57,924 nucleotides of DNA from Acidobacteriaceae bacterium (lineage in GTDB: Bacteria; Acidobacteriota; Terriglobia; Terriglobales; Acidobacteriaceae): NCBI GenBank assembly GCA_003152695.1, contig PMAT01000036.1:56372-114295 (forward strand). Direction: 5' to 3'. A model generated the notes under the pieces. It did not search any database. It was not told the DNA's origin and saw only the letters and a program-made list of their open reading frames with translations. Both the position numbers and the translations under genes were made by a program. Shown one piece after another: positions 1 through 57,924 of the stretch. Positions within the stretch are counted from its first letter, which is position 1, and each line of letters begins with the position of its first letter.

Positions 1-1326
1 GCCCACCAGCGCATCGGAATGCACCGCTTCGATCATGGCCCGCACGCACTGATTCGCCTGGTGCTCACCGTGCAACCGGAGCTTCAAGTAGTTGTCGGTC
101 AGCGCTTCCGTGAAATCGCCGTCGAAGTGCGTGAGCGTGATCGCCTCTAATTCACGGCCGACAAATGATTGCATGAACTCGCGCTTCTTCTCGGCAGCCA
201 ACTCGCGCAGCACGCGGTTGCGCTCGCGCGCGACCTGCACCGGAACCTGCTCCGGCATGTTGGCGGACGGAGTGCCCGGCCGCGATGAATACGTGAACAC
301 GTGCAGATAGGTGAACGGCAGGCGCTCGATGAGCGCGCGCGTTTGCTCGAAGTCGTCGTCGCTTTCGCCGGGGAAGCCGACCATCACGTCAGCGCCAATG
401 GCGGCATCGGGCATGGCACGGCGAATGCGCTCGATGCGATCGGCGTAATGCCAGGGACGATACTTGCGGTGCATCTTGCGCAGAATGCGGTCGCTGCCCG
501 ACTGCAACGGCACGTGCGCGTGCTTGGCGATGCGCGGCGACGTTGCGACCTGTTCGATTACCTCGTTGGTCCAGTCCATAGGCTCGACCGAGCTGATGCG
601 GACCTTCTCGATCGCCGTCTGCTCGAGGATCGCGCGCAGCATGGCGGCAAAATTCATTCGCGGCGTCAGTTCGCGTCCCCAGCGCCCCAGGTTGATGCCC
701 GACAGCACAATCTCGCGATAACCGTTGGCGACCATCCCATCCACTTCGCGAAGTACCTGGTCCAACTTCAACGACCTGCTGCGGCCGCGTACCGACGGGA
801 TGATGCAGAACGAGCAGCGATTATTGCAGCCATCCTGCACCTTGAGGTTGGGGCGTGTCTTCTCGAAGGAGCCGGCTTCGAAAACCGGGGCGGCCATCAG
901 TTCGGTGTGAGCGAAGATGTCGCCAACGATCACGGTTGACGCGGGATTCCGGCCGATTTGATCCAGCGCTACGAATCCGGTGTCGCTCCTCAGCGGGACA
1001 GCGTAATTTGCCAACTCGTGCTTGTGCGAGTTGCCGACCACCAAACTGACGCCCGGCAGCGCCGATATCTCCTCGGGCGCGCGTTGCGCGTAGCAGCCTG
1101 TGACCAGGATTCTGGCGGCAGGATTTTCGCGATGAATGCGGCGGATGGCGGCCCGCGCGTCCTGATCGGCCGAGGCGGTGACGGTGCAGGTATTCAGGAC
1201 GACGACTTCCGCCTCGACGGACGCGGGGGCGCGCTCCAATCCGCGGGCGAGCAACTGGCGCTCGATAGCGGCGCCATCGGCCTGGGTCGCGCGGCATCCG
1301 AAGTTCTCGACATGATAGGTCGCCAC
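1..1326 (-). CDS. mtaB: tRNA methylthiotransferase, MtaB-type (C-terminus cut by window edge)
   Basis: Radical-SAM enzyme that adds a methylthio group to the modified adenosine 37 of tRNA, most likely the t6A form (MtaB branch). Translating the minus strand from GTG at 1326 gives an open frame of 442 codons that leaves the window without a stop. The N-terminal UPF0004 domain has cluster cysteines C11, C47 (NTCTV) and C78 (TGCYA). The radical-SAM CxxxCxxC motif is C167, C171, C174 (CNNRCSFC). A TRAM-like tail starts near residue 400. Family length is about 430-450, so only a few residues are missing. The start was chosen because VATYHVENFGCR matches the family N-terminus; no good ribosome site precedes it and the frame stays open upstream, so the start is uncertain. 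MiaB is the main alternative; the single-letter match favours MtaB. It is divergent from the response regulator. Confidence 0.88.
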   Translation of the reverse strand, partial: MATYHVENFGCRATQADGAAIERQLLARGLERAPASVEAEVVVLNTCTVTASADQDARAAIRRIHRENPAARILVTGCYAQRAPEEISALPGVSLVVGNSHKHELANYAVPLRSDTGFVALDQIGRNPASTVIVGDIFAHTELMAAPVFEAGSFEKTRPNLKVQDGCNNRCSFCIIPSVRGRSRSLKLDQVLREVDGMVANGYREIVLSGINLGRWGRELTPRMNFAAMLRAILEQTAIEKVRISSVEPMDWTNEVIEQVATSPRIAKHAHVPLQSGSDRILRKMHRKYRPWHYADRIERIRRAMPDAAIGADVMVGFPGESDDDFEQTRALIERLPFTYLHVFTYSSRPGTPSANMPEQVPVQVARERNRVLRELAAEKKREFMQSFVGRELEAITLTHFDGDFTEALTDNYLKLRLHGEHQANQCVRAMIEAVHSDALVG

Positions 1327-1498
1327 CAAGCTATTATACTGGGCGTGCTTTGCGGCTGGCGGCGCCTCCGAGGTGGTGGCAACAGGCAAGGGGACGCGCC
1401 ACCGGATCAGAATTCGATTCTCAGCAACTTAGCGGCGAGAATTTGCATCACACCCAGCCGCACGTCAATGACGAGACTTTCCCCCTGGAGGTTATCCG

Positions 1499-1966
1499 AT
1501 GAAACGTCGCATCCTGTTAGTCGATGACGAACTTGCCATTCTGCTCACCTTGCGCGCCATCCTGGAAATGAACGATTTTGAAGTGGACACCGCCTCCTCG
1601 GCCAAGGAAGCTGCGCACAAACTGAAGAACGGCGTCTTCGAGATGGTCATTACCGATATGCGCATGGAAACCGAGACCGCCGGCTACGACGTGATTCGAG
1701 CGGCGCGGCAACTGCTTTACAACCCGGCCACCGCAATCCTGACCGCGTACCCTTCTCTGGGCAACGAATGGCGGAGCCACGGAGCGCATTCGTTACTGGT
1801 GAAGCCGGTGAATACGCAAGAACTGCTACACCAGATTGAAGCGATTTTGATCAGCCATCAGGACCACAAGACCCGGGCAGCCGCTGCGAACGTCATAAAA
1901 ACTCTCAACCCCAACAATTCCAAGAAAGAGAGCCCGGCTGGTGCCTCGGTCGAAAAGGCGCTCTAG
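1499..1966 (+). CDS. single-domain response regulator (REC only)
   Basis: A 155-residue protein made of one receiver domain, without a DNA-binding or enzymatic output domain. Visible key residues are the acidic pair D9/D10 (LVDDE), the phosphoacceptor D53 (ITDMR), the switch T82 and the conserved K102 (VKP). The last 40 residues are polar and low in complexity. A GGAGG site lies 7 bases before the ATG. Stand-alone REC proteins normally pass phosphate on or act by protein contact, as CheY or Spo0F do. No histidine kinase is next to it in the window, so its partner is unknown. Confidence 0.88.
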   Translation: MKRRILLVDDELAILLTLRAILEMNDFEVDTASSAKEAAHKLKNGVFEMVITDMRMETETAGYDVIRAARQLLYNPATAILTAYPSLGNEWRSHGAHSLLVKPVNTQELLHQIEAILISHQDHKTRAAAANVIKTLNPNNSKKESPAGASVEKAL

Positions 1967-2090
1967 GGTTGGTCGAGTTTGCCCGCATCCTGACAAACCG
2001 CCGGTTGCCCACCTCGGTCGAGACGCAAAATTCCTCACGCGTCCAGAGCACATTGTAGCTGGCGCTATCGGAGGGCTGGGATTCGGCAGC

Positions 2091-2399
2091 TCAGGCAGTG
2101 GCGGCGGTGGTGCGCCGCAGCTGGAAGCACTCCCGACAGAAGACTGGCCGTCCTTGCGTGGGCTTGAATGGCACGGTGGTTTCCTTGCCGCAACCCGAAC
2201 AATTGGTGCGAGTTTCCACCTTTGGGTAATTGCCGGCAGGCGCAGCTCCTACGGAGGAGGCCCGCTTGGCCTTGCACGCTTTGCAACGTTTGGGTTCGTT
2301 CTTGAATTGTTTGTCGTGGAAGAACAGTTGTTCTCCCGCGGTGAAGACGAAGTCGGCGCCGCAGTCAATACACTTCAGAACCTTGTCCTGGAATTCCAT
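2091..2399 (-). CDS. double zinc-ribbon protein (zf-trcl plus CxxC-x17-CxxC)
   Basis: A 102-residue protein with two zinc-ribbon modules. The first has CIDC near residue 10 and CKAC near residue 40. The second has CSGC and CREC separated by exactly 17 residues, the arrangement named CxxC-x17-CxxC. This two-part architecture is recurrent in environmental bacteria but no function is established. An AGGAG site lies 9 bases before the ATG. It converges on the response regulator. Nucleic-acid binding is a guess from fold only. Confidence 0.8.
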   Translation of the reverse strand: MEFQDKVLKCIDCGADFVFTAGEQLFFHDKQFKNEPKRCKACKAKRASSVGAAPAGNYPKVETRTNCSGCGKETTVPFKPTQGRPVFCRECFQLRRTTAATA

Positions 2400-2605
2400 G
2401 GGGAGTTGCTCCTTCAGTCCGCGATCCCGCAGCTATGGACAAGGGTCAAGTTGCAAGCGGCCAGAGAACCGGACTGAATATTCTTGCTGCCGGTTGCAAA
2501 TTCCAAAAGCGCGGGCACATCCCCGGGGTTCGGCCCACCATGCACCGCATGGTTTACTACCTGTAAGACTGCGGTCCTGCGAATGAAGAACTCCCCACCA
2601 GGATT

Positions 2606-2641
2606 GGGGAAAAGCAAGGGCCGCCATCGCAACGGCGGCCC
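2606..2641 (-). terminator. rho-independent terminator after rpsU
   Basis: Arms GGGCCGCC (2618-2625) and GGCGGCCC (2634-2641) form a perfect 8-bp stem with an 8-base loop. Read on the minus strand it is followed by TTGCTTTTCC, and it starts 9 bases beyond the rpsU stop codon. Confidence 0.82.
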
Positions 2642-2650
2642 AACGTTGAA

Positions 2651-2848
2651 TTAGTCCTGCTCTTTACGAGCCTTCTTGCGGCTACGCTTGCGCGCCAAAG
2701 CTTCCTTCACGCGCTTTTTTTCGCCCGGCTTGAGGTAGAAGGAGTGACGCTTCACTTCCTTGATGATGTCCTCTTGCTGGACCTTGCGCTTAAACCGCCG
2801 CAGAGCGTTTTCTAACGACTCGCCCTCTTGAATGCGAACTTCTGCCAA
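2651..2848 (-). CDS. rpsU: 30S ribosomal protein S21
   Basis: Small-subunit ribosomal protein of 65 residues, with the family core AEVRIQEGESLENALRRFKR and a very basic tail (KKRVKEALARKRSRKKARKEQD). I chose the TTG at 2848 because the preceding residue pattern fits the usual M-A-E-V start and because the only start further upstream in this frame, a TTG at 2917, coincides with the -35 box of the gene's own promoter. A G-rich GGGGGTG lies upstream. The gene is monocistronic, with a promoter and a terminator of its own. S21 helps translation initiation, and its copy is often regulated separately from the large ribosomal operons. Confidence 0.92.
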   Translation of the reverse strand: MAEVRIQEGESLENALRRFKRKVQQEDIIKEVKRHSFYLKPGEKKRVKEALARKRSRKKARKEQD

Positions 2849-2888
2849 ACGGGAAACACCCCCAAACTCGTCCAAACGGACAGTAGTA

Positions 2889-2917
2889 GTTATCCCAATG
2901 TTTGTAAGGGAAGTCAA
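2889..2917 (-). promoter_or_regulatory. sigma70-like promoter of rpsU
   Basis: On the minus strand TTGACT (2917-2912) is followed after exactly 17 bases by GATAAC (2894-2889). These match the consensus boxes at 5 of 6 and 4 of 6 positions. Transcription would begin about 30 bases before the TTG start of rpsU. Confidence 0.6.
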
Positions 2918-2992
2918 GGAAAGAGTACGAAGTGGGCTTGCGCGAAAGGGGAGTTGGCGTCAGACACCAAAGTGCTCTACGCCGTATGTGGC

Positions 2993-5146
2993 TCAGAAAT
3001 TGAGCCTTAGCGCGATCTGGATCTGCCGTGGCGCATACGCATTGGTGGGATACAGATAGGTGTTATTCACCTGATATTGGCCGGGATAATATTTCCCGTT
3101 CGCCTGGATCAGGGTGGAATAGGCAACGAATTGGCCGGCGGAATTGAAGAAGCCATCGTCGCTGATCTGCACCCGTTTGTTGGAACGATTGGTCACATTG
3201 AACGACTCGGCGAGAAGATCCAGCTTCGCTCGCCCGCTAATCTTCAAGTTGCGCGTCAGGCGAAGATCGGTGCTGAAGTAATCGGTGCCCGTGAATGCAT
3301 TCCTGCTATTGGTGGGCAGGCGGTCGTTGTAGGTGTTGTCGTCGCCATTCGGGTCGCCGGCGATAGTGGCATTGAGCCGGCGCCCTGATCCGAAGGTGAC
3401 GATGCTGGAGAATTTCCAGTGATTGACTAGAGTGTTAAGCCACGCTTGGTTCAATTCAAATTTCTTAGGCTCAGCCACCCATGCGGCCACGAAGCGGTGT
3501 CGCTGGTCGTCGGCACTATAGCCGCGTTCGGCGCTAGTGTTATAGGAATTCTGCACGTTTCCGGGGCGGCCAACCACGAGCGCGTCGGGGCCATCGTCCA
3601 AAGCTTTCGATAAGGTGTAACCAACCCGGAAATACATGCCATAGCCGACTTGCCGCTTCAGCGAAACCGTCATGGCGTTATAGGCGCTGCTCGACGCGCT
3701 CTCGAAAGAATTGATGACGCCCAACTGCGGGATCGGCCTTTGCACGGGATTGATGCACGGAGGATAAGGACAGGTCACCGACGGAGTGGTCTGCCAGGTG
3801 GCGAAGGATGCGATGTCATAAAAGGTGCCCAGGAAGACAGACCCGTTATCGTTGTACACCGGATATTGCAGCATGGTTGGCGGCGGCAGGTTGGCGTCGA
3901 GCGAGCGCAGCAGGTGCACCCCGTGAACATACAGATAGGTGACGTCGGCGACGACCTTGGAGCCAAACTGGCGCTCCACGCTGAGGTTGGCTTGCTCGGT
4001 GTAAGGCGTCTGGAAGTTGGTCGCGAAAGCGGAAATCTGCGTCGTCACCATTCCCGCTATCGATGGCGGCGGCGTGCAGACCAGGGTGCCCGATGGGCAA
4101 TTCACCAGAGGGGTTGGATACTTGGGGAAAACCGCCGCGTTTGAGGGAATCATGTTGTCGAGAAAAACTTCGCCCTGGGTGATTCCGTTGTCGGTCGCCA
4201 CTTGCGATGCGTACATGGACGGAATCTGCATATAAAACACGCCGAAGCCTCCGCGAATCGCCAGCGAGCGATGCTCCCCGACCGCGTATGCGAAACCGAA
4301 TCGGGGCGACACATTATTCGATACAGTCGGAATTTTTCCCGACGGAAGATACAACGGATTGGTTACCAGGTTGCCAGCTTCAAAGGTCTGCAAGTCGTAG
4401 CGGAGCCCGACATTCAAGGTCAACCGATCGTTGACCCGAACGGCATCCTGCATGAACGCCGCGTAAGAACGCGAATTGGGATGGGATATGGCTGTTCCGA
4501 AGTCCTGCATGTAATAGCGAGGGACGTCGTGGGCGTAGGCGCGCAGCGGCGTCAGGGGCTCGCCGTACTTCATCGGCTCATAGGTCCACGGATTCACCTT
4601 GATGTTGTCGAAGTAATATTCGCCTCCGAACATGGACGGAAAGTAGTTGTAGATCCATGCCTGAATGAAATCGCCGCCGAACTTCCAGTGTACCCGCCCG
4701 GTGTCGTAGCTCAAGGTGTCGGCGATGTGCAGCTTGTGCTCGTTTGTGTTGCGCGGCAGTATGCTGGAGCGCCCAAAGCCGGCCACCAGGTCGTAGATTT
4801 TCGTCAGTGGTTCTTCGGTGTTGGCGTAGGACTGCTCCACGTCACGCGAGAATTGCACCCGGAGGGTGGTCGCCAATTTGCTGGTCCACATACTGGTGAG
4901 AGATGCGGCCAGGCTTTCGGTCTTGACGTCTTCGGTCCCGTTGGCGCTTTCCGCGTAGGTGGTGATGGGACTGGAGGGATCGAAGAACACGTTGTTGGTG
5001 CCGCTGTAACGCGAGGTGCTCAGCCGCAGGAACGCGATCTGCTTGGGGGAGATGGTGAAGTCCAGTTTGGCGAACCCGGCGTTGCCCTGCATGGTGGTGG
5101 GATAGGCGCCGCCCATGGCATTCAGTTGCTGTGCCGCCGCGGTCAC
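2993..5146 (-). CDS. TonB-dependent receptor, Oar-like, C-terminal part of frameshifted gene
   Basis: C-terminal two thirds (717 residues) of an outer-membrane receptor. It carries most of the 22-strand beta-barrel, with alternating aromatic and polar strands, and it ends in RQIQIALRLNF, whose terminal Phe is the usual outer-membrane targeting signal. The first codon here is not a natural start: the frame continues upstream and is joined to the gene's N-terminal part (5143-6204) once one base is restored in the G run at 5177-5180. After correction the junction reads VTPADYDYTDQQLVTAAAQQ and the full protein is about 1,070 residues, the normal size for acidobacterial Oar-like receptors. Substrate unknown; these receptors are thought to import large carbohydrates or peptides. 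Confidence 0.85.
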   Translation of the reverse strand: MTAAAQQLNAMGGAYPTTMQGNAGFAKLDFTISPKQIAFLRLSTSRYSGTNNVFFDPSSPITTYAESANGTEDVKTESLAASLTSMWTSKLATTLRVQFSRDVEQSYANTEEPLTKIYDLVAGFGRSSILPRNTNEHKLHIADTLSYDTGRVHWKFGGDFIQAWIYNYFPSMFGGEYYFDNIKVNPWTYEPMKYGEPLTPLRAYAHDVPRYYMQDFGTAISHPNSRSYAAFMQDAVRVNDRLTLNVGLRYDLQTFEAGNLVTNPLYLPSGKIPTVSNNVSPRFGFAYAVGEHRSLAIRGGFGVFYMQIPSMYASQVATDNGITQGEVFLDNMIPSNAAVFPKYPTPLVNCPSGTLVCTPPPSIAGMVTTQISAFATNFQTPYTEQANLSVERQFGSKVVADVTYLYVHGVHLLRSLDANLPPPTMLQYPVYNDNGSVFLGTFYDIASFATWQTTPSVTCPYPPCINPVQRPIPQLGVINSFESASSSAYNAMTVSLKRQVGYGMYFRVGYTLSKALDDGPDALVVGRPGNVQNSYNTSAERGYSADDQRHRFVAAWVAEPKKFELNQAWLNTLVNHWKFSSIVTFGSGRRLNATIAGDPNGDDNTYNDRLPTNSRNAFTGTDYFSTDLRLTRNLKISGRAKLDLLAESFNVTNRSNKRVQISDDGFFNSAGQFVAYSTLIQANGKYYPGQYQVNNTYLYPTNAYAPRQIQIALRLNF

Positions 5147-6204
5147 CAGTTGCTGGTCGGTGTAGTCGTAGTCCGCGGGGTCACCACCACCGAGCTGGCG
5201 CCATTGGCAAACTGCATGACCGAAGGCATGGTGAGCAGATGCTGGTCGAAGCCGGCGTAAAAAAACAAGCGGTCTTTGCGAATCGGTCCCCCGATGGTGC
5301 CGCCAAACTGTTGCTGGCGATCATCGGGCTGGCTGGTGACGTAGGACTGTTGGGCGTCGAAGATGCGATCGCGCAGATAGTAGAAGGCGCTGCCGTGCCA
5401 ATCGTTGGTCCCTGATTTGGTGACCACGTTGAAGACCGCGCCTCCCGCCTTTCCGAGTTCCGCGCTGTAGGCGTTGGAGGAGACGCGGAACTCCTTGATG
5501 ACCTCGTTGCTGAACTGATAGGGCGCGCGATAGCGGCCTCGCGCCTGGGCAAAGAAGGAGTTATTGTTGTCGGCGCCATCCACCAGAAAGCTGTTCTGAA
5601 ATCCCCGGGTTCCCCCAAACGACAGATCGCCGTTGGAGTCGGAGGTGAGACCGCGCGGGTCCTGAGTCACTCCGGGAGTAAGCAGCGCCAGATCGGTGAA
5701 GCGTCGTCCATTCAGCGGCAAGCCCTGAATGGCTTGCTGAGGGATGACCTGCGAAACATCGCCGACCTGCGTCTCCACCGCCTCCGGCTGTTCGCGCACG
5801 GTAACCGTTTCCGTGACTCCGGCCAGTGCCAGACGCACTTGCACCACGGCCACGCCGCCCACATAAAGCTCTACGCCGGGCCTTGTCTTCGTGGTCATGC
5901 CGGGCGCGGAAGCGCTCATGTCATAGCGTCCTGGAGACAGCATGGCGAAGACGAATTGGCCTAGCGCATCGCTTACCGCTTCCGTGCGGAAACCTCGTGC
6001 CGGATCCAGGACAGTGATGCTTGCGCCGGCGATGCGGGCACCGCTGACATCTTCAACCACGCCTTGCAGCGAGGCGGACCCGTCCTGGGCGAAGATGGAA
6101 TGCGGGGAAGTCAGGCTCAGTAGAACCAATAACGTGGCGCAGGGGTGGAGGAGGCGAGTGGAGAGGTGAAGAGAGCGGATTCCCCGATTGGGCGGCGTTC
6201 CCAT
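5143..6204 (-). CDS. TonB-dependent receptor, Oar-like, N-terminal part of frameshifted gene
   Basis: N-terminal 353 residues of the same receptor. It has a signal peptide (about residues 1-39, hydrophobic LLVLLSLTSP, cleavage after IFAQ). A carboxypeptidase-regulatory-like domain follows, with GVVEDVSGARIAGASITV at about 45-120. The TonB plug domain then follows, with LPLNGRRFTDLALLTPGV and FLVDGADNNN. The frame ends early in TTTTPTSNW. The break falls in a run of four G (plus strand 5177-5180), a homopolymer where a single missing base is equally likely to be a sequencing error or a real mutation. Everything downstream remains free of stops, so if it is a true mutation it is recent. Confidence 0.85.
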   Translation of the reverse strand: MGTPPNRGIRSLHLSTRLLHPCATLLVLLSLTSPHSIFAQDGSASLQGVVEDVSGARIAGASITVLDPARGFRTEAVSDALGQFVFAMLSPGRYDMSASAPGMTTKTRPGVELYVGGVAVVQVRLALAGVTETVTVREQPEAVETQVGDVSQVIPQQAIQGLPLNGRRFTDLALLTPGVTQDPRGLTSDSNGDLSFGGTRGFQNSFLVDGADNNNSFFAQARGRYRAPYQFSNEVIKEFRVSSNAYSAELGKAGGAVFNVVTKSGTNDWHGSAFYYLRDRIFDAQQSYVTSQPDDRQQQFGGTIGGPIRKDRLFFYAGFDQHLLTMPSVMQFANGASSVVVTPRTTTTPTSNW

Positions 6205-6399
6205 AGTGATACAACCTATAACGGGGTTGCGATTCAGCAGTCTGTGATGGGGCGATCACGAAAGGGCAGTACCAAAATGGGAATGGATTGTACTTTCGTT
6301 TTGGAAAAGAAATCTGTCAGGATGAAAAATAGTCAGCGGGTCAATCTCACGCTACGCGACGAACGTCCAGGCGCCCGCCGACGCCACAGGGATGGCCCC

Positions 6400-8118
6400 T
6401 TATCTTCCGAAGAGCAATCGTTCCAGTACGGGACCGAGGGCCAAGGCGGGAAGGTAGCTCAGGGCCACGATCGTTATCAAACAGGTTGTAAGCAGTACCC
6501 CGAACGAAAAGGAGTGGGTCGGAAGAGTTCCGGAGGAAGAAGGCGTACTTTTCTGACGGCCCAACAGAGCTGCGAGCGCCAGCGCCGGAATCGCCAATCC
6601 AAATCTACCTACCATCATCGCGAATGCGGTGGTGAGGTTGTAAAACGGGGTGTTCACACTCATGCCCGCAAAGTTTTGGCCATTGTTGGCCAGACAGGAA
6701 GTGTAGGCAAAGAGAATTGCGGTAAAACCATGCGGGCCGGTATTGGTCGTCAGCCCCGATAGTCCCAAGCGGGTGCTCACGGCAATCGCCGTGAGTGGCA
6801 GGACGAACAGAGGCGCGGCCAAGGCGTACAGCATGATCGTCTTGTTCTCCGCGGAACCGATCTTCTTCCCCAGGTATTCCGGGGTGCGCCCAACCATAAG
6901 TCCGGCCAGAAATACGGCGATCGCCGCGGCCATGACCATGCTGTAAAGGCCAGTCCCCAGGCCTCCGAATACGACCTCTCCGAGCAACATGTTGACCAGC
7001 AAAATCATGCCACCGAGCGAGGTGTAGCTGTCGTCCATCGAGTTGTAGGATCCGGTGGCGGTGTTCGAGGTAACTACGGCAGTGAGAGTGGAACCGCCGA
7101 TGCCGAAGCGCAGCTCCTTGCCTTCCATGTTGCCGCCAGACTGGACGCGACTATGGCGGAAATCCACGCCCGCGAGTTGGCGATCTCCCCGTTGTTCAAA
7201 GTGATGTACGAAGACCAGTCCGCAGCCGAACAGAAGCAGCATCACGCAGTACAAAAGCCATCCCTGTCGAGGCTGGCCAACCATCCGGCCGAAGGTATTC
7301 GTCAGGGCCGCAGGCAGAAGCGCGATAGCCAGCATTTCGATAAAGTTGGTCAGCGGCGTGGGGTTCTCATAGGGGTGGGCCCCATTGGCGTTAAAGAAGC
7401 CGCCGCCATTGGTGCCGAGATTCTTGATGATCTCCAGTGCGGCCACCGGACCCTGCGGTATGACCTGCTGGGCGCGCTCGACGGTGGTGGCGACGGAGTA
7501 GGGGCGGAAGTTCATCGGAACGCCTTGTCCCACCAGCAGCAAGGCGCCCAGCAACGCTCCCGGCAACAGGACCCAGAGCAGGGCACGCGTGAGATCAACC
7601 CAAAAGTTGCCGAGCGTATCGGAGACTTGCCGGGCAAGACCGCGGATAAACGCAATGCCCACGGCCAGCCCCGCAGCGCCCGCCAGAAAGTTTTGCGCAC
7701 ACAGTCCCACCATCTGGCTGAAATAGCTCATCGTGTTCTCGCCCGCGTAGGCCTGCCAAGTGGTGGTTGTCGAGAAGCTGATCGCCGTATTCGCGGCCAG
7801 GTCCGGGGACAACGGCGTTGTGTGGTAACGGGGGAAATACCAGGGAAGGAAATGCTGCATTCGGAGAATGGCATACAGCAAAAGCGTGCCGGCCAAGCTA
7901 AAGAGTACGAAACACGTCGCGTACTGCTTGAAGGTCATCTCCACATCAGGATTGACCATAGTAAGGCGATAGATCAGCCGCTCAACCGGGAGACATAATC
8001 GATCAAGGAAGGTGCGTTTCCTGGAGAAGACCCGTTCCATGTATCCGCCCAAGGGCTTCACCAGGATGGTGACGATGGCCACAAACAACACGTATTGCAA
8101 CACGCTGTAGAGATCCAC
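6400..8118 (-). CDS. kdpA: potassium-transporting ATPase subunit A
   Basis: Channel-like, K+-selective membrane subunit of the high-affinity Kdp pump; 572 residues, as in the family. All four degenerate selectivity-filter loops are present: TTTTWQA (117-123), NLGTNGGGFF (233-242), SNTATGS (351-357) and ANNGQNF (477-483), with about ten membrane segments between. The start is GTG at 8118, behind a weak AGGG. KdpA works only with the ATPase KdpB and the chaperone-like KdpC, yet the gene after it on the same strand is the TonB receptor and the one before it is gcvT on the other strand. kdpB/C must be elsewhere or absent. The reading frame is intact. Confidence 0.94.
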   Translation of the reverse strand: MDLYSVLQYVLFVAIVTILVKPLGGYMERVFSRKRTFLDRLCLPVERLIYRLTMVNPDVEMTFKQYATCFVLFSLAGTLLLYAILRMQHFLPWYFPRYHTTPLSPDLAANTAISFSTTTTWQAYAGENTMSYFSQMVGLCAQNFLAGAAGLAVGIAFIRGLARQVSDTLGNFWVDLTRALLWVLLPGALLGALLLVGQGVPMNFRPYSVATTVERAQQVIPQGPVAALEIIKNLGTNGGGFFNANGAHPYENPTPLTNFIEMLAIALLPAALTNTFGRMVGQPRQGWLLYCVMLLLFGCGLVFVHHFEQRGDRQLAGVDFRHSRVQSGGNMEGKELRFGIGGSTLTAVVTSNTATGSYNSMDDSYTSLGGMILLVNMLLGEVVFGGLGTGLYSMVMAAAIAVFLAGLMVGRTPEYLGKKIGSAENKTIMLYALAAPLFVLPLTAIAVSTRLGLSGLTTNTGPHGFTAILFAYTSCLANNGQNFAGMSVNTPFYNLTTAFAMMVGRFGLAIPALALAALLGRQKSTPSSSGTLPTHSFSFGVLLTTCLITIVALSYLPALALGPVLERLLFGR

Positions 8119-8290
8119 CAGCCCTACTCATAAGCCCGCTCCGGCGTACAAGTCAAGCCGATGCCGCACGAGCCGCGCCGCTGCCCTGCCTGCGTTGACC
8201 GCTGAAATGGCGCGTGTTACCGTACTTAGTTACACCAACCTCATTAGCGCGATCTGTGCGCCAAAGGATTCCCCCTTGTCCTCAGAGACC

Positions 8291-9424
8291 GTGGCGGCCA
8301 CGCCCATCCGCAAAACTGCTTTGAATGCTGTCCATCGCCAGATGGGCGCGAAAATGGTCGATTTCAACGGCTGGGACATGCCGGTGGAATATCCTCCCGT
8401 GGGCGGGCTGATGAAGGAACACCTGGCGGTCCGCAACGGAGTGGGAGTTTTCGATGTCAGCCACATGGGCGATATCCGCATCGCGGGGCCGCAGGCGCTC
8501 GCCGCCGTGCAGCACATCACCATGAACGACGCCGCGGGGATGGCGATCGGCCAATGCCGGTATTCGGCCATGCTCTACCCGCAGGGGACATTCGTCGATG
8601 ACGTGATTGTGCATCGTATGGGCGAGGACGATTACATGCTGGTGATCAACGCCGGCACACGCGAGAAGGACGTTAACTGGGTCACCCAGAACACCCGCCA
8701 GTTCGACTGCAAGGCCGAGAACCTGAGCGACAACTATACCCAGATCGCGATTCAGGGACCGAAGGGCGTAAACACGCTGCAGAAGCTGACCGATGCGGAC
8801 CTGTCGCAGGTGAAGTTCTATTGGTTCACGCATGGCACGGTTTGCGGGCTGCCGAACATCTTGATTGCGCGGACCGGTTACACCGCCGAAGATGGCTTCG
8901 AGATTTACGTTCCCACCGACGAGCCGACCAGCGCCCGCGTTTGGTACGCCGTGATGGACGCGGGCAAGGAATTCGGCATCGTTCCTTGCGGGCTGGGCGC
9001 GCGCAATACGCTTCGCCTGGAGGGCAGACTGCCGCTCTACGGGCATGAGATCTCCGACACGATCAATGTGTGGGAGGCCGGTCTGGAGCGCTTCCTCAAG
9101 ATGGAGAAGGGCGACTTCACCGGCCGCGCGGCGCTGGAGCGCGCGAAGGCCGACGGTATCAAGCGCACCCTGGTTGGGCTGGAGTCGGTGGACCGCGGCA
9201 TTCCGCGCGACGGCTACAAAGTGCTCGATCTGAATGGCAAGGAGATCGGCTACGTCACCAGCGGTTCGTACGCGCCGTTCCTGAAGAAGAACATCGCGCT
9301 GGCCTACGTGCCCCTCGAGCACTCCGCCATCGGTAGCGAAGTGGCCGTGGAAATCCGCAACCAGCCGGTAAAGTGCAAGGTGATTCCGACGCCGTTTTAC
9401 AAGCGTCCCAAGAAGCAGGCGTGA
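8291..9424 (+). CDS. gcvT: glycine cleavage system T protein (aminomethyltransferase)
   Basis: Takes the aminomethyl group from the lipoyl arm of GcvH, transfers the one-carbon unit to tetrahydrofolate and releases ammonia. 377 residues from GTG 8291, which gives the family N-terminus (AATPIRKTALNAVHRQMGAKMVDF). An ATG 84 bases upstream would add a 28-residue leader unlike the family. Visible motifs are FNGWDMPVEYP, the segment with the catalytic Asp (GTFVDDVIVHR) and RTGYTAEDGFEI. The segment GARNTLRLEG has Asn where Asp is usual. It is the first gene of the glycine-cleavage group and is divergent from kdpA. I saw no convincing glycine riboswitch in the 170 bases before it. Confidence 0.95.
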   Translation: MAATPIRKTALNAVHRQMGAKMVDFNGWDMPVEYPPVGGLMKEHLAVRNGVGVFDVSHMGDIRIAGPQALAAVQHITMNDAAGMAIGQCRYSAMLYPQGTFVDDVIVHRMGEDDYMLVINAGTREKDVNWVTQNTRQFDCKAENLSDNYTQIAIQGPKGVNTLQKLTDADLSQVKFYWFTHGTVCGLPNILIARTGYTAEDGFEIYVPTDEPTSARVWYAVMDAGKEFGIVPCGLGARNTLRLEGRLPLYGHEISDTINVWEAGLERFLKMEKGDFTGRAALERAKADGIKRTLVGLESVDRGIPRDGYKVLDLNGKEIGYVTSGSYAPFLKKNIALAYVPLEHSAIGSEVAVEIRNQPVKCKVIPTPFYKRPKKQA

Positions 9425-9458
9425 AAGAAGAAGCAGGCGTGACAAGAATGGAGGGCCG

Positions 9459-9962
9459 GTGCTGATCAGCGAATTGTTGTTGCCGGAATTTGATGAAGAA
9501 ATGAAGAAGACGCGGACGACGTTGGAACGCATTCCAGCCGACAAGCGGGATTTCGCGCCTCACCCCAGGTCTATGCCGCTGGGCAAGCTCGCGCCCCACG
9601 TAGCTCAACTCGCCAGCTTCGGCCTCATCATCTTGACGACTCCCGAGTTGGACTTTGCAACGGCCAATTTCAAGCCTGTGCCGTTTGAATCGGCAGCCCA
9701 ACTGGTCAAGGTTCTCGAGGAAGGCGCAGCGCAGACACGGAGCGCCCTTCTCGGCACGCCTGATTATGCGTGGGAGCAGAACTGGAAGCTTCTGATGCAG
9801 GGCAAGAGCATCTTCGACGGTTCGCGTTTCCTGGCGTACCGCCAAATGTTTATCAACCACATTGTGCATCACCGGGCGCAACTCGGAGTTTATCTGCGCC
9901 TGAATGAGGCAAAAGTTCCGGCCATTTATGGGCCTTCGGCGGACGAGACGCGTGGCTTCTAG
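9459..9962 (+). CDS. DinB-family protein
   Basis: A 167-residue four-helix-bundle protein of the DinB/YfiT superfamily. The metal-binding His triad is visible as H47 (LAPHVAQL) and the H134-x3-H138 pair (NHIVHHRAQL). Members are usually thiol-dependent S-transferases or have unknown function. The start is GTG 9459, preceded closely by GGAGG. It sits 34 bases after gcvT and about 115 before gcvH in the same direction, so it is probably co-transcribed with the glycine cleavage genes although DinB proteins are not part of that pathway. Confidence 0.82.
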   Translation: MLISELLLPEFDEEMKKTRTTLERIPADKRDFAPHPRSMPLGKLAPHVAQLASFGLIILTTPELDFATANFKPVPFESAAQLVKVLEEGAAQTRSALLGTPDYAWEQNWKLLMQGKSIFDGSRFLAYRQMFINHIVHHRAQLGVYLRLNEAKVPAIYGPSADETRGF

Positions 9963-10077
9963 GTGTACGGGTCCCGTCCGGTTTCGCAAGAAGCAGTCGC
10001 TGGAATAGAGGAAGAAGATCTAATTCGCATTGAAATTTTCGCCCGTGCAGGCGCGCAGTGCTGAGGAGGCAATTCAT

Positions 10078-10467
10078 ATGGCTTATCCCGTGGACTACAG
10101 GTACACCAAAGAACATGAGTGGCTGAAGGTGGAAGGCAACACCGGAACCATCGGCATTACCGATCACGCGCAGGAATCGCTGGGCGACATCGTGTTTGTG
10201 GAGTTGCCGAAGGTGGGGAGCGAGCTCACCGCCGGCAAGACCTTAGGCACGGTCGAATCGGTGAAAGCGGTTTCGGATATCTTTGCGCCGGTTTCCGGGA
10301 CCGTGACCGAAGTGAATGAAGCTCTCAATACTTCGCCCGAGCAGGTGAACAAAGACGCTCACGGAGCGTGGATGGTCAAACTGAAGCTGAAGGACCCGAG
10401 CGAGGCGAGCCGGTTGCTGTCAGCCGCCGATTACGAGAAGTACGTCGCCGCCGAGGGCGGGCACTGA
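10078..10467 (+). CDS. gcvH: glycine cleavage system H protein
   Basis: Lipoyl carrier that shuttles the aminomethyl intermediate between the P, T and L proteins. 129 residues. The lipoylated lysine is K63 within TVESVKAVSD, in the expected hairpin. The N-terminus YRYTKEHEWLKVEG is typical. GAGGAGG stands 8 bases before the ATG at 10078, which decides this start over an in-frame upstream ATG at 10030. Followed by an intergenic repeat and gcvPA. Confidence 0.96.
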   Translation: MAYPVDYRYTKEHEWLKVEGNTGTIGITDHAQESLGDIVFVELPKVGSELTAGKTLGTVESVKAVSDIFAPVSGTVTEVNEALNTSPEQVNKDAHGAWMVKLKLKDPSEASRLLSAADYEKYVAAEGGH

Positions 10468-10500
10468 CCATCAACGGAGAGTCCCGCGGGGACGGCACAA

Positions 10501-10548
10501 AGCAGGTCCCTCGACTCGCCCGCCGCGGCGACCTCGCTCGGGATGACA
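10501..10548. repeat. dispersed TCATCCCGAGCGA/GTCGAGGGACC element, copy 1
   Basis: Reads AGCAGGTCCCTCGACTCG ... GCTCGGGATGACA on the plus strand, i.e. the element in reverse orientation, with a GCCGCGGC palindrome in its centre. It lies between gcvH and gcvPA. The same ends recur near 18.5, 20.4, 25.6, 32.9, 33.0 and 48.4 kb. Confidence 0.75.
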
Positions 10549-10663
10549 ATTCTGATAAGTCGATGACAGTCTGATGTATCGCAATTAATTTGCCGGCCAA
10601 AATTTCTATGCAGTTGGCACTCTTCATTCATTATTTATTCGCCCAGGAAAGCTACAGGTACCC

Positions 10664-11992
10664 ATGCGCTATCTTCCTAAGTCTGAATCCGATCGCGAGG
10701 TCATGCTGCGCCAGATCGGCGTCAAGTCCATCGACGATCTGTTTGCCGCCATTCCACCCGAGTATCGTCTGAAAGGCGATCTAAAGATTCCTCGCGCCTA
10801 CGCGGAAAGCGAAATCGTGGAGTTCTTCCGCGATTGCGCTACCGGGAGCGCGCAAGGTTACGCCACGTTCCTTGGCGCGGGCGCGTACTCACACTACCGT
10901 CCGGTGGTCATCGACTCACTGGTTTCGCGCGGCGAGTTCTTCACCGCCTATACGCCCTATCAGCCCGAGATCGCCCAGGGGACGCTGCAATCCATCTTTG
11001 AATTTCAGTCGATGATTTGCGAGCTGACCGGCATGGACGTGGCCAACGCCTCCATGTACGACGGCTCGACCGGCGCCGCCGAGGCGCTGATGATGGCTGC
11101 GCGCCTGACCGGCCGGCACAAATCGGTGGTCGCCACCAGCGTGCATCCCGAGTATCGCGAGGTCATCGCTACTTACGCGCGCTATCAGGGTATGCCGATC
11201 TCGACCGTCGCTTACGGGAAGAATGGACGGGTTGACCTGGACGCCCTCGAGAAAGGCATCGACAACGAAACCGCCGGCGTGTTGATCCAGTCGCCAAACT
11301 TCTTCGGCACTATCGAAGATGTTGCGGCGATCGCCGACCTCGTGCACAAGAAGGGAGCACTGCTGATTGTCTCCATCGCGGAAGCGGTTTCGCTGGGCAT
11401 CGTCAAGCCTCCGGTTGAAGCCGATATCGTGAGTATGGAAGCGCAGTCGTTCGGCGTGCCACTGGGATTCGGCGGCCCTTACTGCGGGGTGATGGCCACG
11501 AAAGACAAGTTTGTGCGCCAGATGCCGGGGCGGCTGGTCGGCCAGACCTTGGACCGCAACGGCAAGCGCGGGTTCGTGCTGACGCTCTCGACGCGCGAGC
11601 AGCACATCCGCCGCGAGAAGGCGACCTCGAACATCTGCACCAACCAGGCGCTGGTTGCGCTGATGTGCAGCATCTTCATGACCGTCTATGGCCGCGAGGG
11701 ACTGAAGGACTTGGCCAAGCAAAACCTCGCCAAGGCGCATTATGCCGCAGGCGAGTTCAAGAAGGCCGGGGCAACCCTGCTGTTCGACGGCGCGCCGCGA
11801 TTCAACGAGTTTGTCATCCTGACGAAAACTGATCCTTACGCTATCAACGACAAGCTGCTGGGACAGCGAATTATCGGGGGCTTCCCGCTGAAGAAGTTTT
11901 ATCCCGACTTGGGGAACGCCTCGCTGTGGTGCTGTACGGAGACCACGGCCAAGGCATCGATCGACGCGGCTGCGAAGGAGGTGGCGCTGTGA
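10664..11992 (+). CDS. gcvPA: glycine dehydrogenase (decarboxylating) subunit 1
   Basis: N-terminal-half subunit of the split P protein, which decarboxylates glycine and loads the aminomethyl group on GcvH. 442 residues, normal for the two-subunit form. Characteristic stretches are [46 protein letters not shown] and [12 protein letters not shown]. It lacks the PLP-binding lysine, which is in gcvPB. Its stop overlaps the GTG start of gcvPB, so the two subunits are translationally coupled. Confidence 0.96.
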
Positions 11993-13494
11993 ATAAGAAG
12001 ATCCGCAAGGCTACCACCCACATCAGCCAGAACGAAGTGCTGCTGTTCGAACGGTCGTCGGCAGGCAAGAAGGCGTATGAGTTGCCGCCGCTCGATGTGC
12101 CCGAGGTCGATCCCGCAACGTTGCTGGGCGCGCAGGCGCGCCAGGACCTGGGCCACATGCCCGAGGTGAGCGAGGTCGAGATCATCCGCCACTTCACCCG
12201 CCTATCCACGTGGAACTATGCCGTGGACCATGGCATGTATCCGCTGGGCTCCTGCACTATGAAGTACAACCCGCGGGTGAACGAGGTGGTGGCGCGATTG
12301 ACCGGGTTGGCCGAGGCGCATCCCTATCAGCCGGAGCGCATTTCACAGGGCGCGCTGCGCATCCTGAAGATGCTGAGCGAGCAGCTTATCGAAATCACCG
12401 GCATGGATGCGATCACGTTGCAACCTGCAGCCGGGGCGCACGGCGAGCTGACCGGAATTCTGCTGGTGCGCGCGTATCTGGAATCGCTGGGCAATCCGCG
12501 CAAAAAGGTCCTGATCCCCGATTCGGCGCACGGCACCAATCCGGCGACGGCAGCGATGGCAGGCTATGCGGTCGAGAACCTCAAGTCGAATGCCGCCGGC
12601 ATGGTGGACATCGCCTCGCTGGTGGCCCAGGTGAACGAAGACGTAGCCGCGCTGATGCTGACCAACCCCAACACTCTGGGCGTGTTCGAGCAGGAGATTC
12701 ACAAGATTGCGGAAGTGCTGCACGCCAAGGGCGCGCTGCTGTACATGGACGGCGCCAACATGAACGCGCTGGTCGGCAAGACGCGTCCCGGCGACTTCGG
12801 CGTCGACGTGATGCACCTGAACCTGCACAAGACCTTCTCGACGCCGCACGGCGGAGGCGGACCGGGTTCAGGCCCGGTGGCGTGCAAGAAGATTCTCGAA
12901 CCCTTTTTGCCTTCTCCGGTGGTTGTCACCAAGCCGGATGGCACGTTGGGTTTCGACTACAACCGGCCCAAGTCCCTCGGACGCGTGCGCATGTTCTACG
13001 GCAACTTCGGGATGCACATCCGCGCGCTGGCGTACATCATGGCCAACGGTCCCGACGGCTTGCGGCAGACGACCGAAGACGCGGTGCTCAACGCCAACTA
13101 CATCCGCAAGGGGCTGGAAGGCGCTTACGATCTGCCGTACAAGACCCCGACCATGCACGAGGTGGTGTTCAGCGACCACATCCAGTCGCAAAAGGGGATT
13201 AAGACCGGGGACATCGCCAAGCGGCTGATTGACTACGGCTTCCATCCCTACACCGTCAGCTTCCCGCTGGTCGTGCACGGAGCAATCATGATCGAGCCGA
13301 CGGAGAGTGAGTCGAAAGAATCGTGCGATATGTTCGTTGAAGCGATGAAGGACATCGCCGAGGAGGTCGAGGAGCATCCGGAGTTTGTCCTCGAAGCTCC
13401 CCACAACACCCGCATCTCGCGTCTGGATGAGACCATGGCGGCGCGCAAGCCGATCCTGCGCTGGAAGCCGCAGAGCGAGGCGGCAGGGAAGTAG
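11989..13494 (+). CDS. gcvPB: glycine dehydrogenase (decarboxylating) subunit 2
   Basis: PLP-carrying subunit of the split glycine decarboxylase, 501 residues. The PLP lysine is K281 in [17 protein letters not shown]. The start is GTG 11989, overlapping the TGA of gcvPA (GTGA), with AAGGAGG 7 bases upstream. A longer frame opening at ATG 11926 lies inside gcvPA and gives a leader unlike the family, so it was not used. Together with gcvT, gcvH and gcvPA it forms a set lacking only the general lipoamide dehydrogenase. Confidence 0.96.
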
Positions 13495-13501
13495 CTCTTT
13501 C

Positions 13502-13563
13502 ACCACAGAGGCACAGAGACACAGAGTTGTGGAAACAAGAATTCCCCCCCATGTTCTCTGTGC
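13502..13563. repeat. inverted repeat with CACAGAG motif between gcvPB and DUF420 gene
   Basis: ACCACAGAGGCACAGAGACA is followed by a complementary arm: GCACAGAGA (13511-13519) pairs with TCTCTGTGC (13555-13563). It lies between two convergent genes. There is no T run after it, so termination is possible but not shown. Confidence 0.45.
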
Positions 13564-13613
13564 TGCCGTGTTGAAAACAAATATCTCCAACAAGCCATCG
13601 GGACAGGCTGCGC

Positions 13614-14048
13614 TTAACTCACAAAAATCTTGTACAGCATCAGGTAGATCACCACCCCGGTTACCGAGACGTACATCCAGATGGCGAAGGTGTATGGCGC
13701 GATGGCTTTGTGCCGCGCGAAATTGCCCTTCAGCGCGCGCGCAAGAGTGACGAGGATGAACGGCACAACCACCACGGCCAGGATGGTGTGCGAGATCAGG
13801 ATGGTGAAGTATAACGGCCGCGACGGCCCTTGACCCTGGAAATGGCTGATGCCGGCCCGCAGTACGAGATGATAGTAAAGGTACGAGATGAGAAACAGCG
13901 TGGAGGTGACGAACGCCGCGATCATCATCCGCTTGTGGGCTTGGCGGCGGCCGCGCTTGATGAAATAGAGCCCCGAGCCAATCAAAACGGCGCTGCTGCC
14001 GTTCAAGACAGCATTGAGGGCCGGATAGAAGGTCAGGCTTACTTGCAT
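13614..14048 (-). CDS. DUF420 membrane protein (cytochrome oxidase assembly-associated)
   Basis: A 144-residue integral membrane protein with about four hydrophobic segments and the DUF420 pattern: LNGSSAVLIGSGLYFIKRG, AHKRMMIAAF, HTILAVVVVPF and the C-terminal HKAIAPYTFAIWMYVSVTGVVIYLML (split here by description only). DUF420/CtaM-like proteins accompany heme-copper oxidase genes and are needed for oxidase maturation in some Gram-positives. The ATG at 14048 shares its A with the stop of the ABC permease (TGATG), so the two are coupled. A longer upstream frame overlaps the permease and was rejected. Confidence 0.85.
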   Translation of the reverse strand: MQVSLTFYPALNAVLNGSSAVLIGSGLYFIKRGRRQAHKRMMIAAFVTSTLFLISYLYYHLVLRAGISHFQGQGPSRPLYFTILISHTILAVVVVPFILVTLARALKGNFARHKAIAPYTFAIWMYVSVTGVVIYLMLYKIFVS

Positions 14049-14881
14049 CAGGCTACAGGCTTGGTGGTGCGGCGGTTGGCCACCAGGAACGAGAAGGCGA
14101 ACATGACTAAGGTGAATAGGGCCAGCACTGCAAAGTTGGCGGCGAGTGAAAGACCAGTCGAGGCCGATCCGGGAAAGAGCAGCGAGCGCAATGCCTCGGT
14201 GCCGTAGGTCAACGGGTTGATGCGCATCAGCAGACGAATCCAGATGGACGCGCCGGAGAGCGGAAACAACGATCCCGATAGCAGCCACAGCGGAATGAGA
14301 AACAGGTTGATGACGGCGTGAAACCCAGCGGTTGAATCCATGGGCCACGCGATGATGAAGCCCAGCGCGGTCAGCGAAAACGCCACCAGGAAGATGGCCA
14401 GCACGGTCAGTCCAAAACTGGCGAGCGTGAAATGCACGCCCAGCGCGGGAGCGAAGACCAGGAAGATGAGGCCTTGCGCGGTCGCCAGGGTTGCGCCGCC
14501 AAGCACCTTGCCCAGCACGATGACGGAGCGGCTTACCGGCGCCACCAGCACGGAGAGCAGGAAGCCTTCCTTGCGGTCCTCAATCACCGACATCATGGTG
14601 AAGATGGCGGTGAAGAGCACGATCATGATGAGAGCGCCGGGAAAGAAATAGTCGAGATAATGTTGGCCACCGGCCGCTCCGTTGGAGCGAAACGAGGTGC
14701 CGAAGCCCGAGCCAATCACAAGCCAGAAGAGCAGCGGCGAAGCGATGACGCCCACCACACGCGCGCGTTGGCGGTAGAAGCGCACGATTTCGCGCCACCA
14801 CAGCGAAAACGATGGCAGCAGCAAGCCGGCGTTGCTGCTGGACGTGGTCGCGGGAAGGGCGGTAGTTTGGGTAGTTGCCAT
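14048..14881 (-). CDS. ABC-2 type transporter permease
   Basis: A 277-residue permease with six hydrophobic segments. The ABC-2 features are SLWWREIVRFYRQRARV at the N-terminus, SVIEDRKEGFLLSVLVAPVSR in the cytoplasmic loop, and GSLFPLSGASIWIRLLMRINPLTY near the end. It is the likely partner of the ATPase at 17361-18371. In related genomes such a pair accompanies ctaA/ctaB and oxidase genes, but its substrate is not established. Here a plus-strand gene separates permease and ATPase. Confidence 0.9.
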   Translation of the reverse strand: MATTQTTALPATTSSSNAGLLLPSFSLWWREIVRFYRQRARVVGVIASPLLFWLVIGSGFGTSFRSNGAAGGQHYLDYFFPGALIMIVLFTAIFTMMSVIEDRKEGFLLSVLVAPVSRSVIVLGKVLGGATLATAQGLIFLVFAPALGVHFTLASFGLTVLAIFLVAFSLTALGFIIAWPMDSTAGFHAVINLFLIPLWLLSGSLFPLSGASIWIRLLMRINPLTYGTEALRSLLFPGSASTGLSLAANFAVLALFTLVMFAFSFLVANRRTTKPVA

Positions 14882-15012
14882 GAACGGGTTTCAGGGCCTG
14901 CAAGAAAATCAAACGTGACGTTCAATCACAGTCAGGCGATCTGCAGGAAACCCTATTCTAACAGGAGTATTTTGCAATCTTCTCTATGCTACGATGACTG
15001 GCAACTAAGCGC

Positions 15013-17331
15013 ATGAGTGCCCCAGTCGCAGCAGTGAACTTGACCACGGCAGATACCTCGACGTCGGGTACTCCTCGACTCGACCGGCGCTTGTTCCTGA
15101 TTGTCGCCGCCATAGCCCTCATGTATGCGTTCTTAGCCGGCCTGCGCACGGTTTCCGATTTCGACCTGGGCTGGCAGTTGGCGACGGGACGCTGGATTGT
15201 CCAACATCACCACATCTCTTCGACGGATGTTTTCTCCTACACCGCGCAAGGACAGCCCTGGATTTATCCGGTCGGCTCCGGGCTGGTGCTGTATGCCGCT
15301 TATCTGCTCGGCGGCTATGACTTGATCTCGTGGCTTGGCGCTCTGGCATGTGTTGCCACAGTCGCGTTGCTGTTGCGGCGAGGTTCCGCGGTCAGCGCCG
15401 GAATAGCCATCCTTGCGGTGCCGATCATCGCCTGGCGCACCACGCCGCGCGCCGACATGTTTACCGTCGTGTTGTTCGCAGCGTTTCTGTCTTTGCTTTG
15501 GGAGAACTATCAAACTGGCCAGGCGCGCCTGTGGTTGTTGCCTCTGCTGATGGTGGCGTGGGTCAATCTGCACTTCGGTTTTGCCGCAGGCCTGGCTCTG
15601 ATACTCGCCTATGTGGGTGTCGAGCTGTCGGAAACAATTTTCGGTGAAGTCCGCCGGCGCGCCGCCCTGCAGCGACTTCGGCGCGCATGGGGATGGCTGG
15701 CAGCGACGGCACTGGTAACGCTGGCAAATCCTTGGGGCTGGGGGATGTATCGGGCGCTGATGCGGCAACAGCGCGCGGCCGGGCAACAGCAGCTGAATAT
15801 CGGCGAATGGAGCAGTGTGCCTGTGACTTGGACCGCCTTCAGCACTGCGCTTTCGTTGAGACAGACCCAAGGCGCGATCTATCTGCTGTTGGCTATCGCG
15901 GTCATTGCTGCTGGGCTGGCTTTGCGGAGGCGTCAGTTGGGGGCGGCAATCCTGCTGCTCGTGGCAACCTATCCGCCGGTCCATCACGTTCGCATGGGAG
16001 CCGTATTTGCCTGCGTGGTGGTCGTTGTCGGCGGGCCTGTTCTGGCTGCGGCGATCGTCGAATTTGGCGGGAAAATTAGGCTGGCGCCGATGCGTCCCAT
16101 CATCGCATGGGCCGCGGTTTGCTTGCTGGCGGCGCTTGCTTTGCTGCGCTCTTTCGACCTGGTCACCAACCGTCACTATGTTCGAGTTGTGGATGAATCG
16201 ACATTCGGCGCCGGGTTGGGCTGGTGGTTTCCGGAACGCGCGGCAGAGTTCATCGAGCGCGAGAATCTGCCCGGAGAAATTTTTAACACCTACGACGAAG
16301 GCAGCTATCTCACCTGGAAGCTCGGCCCAGAGCGGCGCGACTATATCGACGGCCGCGACACCCTCTTCGGAATCCCACGGATGCATCAAGCCGGCCAGTT
16401 GCTCCAGTTGTCGCCGGATTCCGAGACTTGGCGGCAGGAAGCAGACCGTTACAACATCAACACCATCATTCTTCCGCTGGCGCGCTTTGACGGCGTCCAG
16501 TTGGTGCAGCTCAAGGGCTTTTGCCACAGTCGCGACTGGCGTCCCGTTTATCTGGACGAAGTCTCCGCAGTCTTCGTGCGTCGTAAGCCCGAGACGGAAA
16601 GTCTGATTCAGCGCTTTCCCGTGGACTGCGCAACCGCGACTCTGCCGGTCGCTCCTCTCGATTATTCTGCCGCCGGTTCCTTCAATCAGTGGGCCAACGC
16701 CGCCAGCCTCCTGGCCGCTCTTGACCGCACTTCCGAGGCGCTCCTGGCAACCGACAGCGCACTTCAGGCTTTTCCCGACAGCCCCTTCGTGCACTGGCTT
16801 CGCGGCCATCTTCTCTACGCCATGGGGAACCCCTCCGAGGCCGAACAGGAATACCTTGCGGCTATCTCTCTGGAACCCAGCGAGGTTGCCTGGACCGCAC
16901 TGGCCAACTTGTACCAGCGAGAAGGGCGAATCCCCGAAACCATTCATGCCTGGCAACAAGCCGGCCAACTGTCGTCCCGGCCTGACTTGGCGCAGATCAA
17001 GCTGGCGCAATTTTATTTGCATATCCAGCAGCCGAAGCTGACCTTGCAGGCTCTCGACAAGGCGGTCCGCAGCGCTCCCGCTGACGCCGTTGCGGCAACC
17101 GGAGAAGGCTGCTTGCGATTCAATGTAGCGCAGGGTCGCGCGGCCGCCTGGACGGTCCTCGGCGACCTCACGCAGGCCACTTCCTTCCAGGAGGAGGCGA
17201 TCCAGCTTGCGCCGGAATCTGCCGATGCCTGGTCGCATCTGGCGAAACTGTACCAGCGGCAAGGACAGTTTGAAAACCAGTATCGGGCTGAAGAGCGCGC
17301 TGCAAAACTTGCGAAACCTCCCGGTCAATGA
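15013..17331 (+). CDS. multi-pass membrane protein with C-terminal TPRs
   Basis: 772 residues. Residues about 25-390 contain ten or more hydrophobic segments. The first large loop begins VSDFDLGWQLATGRWIVQHH; the acidic residue after the first membrane helix resembles GT-C glycosyltransferase-like folds. Residues about 390-540 form a soluble domain (FNTYDEGSYLTWKLG, DYIDGRDTLFG). Residues about 570-770 are tetratricopeptide repeats (ALQAFPDSPFVHWLRGHLLY, AIQLAPESADAWSHLAKLY). Similar proteins are common in Acidobacteriota without a known function; a lipid-linked sugar transferase is one possibility. It runs opposite to, and between, the ABC ATPase and permease genes of the oxidase assembly group. 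Confidence 0.75.
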   Translation: MSAPVAAVNLTTADTSTSGTPRLDRRLFLIVAAIALMYAFLAGLRTVSDFDLGWQLATGRWIVQHHHISSTDVFSYTAQGQPWIYPVGSGLVLYAAYLLGGYDLISWLGALACVATVALLLRRGSAVSAGIAILAVPIIAWRTTPRADMFTVVLFAAFLSLLWENYQTGQARLWLLPLLMVAWVNLHFGFAAGLALILAYVGVELSETIFGEVRRRAALQRLRRAWGWLAATALVTLANPWGWGMYRALMRQQRAAGQQQLNIGEWSSVPVTWTAFSTALSLRQTQGAIYLLLAIAVIAAGLALRRRQLGAAILLLVATYPPVHHVRMGAVFACVVVVVGGPVLAAAIVEFGGKIRLAPMRPIIAWAAVCLLAALALLRSFDLVTNRHYVRVVDESTFGAGLGWWFPERAAEFIERENLPGEIFNTYDEGSYLTWKLGPERRDYIDGRDTLFGIPRMHQAGQLLQLSPDSETWRQEADRYNINTIILPLARFDGVQLVQLKGFCHSRDWRPVYLDEVSAVFVRRKPETESLIQRFPVDCATATLPVAPLDYSAAGSFNQWANAASLLAALDRTSEALLATDSALQAFPDSPFVHWLRGHLLYAMGNPSEAEQEYLAAISLEPSEVAWTALANLYQREGRIPETIHAWQQAGQLSSRPDLAQIKLAQFYLHIQQPKLTLQALDKAVRSAPADAVAATGEGCLRFNVAQGRAAAWTVLGDLTQATSFQEEAIQLAPESADAWSHLAKLYQRQGQFENQYRAEERAAKLAKPPGQ

Positions 17332-17360
17332 TGGCGAACAAACCATTCTGAGTACGACGG

Positions 17361-18371
17361 CTATTTCGCGTCGGCTTTGCCGCTGCCGTCGTTTTCCTCA
17401 GTCCAGAAGCGGTGGCCGGTGCGGCGGATGAACACGTCTTCCAGGCTCGGCTTGTGCACCGAGACGCCTTCGATCTCGCCCGGAAATGCCTCGACCACAT
17501 CGGTAACGAAGCGATGTCCAGCCTCGATCTCCAGCCGCACCCGATGATCGAGCACCGTGGGATGTAATCCGAAGCGCTGCGCGATGCGTTGCGCCAGCGA
17601 ATCGGGCTGCTCCGACTCCAGCAGTATGACGTCGCCGCCGATCTCGCTCTTCAATTCGGCGGGCGTGCCCAACGCGACCACGCTGCCGTTGGCGTAAATC
17701 GCCAGCCGATCGCAGCCCTCGGCTTCTTCCATGAGATGAGTGGTGACCAGCACGGTCACGCGTTCTTCGTCGCGCAGAATGTGCAGGTACTGCCACAAAT
17801 CGCGGCGCGCGCCCGGATCGAGTCCGGTGGTGGGCTCGTCGAGCAGCAACACCGAAGGATGGTGCAGCAGTCCCTTGGCCAGTTCCAGCCGCCGCTGCAT
17901 GCCGCCGGAGAAGGTCTCCGCTTTTTCTTTGGCGCGGTCGCCGAGCCCAACCCGCTCCAGCATTTCGCGGACGCGCTTCTTGAGCGCCGCGCCGCGCAAG
18001 CCGTAAACATGGCCGATCAGCATCAGGTTCTCTTCCGCCGACAGCTTGATGTCGATGCTCTTCTCCTGGAAGACGACGCCAATCGAGCGGCGCACCAGGG
18101 CAGGCTCGCGCGCCACATCGTGGCCCATGATCAGGGCGCGTCCGCCCGAGGGCACCATCAGGGTCGAGAGAATGCGGAAGGTCGTGGTCTTGCCGCTGCC
18201 GTTGGGGCCGAGCAGCCCGAAAATCTCGGCGGCGCGCACGTCGAAGGAAACGCCGGCCAGCGCGGTCCGATCTCCATACTGGTGGCGGAGTTCCTGGAGT
18301 TGGATCACCGCCGCCGCAGTATCGCCAGCGTTGGTCACGGCCGGATGATCGATAGTTTCAGAAGTTGCCAT
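17361..18371 (-). CDS. ABC transporter ATP-binding protein
   Basis: Nucleotide-binding subunit, 336 residues. Walker A GPNGSGKT (55-62), signature FSGGMQ (154-159), Walker B LLLDEP (175-180) and the switch H212 (VTTHLM) are intact. The C-terminal extension of about 100 residues is of the DrrA/CcmA type seen with ABC-2 permeases. Presumed partner is the permease at 14048-14881. Its 3' end faces the 3' end of the TPR membrane gene. Confidence 0.92.
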   Translation of the reverse strand: MATSETIDHPAVTNAGDTAAAVIQLQELRHQYGDRTALAGVSFDVRAAEIFGLLGPNGSGKTTTFRILSTLMVPSGGRALIMGHDVAREPALVRRSIGVVFQEKSIDIKLSAEENLMLIGHVYGLRGAALKKRVREMLERVGLGDRAKEKAETFSGGMQRRLELAKGLLHHPSVLLLDEPTTGLDPGARRDLWQYLHILRDEERVTVLVTTHLMEEAEGCDRLAIYANGSVVALGTPAELKSEIGGDVILLESEQPDSLAQRIAQRFGLHPTVLDHRVRLEIEAGHRFVTDVVEAFPGEIEGVSVHKPSLEDVFIRRTGHRFWTEENDGSGKADAK

Positions 18372-18470
18372 GTGGGAAGCCCATGTGGGAAGCCAACGAC
18401 GATTGTATTACGCCGCGGAGGACCGGGCGAACGGCGGCCCCAAGCCGCTCTTGATGGGTGCCCGTTCTTA

Positions 18471-18507
18471 TCATCCCGAGCGAGCGCAGCGAGTCGAGGG
18501 ACCTGCT
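18471..18507. repeat. dispersed TCATCCCGAGCGA/GTCGAGGGACC element, copy 2
   Basis: TCATCCCGAGCGAGCGCAGC then GAGTCGAGGGACCTGC, forward on the plus strand. It lies between the ABC ATPase and the Cys/His-cluster protein, next to a remnant of the stem-loop family (TTTGGCTAGGGCGG). Confidence 0.75.
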
Positions 18508-18554
18508 TTTCTCCGTGCTTCTTTTGGCTAGGGCGGAGATTTTCGTACCGACCC

Positions 18555-19064
18555 TCATGCACTCTCCTCATTCTTGTTCGCACTGACCCTCACGCTCTCC
18601 GGCGTTTTCTTCGCAACCTTCTCGCACGATGCCGCTTCCGCGTCCATCAGCCTCAGGTTCGCCGCGGCTCCGTGCAAAGCCGACAGAATCATCCGCGCCC
18701 GCCACTCCTCAATCCGCTGCTGCGACACGCCATAGATGAACTGCATGAACCCAATCTGCACCGCAGCCGCGTCCTCCAGATATGGAAATTCGAACGCGTC
18801 ATTAGGGTCATTCTCTTTGCGGCCCGGATTGGCCAGGAAGACGAACAGGTTGTTCTTGGGTACGGTCTTGCGCACCTTCGCGTGGTAATAGCAAAACCTC
18901 TGATCGCGTAAGGCGAGCATGCCGCAGCGCGTCCCGCTTGGCCTGATGTGCTCGCAGATTGCCAGCGAGCTCCCAGCCTCGTCGCCCATCGGAAGACTTG
19001 GCGTTTCCTCTTGACCGCTGGCCGGACTCTCCAGCGTGACATCTTCAATAGCTGTGAGACCCAT
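18555..19064 (-). CDS. small protein with C-x9-C-x10-C-x2-H cluster, unknown function
   Basis: 169 residues, family not recognised with certainty. After an acidic, low-complexity N-terminus comes a putative zinc site: C37, C47, C58 and H61 (ICEHIRPSGTRC, RFCYYH). A conserved-looking middle follows (NNLFVFLANPGRKENDPNDA, FEFPYLEDAAAVQIGFMQF), then a helical region (RIEEWRARMILSALHGAAAN) and a charged tail. A very strong purine site (two G5 runs, GGAGGGGGAGGGGG) lies 8 bases before the ATG. Directly upstream is an array of AATACTTT/AAAGTATT boxes. I recall comparable Cys/His proteins from other acidobacteria but cannot name a domain. A DNA- or RNA-binding role is inference only. Confidence 0.7.
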   Translation of the reverse strand: MGLTAIEDVTLESPASGQEETPSLPMGDEAGSSLAICEHIRPSGTRCGMLALRDQRFCYYHAKVRKTVPKNNLFVFLANPGRKENDPNDAFEFPYLEDAAAVQIGFMQFIYGVSQQRIEEWRARMILSALHGAAANLRLMDAEAASCEKVAKKTPESVRVSANKNEESA

Positions 19065-19089
19065 AAGTACTACCCCCTCCCCCTCCAGT

Positions 19090-19227
19090 AAAGTATTTAG
19101 TATGAATACTTTGCCTGCAAAGTATTGATTGTATTAGAGTTACCATCATCCGTAAGTTCCCTGTTTTGAATACTTTGAGCGGACCCAGGCAAAGTATTGA
19201 TTCCCATTGACTTGCACCCAAAGTACT
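19090..19227 (-). promoter_or_regulatory. array of AAAGTATT/AATACTTT boxes upstream of the Cys/His-cluster gene
   Basis: Five exact boxes at 19090-19097, 19105-19112 (inverted), 19119-19126, 19169-19176 (inverted) and 19191-19198, plus AAAGTACT at 19220-19227. They form a duplicated module: TGAATACTTTG ... GCAAAGTATTGATT at 19103-19130 and again at 19167-19202, with the inner spacer 3 bases in one copy and 11 in the other. The array ends 26 bases before the start codon. Operator, RNA hairpin region or insertion scar are all possible. Confidence 0.6.
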
Positions 19228-19279
19228 GCGGAATAAGGGCTTGCATGATTCATTCCCCCCGACCAGGCGCGGGTGCCCC

Positions 19280-19309
19280 ACCCTTGTCGCCTTGTTTTGG
19301 CGACAGGGT
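19280..19309. repeat. stem-loop (ACCCTTGTCGCC / GGCGACAGGGT)
   Basis: An 11-bp stem with one bulged T and loop TTGTTTT, preceded by GGGTGCCCC. A related stem-loop with a similar 7-base loop is at 20114-20148, on the other side of the unknown gene at 19628-20065. Confidence 0.6.
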
Positions 19310-19313
19310 AGGT

Positions 19314-19369
19314 ACTGATAACTGGCTACTGGCTACTGACAACTGTTGACCGGCTACTGGCAACTGTCC
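19314..19369. repeat. heptanucleotide tandem repeat, ACTGGCT type
   Basis: Eight consecutive 7-base units beginning ACTG or ACCG: ACTGATA, ACTGGCT (twice), ACTGACA, ACTGTTG, ACCGGCT, ACTGGCA, ACTGTCC. The period is strict although units vary. Confidence 0.75.
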
Positions 19370-19627
19370 CTCCATAGACACAAAGGGGCAGGAGCGGCGG
19401 GCGCGGCGGTTCCTGCCCTACAAGCAAAGTATGGGTCTGCTCGACAATGCGGTCAAGTTACGAAAGTAGCAATTGGCGCTCCTATTTTGCGCCCGCTCCC
19501 GGAATGGGAATCAGGGGCTAGTGGATGATTTGTAAGGGTACGAGCCGGGCGAAGCGTCAGTGCGGGAAAGCTGTTGGTTGGACACCCTGAGCTTATCGAG
19601 CAGCAAGTTGGTCAGTCTATTAGGGGC

Positions 19628-20065
19628 ATGAAAACAATACCAATTGTGTTGAATGCAATGCCGTTCTGCTTGCCTAATCAGCGAAGGGGTGTCTACGTAT
19701 CCGACTATGCGGCACTAGGTAAGTTCTTTGAGGGCTATTTTTCCATCAAACAACAGCTGACCCGACCGGAAAAAGACTTAACGGTCGAACATATCATCTA
19801 TAAGTTCTGGAAGGAAGAGTCACCGCTACCGGAAGACCTCGTTCGTAATTTGGCTGCGCCAATACATCTTAGGTCCGAATGGGCGCAATGGTATCTGAAA
19901 CCGATGGAAATTAAGCTCTCCGAGAGTATGGTTATTAAGCTTGACGCTCTGCGTAGAGAAGAGCCTTCTTTCGAGGGCGCACTCAGCGCAATGGGGAATG
20001 ACGACCAAAAGATCGAACTGATAAAAGCAACGATGGATGCACTTTGGAAGTCCCAATCACCGTAA
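19628..20065 (+). CDS. hypothetical protein, unrecognised
   Basis: 145 residues from ATG 19628, or 163 from TTG 19574; neither has a convincing ribosome site. No family recognised. The sequence is soluble, with segments TIPIVLNAMPFCLPNQRRG, DYAALGKFFEGYF, HIIYKFWKEESPLPEDLV and a charged helical C-terminus. The codons are visibly richer in A and T than those of neighbours (for example ATG AAA ACA ATA CCA ATT at the start). This, together with flanking stem-loops and repeats, suggests recent acquisition. No promoter or terminator is evident. Confidence 0.55.
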   Translation: MKTIPIVLNAMPFCLPNQRRGVYVSDYAALGKFFEGYFSIKQQLTRPEKDLTVEHIIYKFWKEESPLPEDLVRNLAAPIHLRSEWAQWYLKPMEIKLSESMVIKLDALRREEPSFEGALSAMGNDDQKIELIKATMDALWKSQSP

Positions 20066-20113
20066 ACCATTTGCCGGGTGCCCCATCCTAGCACTTCCCC
20101 ATTAAGTTGGGGT

Positions 20114-20148
20114 GCCCCGTTCTAGCCTTCGTTTGGCTAGGGCGGGGC
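20114..20148. repeat. perfect 14-bp stem-loop (GCCCCGTTCTAGCC / GGCTAGGGCGGGGC)
   Basis: The arms 20114-20127 and 20135-20148 pair along all 14 positions, counting two G-T wobbles, with loop TTCGTTT. It is preceded by GGGGT as the stem-loop at 19280 is by GGGTGCCCC. No T run follows, so it looks like a repeat rather than a terminator. The adjacent 20149-20364 stretch shows no gene. Confidence 0.6.
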
Positions 20149-20364
20149 AAATTCCAAAACAGAAGTCTGTGCCGTCCCCGGGGGACTCGACTCTCTTCTT
20201 CACGCCCACCCACCGTTCAACCACCCCAACTCGCGCAACAACGGCGCGAGTTGGGGACCCCGGTGAAACGGTGGGCTATCATCTTTCGCGCCCGAGGCGC
20301 TCGTGAAGCAGTGGTTTTAGTGGTCAACGGATAGCGAACAGCGCGATTGTGCCGCTATAGGGGG

Positions 20365-20402
20365 CCTTCGACTCGTCGCTACGGTCCTCGCTCAGGATGA
20401 CA
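20365..20402. repeat. dispersed TCATCC(C/T)GAGCGA element, copy 3 (degenerate)
   Basis: CCTTCGACTCG ... CTCGCTCAGGATGACA in reverse orientation, with AGGATGA instead of GGGATGA. Immediately followed by the CTGAATG heptamer array. Confidence 0.65.
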
Positions 20403-20413
20403 GCGCAAACCTG

Positions 20414-20490
20414 CTGACGGCTGAATGCTGAGTGCTGAATGCTGAGTGCTGAGTGCTGAATGCTGAATGCTGAATGCTGAATGCTGACCG
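20414..20490. repeat. heptanucleotide tandem repeat, CTGAATG type
   Basis: Eleven units with strict period 7: CTGACGG, CTGAATG, CTGAGTG, CTGAATG, CTGAGTG (twice), CTGAATG (four times), CTGACCG. It ends 7 bases before the ctaB stop codon, so it lies in the ctaB 3' region. Confidence 0.88.
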
Positions 20491-20497
20491 CTCCCCC

Positions 20498-21427
20498 CTA
20501 CGCGCGATTGAGCATCATCAGCGCGAACAGCAGCGGAAGATAAATCACCGACGCTTGCAGCACGTGTCGGGCGCGCGCCTTCGACGCGGGAGCGGCGGGC
20601 GTGAGCTTCATCGTCCACATGCGCAGGCTGAACCACAACATGCCGCCGCCGAGCAGCAGCGCGCCGGCGAAGTAGGTCCATCCCGCCATTCCCATCAGGG
20701 TGGGCGCGAGCGATACCGGCACAAGCGCGAGGGCGTACATCATGATGGCCAAGGCGGTGGAGCGGCCATCACTCTCCACGACCGGCAACATGCGGATACG
20801 CGCGTTCTCGTAGTCCTCGCGGTAAAGCCACGCGATGGAATGAAAATGCGGGAACTGCCAGAAAAACAGGATCGCGAACAGGACGAAGGCTTCCGGGTCG
20901 AGGCGGCCGCGAATCGCGGTCCAGCCCAGCACGGGAGGCATGGCGCCGGGAAACGCGCCGAGAAACGTGCAGATGGGGTGCACGCGCTTCATCGGCGTGT
21001 ACACCGTCAGATAGCTGATCGAGGTGAGCGCCGTCAGCACCGCGGTGAGCCAGTTGGTGGTCGCCCACAGATAGAGCACGCCACCGATGGTCATACCGAA
21101 GGCGACCACGGACGCGTGCATCAGGCCCATGCTGCCGGTGACCAGCGGGCGCCCGGAGGTGCGGCGCATCAGCGCGTCGAGGTCGCGCTCGACCACTTCG
21201 TTGATGGCGGCGGTGCCTCCGCTGACCAGGCCGATGCCGATCAGCGCATGCAGCAGCGTCCACGAAAGCGACGACGCGCCCGACTTGGCGGCCGCAAAAT
21301 ATGCGCCAGCCCAGGCGGTCATCACGATGAGAGTGGTGATCCGCGCTTTGATCAGGACGGAATAGTCGCGGGCGAGCGCGGCAAATCCTTCGCGTGGAAT
21401 AGCCAGCGGCTGGGTGGCGCTGCTCAT
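20498..21427 (-). CDS. ctaB: protoheme IX farnesyltransferase (heme o synthase)
   Basis: Adds a farnesyl group to heme b to give heme o, in the cytoplasmic membrane. 309 residues with about eight membrane helices. The prenyl-diphosphate/metal site is N76-x5-D82-x-D84 (INEVVERDLDALMRRTSGRPL), followed by YTPMKR and FWQFPHFHSIAWLYREDY. The start overlaps the end of ctaA by 4 bases, indicating a coupled ctaA-ctaB operon for heme a synthesis. The oxidase subunit genes themselves are not in the window. Confidence 0.95.
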   Translation of the reverse strand: MSSATQPLAIPREGFAALARDYSVLIKARITTLIVMTAWAGAYFAAAKSGASSLSWTLLHALIGIGLVSGGTAAINEVVERDLDALMRRTSGRPLVTGSMGLMHASVVAFGMTIGGVLYLWATTNWLTAVLTALTSISYLTVYTPMKRVHPICTFLGAFPGAMPPVLGWTAIRGRLDPEAFVLFAILFFWQFPHFHSIAWLYREDYENARIRMLPVVESDGRSTALAIMMYALALVPVSLAPTLMGMAGWTYFAGALLLGGGMLWFSLRMWTMKLTPAAPASKARARHVLQASVIYLPLLFALMMLNRA

Positions 21428-22371
21428 GCCGGGATCGCCTTTCGCGGCGCGGTGTGGAGCGCCGCTTCCTCAGCGTGGACGTTGATCATGCGCCGGGTTT
21501 GGATCGCCAGCACCACGCAGGTGGCCAATACCAGCGCGCCGCCAGCCACATGCGACACCGTGGTGATCACAATGCCGGTGAGAGGTTGCGGAGGATCGAT
21601 GCGCCATTGCAGCCGCGTCAGATACGATGCGAAGCCGAGGCCGAGTTGGACCATCAACAGCGCCAGCAGCAATTGTGCAGGCTTGCGCAAGTGCGGGACA
21701 TTGCCGTACCGCGTCAGCAGGCGAACGATCATCCAGCAGAGCACGGCCGTGACGACGCACGCGCCGACAAGGTGCGGCAACAGCTTAATGCCGGAATGGC
21801 GGAAGGCGGCGCCGAGAATCAATTGCACCCACACGCAGGCCGCCGCCAACGCCGCGAGAGTCGGTGTGCCGGGCGCGAGATCGCGCTCGGGAATCGGCGG
21901 TTCGTCCTGCAGCCAGCTCCGGCTGGTGAACAAAGCCATCGCAATCACGATGCAGAAGATCATCTGCGCGAGCGTGGCATGCGCAGTAGAAATGGTCCAT
22001 GGCAGCAGATCCAGCACCGTAAGGCCGCCGAGAATTCCCTGGCCGACGACCGCCGCCAGCGCCGTCCAGCCGAGGATGCGTATCCATCGGCGCTTTTCCA
22101 CGCGCTGCGTCCAAACCGCCATCACGATGATCGCCAGGCCGGTGAGCTCCGCGATCATGCGGTGCGTGTGCTCGTACTGCACTCCGCCGACCATGGGAGG
22201 AATCTTGTAGAGCGAACCGAAGGAGGTAGGCCAATCCGGGACGGACAAGCCGGCATCGTGGCTGGTGACGAGCGCACCCGCGACGATCAACAGAAAAGTG
22301 GCGCACGCGAGGAATATGGCGAAACGGTGGTGCGCCGGATTGTAAGTAATCAGACCAGGTCGCGACGTCAG
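21424..22371 (-). CDS. ctaA: heme A synthase (COX15/CtaA)
   Basis: Oxidises the C8 methyl group of heme o to make heme a. The conserved core IVAGALVTSHDAGLSVPDWPTSFG and YEHTHRMIAELTGL, plus a second-half HLVGACVVTA and VSHVAGGALV, are clear. The first usable ATG/GTG/TTG in frame (TTG 22290) cuts the first membrane helix in half. In frame upstream is NPAHHRFAIFLACATFLL, the normal first helix, and the frame opens after a stop just before CAG GAG CTA GTT CTG. An AGGAG (22382-22378) stands 6 bases before this CTG at 22371, so I place the start there, giving 315 residues, close to family size. The unusual CTG start is an inference. Confidence 0.85.
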   Translation of the reverse strand: MTSRPGLITYNPAHHRFAIFLACATFLLIVAGALVTSHDAGLSVPDWPTSFGSLYKIPPMVGGVQYEHTHRMIAELTGLAIIVMAVWTQRVEKRRWIRILGWTALAAVVGQGILGGLTVLDLLPWTISTAHATLAQMIFCIVIAMALFTSRSWLQDEPPIPERDLAPGTPTLAALAAACVWVQLILGAAFRHSGIKLLPHLVGACVVTAVLCWMIVRLLTRYGNVPHLRKPAQLLLALLMVQLGLGFASYLTRLQWRIDPPQPLTGIVITTVSHVAGGALVLATCVVLAIQTRRMINVHAEEAALHTAPRKAIPA

Positions 22372-22578
22372 AACTAGCTCCTGTCAAACGTTGCGTCCAC
22401 GCAAAGTGACGGGTCACTGGTGGAGCGGATGTTCATGTCGAGTTCAGTAGGAGGTGCGGCTCAAAGCTGCGGCGAACGCCCAATCCTCATGTGGCGCTCG
22501 TGGCAACATTGTACCAAAATGAGGCGCATCGTATCGTTGTGGTGATGCCGTTATTTGTTTTTCTGAGGATGGAGCCAC

Positions 22579-22824
22579 ATGAGAACGAGGACGTTACGCG
22601 AGTTCTGCAACGACACTGCCACGCTGATTCGCTCGGGAAAGCCGATTTTGGTCACCCATCGAGGTCGGATTGCCGGGATATTCTGGCCGACGCCAGAAGC
22701 GACTGTTCCCCCGGCTTTGAGACGTGGATTGTTCGGGCTGCTCAGTTCGGAGATCGCACGACAGGTTAAGAAGCGCGGTCTCAAAGAAGACGAGATCGTG
22801 GCCGACTTCGATAGTCGGCGATAG
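22579..22824 (+). CDS. Phd/YefM-like antitoxin, orphan
   Basis: 81 residues. The N-terminal two thirds follow the prevent-host-death pattern (TLREFCNDTATLIRSGKPILVTHRGRIAGIFWP), which in antitoxins makes the DNA-binding dimer; the C-terminus (GLKEDEIVADFDSRR) would be the toxin-binding part. A GGAG lies 5-6 bases before the ATG. No toxin gene follows: the next gene is on the other strand after 28 bases. It may be a solitary regulator or a relic of a lost pair. Confidence 0.75.
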   Translation: MRTRTLREFCNDTATLIRSGKPILVTHRGRIAGIFWPTPEATVPPALRRGLFGLLSSEIARQVKKRGLKEDEIVADFDSRR

Positions 22825-22852
22825 CTGGAGGTCTCGACTGCGGAGAACACAC

Positions 22853-23896
22853 CTACGTCTGCACTTCCTGCAACTCCGCTTGGGGCGGCGGAATGGTGTG
22901 CAGCGCTTCGATCATGGCGTCGGCGAACTCGCTGGTTCCGGCGGTGCCGCCCACGTCGCGGGTAAGGTGCTGCTTCTCGGTATACACCTTCTCCAGCGCC
23001 AGGCGAATGTGGTTGGCGGCGTTCTCTTCACCCAGGTGGCGCAACATCAGAATGCCCGACCGCAGCACGGCCGTCGGATTGGCGATGTCTTTGCCGGCGA
23101 TGTCGGGCGCGGAGCCATGCACCGCTTCGAAGATGGCGCAGTGGTGTCCGAAGTTCGCGCCGGGCACCAAGCCGAGTCCGCCGACGAACGCTGCGCACAG
23201 ATCCGAGATGATGTCGCCGTAAAGATTTTCCAGCAGCAACATATCGTACTGGTAGGGATTCATGACCAGCTGCATGCAGGTGTTGTCCACGATGTGTTCG
23301 CCGTAGGTGATCTCGGGATACTCCTTCGAGATGTTGCGCGAACAGCGGATGAACAGGCCGTCCGACAACTTCATGATGTTGGCCTTGTGGATGGCGTGGA
23401 TCTTCTTGCGATGCATGCGCCGCGCGTACTCGAAGGCAAACCGGGAGATGCGCGTGGAAGCCTTCTCAGTGATGATCTTCAGGCTCTCCACCACGCCTGG
23501 CACGACTTCGTGCTCGATGCCGGAGTAAAGCCCCTCGGTGTTTTCGCGAACAATGACCAGATCGACGCCGGGATAGCGAGTTGCCACCGCGGGCAGATTG
23601 CGGATGGGCCGGAAGTTGGCGAACAGCTCAAATTGCTTGCGCAACGCCACGTTGATGCTGGAAAAGCCGCCGCCGATGGGCGTTGTCACCGGGCCTTTCA
23701 GGCCGACATGGGTGCGCTCGATGGACTCCGTGAGTTCTTTGGGGATGTACTCCTGGTACTTTTCGAAGGCTTCAGCGCCGGCCGCGAAGCTTTCCCACTC
23801 GAACTTGACGCCGGTGGCTTCCAGGATCCGGACGCTCGCATTCACCACCTCGGGACCGATGCCATCGCCGGGTATTAACGTGACTTTATATGACAT
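22853..23896 (-). CDS. isocitrate dehydrogenase, NAD-dependent type
   Basis: 347-residue beta-decarboxylating dehydrogenase, probably isocitrate to 2-oxoglutarate. Family motifs are IPGDGIGPEV, the substrate loop GGGFSSINVALRKQFELFANFRPIR, VRENTEGLYSGIEHEVVPGVVESLKIIT, and the metal site LLLENLYGDIISDL with FEAVHGSAPDIAG. The NTEGLYSGIEHE segment matches NAD-linked isocitrate dehydrogenases rather than 3-isopropylmalate dehydrogenases, which have a different loop there. Homoisocitrate dehydrogenase is an alternative. It starts 23 bases after nrdR, likely in the same transcript, and citrate synthase is nearby. Confidence 0.85.
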   Translation of the reverse strand: MSYKVTLIPGDGIGPEVVNASVRILEATGVKFEWESFAAGAEAFEKYQEYIPKELTESIERTHVGLKGPVTTPIGGGFSSINVALRKQFELFANFRPIRNLPAVATRYPGVDLVIVRENTEGLYSGIEHEVVPGVVESLKIITEKASTRISRFAFEYARRMHRKKIHAIHKANIMKLSDGLFIRCSRNISKEYPEITYGEHIVDNTCMQLVMNPYQYDMLLLENLYGDIISDLCAAFVGGLGLVPGANFGHHCAIFEAVHGSAPDIAGKDIANPTAVLRSGILMLRHLGEENAANHIRLALEKVYTEKQHLTRDVGGTAGTSEFADAMIEALHTIPPPQAELQEVQT

Positions 23897-23919
23897 TCGT
23901 TGCCATCTGACTGCCGGAA

Positions 23920-24408
23920 TCAGTCTCCGGACTTGGCTTTGGCGGCCGTGTTGTCCTTGGTGTCGAGCAGTTCCTTCAGCTCCGCCATGAACTCGCGCAC
24001 ATCTTTGAAATCGAGATAAACCGAGGCGAAGCGCACGTAGGCGACCTTATCAAGGCGCTTCAGGCGGTTCATGATCAGCTCGCCGACCTCGCTGGTCTTG
24101 CGCTCGCGATCGGGCGAGTCCACCACGAAGCCCTCGGCGTCATTGACAATCTGCTCCAATTTACTCATGGAGACAGGCCGCTTCTCGCAGGCCCGCAGCA
24201 GTCCATTCAAAACTTTCTGGCGCTCAAACTTTTCACGCCGCCCGTCTTTCTTGACCACCATGTAGGGAATCTCGTCGACCCGTTCATAGGTGGTGAAGCG
24301 CTTCTCGCACTTCAAGCATTCGCGGCGGCGGCGGATGGATTCGCCTTCCTTGCTTTCGCGCGAATCCACCACTTTGTCGTTTTCAAAGCCGCAGAATGGA
24401 CACTTCAT
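23920..24408 (-). CDS. nrdR: transcriptional repressor NrdR
   Basis: Nucleotide-sensing repressor of ribonucleotide reductase genes, 162 residues. The N-terminal zinc ribbon has C3, C6, C31, C34 (MKCPFCGF, CLKCEKRFTTYE). The ATP-cone domain follows (VVKKDGRREKFERQKVLNGL to YVRFASVYLDFKDVREF). A lysine-rich tail of about 15 residues is extra. No ribonucleotide reductase gene or clear NrdR-box pair is in this window. Confidence 0.96.
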   Translation of the reverse strand: MKCPFCGFENDKVVDSRESKEGESIRRRRECLKCEKRFTTYERVDEIPYMVVKKDGRREKFERQKVLNGLLRACEKRPVSMSKLEQIVNDAEGFVVDSPDRERKTSEVGELIMNRLKRLDKVAYVRFASVYLDFKDVREFMAELKELLDTKDNTAAKAKSGD

Positions 24409-24474
24409 GGATTAGAAAAGGTGCGGGCAGACAGCCTGCACCTTGATTGTAACAGTGAGAACCGGAACGGCCGG

Positions 24475-25590
24475 CTAGGTGATCCAGCCGCCGCCCACAA
24501 CCACGTCGCCGTCATAGAACACCACGGCCTGACCGGGAGTGATGGCGCGCTGTGGTTCGTCAAACGTCGCCAACACCTCGTCGTCGCCGCTCTTCTCAAG
24601 CAGCGCGTCCGCGGCTTCATGGCGATGACGAATCTTGGCCTGCACGCGCATGGGCCCGTGCAGATCGTCAATCGCGATCCAGTTCACTGCCTTGGCGCGC
24701 AACGTTCGTGAGAATAACTCGTCGCCACTGCCCACCACGACCTCATGCTTATCTCCGCGGATTTCCAACACGTACAGCGGCGAGCCCGTGGCCACGCCGA
24801 GTCCCTTGCGTTGCCCCACGGTGAAGTTGTGGATGCCCTGGTGAGCGCCGACCACCTCGCCGCTGGTGGTGACCAGTTCGCCTGCGGTATCGGGAAACTC
24901 TTCGCCCTGCTCCGCAAGATAAGCGTCGAGGAACTTCTTGTAGTCGCCGCCCGGAATGAAGCATATTTCCTGCGAGTCAGGCTTTTCGAACAGCCGAAGT
25001 CCGGCACGCCTGGCCTCCTCGCGGACCTCGGGCTTGCGCATCTCGCCCAGCGGAAACAGGGTGCGGCTCAACTGCTCCTGCGTCAGGCCAAAGAGGAAAT
25101 AGGTCTGGTCCTTTGCGCGGTCGGCAGGGCGCTTCAACACCCAGCGTCCGCTGCGCTCGTCGAACTCGTTGCGCGCGTAATGTCCCGTGGCCAGCAGGTC
25201 CGCGCCGATCTGGCGCGCAGTGATCAGTAGCTGATCAAACTTCAGATGGTTATTGCACAGGCTGCACGGGACGGGCGTGCGCCCGGAAAGATACTCCGAG
25301 ACGAACGGGCGCACCACGTCTTCCTCAAAGCGCTGCTCCTGATTGACGACGTAGTACGGAATGCCGAGCGTCTCGGCCACGCGGCGGGCATCGTAAACGT
25401 CATCGATGGAACAGCAGCGCCCCTGCACCGACTCCGGGATGCCCTCGTGCCCGGCCAGGCGGCGCTGGTTCCACAACTGCAGCGTGAGCCCGACGACCGT
25501 GTGGCCCTGCTCGCACAGCAATGCAGCGACGGCGGAGGAGTCCACTCCTCCGGACATGGCTACGGCGATGGTGTGGTGCTCATTGGTCAC
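24475..25590 (-). CDS. mnmA: tRNA-specific 2-thiouridylase
   Basis: Puts sulfur on uridine 34 of tRNA for Lys, Glu and Gln. 371 residues. The PP-loop is SGGVDSS (13-19). The catalytic cysteines are C112 ([11 protein letters not shown]) and C210 ([12 protein letters not shown]). GHYAR and the C-terminal RNA-binding domain are normal. It follows the cysteine desulfurase in the same direction, which can provide the persulfide. The shared tRNA substrate (Lys) also has a gene in this window. Confidence 0.96.
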
Positions 25591-25621
25591 ACTGTTTCCT
25601 TAATTCACCATCCCAACAACT

Positions 25622-25665
25622 TGTCATCCCGAGCGAGGACTCTAGTCCGAGTCGAGGGATCTGCG
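25622..25665. repeat. dispersed TCATCCCGAGCGA/GTCGAGGGATC element, copy 4
   Basis: TGTCATCCCGAGCGAGGACT, then CTAGTCCGAGTCGAGGGATC, then TGC. This copy is nearly identical, base for base, to the copy inside prmC at 48380-48427. Confidence 0.8.
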
Positions 25666-25692
25666 GTTCAGCCTGCAAATCGCACGCGCTTT

Positions 25693-25758
25693 AGCGAAAA
25701 GCGAAAGGCGAAGAGCGAAAAGCGATTCTAGCTGAGCGCCGACGGCTGAGGGCTGATG
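25693..25758. repeat. heptanucleotide tandem repeats, AGCGAAA and GCTGAGG types
   Basis: Five units at 25693-25727 (AGCGAAA twice, GGCGAAG, AGCGAAA, AGCGATT), then the stop codon of the desulfurase gene, then four units at 25731-25758 (GCTGAGC, GCCGACG, GCTGAGG, GCTGATG). The second block is inside the coding sequence. Confidence 0.75.
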
Positions 25759-26909
25759 GCTTTCTTCCACACTGGGCTGATTTCCCTCAGCCGCGCAACA
25801 ACTTCCGGCACCAGCGACAGCGCGAATTCCACATCGGCTGCGGTGTTCTGCTTGCCCAGGCTGAAGCGAATGCTGGCGCGGGCGCGGTCCGGCGAGAGTC
25901 CCATCGCCGTCAAAACGTGCGAAGGTTCGATTGCGCCTGACGAACACGCCGCCCCGGTCGAAACCGACAACCCTTTGAGATCGAGCGCAATCACCATGGC
26001 CTCGCCTTCGATGCAATCGAAGTAAATGTTGGTCGTGTTAGGCACGCGTGGCGCGTCGCCACTGTTCACGCCGATCTGCTCGACACTCTCGACGATCCCA
26101 CGCTCCAGGCGGTCGCGCAGCCCGGCCATGCGCTCGACGCTGCCGTCCGCAAATCCTTCGCGAGCAATCCCCACCGCTTTGCCCAGTCCGACGATGCCCG
26201 CCAGGTTCTCCGTTCCCGCCCGGCGCGAACGCTCGTGGCGCCCGCCATACATCATCGGTTGCAGCAACGTTCCCCTGCGCACGAACAACGCTCCCGCGCC
26301 TTGCGGGCCGTGCATCTTATGGCCGGTGATGGTCAGCAGATCGCAGCCGATCTCCTTGACGTCGAGCGGCACTTTGCCGGCAGCCTGCACGGCGTCGGTG
26401 TGGAAGTAAACATCAGCTTCGCTGGCGATCTTGCCAATCTCGCTCACCGGTTGCAGCACACCGGTTTCGTTGTTCGCCAGAATAATGCTGATGAGCTTGG
26501 TCCCCGGACGCAACGCCCGCCGCACATCATCGGGATCGACCAGCACCCGTCCGTCCACCGGCAAGTAGGTCACGGCGCAACCCATCTCTTCAAGTCGCTT
26601 GCAGGCGTTGAGGACCGCGTGATGCTCCACGCTCGACGTGATTAGGTGATCGCCCGGCTTCATCAGGCCAAACAGCGCCAGGTTGTCGCCCTCGGTGCCG
26701 CCGCTGGTGAAGACGATCTCCGCCGGGCGGCAGTTCAGCAACTCCGCAACCTGCTCGCGCGCGTGCTCCACCGCAGAGCGCGCCTGCTGTCCCTGCTGAT
26801 GAATGGACGACGCGTTGCCGAACTTCTCAAAGAAGTAGGGACGCATGGCCTCAAACACTTCAGGAAGAAGCGGAGTAGTGGCGTTGTTATCGAGGTAGAC
26901 CCGCTGCAT
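25728..26909 (-). CDS. cysteine desulfurase (NifS/IscS family)
   Basis: PLP enzyme that removes sulfur from cysteine for iron-sulfur clusters and thio-tRNA. 393 residues. Motifs: YLDNNATTP at the start, VEHHAVL, HTDAVQAAGK, PLP lysine K198 (TGHKMHGPQG) and the persulfide cysteine C322 in the mobile loop STGAACSSGAIEPSHV. With the Ser-Ser after the cysteine and a short loop it fits group I. It likely serves mnmA, 137 bases downstream. The last ten residues (ISPQPSALS plus stop) are encoded by a 7-base tandem repeat, so the natural C-terminus was probably replaced or extended by repeat growth. Confidence 0.94.
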   Translation of the reverse strand: MQRVYLDNNATTPLLPEVFEAMRPYFFEKFGNASSIHQQGQQARSAVEHAREQVAELLNCRPAEIVFTSGGTEGDNLALFGLMKPGDHLITSSVEHHAVLNACKRLEEMGCAVTYLPVDGRVLVDPDDVRRALRPGTKLISIILANNETGVLQPVSEIGKIASEADVYFHTDAVQAAGKVPLDVKEIGCDLLTITGHKMHGPQGAGALFVRRGTLLQPMMYGGRHERSRRAGTENLAGIVGLGKAVGIAREGFADGSVERMAGLRDRLERGIVESVEQIGVNSGDAPRVPNTTNIYFDCIEGEAMVIALDLKGLSVSTGAACSSGAIEPSHVLTAMGLSPDRARASIRFSLGKQNTAADVEFALSLVPEVVARLREISPVWKKAISPQPSALS

Positions 26910-26912
26910 AGT

Positions 26913-26947
26913 CGCTTTTCGCTGTTCGCTCTTCGCTATTCGCGAAT
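26913..26947. repeat. heptanucleotide tandem repeat, CGCTNTT type
   Basis: CGCTTTT, CGCTGTT, CGCTCTT, CGCTATT, CGCGAAT: five units, immediately before the start codon of the desulfurase gene, where a ribosome site would be expected. Confidence 0.75.
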
Positions 26948-27063
26948 CATAGGTATGAGGCGAACAGGCTTGTTGCCTATTCTAGCTTCTTATTGGATTC
27001 AAACGGAGGATGGGCGATTCGGGAGTACCGGCATACGTTTTTCGCGCTGCGCAGGTTCCGGCA

Positions 27064-27091
27064 GGCGAATGGCGAAAAGCGAAAAGCGGCT
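27064..27091. repeat. heptanucleotide tandem repeat, GGCGAAA type
   Basis: GGCGAAT, GGCGAAA, AGCGAAA, AGCGGCT: four units ending one base from the citrate synthase stop codon. Confidence 0.65.
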
Positions 27092-27092
27092 C

Positions 27093-28229
27093 CTACCGCT
27101 CCCCCATCGGCACGTATTTGTTCGGATAGAGCGGGCCCTGATACTCGGCGCGCGGGCGAATCAAGCGATTGTCATTGAGTTGCTCGATCACGTGCGCCGT
27201 CCAGCCCGCCACGCGCGACACGGCAAACACCGGCGTGAACAAATCAATGTCGATGCCCAGCGTGTGATAGGTGGAAGCAGAGTAGAAGTCAACGTTGGCG
27301 TTGAGCTTGCGATCCTCGACAATAAACTCCTCGATTTTGCGCGAGATTTCGAACCACTTGGTGTTGCCGCTGGATTCTCCGAGATCGCGCGACATCGTCC
27401 GCAGATGGGTGGCCCGCGGATCTTCCGTGTGATACACGCGATGCCCAAATCCAGGCACCTTCTTCTTCTGCGCCAGCATTCCTTTCACGTAATCGACCGG
27501 GTCCGCCCCCGACGCGTCCACCGCTTCGAGGATACGGAAGACCGCCTCGTTGGCGCCGCCGTGCAGCGGACCTTTGAGCGCTCCAATAGCAGCGGTGACA
27601 GCTGAGTGCATGTCGCTGAGGGTTGCTGCCACCACGCGCGCCGCGAAGGTCGAGGCATTCAGCTCATGATCAGCGTGCAGGACAAGCGCGATGTCGAAGG
27701 CCCGCTCTGCCGTTGCGCTCGGAATCTCGCCATTTAGCATGTAGAGAAAATTGCCGGCATGGGACAGCGAACGGTCGGGCTCGATCAGCGGCTTGCCTTT
27801 GCGGATGCGATCGTAGGCGGCAACCACGTAGGCGAGTTGTGCCGTCAATCGAATCGCCTTGCGCACGTTCGCTTCGTGATCGTTCACCTTTTCTTCGGGA
27901 TCGTAAAACGACAGGGCCGACACCATGGTGCGCAGAACGTCCATGGGCAGCGCGTGTTTGGGAGCCTGCCGCAACAGGCTGATGATGGAGGCATCCAGTT
28001 TGCGCTCGCGTGCCAGGCCCAGCTTCAACTCCTGCAACTGGGCGCGGTTGGGCAGGTGTCCAAACCAGAGCAGATAGCAGACTTCTTCAAAGTTCGACTG
28101 ATCGGCCAGTTCGTGGATGTCGATGCCGCGATAGGCAAGGACGCCGCGATCGCCATCGATGAAACAAATGCTGGAGTTGGCAGCGGTGATGCCTTCCAGG
28201 CCCTTGCCGCTGTGCGCCGTCGTGGACAT
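27093..28229 (-). CDS. gltA: citrate synthase
   Basis: Condenses acetyl-CoA and oxaloacetate. 378 residues from ATG 28229, which has GAGG 5-6 bases upstream; an upstream extension of 14 residues (CFSRRRRKPQEVF) is unlike the family. The catalytic residues are H223 (GPLHGGANE), H263 (VPGFGHRVYH) and D314 (NVDFYSAS). It is the short type related to 2-methylcitrate synthases of Gram-positives and archaea, which lacks the N-terminal extension of E. coli GltA, so 2-methylcitrate activity cannot be excluded. Isocitrate dehydrogenase 3 kb away on the same strand supports a TCA role. Confidence 0.93.
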   Translation of the reverse strand: MSTTAHSGKGLEGITAANSSICFIDGDRGVLAYRGIDIHELADQSNFEEVCYLLWFGHLPNRAQLQELKLGLARERKLDASIISLLRQAPKHALPMDVLRTMVSALSFYDPEEKVNDHEANVRKAIRLTAQLAYVVAAYDRIRKGKPLIEPDRSLSHAGNFLYMLNGEIPSATAERAFDIALVLHADHELNASTFAARVVAATLSDMHSAVTAAIGALKGPLHGGANEAVFRILEAVDASGADPVDYVKGMLAQKKKVPGFGHRVYHTEDPRATHLRTMSRDLGESSGNTKWFEISRKIEEFIVEDRKLNANVDFYSASTYHTLGIDIDLFTPVFAVSRVAGWTAHVIEQLNDNRLIRPRAEYQGPLYPNKYVPMGER

Positions 28230-28286
28230 GAATACCTCTTGCGGCTTCCTGCGCCGCCGTGAAAAACACAAAGGTGGACTGCGCGG

Positions 28287-28314
28287 TTGACAGGGAGAAA
28301 AGCCGCGCTAAAGT
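28287..28314 (+). promoter_or_regulatory. candidate sigma70 promoter upstream of the DUF2911 gene
   Basis: A perfect TTGACA (28287-28292) with TAAAGT (28309-28314, 4 of 6) after 16 bases. It would leave a leader of about 240 bases. The rest of the 28230-28566 gap between the divergent citrate synthase and DUF2911 genes shows no gene or clear RNA structure. Confidence 0.35.
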
Positions 28315-28566
28315 GCTTATCTTTTTATACTCCGGGGCTTCTGGAATCGTCCATCATGCCGCCATCGGTTCGAATGGCAGCCGATCAGTTTCTGTCACAT
28401 GCGCCTGCGGCCCAACCGTGGATTGCAGTATATTCGTCCCGCCACTGCTTACCTTGAGACCGGTCCCACGTCCAAGGGCAGCGTCATATCCGTGGCGCCG
28501 AATTGCCATGTCTGCAAGGCCCGATTCTCCTGGCAGGGTCCGCCATCGTAAAAGGAGGGTTGTTCC

Positions 28567-29628
28567 ATGTACAAGCTTCGTTTGGTGCTGTTGCTCGCGG
28601 TCCTGATGTTGGCCGCGGGCCTTTGCAATGCGCAGTCCACATTGGTCGATTTACCACGTCAAAGCCAACATGCAATCGTGATGCAGCGCGTTGGCGTAAC
28701 CGACATCACCATCAACTACCATCGCCCCCTGGTGAATGGACGCAAGATCTTCGGCGGCCTGATTCCTTACGGAGAGGTGTGGCGGGCCGGCGCCAATGAG
28801 AATACGACCATCACCTTTCCCGACGCGGTCACGGTCGAAGGCCAGCCTCTGGCGGCGGGGACCTATGGCCTGCACATGATTCCCACCGCCGACCAGTGGA
28901 CCGTCATCTTCTCGAAGATGCACACCGCGTGGGGAAGCTTTAGTTACAACCAGGCGGAGGACGCTTTGCGAGTTACGGTCAAGCCCGAGGCGGCCGAGTT
29001 TCATGACGCCCTGGCCTACGACTTCGACCAGCTCAAGCCCGATTCGGCCGTGGTGACCATGCGCTGGGACAAAGTCGCGGTCCCGTTCAAGATCGCAGTC
29101 AATGTCAACGAGGTGGTCGAAGCGAGCCTGCAAAAGCAGATGCGCGGATTGGTGCAGTATACCTGGGACGCATGGAATGACGCCGCCACCTACCTGGTCG
29201 ACAACAAGATGGACCTGAATGGAGCGCTGACCTACGAGGACAAATCGATCCAGAATGAGGAGCGCTTCGAGAACCTGATGGAGAAGGCCACGATACTGGA
29301 TGCGCTGGGCCGTAAAGATGAAGCCACCACCGCGCGCAACAAAGCTCTGGGAATCGGCAATGCGCAGCAGTTGTACGGCTATGGCCGGCAACTGCAACGC
29401 GAGAAGCGAGCGGACGAAGCGTTTGCGCTTTATCTCTCGACCGCGAAGAAGTATCCGGATTATTGGCTTTCGCATGCCGGTTTGGCGCGGGTTTACAGCA
29501 GCAAGGGTGATTTCGACAATGCCACCAAGCAAATGGAGATGTGCCTTACGGGCGCGCCCGATGCGGCCAAGACCGGCGTGCAGGGCTTAATCAAGCGGCT
29601 GCAGGCGAAGCAAGACATCAATCAGTGA
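28567..29628 (+). CDS. secreted DUF2911 protein with TPR-like C-terminus
   Basis: 353 residues. Signal peptide 1-22 (LVLLLAVLMLAAGLCNAQ). The DUF2911 domain covers about 30-180, with VTDITINYHRPLVNGRKIFGGLIPYGEVWRAGANENTTITF as its core (in pieces) and SFSYNQAEDALRV. From about 230 it is helical with TPR-like repeats (LMEKATILDALGRKDEA, SHAGLARVYSSKGDFDNA). AGGAGG lies 8 bases before the ATG. Function of DUF2911 is not established; these periplasmic proteins are frequent in Acidobacteriota and Bacteroidota. A terminator follows. Confidence 0.87.
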   Translation: MYKLRLVLLLAVLMLAAGLCNAQSTLVDLPRQSQHAIVMQRVGVTDITINYHRPLVNGRKIFGGLIPYGEVWRAGANENTTITFPDAVTVEGQPLAAGTYGLHMIPTADQWTVIFSKMHTAWGSFSYNQAEDALRVTVKPEAAEFHDALAYDFDQLKPDSAVVTMRWDKVAVPFKIAVNVNEVVEASLQKQMRGLVQYTWDAWNDAATYLVDNKMDLNGALTYEDKSIQNEERFENLMEKATILDALGRKDEATTARNKALGIGNAQQLYGYGRQLQREKRADEAFALYLSTAKKYPDYWLSHAGLARVYSSKGDFDNATKQMEMCLTGAPDAAKTGVQGLIKRLQAKQDINQ

Positions 29629-29688
29629 GCTTGGACTATTGCATCGCCGCGACGGTGCGCGGTGTGGTTGTCGCACTATAGAGTGACA

Positions 29689-29730
29689 GCAGTGGGCTGG
29701 ATCGAGGCCTGGCCCACTGCCTGTTTGTTT
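29689..29730 (+). terminator. rho-independent terminator after the DUF2911 gene
   Basis: Arms GCAGTGGGC (29689-29697) and GCCCACTGC (29712-29720) pair perfectly over 9 bp and are followed by CTGTTTGTTT. It separates the DUF2911 gene from the S46 peptidase gene. Confidence 0.72.
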
Positions 29731-29828
29731 CCCGCTTCCTCGGGAGTTATAGTTAAGGGTTTGCTTGTCTCATCCGGAGTTCCCCATACCGGACAATACC
29801 TCACGCGGGTCTCGCGTTCGGAGTCATC

Positions 29829-31961
29829 ATGATTAAACGTTTTGTTCTGCTGCTGTGCGTCCTCACGCTCGGCCTGGGCAGCTTCGCCTTTGCCGACGAA
29901 GGTATGTGGTTGTTTAACGCTTTCCCCAAGGACAAAGTCCAGGCCAAGTACGGCTTTGCCCCCGACCAAGCCTGGCTTGACCATGTGCGGCTTTCTTCCG
30001 CTCGCGCTCCCAACGGCTCGTCTTCTTTTGTGTCCGCCGACGGACTGATCTTCACCAATCATCACATCGCGCAAGAGTGCATCCACGATCTTTCCACCAA
30101 CGGCAAGGACTACATGAAGAATGGGTTTTACGCGCCGACCAGGGCGGAAGAGCCGAAGTGTCCGGGCGTGGAATTCATCGTACTGGAAGACATGCAGGAC
30201 GTTACTACCCAGGTGAATGCCGCGGTCAAGCCCGGCATGTCAACCGCCGATGCCGGCAAGGCGCAGCGCGAAGAAATGTCGTCGCTGGAGAAGGACTGTT
30301 CAACCGAAGGTATACGCTGCGATGTGGTCACCCTGTATTCGGGCGCCATGTACCAGCTCTACAAGTACAAGAAGTACGACGATATTCGGCTGGTCTTTGC
30401 CCCCGAATTCGATATGGCGTTCTTCGGCGGCGATCCTGACAACTTCGAATATCCCCGCTACGATCTGGACATTTCGTTCTTCCGCGCCTATGAAAACGGA
30501 GAGCCGGCCAAGATCCACGATTACCTGAAGTGGTCGCCGGTGGGCGTGAAGGAAGGTGACCTGGTTTTTGTTTCCGGACATCCTGGCCGCACTGGCCGTT
30601 TGCTGACAACAGACCAGCTCGGCTTCCTGCGCGATTACCAATACCCTATGCAGCTCAACTCCTACAAGCGCCGCATCGCCATGCTGGAGAAATTCAGTGC
30701 AGCGTCGGACGAGAATTCCCGCGAAGCCGAGAGCGACTTTTTCGGTCTGCAGAACTCCTTTAAGGCCGTCACCGGCTATGAAGGCGGATTGCAGGATAAA
30801 GATCTGATTGGCAAGAAGGCGGCCGGTGAGAAGGCGCTGCGTAACTTTGTCAATTCCGATCCCAAGCTCAAAGCTGAGTTCGGCGACCCTTGGGCTGAAA
30901 TTGCCAAGGCGGTCGAGGTTCAGAAGCAGATTTACAAGCCCTTGAGCTACCTGGACAGCCTGGGTGGTTTTCGTGGCGATCTCGCCCGCTATGCCCGCGA
31001 TATCGTGAGGGCGGCCGAGCAAAAGCAGAAGCCCAGCAACCAGCGGATCCGCGGTTTTCAGGACTCGGCGTTACCCACACTGGAGCAGCGATTGTTCTCC
31101 ACTGCCCCCACTTACAAAGCGCTGGAGCAGGCGTTGCTGGCCGAGAGTCTGGCCGAAATGCAGGACGTTCTGGGCGCCGACAATGCAGACGTGAAGAAAG
31201 CCCTGGCTGGTAAGACTCCGGAGGAGCGCGCCAAGGAGTTGATTGACGGGACCAAGCTCGACGACGTGGCGGTTCGCAAGCAACTCTACGAAGGCGGAGA
31301 AGCTGCGGTGCAAGCCAGCAACGATCCCTTGATCGCACTCATGCGCCAAATCGAGCCGGACGCGGTTGCCATCCACCAGCGCGATGAAGATGAAGTGCAA
31401 TCGGTCCTGCGCCGTGATGGCGGGTACATCGGCAAGGCCCTGTTCGCCAAGGAAGGGTTCAAGGTCCCTCCCGACGCGACCTTCACGCTGCGTCTCAGTT
31501 ACGGTCCCGTGGAAGGCTACAAGCTAAACGGCAAAAACGTGCCGTGGTTTACGACCATGGGTGGAGCCTACAAACATGCCGCTGAGCACGGCAGCAAGCC
31601 GCCCTACCAGCTTCCGGAAAGCTGGCTGAAGGCCAAGTCGTCGATCGACCTCAACACGCCGTTCAATACGGTTTCCACACCCGATATTATCGGCGGCAAC
31701 TCCGGCAGTCCGGTCATCAATAAGAACGCCGAAGTGGTGGGAATCATCTTCGATGGCAACATTGAATCACTGCCGTGGGCCTTCGAGTACAGCGACAAGG
31801 TGGCGCGTTCGGTCGAAGTGGATTCGCGGGCGATCCTCGAGTCGCTCCGTAAGATCTATCACGCCGACGCTTTGGCCAACGAGATTACCGGCGCCGAAGC
31901 TGCGCCCACGAAGCCAAATCCGCAGAACAAGTTGCGCAAGCCAGTCAGCAAGCAGCAGTAA
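29829..31961 (+). CDS. S46-family dipeptidyl-peptidase (DPP7-like)
   Basis: Periplasmic serine exopeptidase that releases N-terminal dipeptides, 710 residues, family length. Signal peptide about 1-22 (LLLCVLTLGLGSFAFA). Chymotrypsin-like triad: His in TNHHI (77-80), Asp in GGDPDNFEYPR (200-210) and Ser625 in GGNSGSP. The residue that sets substrate choice in characterised members (Gly673 in DPP7, Arg673 in DPP11) corresponds to G643 in IIFDGN, which predicts DPP7-like cleavage after hydrophobic residues rather than after Asp/Glu. GGAG precedes the ATG. The C-terminal 30 residues are a charged extra tail. Confidence 0.93.
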   Translation: MIKRFVLLLCVLTLGLGSFAFADEGMWLFNAFPKDKVQAKYGFAPDQAWLDHVRLSSARAPNGSSSFVSADGLIFTNHHIAQECIHDLSTNGKDYMKNGFYAPTRAEEPKCPGVEFIVLEDMQDVTTQVNAAVKPGMSTADAGKAQREEMSSLEKDCSTEGIRCDVVTLYSGAMYQLYKYKKYDDIRLVFAPEFDMAFFGGDPDNFEYPRYDLDISFFRAYENGEPAKIHDYLKWSPVGVKEGDLVFVSGHPGRTGRLLTTDQLGFLRDYQYPMQLNSYKRRIAMLEKFSAASDENSREAESDFFGLQNSFKAVTGYEGGLQDKDLIGKKAAGEKALRNFVNSDPKLKAEFGDPWAEIAKAVEVQKQIYKPLSYLDSLGGFRGDLARYARDIVRAAEQKQKPSNQRIRGFQDSALPTLEQRLFSTAPTYKALEQALLAESLAEMQDVLGADNADVKKALAGKTPEERAKELIDGTKLDDVAVRKQLYEGGEAAVQASNDPLIALMRQIEPDAVAIHQRDEDEVQSVLRRDGGYIGKALFAKEGFKVPPDATFTLRLSYGPVEGYKLNGKNVPWFTTMGGAYKHAAEHGSKPPYQLPESWLKAKSSIDLNTPFNTVSTPDIIGGNSGSPVINKNAEVVGIIFDGNIESLPWAFEYSDKVARSVEVDSRAILESLRKIYHADALANEITGAEAAPTKPNPQNKLRKPVSKQQ

Positions 31962-32032
31962 CCTGGCGCATAAGGAGCAGGAAGGGCGCGGCCACGGTCG
32001 CGCCCCCGCGCGAATCCGGCGAGAAATTCCGG

Positions 32033-32419
32033 TTAGAGCTTGCGTATTGGGCCGGGATAACGGGCTACGACCAGATCGAGGGTTAGCAGCGTGATTCCCT
32101 CAACGGTCGCCTGCGCCACCAGTAAACGATCGAACGGGTCCTTGTGAATCGCTGGTAGGTCCTCCACGGCGACCACGTGGTCGCTCATAATGGGCAATTC
32201 GCCATAACCGTTGTCCAATAACCCGCGGCGCAGAAGTCGTGCATCGACTTGAAAATCCTTTCGGCCCAATCCCCGCTTGATGGCAATCTCCCACAAGCTG
32301 GCGACGCTGAAAAGCGGCTCATTGTCCGCATCATTGATCAATCGGCGCGCGCTTGCCGAGAGCCGTGCAGGCTCGCCGGCCGCCCAGAGCAGAACATGGG
32401 TATCCAACAGCAGCTTCAT
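32033..32419 (-). CDS. VapC-type PIN-domain toxin
   Basis: 128-residue PIN-domain ribonuclease, presumed toxin. Acidic site residues are D6 (LLLDTHVLLW), E44 (SLWEIAIK), D94 and D97 (HKDPFDRLLVAQA) and D115. ATG 32419 overlaps the antitoxin stop (ATGA), the standard coupling. A longer upstream frame lies inside the antitoxin gene and was not used. Target RNA unknown. Confidence 0.9.
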   Translation of the reverse strand: MKLLLDTHVLLWAAGEPARLSASARRLINDADNEPLFSVASLWEIAIKRGLGRKDFQVDARLLRRGLLDNGYGELPIMSDHVVAVEDLPAIHKDPFDRLLVAQATVEGITLLTLDLVVARYPGPIRKL

Positions 32420-32661
32420 GCGCCACCAGTGAATAGCCGCTCGATCTCGCGCCGGTTCATCCGGTCGAAGTCCTTCGGGACGGTAATCTGCCCCGTCATA
32501 AACCCGAGTCGGCACACTTGACGGCCTGTAGGGGCGCTCAACGCCGTAACTTTGACGATAGGCTTGCCCGCCTTGGCGATAATGAAGGATTCGCCTCGGC
32601 TCGCCTCATCGACGAGTTTTGAAAGCTGAGTTTTAGCTTCGTGAATGTTGACCTGCTTCAT
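32416..32661 (-). CDS. Phd/YefM-family antitoxin
   Basis: 81 residues. The N-terminus MKQVNIHEAKTQLSKLVDEA is the Phd DNA-binding fold; AKAGKPIVKVTAL follows, and the C-terminal DFDRMNRREIERLF should bind the PIN toxin encoded next. A perfect palindrome starts 10 bases upstream of its ATG and no ribosome site is visible, so the message may be leaderless or nearly so. Confidence 0.9.
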   Translation of the reverse strand: MKQVNIHEAKTQLSKLVDEASRGESFIIAKAGKPIVKVTALSAPTGRQVCRLGFMTGQITVPKDFDRMNRREIERLFTGGA

Positions 32662-32670
32662 AGCTGTTGA

Positions 32671-32691
32671 ACTAGACTAAGTTAGTCTAGT
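32671..32691 (-). promoter_or_regulatory. palindromic operator of the Phd/VapC pair
   Basis: Perfect inverted repeat with arms ACTAGACTAA and TTAGTCTAGT around a single G. It starts 10 bases before the antitoxin ATG. On the minus strand it contains TAGACT, which with TTGCGG 17 bases upstream could be the promoter, so binding by the antitoxin would block transcription. Confidence 0.7.
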
Positions 32692-32851
32692 CCATCTTCA
32701 CACCAGCCGCAACCCGTGCGGCCAAGTCGCGCCTTTCCTGCAGTGACATCCCCGCCTCGTTTCCCACGTGGAGCAATTCCAGGGTGGCTTGTAGCCTGGG
32801 TAGTGCGGGCCTGAACCCGGGTTATTCATCAGCCCACGTTAGTTGTTTGGG

Positions 32852-32903
32852 TGTCATCCCGAGCGACGAGGTCGCCGCGGCGACCGAGGAGTCGAGGGAC
32901 CCC
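32852..32903. repeat. dispersed TCATCCCGAGCGA/GTCGAGGGACC element, copy 5
   Basis: GTGTCATCCCGAGCGACGAG ... GAGGAGTCGAGGGACCCC. The middle holds the perfect palindrome GGTCGCCGCGGCGACC. It lies in the gene-free 32692-33227 stretch before secA. Confidence 0.75.
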
Positions 32904-32972
32904 TATGGCCGCCAACAATCTCGGACTTGCTGCTGGGCCACGCGGCTACGTTGTGATTCTTGCAGCTATAGA

Positions 32973-33047
32973 GGTCCTTCGACTCCCCCTCACTGCGTTC
33001 GGGGTCGCTCAGGATGACAGACAGAAAAGCAAGTCCCTCGACTCGGG
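32973..33047. repeat. dispersed element, copies 6 (degenerate) and 7 (half)
   Basis: GGTCCTTCGACTCC ... GGTCGCTCAGGATGACA (32973-33019, reverse orientation), followed by an isolated half AAGTCCCTCGACTCGGG (33031-33047). A further palindrome GGGCCTG/CAGGCCC is at 33169-33184. No gene is seen between 32692 and 33227. Confidence 0.65.
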
Positions 33048-33227
33048 CCGCGCCGGGCGGATACAACATCGTGGAACCGCTCTAGATGCACCGCTTCCAA
33101 TCCTGCGACCATGCCTTCTCCGCGACATCCAATGTGTTAGCCTTCTACGTGGGTAGAGTGTGCTGGATGGGCCTGTCCAGGCCCGTCGAACCAAAGTCCA
33201 AGCAGGTCCCTTTCAAGGAACACAGCG

Positions 33228-36167
<2,940 letters not shown>

Positions 36168-36180
36168 CAGCCACAAATCC

Positions 36181-36215
36181 CGCCTTTCGCTTTTCGCCTT
36201 TCGCTCTTTGCTGAA
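36181..36215. repeat. heptanucleotide tandem repeat, CGCCTTT type
   Basis: CGCCTTT, CGCTTTT, CGCCTTT, CGCTCTT, TGCTGAA: five units starting 13 bases after the secA stop. The last unit equals a unit of the array beside ctaB. The rest of 36216-36473 shows no gene. Confidence 0.75.
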
Positions 36216-36473
36216 CACCTTCGGCTGTCGCGTTGAGCGACCGCCACCTCGAGCCGACGAGTCGCAGCCTCTTACAAACCTCCTTTTCTGTGCCTCCGCA
36301 TTTTTCCGCTTTTGGTTTCCCACAACGGTAGTATGGCTATTATTGCTTTGCGTTCCAGCCGGGACTCTGTTATTGTTCGCCCGAAATAGAGGCCTTTAGG
36401 AGTGCCCGCGCCGGGCTTGTGTCTTGGCTTGCGCAGGAAAAGGCTCACCGGTTCGACAACTCAGGAGGTCGTT

Positions 36474-36965
36474 ATGGCATTTTGTGCGTCCTGCGGTACT
36501 CAAATGGCAGACAATGCAGCGTTCTGTCCCAACTGCGGGAAGGCCGCGGGTCAGGCCAGCGCTGCGGGCGCGTCTCCGGCTGCTCCGGCACCGGTACCAT
36601 CCGCCGGTTACACCGCTCCTCCTGCTTCGGCAGCGGCGCCAATTGAGGAGAATATTGCCGGCATGCTGGCTTACTTCACCATCATCCCCGCGATCATATT
36701 TCTGCTGGTTGAGCCTTACAATCGCAATCGCTTCGTCCGCTTCCACTCGTTCCAGTGCTTGTTTACAGCCGCCGCGTTGATTGTGCTGCACATTTGCTTG
36801 TCGTTCCTCAGCTACGCTCTGCCGCTGATCATGTTTCCCATCTGGGGGCTGCTGGGACTCGCTGAGTTTGCGCTATGGATACTGCTGGTAATCAAGGCAT
36901 ATCAGCACCAGATGTTCAAGTTGCCCATCGTGGGAGACTTGGCCGAGAAGCAGGCCAACGCATAA
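36474..36965 (+). CDS. zinc-ribbon membrane protein (DUF4870/Tic20-like)
   Basis: 163 residues. N-terminal zinc ribbon with C4, C7, C18, C21 (CASCG, CPNCG). An Ala/Pro-rich linker spans about 24-60. Three membrane segments follow, with the motif YNRNRFVRFHSFQCLF of DUF4870-like proteins. AGGAGG stands 7 bases before the ATG at 36474, which rules out the longer upstream frame. Function unknown; the zinc ribbon on the cytoplasmic side could mediate protein contact. Confidence 0.85.
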   Translation: MAFCASCGTQMADNAAFCPNCGKAAGQASAAGASPAAPAPVPSAGYTAPPASAAAPIEENIAGMLAYFTIIPAIIFLLVEPYNRNRFVRFHSFQCLFTAAALIVLHICLSFLSYALPLIMFPIWGLLGLAEFALWILLVIKAYQHQMFKLPIVGDLAEKQANA

Positions 36966-37169
36966 AGGTCTGTGCCCGGAACCTGGGCGGGTGCGCACAT
37001 GGAGTGGGCACCCGCGGTGAATCCAGAACAGGGAACGAGAGCGAGCGCTGCCAGCGTGGCAGGAAGAAACGAGAAGGATGCTCGGCCGGACCGTCTTTCG
37101 ATCGTCTGTCACGTGACGAATGGCCTTGCCCAACTCCTCCATCTCAGGACATTTCGGTTCGGCGACCTC

Positions 37170-37178
37170 TGTTATACT
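37170..37178 (+). promoter_or_regulatory. extended -10 promoter before tRNA-Lys
   Basis: TGTTATACT: TATACT (37173-37178) with the TG extension. No good -35 box. Transcription would start about 125 bases before the tRNA. The leader holds a 17-bp palindrome at 37260-37276 (GACTGCAC, G, GTGCAGTC). The 36966-37311 gap has no protein gene. Confidence 0.4.
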
Positions 37179-37311
37179 GAGTCCGATTCATCGATCCACC
37201 TTCAGAACCCAGGCTGCGTGAAGGGTACTCTTTAGGGCAGCTTGCTTCGGCGAGTACGAGACTGCACGGTGCAGTCGCACAAGTTCTGATTCTGCTTGGT
37301 AAACCCACTTC

Positions 37312-37387
<76 letters not shown>

Positions 37388-37479
37388 TCTCACTGCCTGC
37401 AGCCGTAACATCTGCTGGCTGTTTCTCGCCTGCGGCGGGTTGGATTTGGCCGAAGGTATGGTTTTCATCCCCTTGGCGA

Positions 37480-37659
37480 TCAGGCGGCCTTCCGAACCGT
37501 CTCCTCCGCCGGTCTTTCCTGCTCGGTTGCGCCAGTCTTCAATTCAAGAACAGGGTAAATGCGGTTGCAGTCCACGCAATAAATCTCTCCATGGCTTGCA
37601 TCCGAGGTCCTGTCGCTACCGCAGGCGGGACAGATCGGTATCACTAGGTCTGCGCTCAT
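37480..37659 (-). CDS. small zinc-ribbon protein
   Basis: 59 residues from ATG 37659, which has AAGG 9 bases upstream; a GTG three codons earlier is possible. Two Cys pairs (CPACGS near residue 10, CVDCNR near 28) make a zinc ribbon of the type found in small TFIIB-like or rubredoxin-like proteins. The tail is acidic. No function known. Confidence 0.65.
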   Translation of the reverse strand: MSADLVIPICPACGSDRTSDASHGEIYCVDCNRIYPVLELKTGATEQERPAEETVRKAA

Positions 37660-37992
37660 GATTTGCACCTTTCTCTTAAGAGCAGTTCACAGGCCAGCAT
37701 TCCGGAAGTGGGCAGATCAACGACGTGGGCAGATTAATATTGATGATGACAGTCGCCAGGTAAAAGGTTGCAATTCAATTTTTCTTAGTGCGCGTGGTGT
37801 CCAGATGGCTATTTGTCAAAGGGTGGTTATTTGCCCGGCATGCAACCTCAATCGTGAACTGCAAAGCGCACAATCGAAGTCGGCCCGCGCAATTACCCTG
37901 AGCTTGCGCACCCGCCGTTCCGGCATTGCCAATCGGGTATACTGCCTCGCAGAAAACAAAACAGGAAATTGAATATCGGGAGGAATGAATCC

Positions 37993-38748
37993 ATGCCAGA
38001 CAAGCCATCCATGCATCCATTTTCGTACAAGAATCGCGTGCCCAGAATCGCGTGCTTCAACAACTCAAAGACCGACATGGGCGTGGAGTTCGATGCCCTC
38101 ATCGCCGCCATGCAGAAATTCGTGGACGAGCACTTTGCCCCGGTCTGGGGAACGCCCGCCGAACTGGTGAAGTCCACCGGCTTCCTCAAGGGGGCGTGGG
38201 CCATGGCGTTTCTAGACAGTACGAAAGACGGCGACCTGGAGGGCTATCACGACGTGACTCCCGAGGGACTGCCGATGTCGAAAGTGTTCGTCAAGAACAT
38301 ACTGAAGCAGAAGGACCAGGTGAGCGTCGCCGCCTCGCACGAGTTGGCCGAAATGCTGGTCGATCCCGCCGCAAACCTCTACTCCACCGGGCCCAAGAAG
38401 AACCGCCTGTATGACTACGAAGTGGCCGACCCGGTGGAGGAGCTGTTCTTCAAGGTCGACGGAATCGCCATGACCGACTTCGTGTATCCCTCGTACTTCG
38501 AGACCTTCCACAAGAAGGGATCGACCCGTTTCGACCACATGGAGGTGCTGGATAAGCCGTTCGATTTGCACGAAGGCGGCTACCAGAGCTATTGGACCCA
38601 CGGCAAAGAGGAGACCGCGTGGGGTTCGAAGGCCAAGAAGGTCCGCTTCCAGCAAGAAGATCGTCGCGGGCATCGCAGCACCTTCCGCCATAAGCGAAAG
38701 AGAAAGGTGTCGAAGGTGGCAAAAGCGCACGCGGCCGCCGCTAGATAA
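37993..38748 (+). CDS. hypothetical protein with HELAE metal-site-like motif
   Basis: 251 residues from ATG 37993; GGGAGG is about 9 bases upstream. It has no signal peptide. The segment SVAASHELAEMLVDP holds H-E-x-x-E followed by D-P, resembling the helix of zincin metallopeptidases of the SHExxE...DP type (the second His of HExxH is replaced by Glu). DYEVADPVEELFF and FVYPSYFETF look like the rest of a compact fold. The last 40 residues are Lys/Arg-rich (HRSTFRHKRKRKVSKVAKAH), suggesting nucleic-acid or membrane contact. Peptidase activity is inference from one motif. Confidence 0.7.
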   Translation: MPDKPSMHPFSYKNRVPRIACFNNSKTDMGVEFDALIAAMQKFVDEHFAPVWGTPAELVKSTGFLKGAWAMAFLDSTKDGDLEGYHDVTPEGLPMSKVFVKNILKQKDQVSVAASHELAEMLVDPAANLYSTGPKKNRLYDYEVADPVEELFFKVDGIAMTDFVYPSYFETFHKKGSTRFDHMEVLDKPFDLHEGGYQSYWTHGKEETAWGSKAKKVRFQQEDRRGHRSTFRHKRKRKVSKVAKAHAAAAR

Positions 38749-39044
38749 TTAGGTCTGAGCGAAGGGTGATCAGACTATCGGCCCCACACTACGTCATCCG
38801 GCGAGGTCTTCTCAAATAACCGTTCCAAGGCTTGCGTAGTTGGCAACCGGAAATTGAGAGTGAATATGCGGCCGTGTGGCGGGCAACTTCCGGATTGCCG
38901 ACGACTCGGGAGTTGTGGCACGGTGGCTCGAACCGAAATGCTGAGTGTCGCCCCTTCCACGGATCGGCAAGAAGCCTCCAAATCTCCCTTTTGTCTTCCC
39001 AACGCAATTCGGTGCGATATGCTTTTGGGGGGTCAGCCTGAGAG
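38749..39044. other. intergenic stretch with no recognised feature
   Basis: About 300 bases between the HELAE-motif gene and the ClC gene. I see no credible reading frame, tRNA, strong hairpin or consensus promoter. Confidence 0.5.
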
Positions 39045-40784
39045 ATGAGCGAGAACGGCGAAAGCCCGAGCGGACGTTGGTGGAGGACCCCGCTTTTATC
39101 TCTCGCCGCCAGACTGCAAGAGCGTGAAGACCAGGTGTTCCTGGTGCTGGCGCTGGTCATCGGCGCATTGACCGGATTGGCGGTGGTCGCTTTCATCCTG
39201 CTGACGGAACGAGAGGGGATGCGGTTGTATCCCGTGGGCGGCGCCCGGTGGCGACGCTTACTGCTCCCGGTCGGAGGCTCGCTAGGCATCGGCTACCTGC
39301 TGTACCGCTATTTTCCCAACGCACGAGGCAGCGGCGTGCCTCAAACCAAGGCGGCCCTATTCGCCCGCGGTGGCCGCATCACGATGCGCACCGTGATCGG
39401 AAAGTTCTTTTGCACATCGGCAACCCTGGCCAGCGGAATCCCGCTGGGGCGCGAGGGGCCTTCGGTGCAAGTGGGTGCGGGCATTGCGTCCGTGTTGGGA
39501 CGGCGCTTGGGACTGCGCCCCGAAAAAGTTAAGGCGCTTCTGCCGGTGGGCGCGGCCGCCGCCATTGCGGCCGCGTTTAATACGCCGCTGGCGGCAGTGC
39601 TGTTTGCGCTGGAGGAGATCATGGGCGACCTCCACGCATCGGTGCTGGGCTCGGTGGTGTTGGCCTCCGCTACCTCATGGCTGGTACTCCGCCTTGTGCC
39701 TGGCAACCATCCTCTGTTCAGAGTGCCGCAGTATCAACTGGTGCATCCGCTGGAATTTTCCATCTACGCGTTGCTGGGCGTGGCGGGCGGCCTGGTTTCC
39801 GTGGCCTTCACCAAACTCCTGCTGGGCATGCGGGAGCGCTTCCTGCGCTTCCCCCAAAACACGGTCTGGTTCCAACCCGTGGCGGGCGGCCTGTTAGTCG
39901 GCTTGATGGGATGGTTTGTGCCGCAGGTCTTGGGCGTGGGCTATGGGTACGTCGGCGATGTTTTGAATGGACGGATGGCACTCAACCTGATGGTTCTGTT
40001 GGTGGTCCTGAAGCTTTTCGCCGTGACCACAAGTTATGCATCGGGCAATGCGGGAGGTATTTTCGGCCCCGCCCTGTTCATCGGCGCCATGTTGGGCGGT
40101 GCGGTGGGCACGGTGGCGCATCATTTGTTGCCCGCCTACACCGCGACGCCAGGCGCCTACGCGCTGGTCGGGATGGGCGCGGTCTTCGCGGGCATCGTCC
40201 GCGCTCCCATGACTTCCGTGGTGATGATCTTCGAGATGACCCAGGACTATGCGGTCATCGTCCCGCTGATGATTGCGAATCTGGTGAGCCTTTTCATCTC
40301 CTCACGATTGCAACGCCAGCCCATCTACGACGCCCTGGCGGTGCAGGATGGCATACACCTCCCTACGGCGGAGACGCGCCACCGCCACGGTCAGCGCCAG
40401 GTAACTCGAATCATGCACCCTGCAACTGAGTTGCTGCCCAGCGAGATCACGGTCCAGGAAGCCCTGGAACGGGTCCGTGCAAGTGAGTTCCGAACCTGGC
40501 TGGTGACTGATCCACGAGGTGTGGTCGGCGTTATCAACCGCTCGACGCTCGAACGAGAGGTGGCGGCAGGTGCTGACAAGCCGCTGGGTGAGCTTGTGGA
40601 TGGGCTGCTTTTTCCTCACGTCCATCCCGACCAGGGGCCCGATTTAGCGCTCGAGCGCATGGGCGCAAACCACATCGACGTCGTTCCGGTAGTGAGCCGT
40701 GCTGATATCCACAAGCTGGAAGGCATCGTCACCCTGCGCGATGTCTTGGAGTCATACGGTGTCAGCCCGCCCGATCGGGCGTAG
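39045..40784 (+). CDS. ClC-family chloride channel/antiporter with CBS domains
   Basis: 579 residues. The transport domain (about 30-430) has the three anion-site motifs: GSGVP (95-99), GREGP (135-139) with gating glutamate E137, and GGIFGPALF near 340. A glutamate pair at ALEE (190-191) is at the position of the proton-transfer glutamate of E. coli ClC, pointing to a Cl-/H+ antiporter. Two CBS domains occupy about 455-570 and may sense nucleotides. About ten membrane helices. Monocistronic; it faces the kinase gene. Confidence 0.93.
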   Translation: MSENGESPSGRWWRTPLLSLAARLQEREDQVFLVLALVIGALTGLAVVAFILLTEREGMRLYPVGGARWRRLLLPVGGSLGIGYLLYRYFPNARGSGVPQTKAALFARGGRITMRTVIGKFFCTSATLASGIPLGREGPSVQVGAGIASVLGRRLGLRPEKVKALLPVGAAAAIAAAFNTPLAAVLFALEEIMGDLHASVLGSVVLASATSWLVLRLVPGNHPLFRVPQYQLVHPLEFSIYALLGVAGGLVSVAFTKLLLGMRERFLRFPQNTVWFQPVAGGLLVGLMGWFVPQVLGVGYGYVGDVLNGRMALNLMVLLVVLKLFAVTTSYASGNAGGIFGPALFIGAMLGGAVGTVAHHLLPAYTATPGAYALVGMGAVFAGIVRAPMTSVVMIFEMTQDYAVIVPLMIANLVSLFISSRLQRQPIYDALAVQDGIHLPTAETRHRHGQRQVTRIMHPATELLPSEITVQEALERVRASEFRTWLVTDPRGVVGVINRSTLEREVAAGADKPLGELVDGLLFPHVHPDQGPDLALERMGANHIDVVPVVSRADIHKLEGIVTLRDVLESYGVSPPDRA

Positions 40785-40963
40785 ACTTACCGGCGGATTT
40801 TTCCCGTATCACGGACAAACAGGAGGAACCGAATACCTCTTGTTTGCCCACGATATGGGAACAATCCAGAGAGGCGTCGATCATCGGTTGCGAAGATCGC
40901 TTCTCCGTGTGGCCGGACGAACAGTCGAATATCTATTTGCTTTCAGGGCCGGGAGCGCCGCAG

Positions 40964-43822
40964 TTATTGTAGCTTCGCGTATTCCGCTTTGGCGTCCTTC
41001 AAGATGGGAACATCGGGATCGGCGTCTTTCCAGAGCGTGAGGAAGTCCTTATATGCGGAACGGGCCCTGGCCGTATCACCCTGAGCGGCGTAAGCGCGAG
41101 CCAAGCCGAGGCGGGCCAGGACTCCCCATTGAAAGTTCACCACCGCTCCCCGGTAATCGATGAACTTCTGGAATTCCGCTGCCGCGGCATGGCCGTCGTG
41201 CAGCATGAGATAGGCTTCTCCCCGTAAATAAACCGGGCATAGGAATACAACCACTTGCGTGGGTTGGCCGAGTTCGATGCCGCTCGCCACGCGCAATACT
41301 TCGATGGCCCGGTTCGGATCTTTGCGCTGCAAGGCGATGGCCGCCTGGATGGTGGGCAGCCAATACCTCTGGACCAGCGTGTCGAGCGGGAATGTTTTGT
41401 CGAGATCGGCCGCCAGCTTCTCCGCCCCTGCGGTATCGCCAGCGCGCGCCAGGGCCGCTGCCGACATTGCCTTTACGTCGCGGTTTGGAGCCAGCTTCAC
41501 CGCCGCCGTGGCCTCGGCAAGGGCCTGATTGCGGTTGCCGGACTCCACCTCGCGCAGCGCCGCCGCTGCCTGATACATTGCGGCAGCCTCTTTAGCGTCG
41601 TCGTGCTGGGCTGACTCCATCGCTTGCACGGTGACCTCGCGCGCCTTTTTCAATTTGCCGTACCAGGCTTCTGTGTCCGCTTGATAGGCCAGCACCAACT
41701 CTTCGGCGCCCGGCTTACCCATGGCAGCGGCGAGCAGTTGCGCCATCTGCGCCGCATCGCCCTTGAGGAAAGCCAACTGGTAGCGATTGGTCAGCAGGAA
41801 TTCGCCCTCCAGTTTGCGCTCCTCGGCTTGCTTGTACACTTTCTCCGCCTGGTCCAACTGGTTTAGGTTCGCGTAGTCATTGCCGAGGTTGAGATAGTTG
41901 TTCTCATCATTCGGCTCCAGGCGGAGCGCCCCGCTGGCTTCCTGCAATGCCTTTTCCCAGTTTCCCAGGAGGCCGTAAATATCGCCCAGGTTGGTGTAAG
42001 GTAAATAGTCCCGCGGGTAGGTTTGCTGCCACAGCTCGTAGGCCTGCGCCGCCTTCTCCAACTCGCCGGTGGTGTAGGTGTAGTAGATGGCCTCGATGGC
42101 GAGCCGCTCGCGCTCGCTCACCTTCTCCCGCAGCTCGTAAGCCTTGCGCGAATTCTCCGCCGCCCGGCCCAACTCGTTGAGATTGCCGTACACCACGGAC
42201 ATGGATCGGTAGGCCACGGCAAAATTCGGGTCCAATTCCACCGCGCGTTTGTAGAAGGGCAAAGCCGGAACGTCCCCTTTTGCGGCCTGCATCTTCCTTC
42301 CCAGGCTATAGGCTTTCAGGGCCTCCAGCGAGGGCGTGGTCGCTTCCTCCACCGGGGTGGCATACTTCTGCACCGAGCTGAGCGACTCGCCCAGTTTGGC
42401 GCGCAAGATGACCGCCGCATTGTCCAGCGCCTTGAGCACCGCTTCCTTGCCCGCCGCCTGCTCCTGCGCCTCGGCCAATACGTCTCCGGTGTTGCAGTCC
42501 GCCGCCTTCAGGCCGATCACGTATTGGCTGCCCAGCGCAGCGATGGAGCCTGTCAGGATGGCCCGGCTGCCCCTACGCTGGCAAACTTCGCGCGCCAGCT
42601 CTGGCGTCAAACGGTCACCTGCGGGGCGGCCCATCAGCCGCAAAGTCTCGTTCACCTTGCGCTCAGAAACCAGGGCGAGAAAGGGCGATTGCTCAAGCTG
42701 CACCGCAAGTCCCTGCTTCAGCGTGTCGTCAAAAACGCTGTCGCCGGTGGTGTTGGTGAAATCGGAGAGGACAATGGTGTCGTTGCCGGTCAGCGGCTTG
42801 GCTTGATGCCCGCGATAGTAAAGCCCGCCCGCGACCAGCGCCGCGCTCAGCAGGACCAGAAACGCAATCCTCCAGAGCTTGCTGCCTGAAGCAGCAACAG
42901 TTTGTGGCGCGGCCACCGCGCTCGAACTCGCCGCAGAACTGACTCCGCTCTCGATGTCCCGCTTGGCCCTCTGCAAGTCGGCGCGCATTTCCGCAGCGTG
43001 CTGGTAACGCAGATTGCGGTCCTTCTCCAGGGCTTTGTTGATGATTCGTTCCAGCTCAGGCGATATGTCGGGATTCAACCGCACTGGCGAAGTGGGCGCG
43101 CCGTCCAGAATCGCCTTGGAGATGACTCCCGAACTTTCGCCGCGAAACGGCATGAGGCCGGTGGCCATTTCGTACAACACCACCCCAAACGAGAACAGGT
43201 CGGAACGGGCATCGAGATCTTTGGCTCGTACCTGCTCGGGCGACATATAAGCCACCGTGCCGACCGCAGAACCGGGACTGGTCGGGTGCAGTTCAGTGCG
43301 CGTCTCTGCCATCGCCTCGGTTGCTGAAATCTTGCTCGACGAACCGGCTTTGGCCACGATCTTGGCCAGTCCGAAATCGAGAATCTTGGCGTGGCCGCGC
43401 CCGGTCACAAAAATGTTGGCGGGCTTGATGTCGCGATGGACGATCCCCTCCGCATGCGCGGCGTCCAACGCGTCCGCAATCTCAATGGCCAGGCTAAGCA
43501 GAACATCGGTCTCGATGGGTTTGGCGGCGATGCGATGCTTCAGCGTCATGCCGTCCAGAAATTCCATGACGATGAAGGGCTTACCGTCCTGCTCATCGAT
43601 TTCATAGATGGTGCAGATATTGGGATGGTTCAGGGCAGAAGCCGCCTGCGCCTCGCGCTCGAAGCGGGCCAAGGCTTGGGGATCTTTGGCGATTTCATCC
43701 GGCAAGAACTTCAGGGCGACAAACCGGTGCAGGGAAATGTCCTCGGCCTTATAGACCACACCCATCCCTCCGCCGCCGACTTTCTCGATAATGCGGTAAT
43801 GGGATACGATCTGGTCAATCAT
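40964..43822 (-). CDS. membrane Ser/Thr protein kinase with TPR C-terminus
   Basis: 952 residues. Kinase domain about 9-290: glycine loop [11 protein letters not shown]38, E57, HRDIKPAN (129-136), DFG (149-151), and an activation loop lengthened by a Ser/Thr-rich stretch (about 160-185). One membrane helix at 316-334. Outside it, a TolB-like/adenylate-cyclase-associated region ([28 protein letters not shown]) and ten or more TPRs ([22 protein letters not shown]) follow. This architecture is highly expanded in Acidobacteriota; the periplasmic part probably senses a protein partner. No ribosome site of note before the ATG. Confidence 0.94.
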
Positions 43823-44014
43823 TACGAGGTGGCTGAACCTTGGGGTGACATCATCTTAAGGACGCAGCATCTGCCCGTCAACCAGGAACAGGGTTGGCGA
43901 CCGCGCCCTTGATGCTGTTGACAGCCGCTGAACCGGCGGCCCGTTTTGCCCGCCCCGATCTTGCCGAAGCTCCTGAGGTTGAACAGAGTGCAATCCCGCT
44001 CTTAAACTGAAGAT

Positions 44015-44947
44015 ATGCACGTGCATGCCAGCGACGCAAGAAGTAGGACCACCTCGCGTGTGTTGCGGATTTCGCTGGTCGTCACGCTGGCCTACATCGT
44101 GCTGCTGGTCGTGGCCGGGCTGCGCGCCCATAGCCTGGCGCTGCTCTCGGAGGCCGGACACAACCTCTCCGACTTCGTCGCCTTGCTGATGTCGTGGGGC
44201 GCAGTCTATTTGCAAGGCAGGCCGCCCAGCGCGCGTAAGACCTTCGGCTACAACCGCGCAGGCGTGCTGGTCGCGTTCGTCAACGGCCTGTCGCTGGTAC
44301 TGGTTGCCTTCTACATCCTCTACGAAGCCTTCCGCCGTTTGCAATCTCCGGTGGATGTGCACGCCGGCATCATGATCTGGGTGGCAGCCGCGGGCGTCGT
44401 CATGAACGGCGCGATTGCGCTGCTGCTGATGCGCGGCCATCGCGACATCAACCTGCGCAGCGCGCTGCTGCACGAGATTGGCGACACCTTGTCCACGGCC
44501 GCGGTAATCGCCGGCGGCATCATGATCGCCCTGACCGGCGAGCGCTGGATCGACCCCGCACTTTCCGTGGGCATTGGCGTCATGATCCTCTGGTCTTCCA
44601 GCGGGATCATCCGCGAGAGCCTCAACATCCTGCTGGAAGGCACGCCCAGCGGCATGGAGTTGCAGCGCATTGAGGAGATCATTCGCACCATTCCGGGGGT
44701 GAACGATGTGCACGATCTGCACGTGTGGAGCATCGGCAGCGACACCCATTCGCTCTCCTGCCACGTGGCCATCGCCGACATGCCCGCGTCGGAGAGCGAG
44801 GGCATTCTGCGCCTGATACGCGAGCAAATGGGCAAACGCTTCCACATCCATCACACCACCATCCAGTTCGAGCTGGCGGTCTGCGAGGTGGCCGACGGCT
44901 GCGTCATCCCCATCAGCCCGGCCCACGAGCATGGCCACTCGCATTGA
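44015..44947 (+). CDS. cation diffusion facilitator (zinc exporter type)
   Basis: 310 residues, six membrane helices. The metal site is H49-x3-D53 (EAGHNLSD) and H153-x3-D157 (LHEIGDTL), the HD-HD set of zinc-transporting CDF proteins. A cytoplasmic C-terminal domain (about 205-290, MELQRIEEIIRTIPGVNDVHDLHVW) and a His-rich end (HEHGHSH) follow, plus a His at each second N-terminal residue (MHVH). It effluxes Zn2+ (possibly Cd2+ or Co2+) using the proton gradient. The lipoprotein gene follows within 20 bases. Confidence 0.94.
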   Translation: MHVHASDARSRTTSRVLRISLVVTLAYIVLLVVAGLRAHSLALLSEAGHNLSDFVALLMSWGAVYLQGRPPSARKTFGYNRAGVLVAFVNGLSLVLVAFYILYEAFRRLQSPVDVHAGIMIWVAAAGVVMNGAIALLLMRGHRDINLRSALLHEIGDTLSTAAVIAGGIMIALTGERWIDPALSVGIGVMILWSSSGIIRESLNILLEGTPSGMELQRIEEIIRTIPGVNDVHDLHVWSIGSDTHSLSCHVAIADMPASESEGILRLIREQMGKRFHIHHTTIQFELAVCEVADGCVIPISPAHEHGHSH

Positions 44948-44967
44948 AGCGGAAGCGGAGAAACTGT

Positions 44968-45408
44968 TTGTCGATTCATCAATGTCGGCTGGCCTGTGCG
45001 ATTTTCGCTGCGATTCTGGCCTGCACACTGGGCTGTAGCCAGAACGCGACCGCGCCGGAACACCAACCGCAAGTTACGCCTTCGCCTGCTACCGGCGAGA
45101 CAGGCCCGTGGCACATGGACTTGAAGGTTTCTCCCGACCATCCGCGGATGTTCAAGCCGATAACCTTCACGCTGCATATCACCGATGACCATGCGCAGCC
45201 GGTCAACGACGCTGAGGTAAATGGCGCGCTTACGATGAAGGAGATGAATATGGGCACAACCCAGGTAAAGTTCGTGCCCAAGGGCAACGGCGACTACGAG
45301 GCTGCGATGAAGAGCATGGATATGTCTGGCCCGTGGAACCTCGCCGTGGACGCCTCGCAAGGCCCGGTCCACGCGAAGAAGAGCTTTGAGTTCACGGTGT
45401 ACGACTGA
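44968..45408 (+). CDS. YtkA-like lipoprotein
   Basis: 146 residues from TTG 44968, which has GGAG 7 bases upstream; a TTG at 44944 overlapping the CDF stop is an alternative. A hydrophobic leader ends in ILACTLGC, giving a lipobox-like cysteine. Residues about 45-145 are a YtkA/FixH-like beta-sandwich (MDLKVSPDHPRMFKPITFTL, VNGALTMKEMNMG, MSGPWNLAVDA). The Met-rich MKEMNMG and MKSMDMSG could bind copper. Close linkage to the CDF exporter suggests a role in metal handling at the membrane. Confidence 0.75.
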   Translation: MSIHQCRLACAIFAAILACTLGCSQNATAPEHQPQVTPSPATGETGPWHMDLKVSPDHPRMFKPITFTLHITDDHAQPVNDAEVNGALTMKEMNMGTTQVKFVPKGNGDYEAAMKSMDMSGPWNLAVDASQGPVHAKKSFEFTVYD

Positions 45409-45522
45409 ACATCCTCGTGAATCGTCACTCCCGTACCACCTGATTGACATCTTCCGCCAGCCTGCTTACTCTAAACTAACGCTATTGTGCGTCTTACCCC
45501 TTTTAAGGAACATCCAATCACC

Positions 45523-46506
45523 ATGCAGTCTTTGCGTCAGCGTTTACGTTTTTTAGCAGCCGTCCAACTGTTGCCGGCTTTGGAGAGCGGTGAGGAAACC
45601 CTGGTCGGCGGGCAAGCCGTGCTGGAGGGCGTCATGATGCGCTCGCCCCATGCCTGGGGCATCTGCATCCGCAGGCCCGATGGCACGCTGGCGACGCACT
45701 CGGAGCCGCTCGAACGCCTCTCGGACCAGCACAAATGGATGGGCTGGCCAGTGGTCCGCGGCGTCATGACGCTGGGCCAGGCGATGGCGCTGGGCTTCCG
45801 CGCTCTGCGCTACTCGGCCAACGTCGCCATGGGCGAGCTGAGCGCCGAAGACGAGAAGAAGACCGAGGTGCCGGGCTGGGCCCTGGCCCTTAACGTCGTG
45901 GTGTCGCTGGGGTTCTTCATCTTCATGTACAAGTTTGTGCCGCTGCTGGCGGCCACCAAGCTGAAGAATGTGTATCCGGCTTTCGGCAATCGAATCGCGT
46001 TTAACGTGGTGGACGGCGTCATCCGCATCGCACTTTTTCTGCTCTTCATCTGGGGCATCTCGCGCTGGCCCGACATTCGCCGGGTGTTTCAGTATCACGG
46101 CGCCGAGCATAAAACGGTCTTCGCCTTCGAGGCGCATGACCCGCTGACCGTCCAGAACGCGCAGTCCTATTCGACGTTTCATCCTCGCTGCGGCACCAGC
46201 TTCCTGATGACCGTGATGCTGATCGCGATGGTCATTTACATGTTGGTCCCTGCCACAACCTTTTGGGCGCGCTTCGCCTTCCGCATCGCGCTGTTGCCGG
46301 TCATCGCGGGGCTGTCGTACGAGTTGATCCGCTTCGCCGCGAAACATGGCTCGTCGCTGTTCGCGGTGCTGACCAAGCCCGGACTGTGGTTGCAACGCAT
46401 CACCACGCAGCCTCCCGCGGATGACCAGGTCGAGACCGCCATCGCCGCCTTGAACGAGGCCATGGAGCTGGAGAAACAGCGCGGCGGCGAACTGGTGATT
46501 GCCTAG
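45523..46506 (+). CDS. DUF1385 membrane protein (YqhQ-like)
   Basis: 327 residues from ATG 45523, or 339 from GTG 45487. Family motifs: VGGQAVLEGVMMRSP near the start, YHGAEHKTVFAFE in the middle, and FHPRCGTSFLMTVM with the second half membrane helices. Function unknown. In many bacteria DUF1385 lies directly before prfA and prmC as it does here, which supports the identification. Confidence 0.9.
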   Translation: MQSLRQRLRFLAAVQLLPALESGEETLVGGQAVLEGVMMRSPHAWGICIRRPDGTLATHSEPLERLSDQHKWMGWPVVRGVMTLGQAMALGFRALRYSANVAMGELSAEDEKKTEVPGWALALNVVVSLGFFIFMYKFVPLLAATKLKNVYPAFGNRIAFNVVDGVIRIALFLLFIWGISRWPDIRRVFQYHGAEHKTVFAFEAHDPLTVQNAQSYSTFHPRCGTSFLMTVMLIAMVIYMLVPATTFWARFAFRIALLPVIAGLSYELIRFAAKHGSSLFAVLTKPGLWLQRITTQPPADDQVETAIAALNEAMELEKQRGGELVIA

Positions 46507-46593
46507 CGGCGCCCGCCGCGACGAAATGCATTCCCCATTTTCCCCTTGCGTAGAGCGGCCTTCCGAGGCTGCTGAAAAAAATGACGTTCGGGT

Positions 46594-46618
46594 AGTGCGG
46601 ACCTTCAGGTCCGCGTCC
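46594..46618. repeat. palindromic element CGGACCT/AGGTCCG
   Basis: GTAGTGCGGACCTTCAGGTC then CGCG. The palindrome CGGACCT-TC-AGGTCCG lies before prfA; related forms GTAGTGCGGGCCTGAACCCG (near 32801) and GGGCCTG/CAGGCCC (33169) are upstream of secA. Confidence 0.5.
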
Positions 46619-46750
46619 AAGCTGCTTGTTTTATGAGGCGGAGCCGGCTTCAGCCGACGACAGGCTTGCTCTTCTGGAGTTTTGCAGCAGCTTCTTTGGT
46701 CGCGGCTATCGTCCACCGAACCCGAGTTCCGTACAATGTGAAGAGATCCC

Positions 46751-47830
46751 ATGTTTGAACGTCTTGACCAAACCGAACTGAAGTACGAAGAGCTCAACAA
46801 AGCTCTGTCTTCGCCGGATATCGTCTCCGACTCGGCGCGTTTCCAGAAGACCGCCAAGGCCCACAGCGAGTTGGCGCCCATCGTGGAGACGTATCGCGAG
46901 TACAAGGACCTGACACGCGGCATCCAGGAGAGCAAGGCCATGCTGGCCGACGAGAGCGATCCCGAAATGCGCGCCTACGCGCAGGATGAGCTGACCCAAC
47001 TCGAGGCGCGAGTTCTCCAGGTGGAAGCCGATCTCAAGCTGCTGCTGCTGCCCAAGGACCCGAACGACGAGAAGAACGTGGTGCTGGAAATCCGCGCCGG
47101 CACCGGCGGCGACGAGGCCACGCTGTTTGCGGCTGAGATCTTCCGCATGTACACGCGCTACGCCGAAAGCCAGCGTTGGAAGGTGGAAGTGCTTTCGACG
47201 TCGGAATCAACCGTCGGCGGGCTGAAGGAAGTGATCGCCATCATTGAAGGCCAGGGTGTGTACTCGCGCATGAAGTATGAGAGCGGCGTGCATCGCGTGC
47301 AGCGGGTCCCGCAGACCGAGACTCAGGGCCGCGTACACACTTCTGCGGTGACCGTCGCAGTGCTGCCCGAAGCCGAAGACGTGGACATCAAGATTGAAGC
47401 TAAGGACATTCGCATTGACACCTTCTGCTCCTCCGGGCCGGGCGGTCAATCGGTGAATACGACGTACTCTGCGGTTCGCATTACGCACCTGCCAACCAAC
47501 ACGGTCGTAAGTTGCCAGGACGAGAAGTCGCAGATCAAGAATCGCGAGAAGGGAATGCGCGTACTGCGCGCCCGCTTGTACGAGATGGAGCAGCAGAAGC
47601 AGCAGGACGCCCTGGCCAAAGAGCGCAAGGCGATGGTGGGCAGCGGCGATCGCAGCGAGAAGATCCGCACCTACAACTTCGCCCAGGACCGTGTTACCGA
47701 CCATCGCATCGGTTTCACCGCGCACCAGTTGAAGGAGTTCATGGACGGCCGCATCCAGCCCATGATCGACGCGCTGATCACCCACTTCCAGGCCGAGAAG
47801 ATGAAGCAAGAGATGGAGGTCACGGCCTGA
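46751..47830 (+). CDS. prfA: peptide chain release factor 1
   Basis: Terminates translation at UAA and UAG. 359 residues. The catalytic GGQ is in [21 protein letters not shown] near residue 233. The preceding domains ([34 protein letters not shown]) are normal. prmC, the enzyme that methylates this GGQ glutamine, begins 4 bases after the stop. Confidence 0.97.
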
Positions 47831-47834
47831 CCCC

Positions 47835-48746
47835 GTGCAACTGAAACTAGCGCTCGCGTCTGCGGTCGAACGTCTCGATGCTGCTGACGTTGGCTCTCCG
47901 CGCATGAACGCCGAGGTGCTGCTCATGTTCGTCCTCGGCGCCGATCGCGCCTACCTGTACGCGCATCCCGAGCGCGAACTCACCCCGCAGGAAGCCGCGC
48001 GATATGAAGAAGTGCTCGCCCAGCGCGCTACCGGCATGCCATCGCAGTACATCACCGGACACCAGGAATTCTGGGGCTTGGATTTCGTGGTCTCGCCCGC
48101 AGTGCTGATTCCGCGCCCCGAGACCGAGCATCTGGTCGAAGTTGTGCTGGAGCTGGCGCGCGGAATCCAGCGTCCCAAGCTGGTGGATGTGGGGACCGGT
48201 TCGGGATGCGTCGCGCTGACACTCGCGCACGAGTTGCCCGACGCCGAAGTCTATGCCGTCGACCTCTCGCCCGAAGCACTGGAAATCGCGCGCGCCAATG
48301 CCGCCCGGCTGCAGCTCGATAAGCGAGTGCAGTTCCTGCAATGCAATGTCCTCGAGCCGGTATTCGATAACGACGTCACTGTCATCCCGAGCGAAGACTT
48401 CAGCCCGAGTCGAGGGATCTGCTGTTCGGAATTTCGCGACTTCGATTTTGTGGTCAGCAATCCGCCATATGTCGCTTTCAGCGAAGCCGATAAGGTGCAG
48501 AGATCGGTGCAGGAGTTCGAGCCGACCATGGCCGTCTTCGCCGGTTTGCACCGGACTGATGTGATTTGCCCGCTGATTGAGCAGGCGCACGCCGCCCTGA
48601 AACCTGGCGGCTGGTTGGCGCTGGAGATCGGCTACTCCATGCGCGATACGGTCGTGAATTTGTTGAGTCCCACAATGTGGGATGACATCCGCATTATGCC
48701 CGACCTGCAAGGCATTCCGCGAGTGGTGGCGGCGAAGAAGCAGTAG
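47835..48746 (+). CDS. prmC: release factor glutamine methyltransferase, with repeat-derived insertion
   Basis: Methylates the GGQ glutamine of release factors. 303 residues from GTG 47835. SAM site LVDVGTGSGCVALTLA (about 118-132) and the catalytic NPPYV (about 212) are intact. Between the strand VQFLQCNVLEPVF and the strand FDFVVSNPPYV lie about 19 extra residues (DVTVIPSEDFSPSRGICCSE). Their DNA (48380-48427) is a copy of the dispersed intergenic repeat, inserted without breaking the frame. The insertion falls in a loop before the active-site motif, so activity may survive. Coupled to prfA, 4 bases upstream. Confidence 0.95.
   Translation: MQLKLALASAVERLDAADVGSPRMNAEVLLMFVLGADRAYLYAHPERELTPQEAARYEEVLAQRATGMPSQYITGHQEFWGLDFVVSPAVLIPRPETEHLVEVVLELARGIQRPKLVDVGTGSGCVALTLAHELPDAEVYAVDLSPEALEIARANAARLQLDKRVQFLQCNVLEPVFDNDVTVIPSEDFSPSRGICCSEFRDFDFVVSNPPYVAFSEADKVQRSVQEFEPTMAVFAGLHRTDVICPLIEQAHAALKPGGWLALEIGYSMRDTVVNLLSPTMWDDIRIMPDLQGIPRVVAAKKQ
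48380..48427. repeat. dispersed TCATCCCGAGCGA/GTCGAGGGATC element inside prmC
   Basis: TGTCATCCCGAGCGAAGACT, then TCAGCCCGAGTCGAGGGATC, then TGCTGTTC. Near-identical to the intergenic copy at 25622-25665. It is the only copy in a reading frame here. Confidence 0.88.
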
Positions 48747-48748
48747 GG

Positions 48749-49159
48749 TTACTTCGCCCAATCAACGAACATGAGACCGGGTATTCGGGAGAATTCAGAG
48801 ACGTTGTTCGTTACTAAGGTTAACCCGTGACGGAGGCACTGACCGCCGATGAGCGTGTCATAGGCGCCGATTCGGGTTCCACGTGCTTCGAGGTCGGTCC
48901 TAATTTCGCCGGAGAGCCGGGCATCGTCTTCGTCAAAATGAAGGACCTCGACTCCCCAGACAAGAAATGCCTGCAACTGCTGCACGTTTTCCTGGACCCG
49001 AGAGCCCTTGAATACTCCGTACCAAAGTTCGTGAAGCACAACGGACGAGATCAGCAAGGTTGAGCCCCGCCGAATCACTTTTTCGGCCTCGATCCGGACA
49101 GAATCCGGCTTTCGACGCAGAATAGCTACGCAGGCACTCGTGTCGAGGAAGTAGTTCAT
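48749..49159 (-). CDS. vapC: VapC-type PIN-domain toxin
   Basis: 136-residue PIN ribonuclease. Acidic site D6 (FLDTSACVAILR), E44 (LHELWYG), D101 (AYDTLIGG) and the TNN segment at 117-119. The pattern is that of VapC enzymes that cut initiator tRNA or related tRNAs, but the target here is not known. ATG overlaps the end of vapB (ATGA). It converges on prmC with two bases between the stops. Confidence 0.92.
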   Translation of the reverse strand: MNYFLDTSACVAILRRKPDSVRIEAEKVIRRGSTLLISSVVLHELWYGVFKGSRVQENVQQLQAFLVWGVEVLHFDEDDARLSGEIRTDLEARGTRIGAYDTLIGGQCLRHGLTLVTNNVSEFSRIPGLMFVDWAK

Positions 49160-49398
49160 TCGAAGATTTTGCGTTTAGGGGCCTTCGGCTGATTCCGCCA
49201 ATCTCCCTCGAAGGCATCGGCGGCAAGATGCCGGTCCATTTCCGCAAACCATTCGTCAACGTTGGTGATGACGGGCTCTAGAACAACCGTGTCGCCAACT
49301 TTTCGAACGCGCACGCGGTCGCCTTTGAACCGCATCTCCTGAGGCAGACGAACCGCCTGGCTGTTTCCGTTGCGAAATAACTTGGCGATTTTCGTCAC
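49156..49398 (-). CDS. vapB: VapB antitoxin (AbrB/SpoVT fold)
   Basis: 80 residues. The swapped-hairpin DNA-binding domain is seen in KIAKLFRNGNSQAVRLPQEMRFKGDRVRVRKVGDTVVLEP (in pieces), and the C-terminal acidic/aromatic part (WFAEMDRHLAADAFEGDW) should bind VapC. GTG start at 49398 with GGAGG 7 bases upstream. A good promoter precedes it. Confidence 0.92.
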   Translation of the reverse strand: MTKIAKLFRNGNSQAVRLPQEMRFKGDRVRVRKVGDTVVLEPVITNVDEWFAEMDRHLAADAFEGDWRNQPKAPKRKIFE

Positions 49399-49416
49399 AG
49401 ACCTGCCTCCAGCGGC

Positions 49417-49446
49417 AGTATATATTATTAGTATAGACTATGACAA
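49417..49446 (-). promoter_or_regulatory. sigma70 promoter of vapBC
   Basis: On the minus strand TTGTCA (49446-49441, 5 of 6) is followed after 18 bases by TATACT (49422-49417, 5 of 6). A second TATACT is at 49435-49430. Transcription would start close to the GGAGG ribosome site, giving a very short leader. Confidence 0.65.
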
Positions 49447-49497
49447 AACGGAAAACCGGAGCCCGTGAAGACTATCGGCGGTTGCGACAGTGTGTCC

Positions 49498-49950
49498 CTA
49501 AACGCTGGTCTCGATTTCGCGCGATCGCTTCGCCGTGCCAAACTCAAAACCAGTTCTCACCCCTTTAATGAAAGCCAGTTTTCGCCTGCTCTTCTGCCAC
49601 CCAAAGGCCATCCCGATCAGGAATCCCCCAGCTATCGCAATAGACAACCGCTTGCGATCCGCAAACGCAATAAAGCGAGTTTCCGCCGAAGTGATCTCTA
49701 GCACACCCTGGGGAGTAGCGATGATGCCGCCTCCGCCGCCTCCGCCGCTCTTCCCGCTTGCCGTCTTAGACCCGGATGAGTTGTCGTGAGAGATTCCGCC
49801 GCCACCCGCCCCCAAACCATAGCGAATGCGGGCTACCGGGATCACCGTCTTATCGCCGACCGTAATGGGATCGCCAAAGACACTTTTCACGCTTGCACTG
49901 GTTTGGAACCGGTCACCCAGCGTACGCAGGATTTCTACAGGACCATTCAC
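49498..49950 (-). CDS. GerW/YtfJ-family protein
   Basis: 150 residues, GTG start. The family pattern is SASVKSVFGDPITVGDKTVIPVARIRYGLGAGGGG, then a Gly/Ser-rich loop (GKSGGGGGGG), then ATPQGVLEITSAETRFIAF (in pieces), and a hydrophobic segment with a basic C-terminus. YtfJ/GerW was described from Bacillus spores, but relatives occur in non-spore-formers. Here it has a C-terminal membrane-like helix (IAGGFLIGMAFGW). Function unknown. Confidence 0.85.
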   Translation of the reverse strand: MNGPVEILRTLGDRFQTSASVKSVFGDPITVGDKTVIPVARIRYGLGAGGGGISHDNSSGSKTASGKSGGGGGGGIIATPQGVLEITSAETRFIAFADRKRLSIAIAGGFLIGMAFGWQKSRRKLAFIKGVRTGFEFGTAKRSREIETSV

Positions 49951-49992
49951 AAGTCACCGCCTCGTTTTGCGCTACTACGTTTGGATGCCCGC

Positions 49993-51561
49993 CTAGTGCC
50001 GGAAGTGTCTAACTCCGGTGAACACCATTGCCAGCCCCAGCCGGTTGGCCGCGTCAATCACTTCCTTATCCCGCACTGAGCCGCCGGGCTGAATAATGGC
50101 AGTCGCGCCCGCCTTGGCAATCTCTTCGGCGCCGTCGGGGAACGGGAAGAACGCGTCGGACGCGGCCACCGATCCCTTGGTCCCGAGCGCCGACTTCATG
50201 GCGCCGATCTTTGCCGAGTCCACGCGGCTCATCTGCCCCGCGCCGACGCCGGTGGTCTGGCCGTTGCGCGCATAGAGGATCGCGTTGGATTTAACGTGCT
50301 TGCAGACCTTCCAGGCGAACAGCAGGTCGCGCATCTCCTGCTCCGTGGGTTTCCGTTCGCTGACCACTTTGAGGTCCGCTTCGTTCAACGGGCGGACGTC
50401 GTTGTCCTGCAACAGGACGCCACCGGAGACGTTCTTGAGCACCCACTTCTGCTCCATCGGAACCACTTCAACCAGACGGAGATTTTTCTTCGCGGCAAAG
50501 ATCTCGCGCGCCGCAGGATCGAATCTTTCCGCAGCAATTGCCTCCACAAACAGCTTGGCCATCTCCGTTGATGTCTCGCGATCGACCGGCCGGTTCACGC
50601 CAATCACGCCTCCGAACGCAGACACCGGATCGCACTCCAGCGCGCGCTTGTACGCCTCCGCCAGCGTGGCTCCCACGGCGGTCCCGCAGGGATTGGTGTG
50701 CTTGATGATGGCGCACACCGGCTCCTCGAATTCCTGCGCCAGGTCCCAGGCTGCCTGCAAGTCAACAATGTTGTTGTAGCTGAGTTCCTTGCCCTGCAAC
50801 GGCTTGCCATTGGCAATGCCCTTGCCCGAACCGTCGGAGTACAGCGCCGCCTTCTGATGCGGGTTTTCGCCATAGCGCAAATCGAAGGCCTTGTGAAAGG
50901 TGAGTCGCAGAGTTTCGGGAAAACCGGCGCTGCCGGCGAGATCAAACTTTCCGCCGTCGCTCTCGGGCGCGCCAATGCTCTCAAGCGTCGAGGCGATCGC
51001 AGAGTCGTAGGCCGCCGTAGTGGCAAATGCTTTTTGAGCCAGTCGCCACTTCGTTTGCAGAGACAACTCGCCGCCAGATGACCCCATCTCTTTCGCAATC
51101 GCTTCATAGTCAGCCGGAGAGGTCACGATGGCGACATCCTGAAAATTCTTGGCTGCCGACCGCACCATCGACGGGCCGCCGATGTCGATGTTTTCGATAA
51201 CGTCCTCGAACTCGACACCCGGTTTGGCGGCGGTTTTCTCGAACGCGTAGAGATTCACCACCACCATGTCGATGGGTTGAATGCCGTGCTGCTTCACCGC
51301 GGCGAGATGCTTTTCATTCTTGCGGACGTGCAGGATGCCGCCGTGCACCTTGGGATGAAGCGTCTTGACCCGTCCATCCAGCATTTCCGGAAAGCCGGTG
51401 AGTTCCGAGATGTCCTTCACCGCGATACCGGAATCGCGCAGCAGCTTGGCCGTGCCCCCGGTTGAAATCAGTTCCACGTGGAGTGCTGAAAGTTCGTGCG
51501 CAAACTCGACCAATCCGGTCTTGTCGGTCACGCTCAGAATTGCTCGTTGAATTTTCGCCAT
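49993..51561 (-). CDS. purH: bifunctional AICAR transformylase / IMP cyclohydrolase
   Basis: Last two steps of IMP synthesis. 522 residues from ATG 51561 (GAGG upstream), which begins AKIQRAILSVTDKTGLVEFA. A longer upstream frame adds 49 unlike residues and was rejected. The cyclohydrolase half has STGGTAKLL and TLHPKVHGGIL; the transformylase half has IIKHTNPCGTAVG and the C-terminal FPFPDGAEEIAKAGATAIIQPGGS (in pieces), all normal. Confidence 0.97.
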   Translation of the reverse strand: MAKIQRAILSVTDKTGLVEFAHELSALHVELISTGGTAKLLRDSGIAVKDISELTGFPEMLDGRVKTLHPKVHGGILHVRKNEKHLAAVKQHGIQPIDMVVVNLYAFEKTAAKPGVEFEDVIENIDIGGPSMVRSAAKNFQDVAIVTSPADYEAIAKEMGSSGGELSLQTKWRLAQKAFATTAAYDSAIASTLESIGAPESDGGKFDLAGSAGFPETLRLTFHKAFDLRYGENPHQKAALYSDGSGKGIANGKPLQGKELSYNNIVDLQAAWDLAQEFEEPVCAIIKHTNPCGTAVGATLAEAYKRALECDPVSAFGGVIGVNRPVDRETSTEMAKLFVEAIAAERFDPAAREIFAAKKNLRLVEVVPMEQKWVLKNVSGGVLLQDNDVRPLNEADLKVVSERKPTEQEMRDLLFAWKVCKHVKSNAILYARNGQTTGVGAGQMSRVDSAKIGAMKSALGTKGSVAASDAFFPFPDGAEEIAKAGATAIIQPGGSVRDKEVIDAANRLGLAMVFTGVRHFRH

Positions 51562-51759
51562 GAATGCCTCTTGGTGTGGTCCGCCGAAAATCGCCGCGGC
51601 GACAACGCGATTTAGGAATGAAATTGATGCCTTACGAGGTTGTGGCCACCATCCGCCGCCAATTCCAGAGGAAGGGTTCGAACTCCAACAGAAAGCGAAA
51701 CGGGGCACCCGCCACCGCTCTGATTTCTGTGGCGGATTGGTCCACTCATCCAGGCATGG

Positions 51760-52110
51760 CTACTTGCCGGCTCCAGCCGCCATCTTCTTGACCATCGCGA
51801 TCACCAGTTTGCGATCGCTGTCGTTCAAGTTGGGTGAGTAGCGGCGAATTTGCGTCAGGAACCTTACCTCATCCTCCGCCAACTGGGGTGCGTTCTTGTG
51901 GCCGTTCTCACCGGAGCCGCCACTGAAGAATTGCGCCAGCGGGATTTCCATTGCCGTCGCAATTTTGGCCAGGGTATCCAGCGAAGGAATGGTGTGGCCG
52001 TTCTCGACCCGCGACAGGTAGCAGCGCAACAACCCGGTGCGCTTTTCGATGTCGCCCTGAGACATACTCTTCTGCAGCCGGAAATTGCGGATGGTTTCGC
52101 CGATGTTCAT
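51760..52110 (-). CDS. XRE-family transcriptional regulator
   Basis: 116 residues. Helix-turn-helix at about 5-60 (IRNFRLQKSMSQGDIEKRTG, LRCYLSRVENGHTIPSLDTL). The C-terminal half (APQLAEDEVRFLTQIRRYSP, NDSDRKLVIAMVKKMAA) is a helical dimer-type tail. No signal-binding domain. Genes regulated are unknown. Confidence 0.88.
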   Translation of the reverse strand: MNIGETIRNFRLQKSMSQGDIEKRTGLLRCYLSRVENGHTIPSLDTLAKIATAMEIPLAQFFSGGSGENGHKNAPQLAEDEVRFLTQIRRYSPNLNDSDRKLVIAMVKKMAAGAGK

Positions 52111-52356
52111 GAGGGGTTCACGTCCTGGAAGGAAGCAGCCATGGTATTAACTGCATAGTAATCAGGGTACAGGCCGCTGGCAAGTGAAATCTTACCGAGT
52201 GGCACGATTACGGAGCGACGCGGCTATCCACAGGGCCGTAATCGGTTACTGTGGAGCTAAGGTGAATATTCTCGTCGCCGAATGGGTCGCTATTCCCAGT
52301 AATTGCTTCTACAATCTCGCTCACGGCACGTCCCGAGAAATTGTTTCAGCCACGGT

Positions 52357-53103
52357 TCATCCCATCAGGATGCCGCCGTTGATCTTCAACACCTCGCCGG
52401 TAATGTAGCCGGCCTCTTCCGAGGCCAGGAATTTCACCGCGTGCGCGACATCGAGATCGGTTCCACCATGTCCCAACGGAATGTTCCTCCGGATGTTCTC
52501 TTTCAATTCGGGGGAAAGTGCGGCAGTCATGGCAGTCTCGATGAACCCCGGTGCAACTGCGTTGACGGTGATGTTGCGCGAACCCACCTCGCGCGCCACC
52601 GCCATGGTCAAGCCAATCAATCCCGCCTTCGAGGAGGAATAGTTGGCCTGTCCTACCTGGCCGATTTGGCCGAAGATGCTGGTGATGTTGATGATTCGCC
52701 CCCAGCGCTGCTTCAGCATGGAGCCGATTACCGCCTGAATCAGCAGGAACGGGGCGGTAAGGTTGGTGTTGATGACGTCGTCCCAGTCGGCGCGCTTCAT
52801 GCGCATGATCAATTGATCGCGCGTGACCCCGGCATTGTTTACCAGGATGTCGATCTTGCCGAAGCGCGCGAGGGCCGCCTTCACTCCGGCCTTGATCTCT
52901 TCTTCCTGGATGACGTCCATCTTAAAGACCGCAGCCTCGCCGCCCTTGTCGCCGATCTCTTTGGCCAGTTGCTCCAGCTTCTCCTGATTACGCGCGCACA
53001 GCGCGACCTTGGCGCCCGCCTCTGCCAGGACCAGCGCGCAGGCGCGTCCGATCCCTTGCGACGCACCGGTAACCAGCGCGACCCGGCCTTCCACTCCTGC
53101 CAT
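52357..53103 (-). CDS. fabG: 3-oxoacyl-ACP reductase
   Basis: NADPH-dependent ketoreductase of fatty-acid synthesis, 248 residues. Cofactor site TGASQGIGRA (12-21), NNAG (89-92), catalytic S142, Y155 and K159 (NITSIFGQ, QANYSSSKAG). GGGGAGG lies 5 bases before the ATG. SDR enzymes are hard to assign, but the length, NAPGFIETAMT-like segment and ITGEVLKINGG end match FabG. The downstream 52111-52356 gap has no seen feature. Confidence 0.9.
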   Translation of the reverse strand: MAGVEGRVALVTGASQGIGRACALVLAEAGAKVALCARNQEKLEQLAKEIGDKGGEAAVFKMDVIQEEEIKAGVKAALARFGKIDILVNNAGVTRDQLIMRMKRADWDDVINTNLTAPFLLIQAVIGSMLKQRWGRIINITSIFGQIGQVGQANYSSSKAGLIGLTMAVAREVGSRNITVNAVAPGFIETAMTAALSPELKENIRRNIPLGHGGTDLDVAHAVKFLASEEAGYITGEVLKINGGILMG

Positions 53104-53229
53104 GAAGCCTCCCCTGTTGAAGCAAGGAGGATTATAACCACCACCGCTGAACGCCAGAGAAATTCGCTCAGGCGGAAGGCCGGGAGAAGTGCAGGAATCC
53201 GACTGTAGGGCAGTCAGATCGTCAGTCCA

Positions 53230-54066
53230 TTACAGCAGCCGTTCTGGCGCCCAGAACAGAACCTTCAGCTCGCGCGAAAAATGGACAAGCGCCGGCTGCG
53301 GGGGAAGCTGGATGCCGGCTGGTAGGGCCATGGTGTTCTGCTCCACTTCAAACGCAGCTTGCTGCAAGTCCCATGGCAGATGGTGAATCTCGCCCCGGTA
53401 GAGCCGTTTGCGGCTGAACGCATAAAGGCAATAACGCTCGGCGAGGAAGTGCTCGATCGATCCCGGCCGCGCGTGGAAGCTGTCTGACGCGGGTCCGTAG
53501 GAGCAGCGCAGCTCCGCTGGCTTGGGTCCGTGCTGCCGCTTGGAAACGTACTCGAGCCTCGGGCCGCCTCGCCCTTTAACCTTCATGGAAGCCTGCCAGT
53601 ATGGCAGACGGTAGAACATGCGTGCCCCCCAGACCGCCGACAAATTGCTGGCGTCCAGGCTGAAAAAATAAATGCCCGGCTTGCCGTCGTAGGTGACATA
53701 GGTTCGCACGTTGATTTCGGAAAAATGTGAGAGCCACGGCAGGGACGGAACTCCCGGTGGGCGCAGATGGTTGATCCAGAACGGCGTGACGGTGACCCAC
53801 GCGCGTTGCTTGTAGGTGTCGAGGGTCAGCACATCTGGGACCAGCCGACGGAGCGCTTCCGGCGCCACCGGGTAATGCAGAAAAAGCAAGTCGTTCCAGC
53901 GCTGGGTCATGATCCACGGCGCCATGGGCGCGGGCCAGGGGCGATGCGCGGTGGCAAACAGAATGGAATCGGCGCCCACCCACTGCGTCCGGCTCTCGTC
54001 CTGTCCGGAGCGGCGGTTGGGGGTCGACGAAGGAGTGTTTGTCGGTATGGCCTCGCCGTCAATCAT
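53230..54066 (-). CDS. DUF2071 (YqjF) family protein
   Basis: 278 residues from ATG 54066; a TTG at 54099 would add 11. The family features are APWIMTQRWNDLLFLHYPV (residues about 48-66), LVPDVLTLDTYKQRAWVTVTPF, FSEINVRTYVTYDGKPGIYFFSLDAS and PYWQASMKVKG, split here by comma. Function not established. It is divergent from the ThyX-like gene with 78 bases between. Confidence 0.85.
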   Translation of the reverse strand: MIDGEAIPTNTPSSTPNRRSGQDESRTQWVGADSILFATAHRPWPAPMAPWIMTQRWNDLLFLHYPVAPEALRRLVPDVLTLDTYKQRAWVTVTPFWINHLRPPGVPSLPWLSHFSEINVRTYVTYDGKPGIYFFSLDASNLSAVWGARMFYRLPYWQASMKVKGRGGPRLEYVSKRQHGPKPAELRCSYGPASDSFHARPGSIEHFLAERYCLYAFSRKRLYRGEIHHLPWDLQQAAFEVEQNTMALPAGIQLPPQPALVHFSRELKVLFWAPERLL

Positions 54067-54144
54067 CGGGCGATCCGGATTTTTCTGCAATTCCCACAAG
54101 TACCCGGTTGCCCATGAATTCCATACCGCATATCATTCACGGCA

Positions 54145-55722
54145 ATGTCATCAAGCTCCAAACCCAACGATAGCACGGAGGCTCCGGCGCGCCACGGGCC
54201 CAGCACTGACGTCTATGCCGTGCACGGGGCCGACCCGGAAGTGCTCGCTTACGGCATGGCAAAATATTCGCGCTCGGCACTTTCGATGCGCGAATCGCTG
54301 GCCGAGTTGAATGAGCAAAAAGCCGAGAAGTTTCTCAACACCTTCTATTTTCAGTACGGACATCGCAGCATCGCGGATTTGGCGCACCTGGCTTTTGCCG
54401 TCGAGCGATTGTCGATTCTTGCTGCGACGATAGCGGTGGACGAGCCTCGCTGGGATGGCCAGGAACGCTCCACTCGCTATCAGGATTTCCAGAAGAGCGG
54501 ATACTTTGTTCCCGACTTTGCGGAAGATGCCGGGGCGTGTGCCCTCTACCGCGAGACCGTGGACCTGCTCTTCGCCGAGTATCGGCATTTCTCCGAGGAC
54601 ATGTTCGGCTACCTGCGGGAGCGCACACCCAAGCCTGACGATATGAAGCAGGAGGCTTACGAGCGCACTCTGCACGCCCGCGCTTTCGACCTTTCGCGTT
54701 ACCTGCTGCCGCTGGCGACCAACACTTCGCTGGGCCAGATCGTCAGCGCACGCACTCTGGAGACGCAGGTGTCGCGATTGTTGTCGGACACGCACGCCGA
54801 GGTCCGGCGGCTGGGCGAGCTGCTAAAGCAAGCTGCGCGCGATGCGTCTTACAACGTCAGCCACGCCGGCGCGCGTGAGCTGGTGCAGGAGATTCAGCGC
54901 GAGTGTCCGGCGGTTGCCGAGCGCACCGGTAAATTCCTTCTGCGCGAGGTCCGGGTGGCGCCGACTTTGATGAAGTATGCCGAGCCCAGCCCCTACGGGA
55001 TCGAAACTCGTCGCGAGTTGACCGCTGCGGCGGCGGAATTGCTCGCAGCGATTGCCATTCAGCCCGCTCCTCTGGTCGATCTGCTGGACGCCGATCCGCT
55101 GGAGGTCGAGCTTGCGACGACGCTGCTCTACCAGTATTCGCATCATCCGTATCGGCAGATTCGCGAAGTGGTAGAAGCTCTTCCGGAAGCGCAACGCCGC
55201 GAGGTGATCGATCTCGGTCTGCGCCATCGCGGCCGCCATGACGAGGTTTCGCGGGCTTACTGTGCCGGCCAGCAATTTCGCTTCGACATCCTGATGGACA
55301 TCGGCGGCTTCCGCGACATGCATCGCCACCGCCGCTGCGTGCAAATCGTGCAGGGCTACACGGCTGCCCACGGCTATGACGCGCCACCAGAGATCGGCTC
55401 GGCGGGACTGACTGCCCGCTACGATTCCGTGATGGCGCGCGCGCGTGCTGCCGTTGCTGAACTTGCGGCGCGCGCTTCGGAGGACGCGGAGGAGCAGTCG
55501 CAATATGTGATCCCGCTGGCTTTTCGCAAGCGCACGTTGTTCAAGATGGACTTGTCAGAGGCGATCTACATCAGCGAACTGCGCACCGGCGCAGCCGGCC
55601 ACTTCTCGTATCGCAACGTGGCTTATGCGATGTACGAGGCGGTAGCGAAGCGTTATCCCGCACTGGCGAAATACTTCCGCGTGACTGACGTCCGCGAACC
55701 GGTGGATTTGCTGAAACGGTAA
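54145..55722 (+). CDS. double-length ThyX-like protein (tandem FAD-dependent thymidylate synthase folds)
   Basis: 525 residues, about twice a normal ThyX (220-260). The first half (about 20-260) has HRSIADLAHLAFAVERLS and the typical ending ATNTSLGQIVSARTLETQVS. The second half (about 310-525) has HHPYRQIREVVEALP and QYVIPLAFRKRTLFKMDLSE. The ThyX signature RHRxxSxNxxSxRY is intact in neither half: the first has DEPRWDGQERSTRY, without RHR but with STRY; the second has MHRHRRCVQIVQGYT, with RHR but without the serine and RY. It may still bind FAD and dUMP, but thymidylate synthase activity should not be assumed. No other thymidylate synthase is in the window. Confidence 0.78.
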   Translation: MSSSSKPNDSTEAPARHGPSTDVYAVHGADPEVLAYGMAKYSRSALSMRESLAELNEQKAEKFLNTFYFQYGHRSIADLAHLAFAVERLSILAATIAVDEPRWDGQERSTRYQDFQKSGYFVPDFAEDAGACALYRETVDLLFAEYRHFSEDMFGYLRERTPKPDDMKQEAYERTLHARAFDLSRYLLPLATNTSLGQIVSARTLETQVSRLLSDTHAEVRRLGELLKQAARDASYNVSHAGARELVQEIQRECPAVAERTGKFLLREVRVAPTLMKYAEPSPYGIETRRELTAAAAELLAAIAIQPAPLVDLLDADPLEVELATTLLYQYSHHPYRQIREVVEALPEAQRREVIDLGLRHRGRHDEVSRAYCAGQQFRFDILMDIGGFRDMHRHRRCVQIVQGYTAAHGYDAPPEIGSAGLTARYDSVMARARAAVAELAARASEDAEEQSQYVIPLAFRKRTLFKMDLSEAIYISELRTGAAGHFSYRNVAYAMYEAVAKRYPALAKYFRVTDVREPVDLLKR

Positions 55723-56101
55723 TACCTCGTCGCGATATTCCCGCAACAAAGCCCGGCCCGCAGCGCGAAGAGGCGCTCAACCAGATTACTTCCGTGTAGC
55801 CCGTGATCCAGAGTAATCCACCGATTGTGTGAGCATCCGCGCAGGTCGTTTCCGCCATGCCGACTTGTCGGGACTAATCTCCGCCAGCGGAAGTGACTTC
55901 TCGGAGCCAGGATGCCGTTGATCACGGGGCAGTAGTAAACCGGGTTTTCCTTTGTCCAACCTGCTGTGGAAGAGAAGAGGTAAGATTCTGGTTATGCGAT
56001 TACCGGCTAGGCACGGGGACCATTCTGGCTCGCACAGTATTCGCGGTATGACAACCTGCGGCTGCAATGTCGATGCACGCAGCTGCTCAATTTATGAGTG
56101 G
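55723..56101. other. intergenic stretch with possible upstream starts of the propeller gene
   Basis: About 380 bases. The propeller-protein frame is open from ATG 55994 and ATG 56048, but the residues encoded there do not look like a signal peptide. No RNA gene, terminator or consensus promoter was seen. Confidence 0.45.
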
Positions 56102-57924
56102 ATGCTCACCCGGATTGCGCGTCGTGGGTTTGCCACAGGCCAACTCTCGCTAGTCTTGCTGATCCTGGTTGGTGTATCTGCCAAAATACCGGCCAAGGCG
56201 GCGGAGATGCCCGGGGGAGGGCCGCCGGGAGGAACCGTGGAAGCCCTCCTTTCTGACCCGAAAGATTCCGCCACCATCTATGCCGCAACGGATTGGAGCG
56301 GGATCTTCAAAACCACGAACGGCGGCAAAACCTGGACTACTACCAACAGCGGGATTAAGGACTTGGCGGTCTATTCGCTGGCGATCACGTCGTCCGGCAA
56401 TACGACGATCTATGCCGGGACGCGTGGTGGTGTGTTCAAGAGCGGGGATGGAGGGAGCACCTGGATCGATTCGAGCTACGGTCTCCCGAAAGGCACTGTC
56501 GCCTCGATGATCACTATGCTTGTAATCGACCTTGCGGATCCCCAGACGCTGTACGCAGGCACATTTGACAGGATCTTCAAGACGACTAACGGGGCAAAGA
56601 CCTGGACACGTATTGCTTTGCACCCTCGCATCACGCAAACCTCGAGTTATAGCTCTCTCGCTGTCGACCCATCCCATCCGACCACGATCTATGTCGCAGC
56701 GGGGGATAGGGGACTGCTAAAGAGTGCGGACGGGGGAAGGGCATGGAAGGTCATTACTATTGGCGAACATGTCGAACGTGTTCTCGTCGATCCCTTCGAC
56801 TCGGCCTTCCTGTACATCTCGACTGGCAGCGAAATTCTCAAAAGCGTTGATGCCGGGAAGCATTGGCGTGGCTCGAAGTCACTCCCTCAGACATACATTC
56901 TGACCATGGTCGCCGACTCCGAACATCCCGGGCAAATCTATGCCGGAAACATGGAAGGGAAGATTCTGAGGAGCACTGACCGGTGCGAAACATGGAGGGA
57001 ACTGGCTGCCCCCATGCCCAGCGAAGTACATACGCTGCTCGTCGATCCAGTTCACGGCGATATTCTCTATGCCGGCACAAGCGGCGGAATCGCCAAGAGC
57101 ACTGATGGGGGGACAAGCTGGAGGCCATCAAACTCTGGCCTGACAAACGCCAACATCTCGGCAATTGCAGTTGCTCCATCCCAGTCTGCCACGCTCTATG
57201 TGGGAAGTTATGGGGGCGGAATGGCGAAGAGCTCCGATGGGGGCAAGAGCTGGAGCCCAATCAATGCAGGCTTCATGAGCAGCTTCGCTTGGGACATAGC
57301 CATCGATCCCTTCGATCCCGCTAGAGTGTACGTGGGAACTGACAGGGGAGTTTTCAAGAGCTCCAACGGCGGCACGACATGGTCTGAGGCGAACCGAGGA
57401 CTGCCCCAATTAGCGGTCTGCAGCCTGCTGATCGATCCATCCAATACGGCTGTGCTCTACGCCACAGCCTCCTCCGATGGCAGGGCGTTCAAGAGCGCAA
57501 ACGCCGGCGACAGCTGGGAGGAGATTCCCTTCGGATTCCCACGACTTGGTGGCTGCGGCCTTGTAATGAATCCGGCGGACGCCTCGGTCCTGTATGCCAC
57601 ATCTACCGTAGGGAACCTCAAAACCACTGACGGGGGAAAAAGCTGGCAAAAGGACAGCGCCGGCAGTACTACCTTCGCGCGGCTCTGGCGTGACTCCACA
57701 AGTCTCGCAGTCGATCCTTCCATTCCCGCAACGGTCTACGCCGCGTCGTCTGCGGGCGTGTTCAAGAGCGCGGACCGTGGACAAAACTGGACTGTGCTTA
57801 GCACAGCTCATCCCACGAAGGGGCTTGTGCGCCTGCTACTCGATCCCTCCAACCCCAGTGTCATTTACGCCGAGGCGGAGCTCGATGGACTCTACAAGAG
57901 CACTATTGAGCTTTGCATAATATA
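56102..57924 (+). CDS. secreted beta-propeller protein with BNR/Ycf48-like repeats (C-terminus cut by window edge)
   Basis: 607 codons with no stop before the window end. From ATG 56102 there is a signal peptide (RIARR, then LSLVLLILVGVSA). Twelve repeats of about 43-50 residues follow, each with the pattern DP..P.T.YAGT..G.FKS.DGG..W, for example KTTNGGKTW, KSGDGGSTW, KSTDGGTSW, KSSDGGKSW. These Asp-box blades make one or two beta-propellers of the sortilin/Ycf48/sialidase-like type. The last visible residues (KSTIELCII) depart from the pattern. No catalytic residues recognised; probably an extracellular binding or structural protein. Starts at 56048 or 55994 are also possible. Confidence 0.82.
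   Translation, partial: MLTRIARRGFATGQLSLVLLILVGVSAKIPAKAAEMPGGGPPGGTVEALLSDPKDSATIYAATDWSGIFKTTNGGKTWTTTNSGIKDLAVYSLAITSSGNTTIYAGTRGGVFKSGDGGSTWIDSSYGLPKGTVASMITMLVIDLADPQTLYAGTFDRIFKTTNGAKTWTRIALHPRITQTSSYSSLAVDPSHPTTIYVAAGDRGLLKSADGGRAWKVITIGEHVERVLVDPFDSAFLYISTGSEILKSVDAGKHWRGSKSLPQTYILTMVADSEHPGQIYAGNMEGKILRSTDRCETWRELAAPMPSEVHTLLVDPVHGDILYAGTSGGIAKSTDGGTSWRPSNSGLTNANISAIAVAPSQSATLYVGSYGGGMAKSSDGGKSWSPINAGFMSSFAWDIAIDPFDPARVYVGTDRGVFKSSNGGTTWSEANRGLPQLAVCSLLIDPSNTAVLYATASSDGRAFKSANAGDSWEEIPFGFPRLGGCGLVMNPADASVLYATSTVGNLKTTDGGKSWQKDSAGSTTFARLWRDSTSLAVDPSIPATVYAASSAGVFKSADRGQNWTVLSTAHPTKGLVRLLLDPSNPSVIYAEAELDGLYKSTIELCII

Follow-up and report, generated by a model that had tools for sequence, protein, structure and literature searches.

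An in-frame copy of a dispersed REP-like hairpin repeat in the PrmC methyltransferase gene of Acidobacteriaceae

The prmC gene of an Acidobacteriaceae bacterium contains, in its reading frame, a stretch that very probably derives from a dispersed REP-like hairpin repeat, one copy of which was inserted in the common ancestor of five or more species of the genus. According to the scenario that we favor, the copy would have entered, in frame, a tolerant surface loop of PrmC, outside the conserved motifs, and the protein therefore carries about 21 extra residues. The insertion would have been close to selectively neutral, and the peptide would have evolved afterwards as an ordinary coding sequence, with the hairpin pairing fading in some species. 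We analyzed a window, that is, one stretch of genomic DNA of 57,924 nucleotides, from the genome designated G000, together with the other genomes of the genus (G001 to G008) and more distant relatives. The central claim of the original prediction, made from the window sequence, was that a dispersed repeat had become protein-coding in prmC, and this claim is supported by the identity to the repeat, by the reading frame and by the pattern of presence and absence across species.

The host open reading frame is full-length (TIGR03534, 270.1 bits against a cut-off of 199.1) and starts 4 bases past the stop codon of prfA, and the best Foldseek hits of the protein include Escherichia coli PrmC/HemK (2b3t and 1t43, TM 0.83 and 0.85 by query). 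The element consists of a hairpin part (48380-48419), which codes for VIPSEDFSPSRGI, and a 3' tail (48420-48427), and both of its ends, the TGTC start and the TGC tail, are those of the repeat family. It is identical to the intergenic copy at 25622-25669 in 43 of 48 positions, with 5 differences. The pattern CATCCCGAGCG N{2,24} GAGGGATCT is matched exactly twice in the window, by the prmC element (at 48383-48420) and by the 25622 copy, and never in 100 dinucleotide-preserving shuffles. The PrmC loop spans 35 codons here vs 14 in two insert-free congeners; 12-13 of the approximately 21 extra residues come from the hairpin (VIPSEDFSPSRG, residues 183-194), and the remainder from the 3' tail and a spacer. 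Thus, the near-identity to the intergenic element that was originally noted holds, whereas the size of the addition, put at about 19 residues, comes out at about 21. The insert lies past the strand that follows motif III and ahead of the strand leading into the NPPY motif. As originally noted, the reading frame is unbroken and NPPY is intact at residue 209; judging from the sequence and the structural model, PrmC with the insert would stay active. Directly behind prmC, on the minus strand, there is an open reading frame for a PIN-domain protein (48749-49159), possibly the toxin of a toxin-antitoxin pair; G002 differs in the length of the stretch behind prmC.

The other copies in the window are listed in Table 1. 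The expectation of six more copies sharing the ends of the element proved about right, with four full matches, one degenerate copy and one right-end match; the right-end motif taken alone, with 2 mismatches allowed, is found in the window no more often than by chance (8 matches vs 8.4 expected). In an Rfam search of the window, no family was matched except for one tRNA (37312). The window also contains simple-sequence arrays, at 20410-20490 and 25690-25725 (gctgaatgctgagt... and gcgaaaagcgaaa..., respectively), translations of which seem to be present in loops of MnmG.

Table 1. The prfA-prmC genes and copies of the repeat in the window
Feature	Position	Strand	Remarks
prfA, peptide chain release factor 1	46751..47830	+	directly upstream of prmC; Pfam PCRF and RF-1
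prmC, release factor N5-glutamine methyltransferase	47835..48746	+	host of the insert; 303 aa, GTG start
REP-like element, in frame in prmC	48380..48427	+	identity to 25622-25669, pattern match, family ends, PrmC alignment
Intergenic copy, same subfamily as the prmC element	25622..25669	+	absent at the syntenic site of G006
Intergenic copy, different interior	10505..10546	-	full pattern match
Intergenic copy, short interior	18471..18503	+	full match; syntenic site of G006 holds a degenerate copy
Degenerate copy	20357..20401	-	syntenic copy of G006 has a different interior
First copy of facing pair	32854..32901	+	full match; in block ~32739-33094 missing from G006
Second copy of facing pair	32973..33017	-	full match; 71 bases from the first
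Right-end match only	33029-33040		weaker copy

The repeat family is REP-like: its arms are conserved, whereas its interiors vary. An exact search with the pattern TCATCCYGAGCG N{2,32} GARGGAYC detected 421 copies over the nine genomes of the genus, from 26 to 64 in each and 64 in G000, and the reversed pattern, used as a control, had no match in these genomes. Among 247 genomes of the phylum, 37, from several families, contain the pattern (0 to 228 copies each), and the control gave 1 match. We extracted 178 copies with their flanks (64 from G000, 60 from G006, 47 from G008 and 7 from G007). Nearly all of these start with TGTC (174, the others being GGTC in 3 cases and CGTC in 1), and the tail past the right arm is, typically, CCTA (91 copies) or TGC (67 copies). 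At the variable positions of the arms, a C-G or T-A pair is formed in 171 of the 178, a count in which related copies enter separately and to which no significance value is attached. The element has a 5-bp outer stem and an interior of 4-32 bases, and the matched hairpin comprises 24-52 bases. The 162 copies with an interior of at least 12 bases include 110 distinct interiors, of which 48 have a perfect interior stem of at least 6. The best interior stem in these copies averages 4.9 vs 3.4 in shuffles, but no more than 37 of the 162 exceed every one of 50 shuffles made from their own letters, and in 57 the best stem is 2 or 3. In DNA folding, neither the prmC copy (z +1.28) nor the 25622 copy (z +1.12) did better than its shuffles; a further sequence in the same test gave z -0.36. 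Copies located at most 250 bases apart tend to face each other (10 of 13 pairs). In several other Acidobacteriota genera, a short form, TCATCCTGAGCGnAGCGAAGGATC, predominates at the places listed; its core, GCGnAGC, resembles DNA mini-hairpins.

Copies of the repeat have been gained, lost and altered within the genus, as follows from the comparison with the syntenic regions of G006, where the 25622 copy is absent, the 18471 copy is degenerate and the 20357 copy has another interior. In the same comparison, a block of approximately 356 bases containing the facing pair is absent from G006, with TTCC at both junctions. A Y1/RAYT transposase as the mobilizer finds no support. Y1 transposase genes (Y1_Tnp) are represented in 8 of the 9 genomes of the genus by 47 matches, none of these in G000, and no element arm was found within about 1.5 kb of the 30 matches examined among the 47. 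In ten other genomes, 1 element arm was found near the 30 matches examined among 53 (about 1.5 kb on each side), and the copy-rich genomes G094 (99 copies) and G136 (52 copies) have no Y1_Tnp match at all.

The PrmC loop was compared across open reading frames from 110 loci, several of which represent one contig fetched twice. Inserts are present in this loop in 7 of the 9 genomes of the genus, all separate assemblies, where the loop spans 33-51 codons; G001 and G007 lack the insert and have a loop of 14 codons. G000, G002, G003 and G008 have VIPSEDFSPSRG in common, and in G006, VIPSEDLRSSRG is followed by 14 more residues, the first of which again resemble the start of an element; these five species carry inserts of the same subfamily. 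In G005, the peptide is VILSEDFSPSRR, and the element belongs to the CCT...AGG arm type with a CCTA tail (CCCCTAT). The insert of G004, longer and derived from a different repeat, occupies this loop as well and is in the same frame. The DNA of this insert (93 bases) is itself dispersed, with 14 matches in G004 (the insert among them), 22 in G001, 5 in G007 and 7 in G005, many of them over the central part only. Where it has an insert, this loop is occupied by one of three repeat types, depending on the species. None of the 93 loci outside the genus (one of them an open reading frame without NPPY) encodes an element-like peptide, although a few have other long loops. The alignment of relatives, the check proposed at the outset, therefore comes out in favor of the insertion, and the possibility that the residues are ancestral and shared outside the genus is rejected on these 93 loci.

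In the tree of prfA together with prmC without the insert, the five carriers of the shared subfamily form one clade (100/100). G004 groups with the insert-free G001 and G007 (98.6/99; G004 with G007, 86.5/83); a tree from codon positions 1 and 2 only is less well resolved (96.7/93 for G004, G001 and G007). G005 and G023, from which no prfA was obtained, could be placed in the prmC trees only, and there G005 appears beside the five carriers with weak support (41/60 and 79.5/76). The simplest reading is that the G004 insertion was a separate event, the alternative being losses in G001 and G007. These observations bear on a rival account of the history, namely, that the loop is a hotspot that was hit, or in which the element was exchanged with other copies, more than once across the genus, as opposed to one inherited insertion. 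We consider this account about evenly poised between right and wrong. It gains from the other arm type and the CCCCTAT tail of G005, and from the synonymous divergence between the G005 insert and the other inserts, which is only 0.11-0.24 (pS) vs 0.53-0.57 for the rest of the gene; the different dispersed repeat in the same loop and frame of G004, which groups with insert-free species, and the different interiors of the syntenic copies at 20357 point in the same direction. Within the five-species clade, in contrast, the copy looks inherited, with a core synonymous divergence of the order of that of the gene (0.37 and 0.34 vs 0.27 and 0.28 in two pairs, and 0.12 vs 0.28 in another; there is no whole-gene divergence for G008 or G003 paired with others, and the G008-G003 value comes from 70 codons, not 217). 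One ancestral insertion followed by losses in G001 and G007 is possible as well. Repeated insertion would concern the history across the genus and leave the nature of the insert untouched; it does not conflict with the single-origin explanation given above for the five species.

PrmC is not the only enzyme of the genus with in-frame copies of this kind, which occur also in mnmG, nrdJ, pheT, murI and the gene of a DUF488 protein. In G000, three genes contain 4 of the 64 copies: prmC has one, mnmG has a facing pair (G000:C120:48229-48307), and nrdJ, which encodes the B12-dependent ribonucleotide reductase, has one in the part for the C-terminal linker (G000:C61:24010-24054); for the other 60 copies, filtering and reading found no gene running through them. 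The nrdJ copy, for which the filter detected coding signal on only one flank, was retained because of the family match of the protein, and the NrdJ insert is common to G000 and G006. In G002, two parts of nrdJ match in different frames, which indicates a frameshift or an assembly error. We further screened 114 copies from G006 (53 regions), G008 (40, with the prmC copy left out) and G007 (7 of its 26 copies). The in-gene filter was passed by 5 of these, and 2 were dropped because they lie at the very start of the frame and are probably upstream of the gene; the remaining 3 are within the DUF488 protein gene (G006:C71:60910-60955), near the C-terminus of glutamate racemase (murI, G008:C125:3443-3494) and in frame in the phenylalanyl-tRNA synthetase beta subunit (pheT, G008:C225:9196-9244).

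The loops of two of these enzymes vary among the species. The PheT loop contains element-type peptides in G008, G001 and G005 and other sequence in G000, G002, G004 and G006; G003 and G007 have a short version. MnmG has two loops with inserts specific to the species. In the seven genus genomes where it could be read, no two have the same first loop, although G000 and G002 have one part of it in common; among the inserts are apparent translations of other intergenic simple repeats (KSEERKAKSEERGE, VSSFEFQVSSEE). It is conceivable, and we put this forward only tentatively, that loops of core enzymes are reusable landing sites in which repeats are inserted or exchanged in frame, giving close relatives unrelated repeat-derived loops in PrmC, MnmG and PheT. 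If so, a repeat family with constant arms and freely swapped interiors would drive the replacement of loops in core proteins.

An AlphaFold model of PrmC, built with an alignment of 60 PrmC sequences, has a mean pLDDT of 89.1, and the sole segment below 50 is 180-194, which encompasses the core of the insert (183-194). The insert is, accordingly, a low-confidence loop of an otherwise well-folded protein, in line with the surface loop envisaged in the original prediction, and the model suggests that the extra residues are probably disordered. In the 12 core codons, G000, G002, G003 and G008 show synonymous changes only (5 or 4 synonymous and 0 nonsynonymous, counted by hand from the codons), and for these four closest carriers, the constraint test gave P 0.0006-0.01 over the range of transition bias. 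When G006 is included, there are 3 nonsynonymous core changes (6 of 9 or 5 of 8 changes being synonymous), with P 0.006-0.07. The ratio does not differ from that among intergenic copies of the subfamily (6 nonsynonymous to 3, counted by hand; Fisher P 0.35, or 0.03 without G006). Because G006 raises P and the intergenic ratio does not differ, the data are suggestive only of mild, ordinary constraint on the peptide, under which the hairpin origin may be fading.

A stronger proposition, that the insert gained a function, be it in contacting the ribosome or RF1 or in regulating the enzyme, appears very improbable to us. The identical 12-residue peptide in four species, preceded by a far more diverged spacer (52-70% identical in DNA vs 87-97% for the insert), would fit such a function, but the peptides of G004, G005 and G006 are different, G001 and G007 have none, and the insert segment has low model confidence. 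Moreover, other enzymes read the element in other frames (VIPSE/VILSE, CHPER, DPST), and with three frames in use, no single peptide is favored.

Selection on the DNA or RNA hairpin within prmC, for example, for mRNA stability or translation speed, is in our judgment very improbable. G005 retains the arm pairing through changes on both arms, at the price of two amino acid changes, and the arm bases match in all but a few family copies; but the G005 state is a common element subtype, so that it may simply be another copy. Furthermore, pairing has been lost elsewhere: G000 breaks 2 of the 5 inner hairpin pairs by two synonymous changes that leave the peptide unchanged, and the prmC copy of G006 has lost two outer pairs and one inner pair, one of the outer losses being found also in intergenic copies. 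As reported above, the prmC copy also folds no better than its shuffles. Finally, although G000 is a draft of 141 contigs, an assembly or binning artefact, or a chance likeness of ordinary loop variation to the repeat, is next to impossible, because five species share the insert and two more have other repeats in the same loop, all in separate assemblies, and because the pattern is matched neither in shuffles nor, when reversed, in the genus.

The comparison with the Rickettsia palindromic elements (RPEs) drawn in the original prediction holds in principle, as an analogy that does not imply kinship. RPEs are described, in the passages of PMC6649704 devoted to them, as palindromic repeats in protein-coding genes that are said not to abolish activity and whose repeat identity fades over time, with citations of Ogata 2000, Ogata 2002 and Claverie and Ogata 2003. 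The repeat analyzed here is, likewise, a dispersed palindromic repeat found in frame in several genes (prmC, mnmG, nrdJ, pheT, murI and that of the DUF488 protein); unlike RPEs, set beside it here by their description, it occurs in Acidobacteriota, most of its copies are intergenic, and the matched hairpin is 24-52 bases long.

The CGTC- and GTAG-tagged REPs, as presented in Di Nocera et al. 2013 (PMC3733652), are, similarly to our repeat, short hairpins, mostly intergenic and often paired, some of which reside within genes, in their case genes of DNA/RNA enzymes. The same source describes different REPs at about the same recB site in two Xanthomonas species. Our family is distinct from the CGTC REPs in its ends (174 of 178 copies have TGTC, and a single one has CGTC) and in its build, with an outer stem of 5 bp around a variable interior as opposed to a stem of 8-9 bp and a loop of 4-5 bases (Table 1 of PMC3733652). 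CGTC REPs are defined, in part, by the absence of transposase genes flanked by their copies; on this point, the counts made here cover Y1_Tnp only, with 0 arms near 30 of the 47 matches in the genus and 1 near 30 of the 53 in the other genomes. The end of the GTAG REPs is not that of our family, in which TGTC at one end and a tail of either CCTA or TGC are conserved, and the REPtron arrangement, in which GTAG REP copies flank a Y1 (RAYT) transposase gene, was not seen around these 30 of 47 and 30 of 53 matches, within flanks of ~1.5 kb. The resemblance to the RAYT/REP systems of Y1 (HUH) transposases, as outlined in parts of PMC6006769, consists in the dispersed hairpin repeats, here often arranged as facing pairs (10/13). 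The enterobacterial RU elements, as described in PMC2759123, are intergenic repeats that also occur within genes, as does our repeat, but are MITE-like and longer, at 103-168 bp. In PMC3733652, the word Acidobacteria occurs once, in relation to TIR-flanked transposases. A search of the open PMC literature by the arm sequence or the translated peptides retrieved no paper on this repeat, and none of the titles and abstracts among the matches listed names a repeat of this kind for Acidobacteria.

The process itself is known but uncommon; what is new is the host group, a family whose interiors are exchangeable, and the finding that certain loops of core enzymes have been filled repeatedly. The prmC element is a traceable case of the in-frame conversion of an intergenic repeat into protein, in soil bacteria and outside Rickettsia, where this idea is best known. 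With species that have the insert, species that have a different insert and species that have none, the question of whether such repeats are passengers or raw material for proteins becomes testable on an enzyme that is simple to assay.
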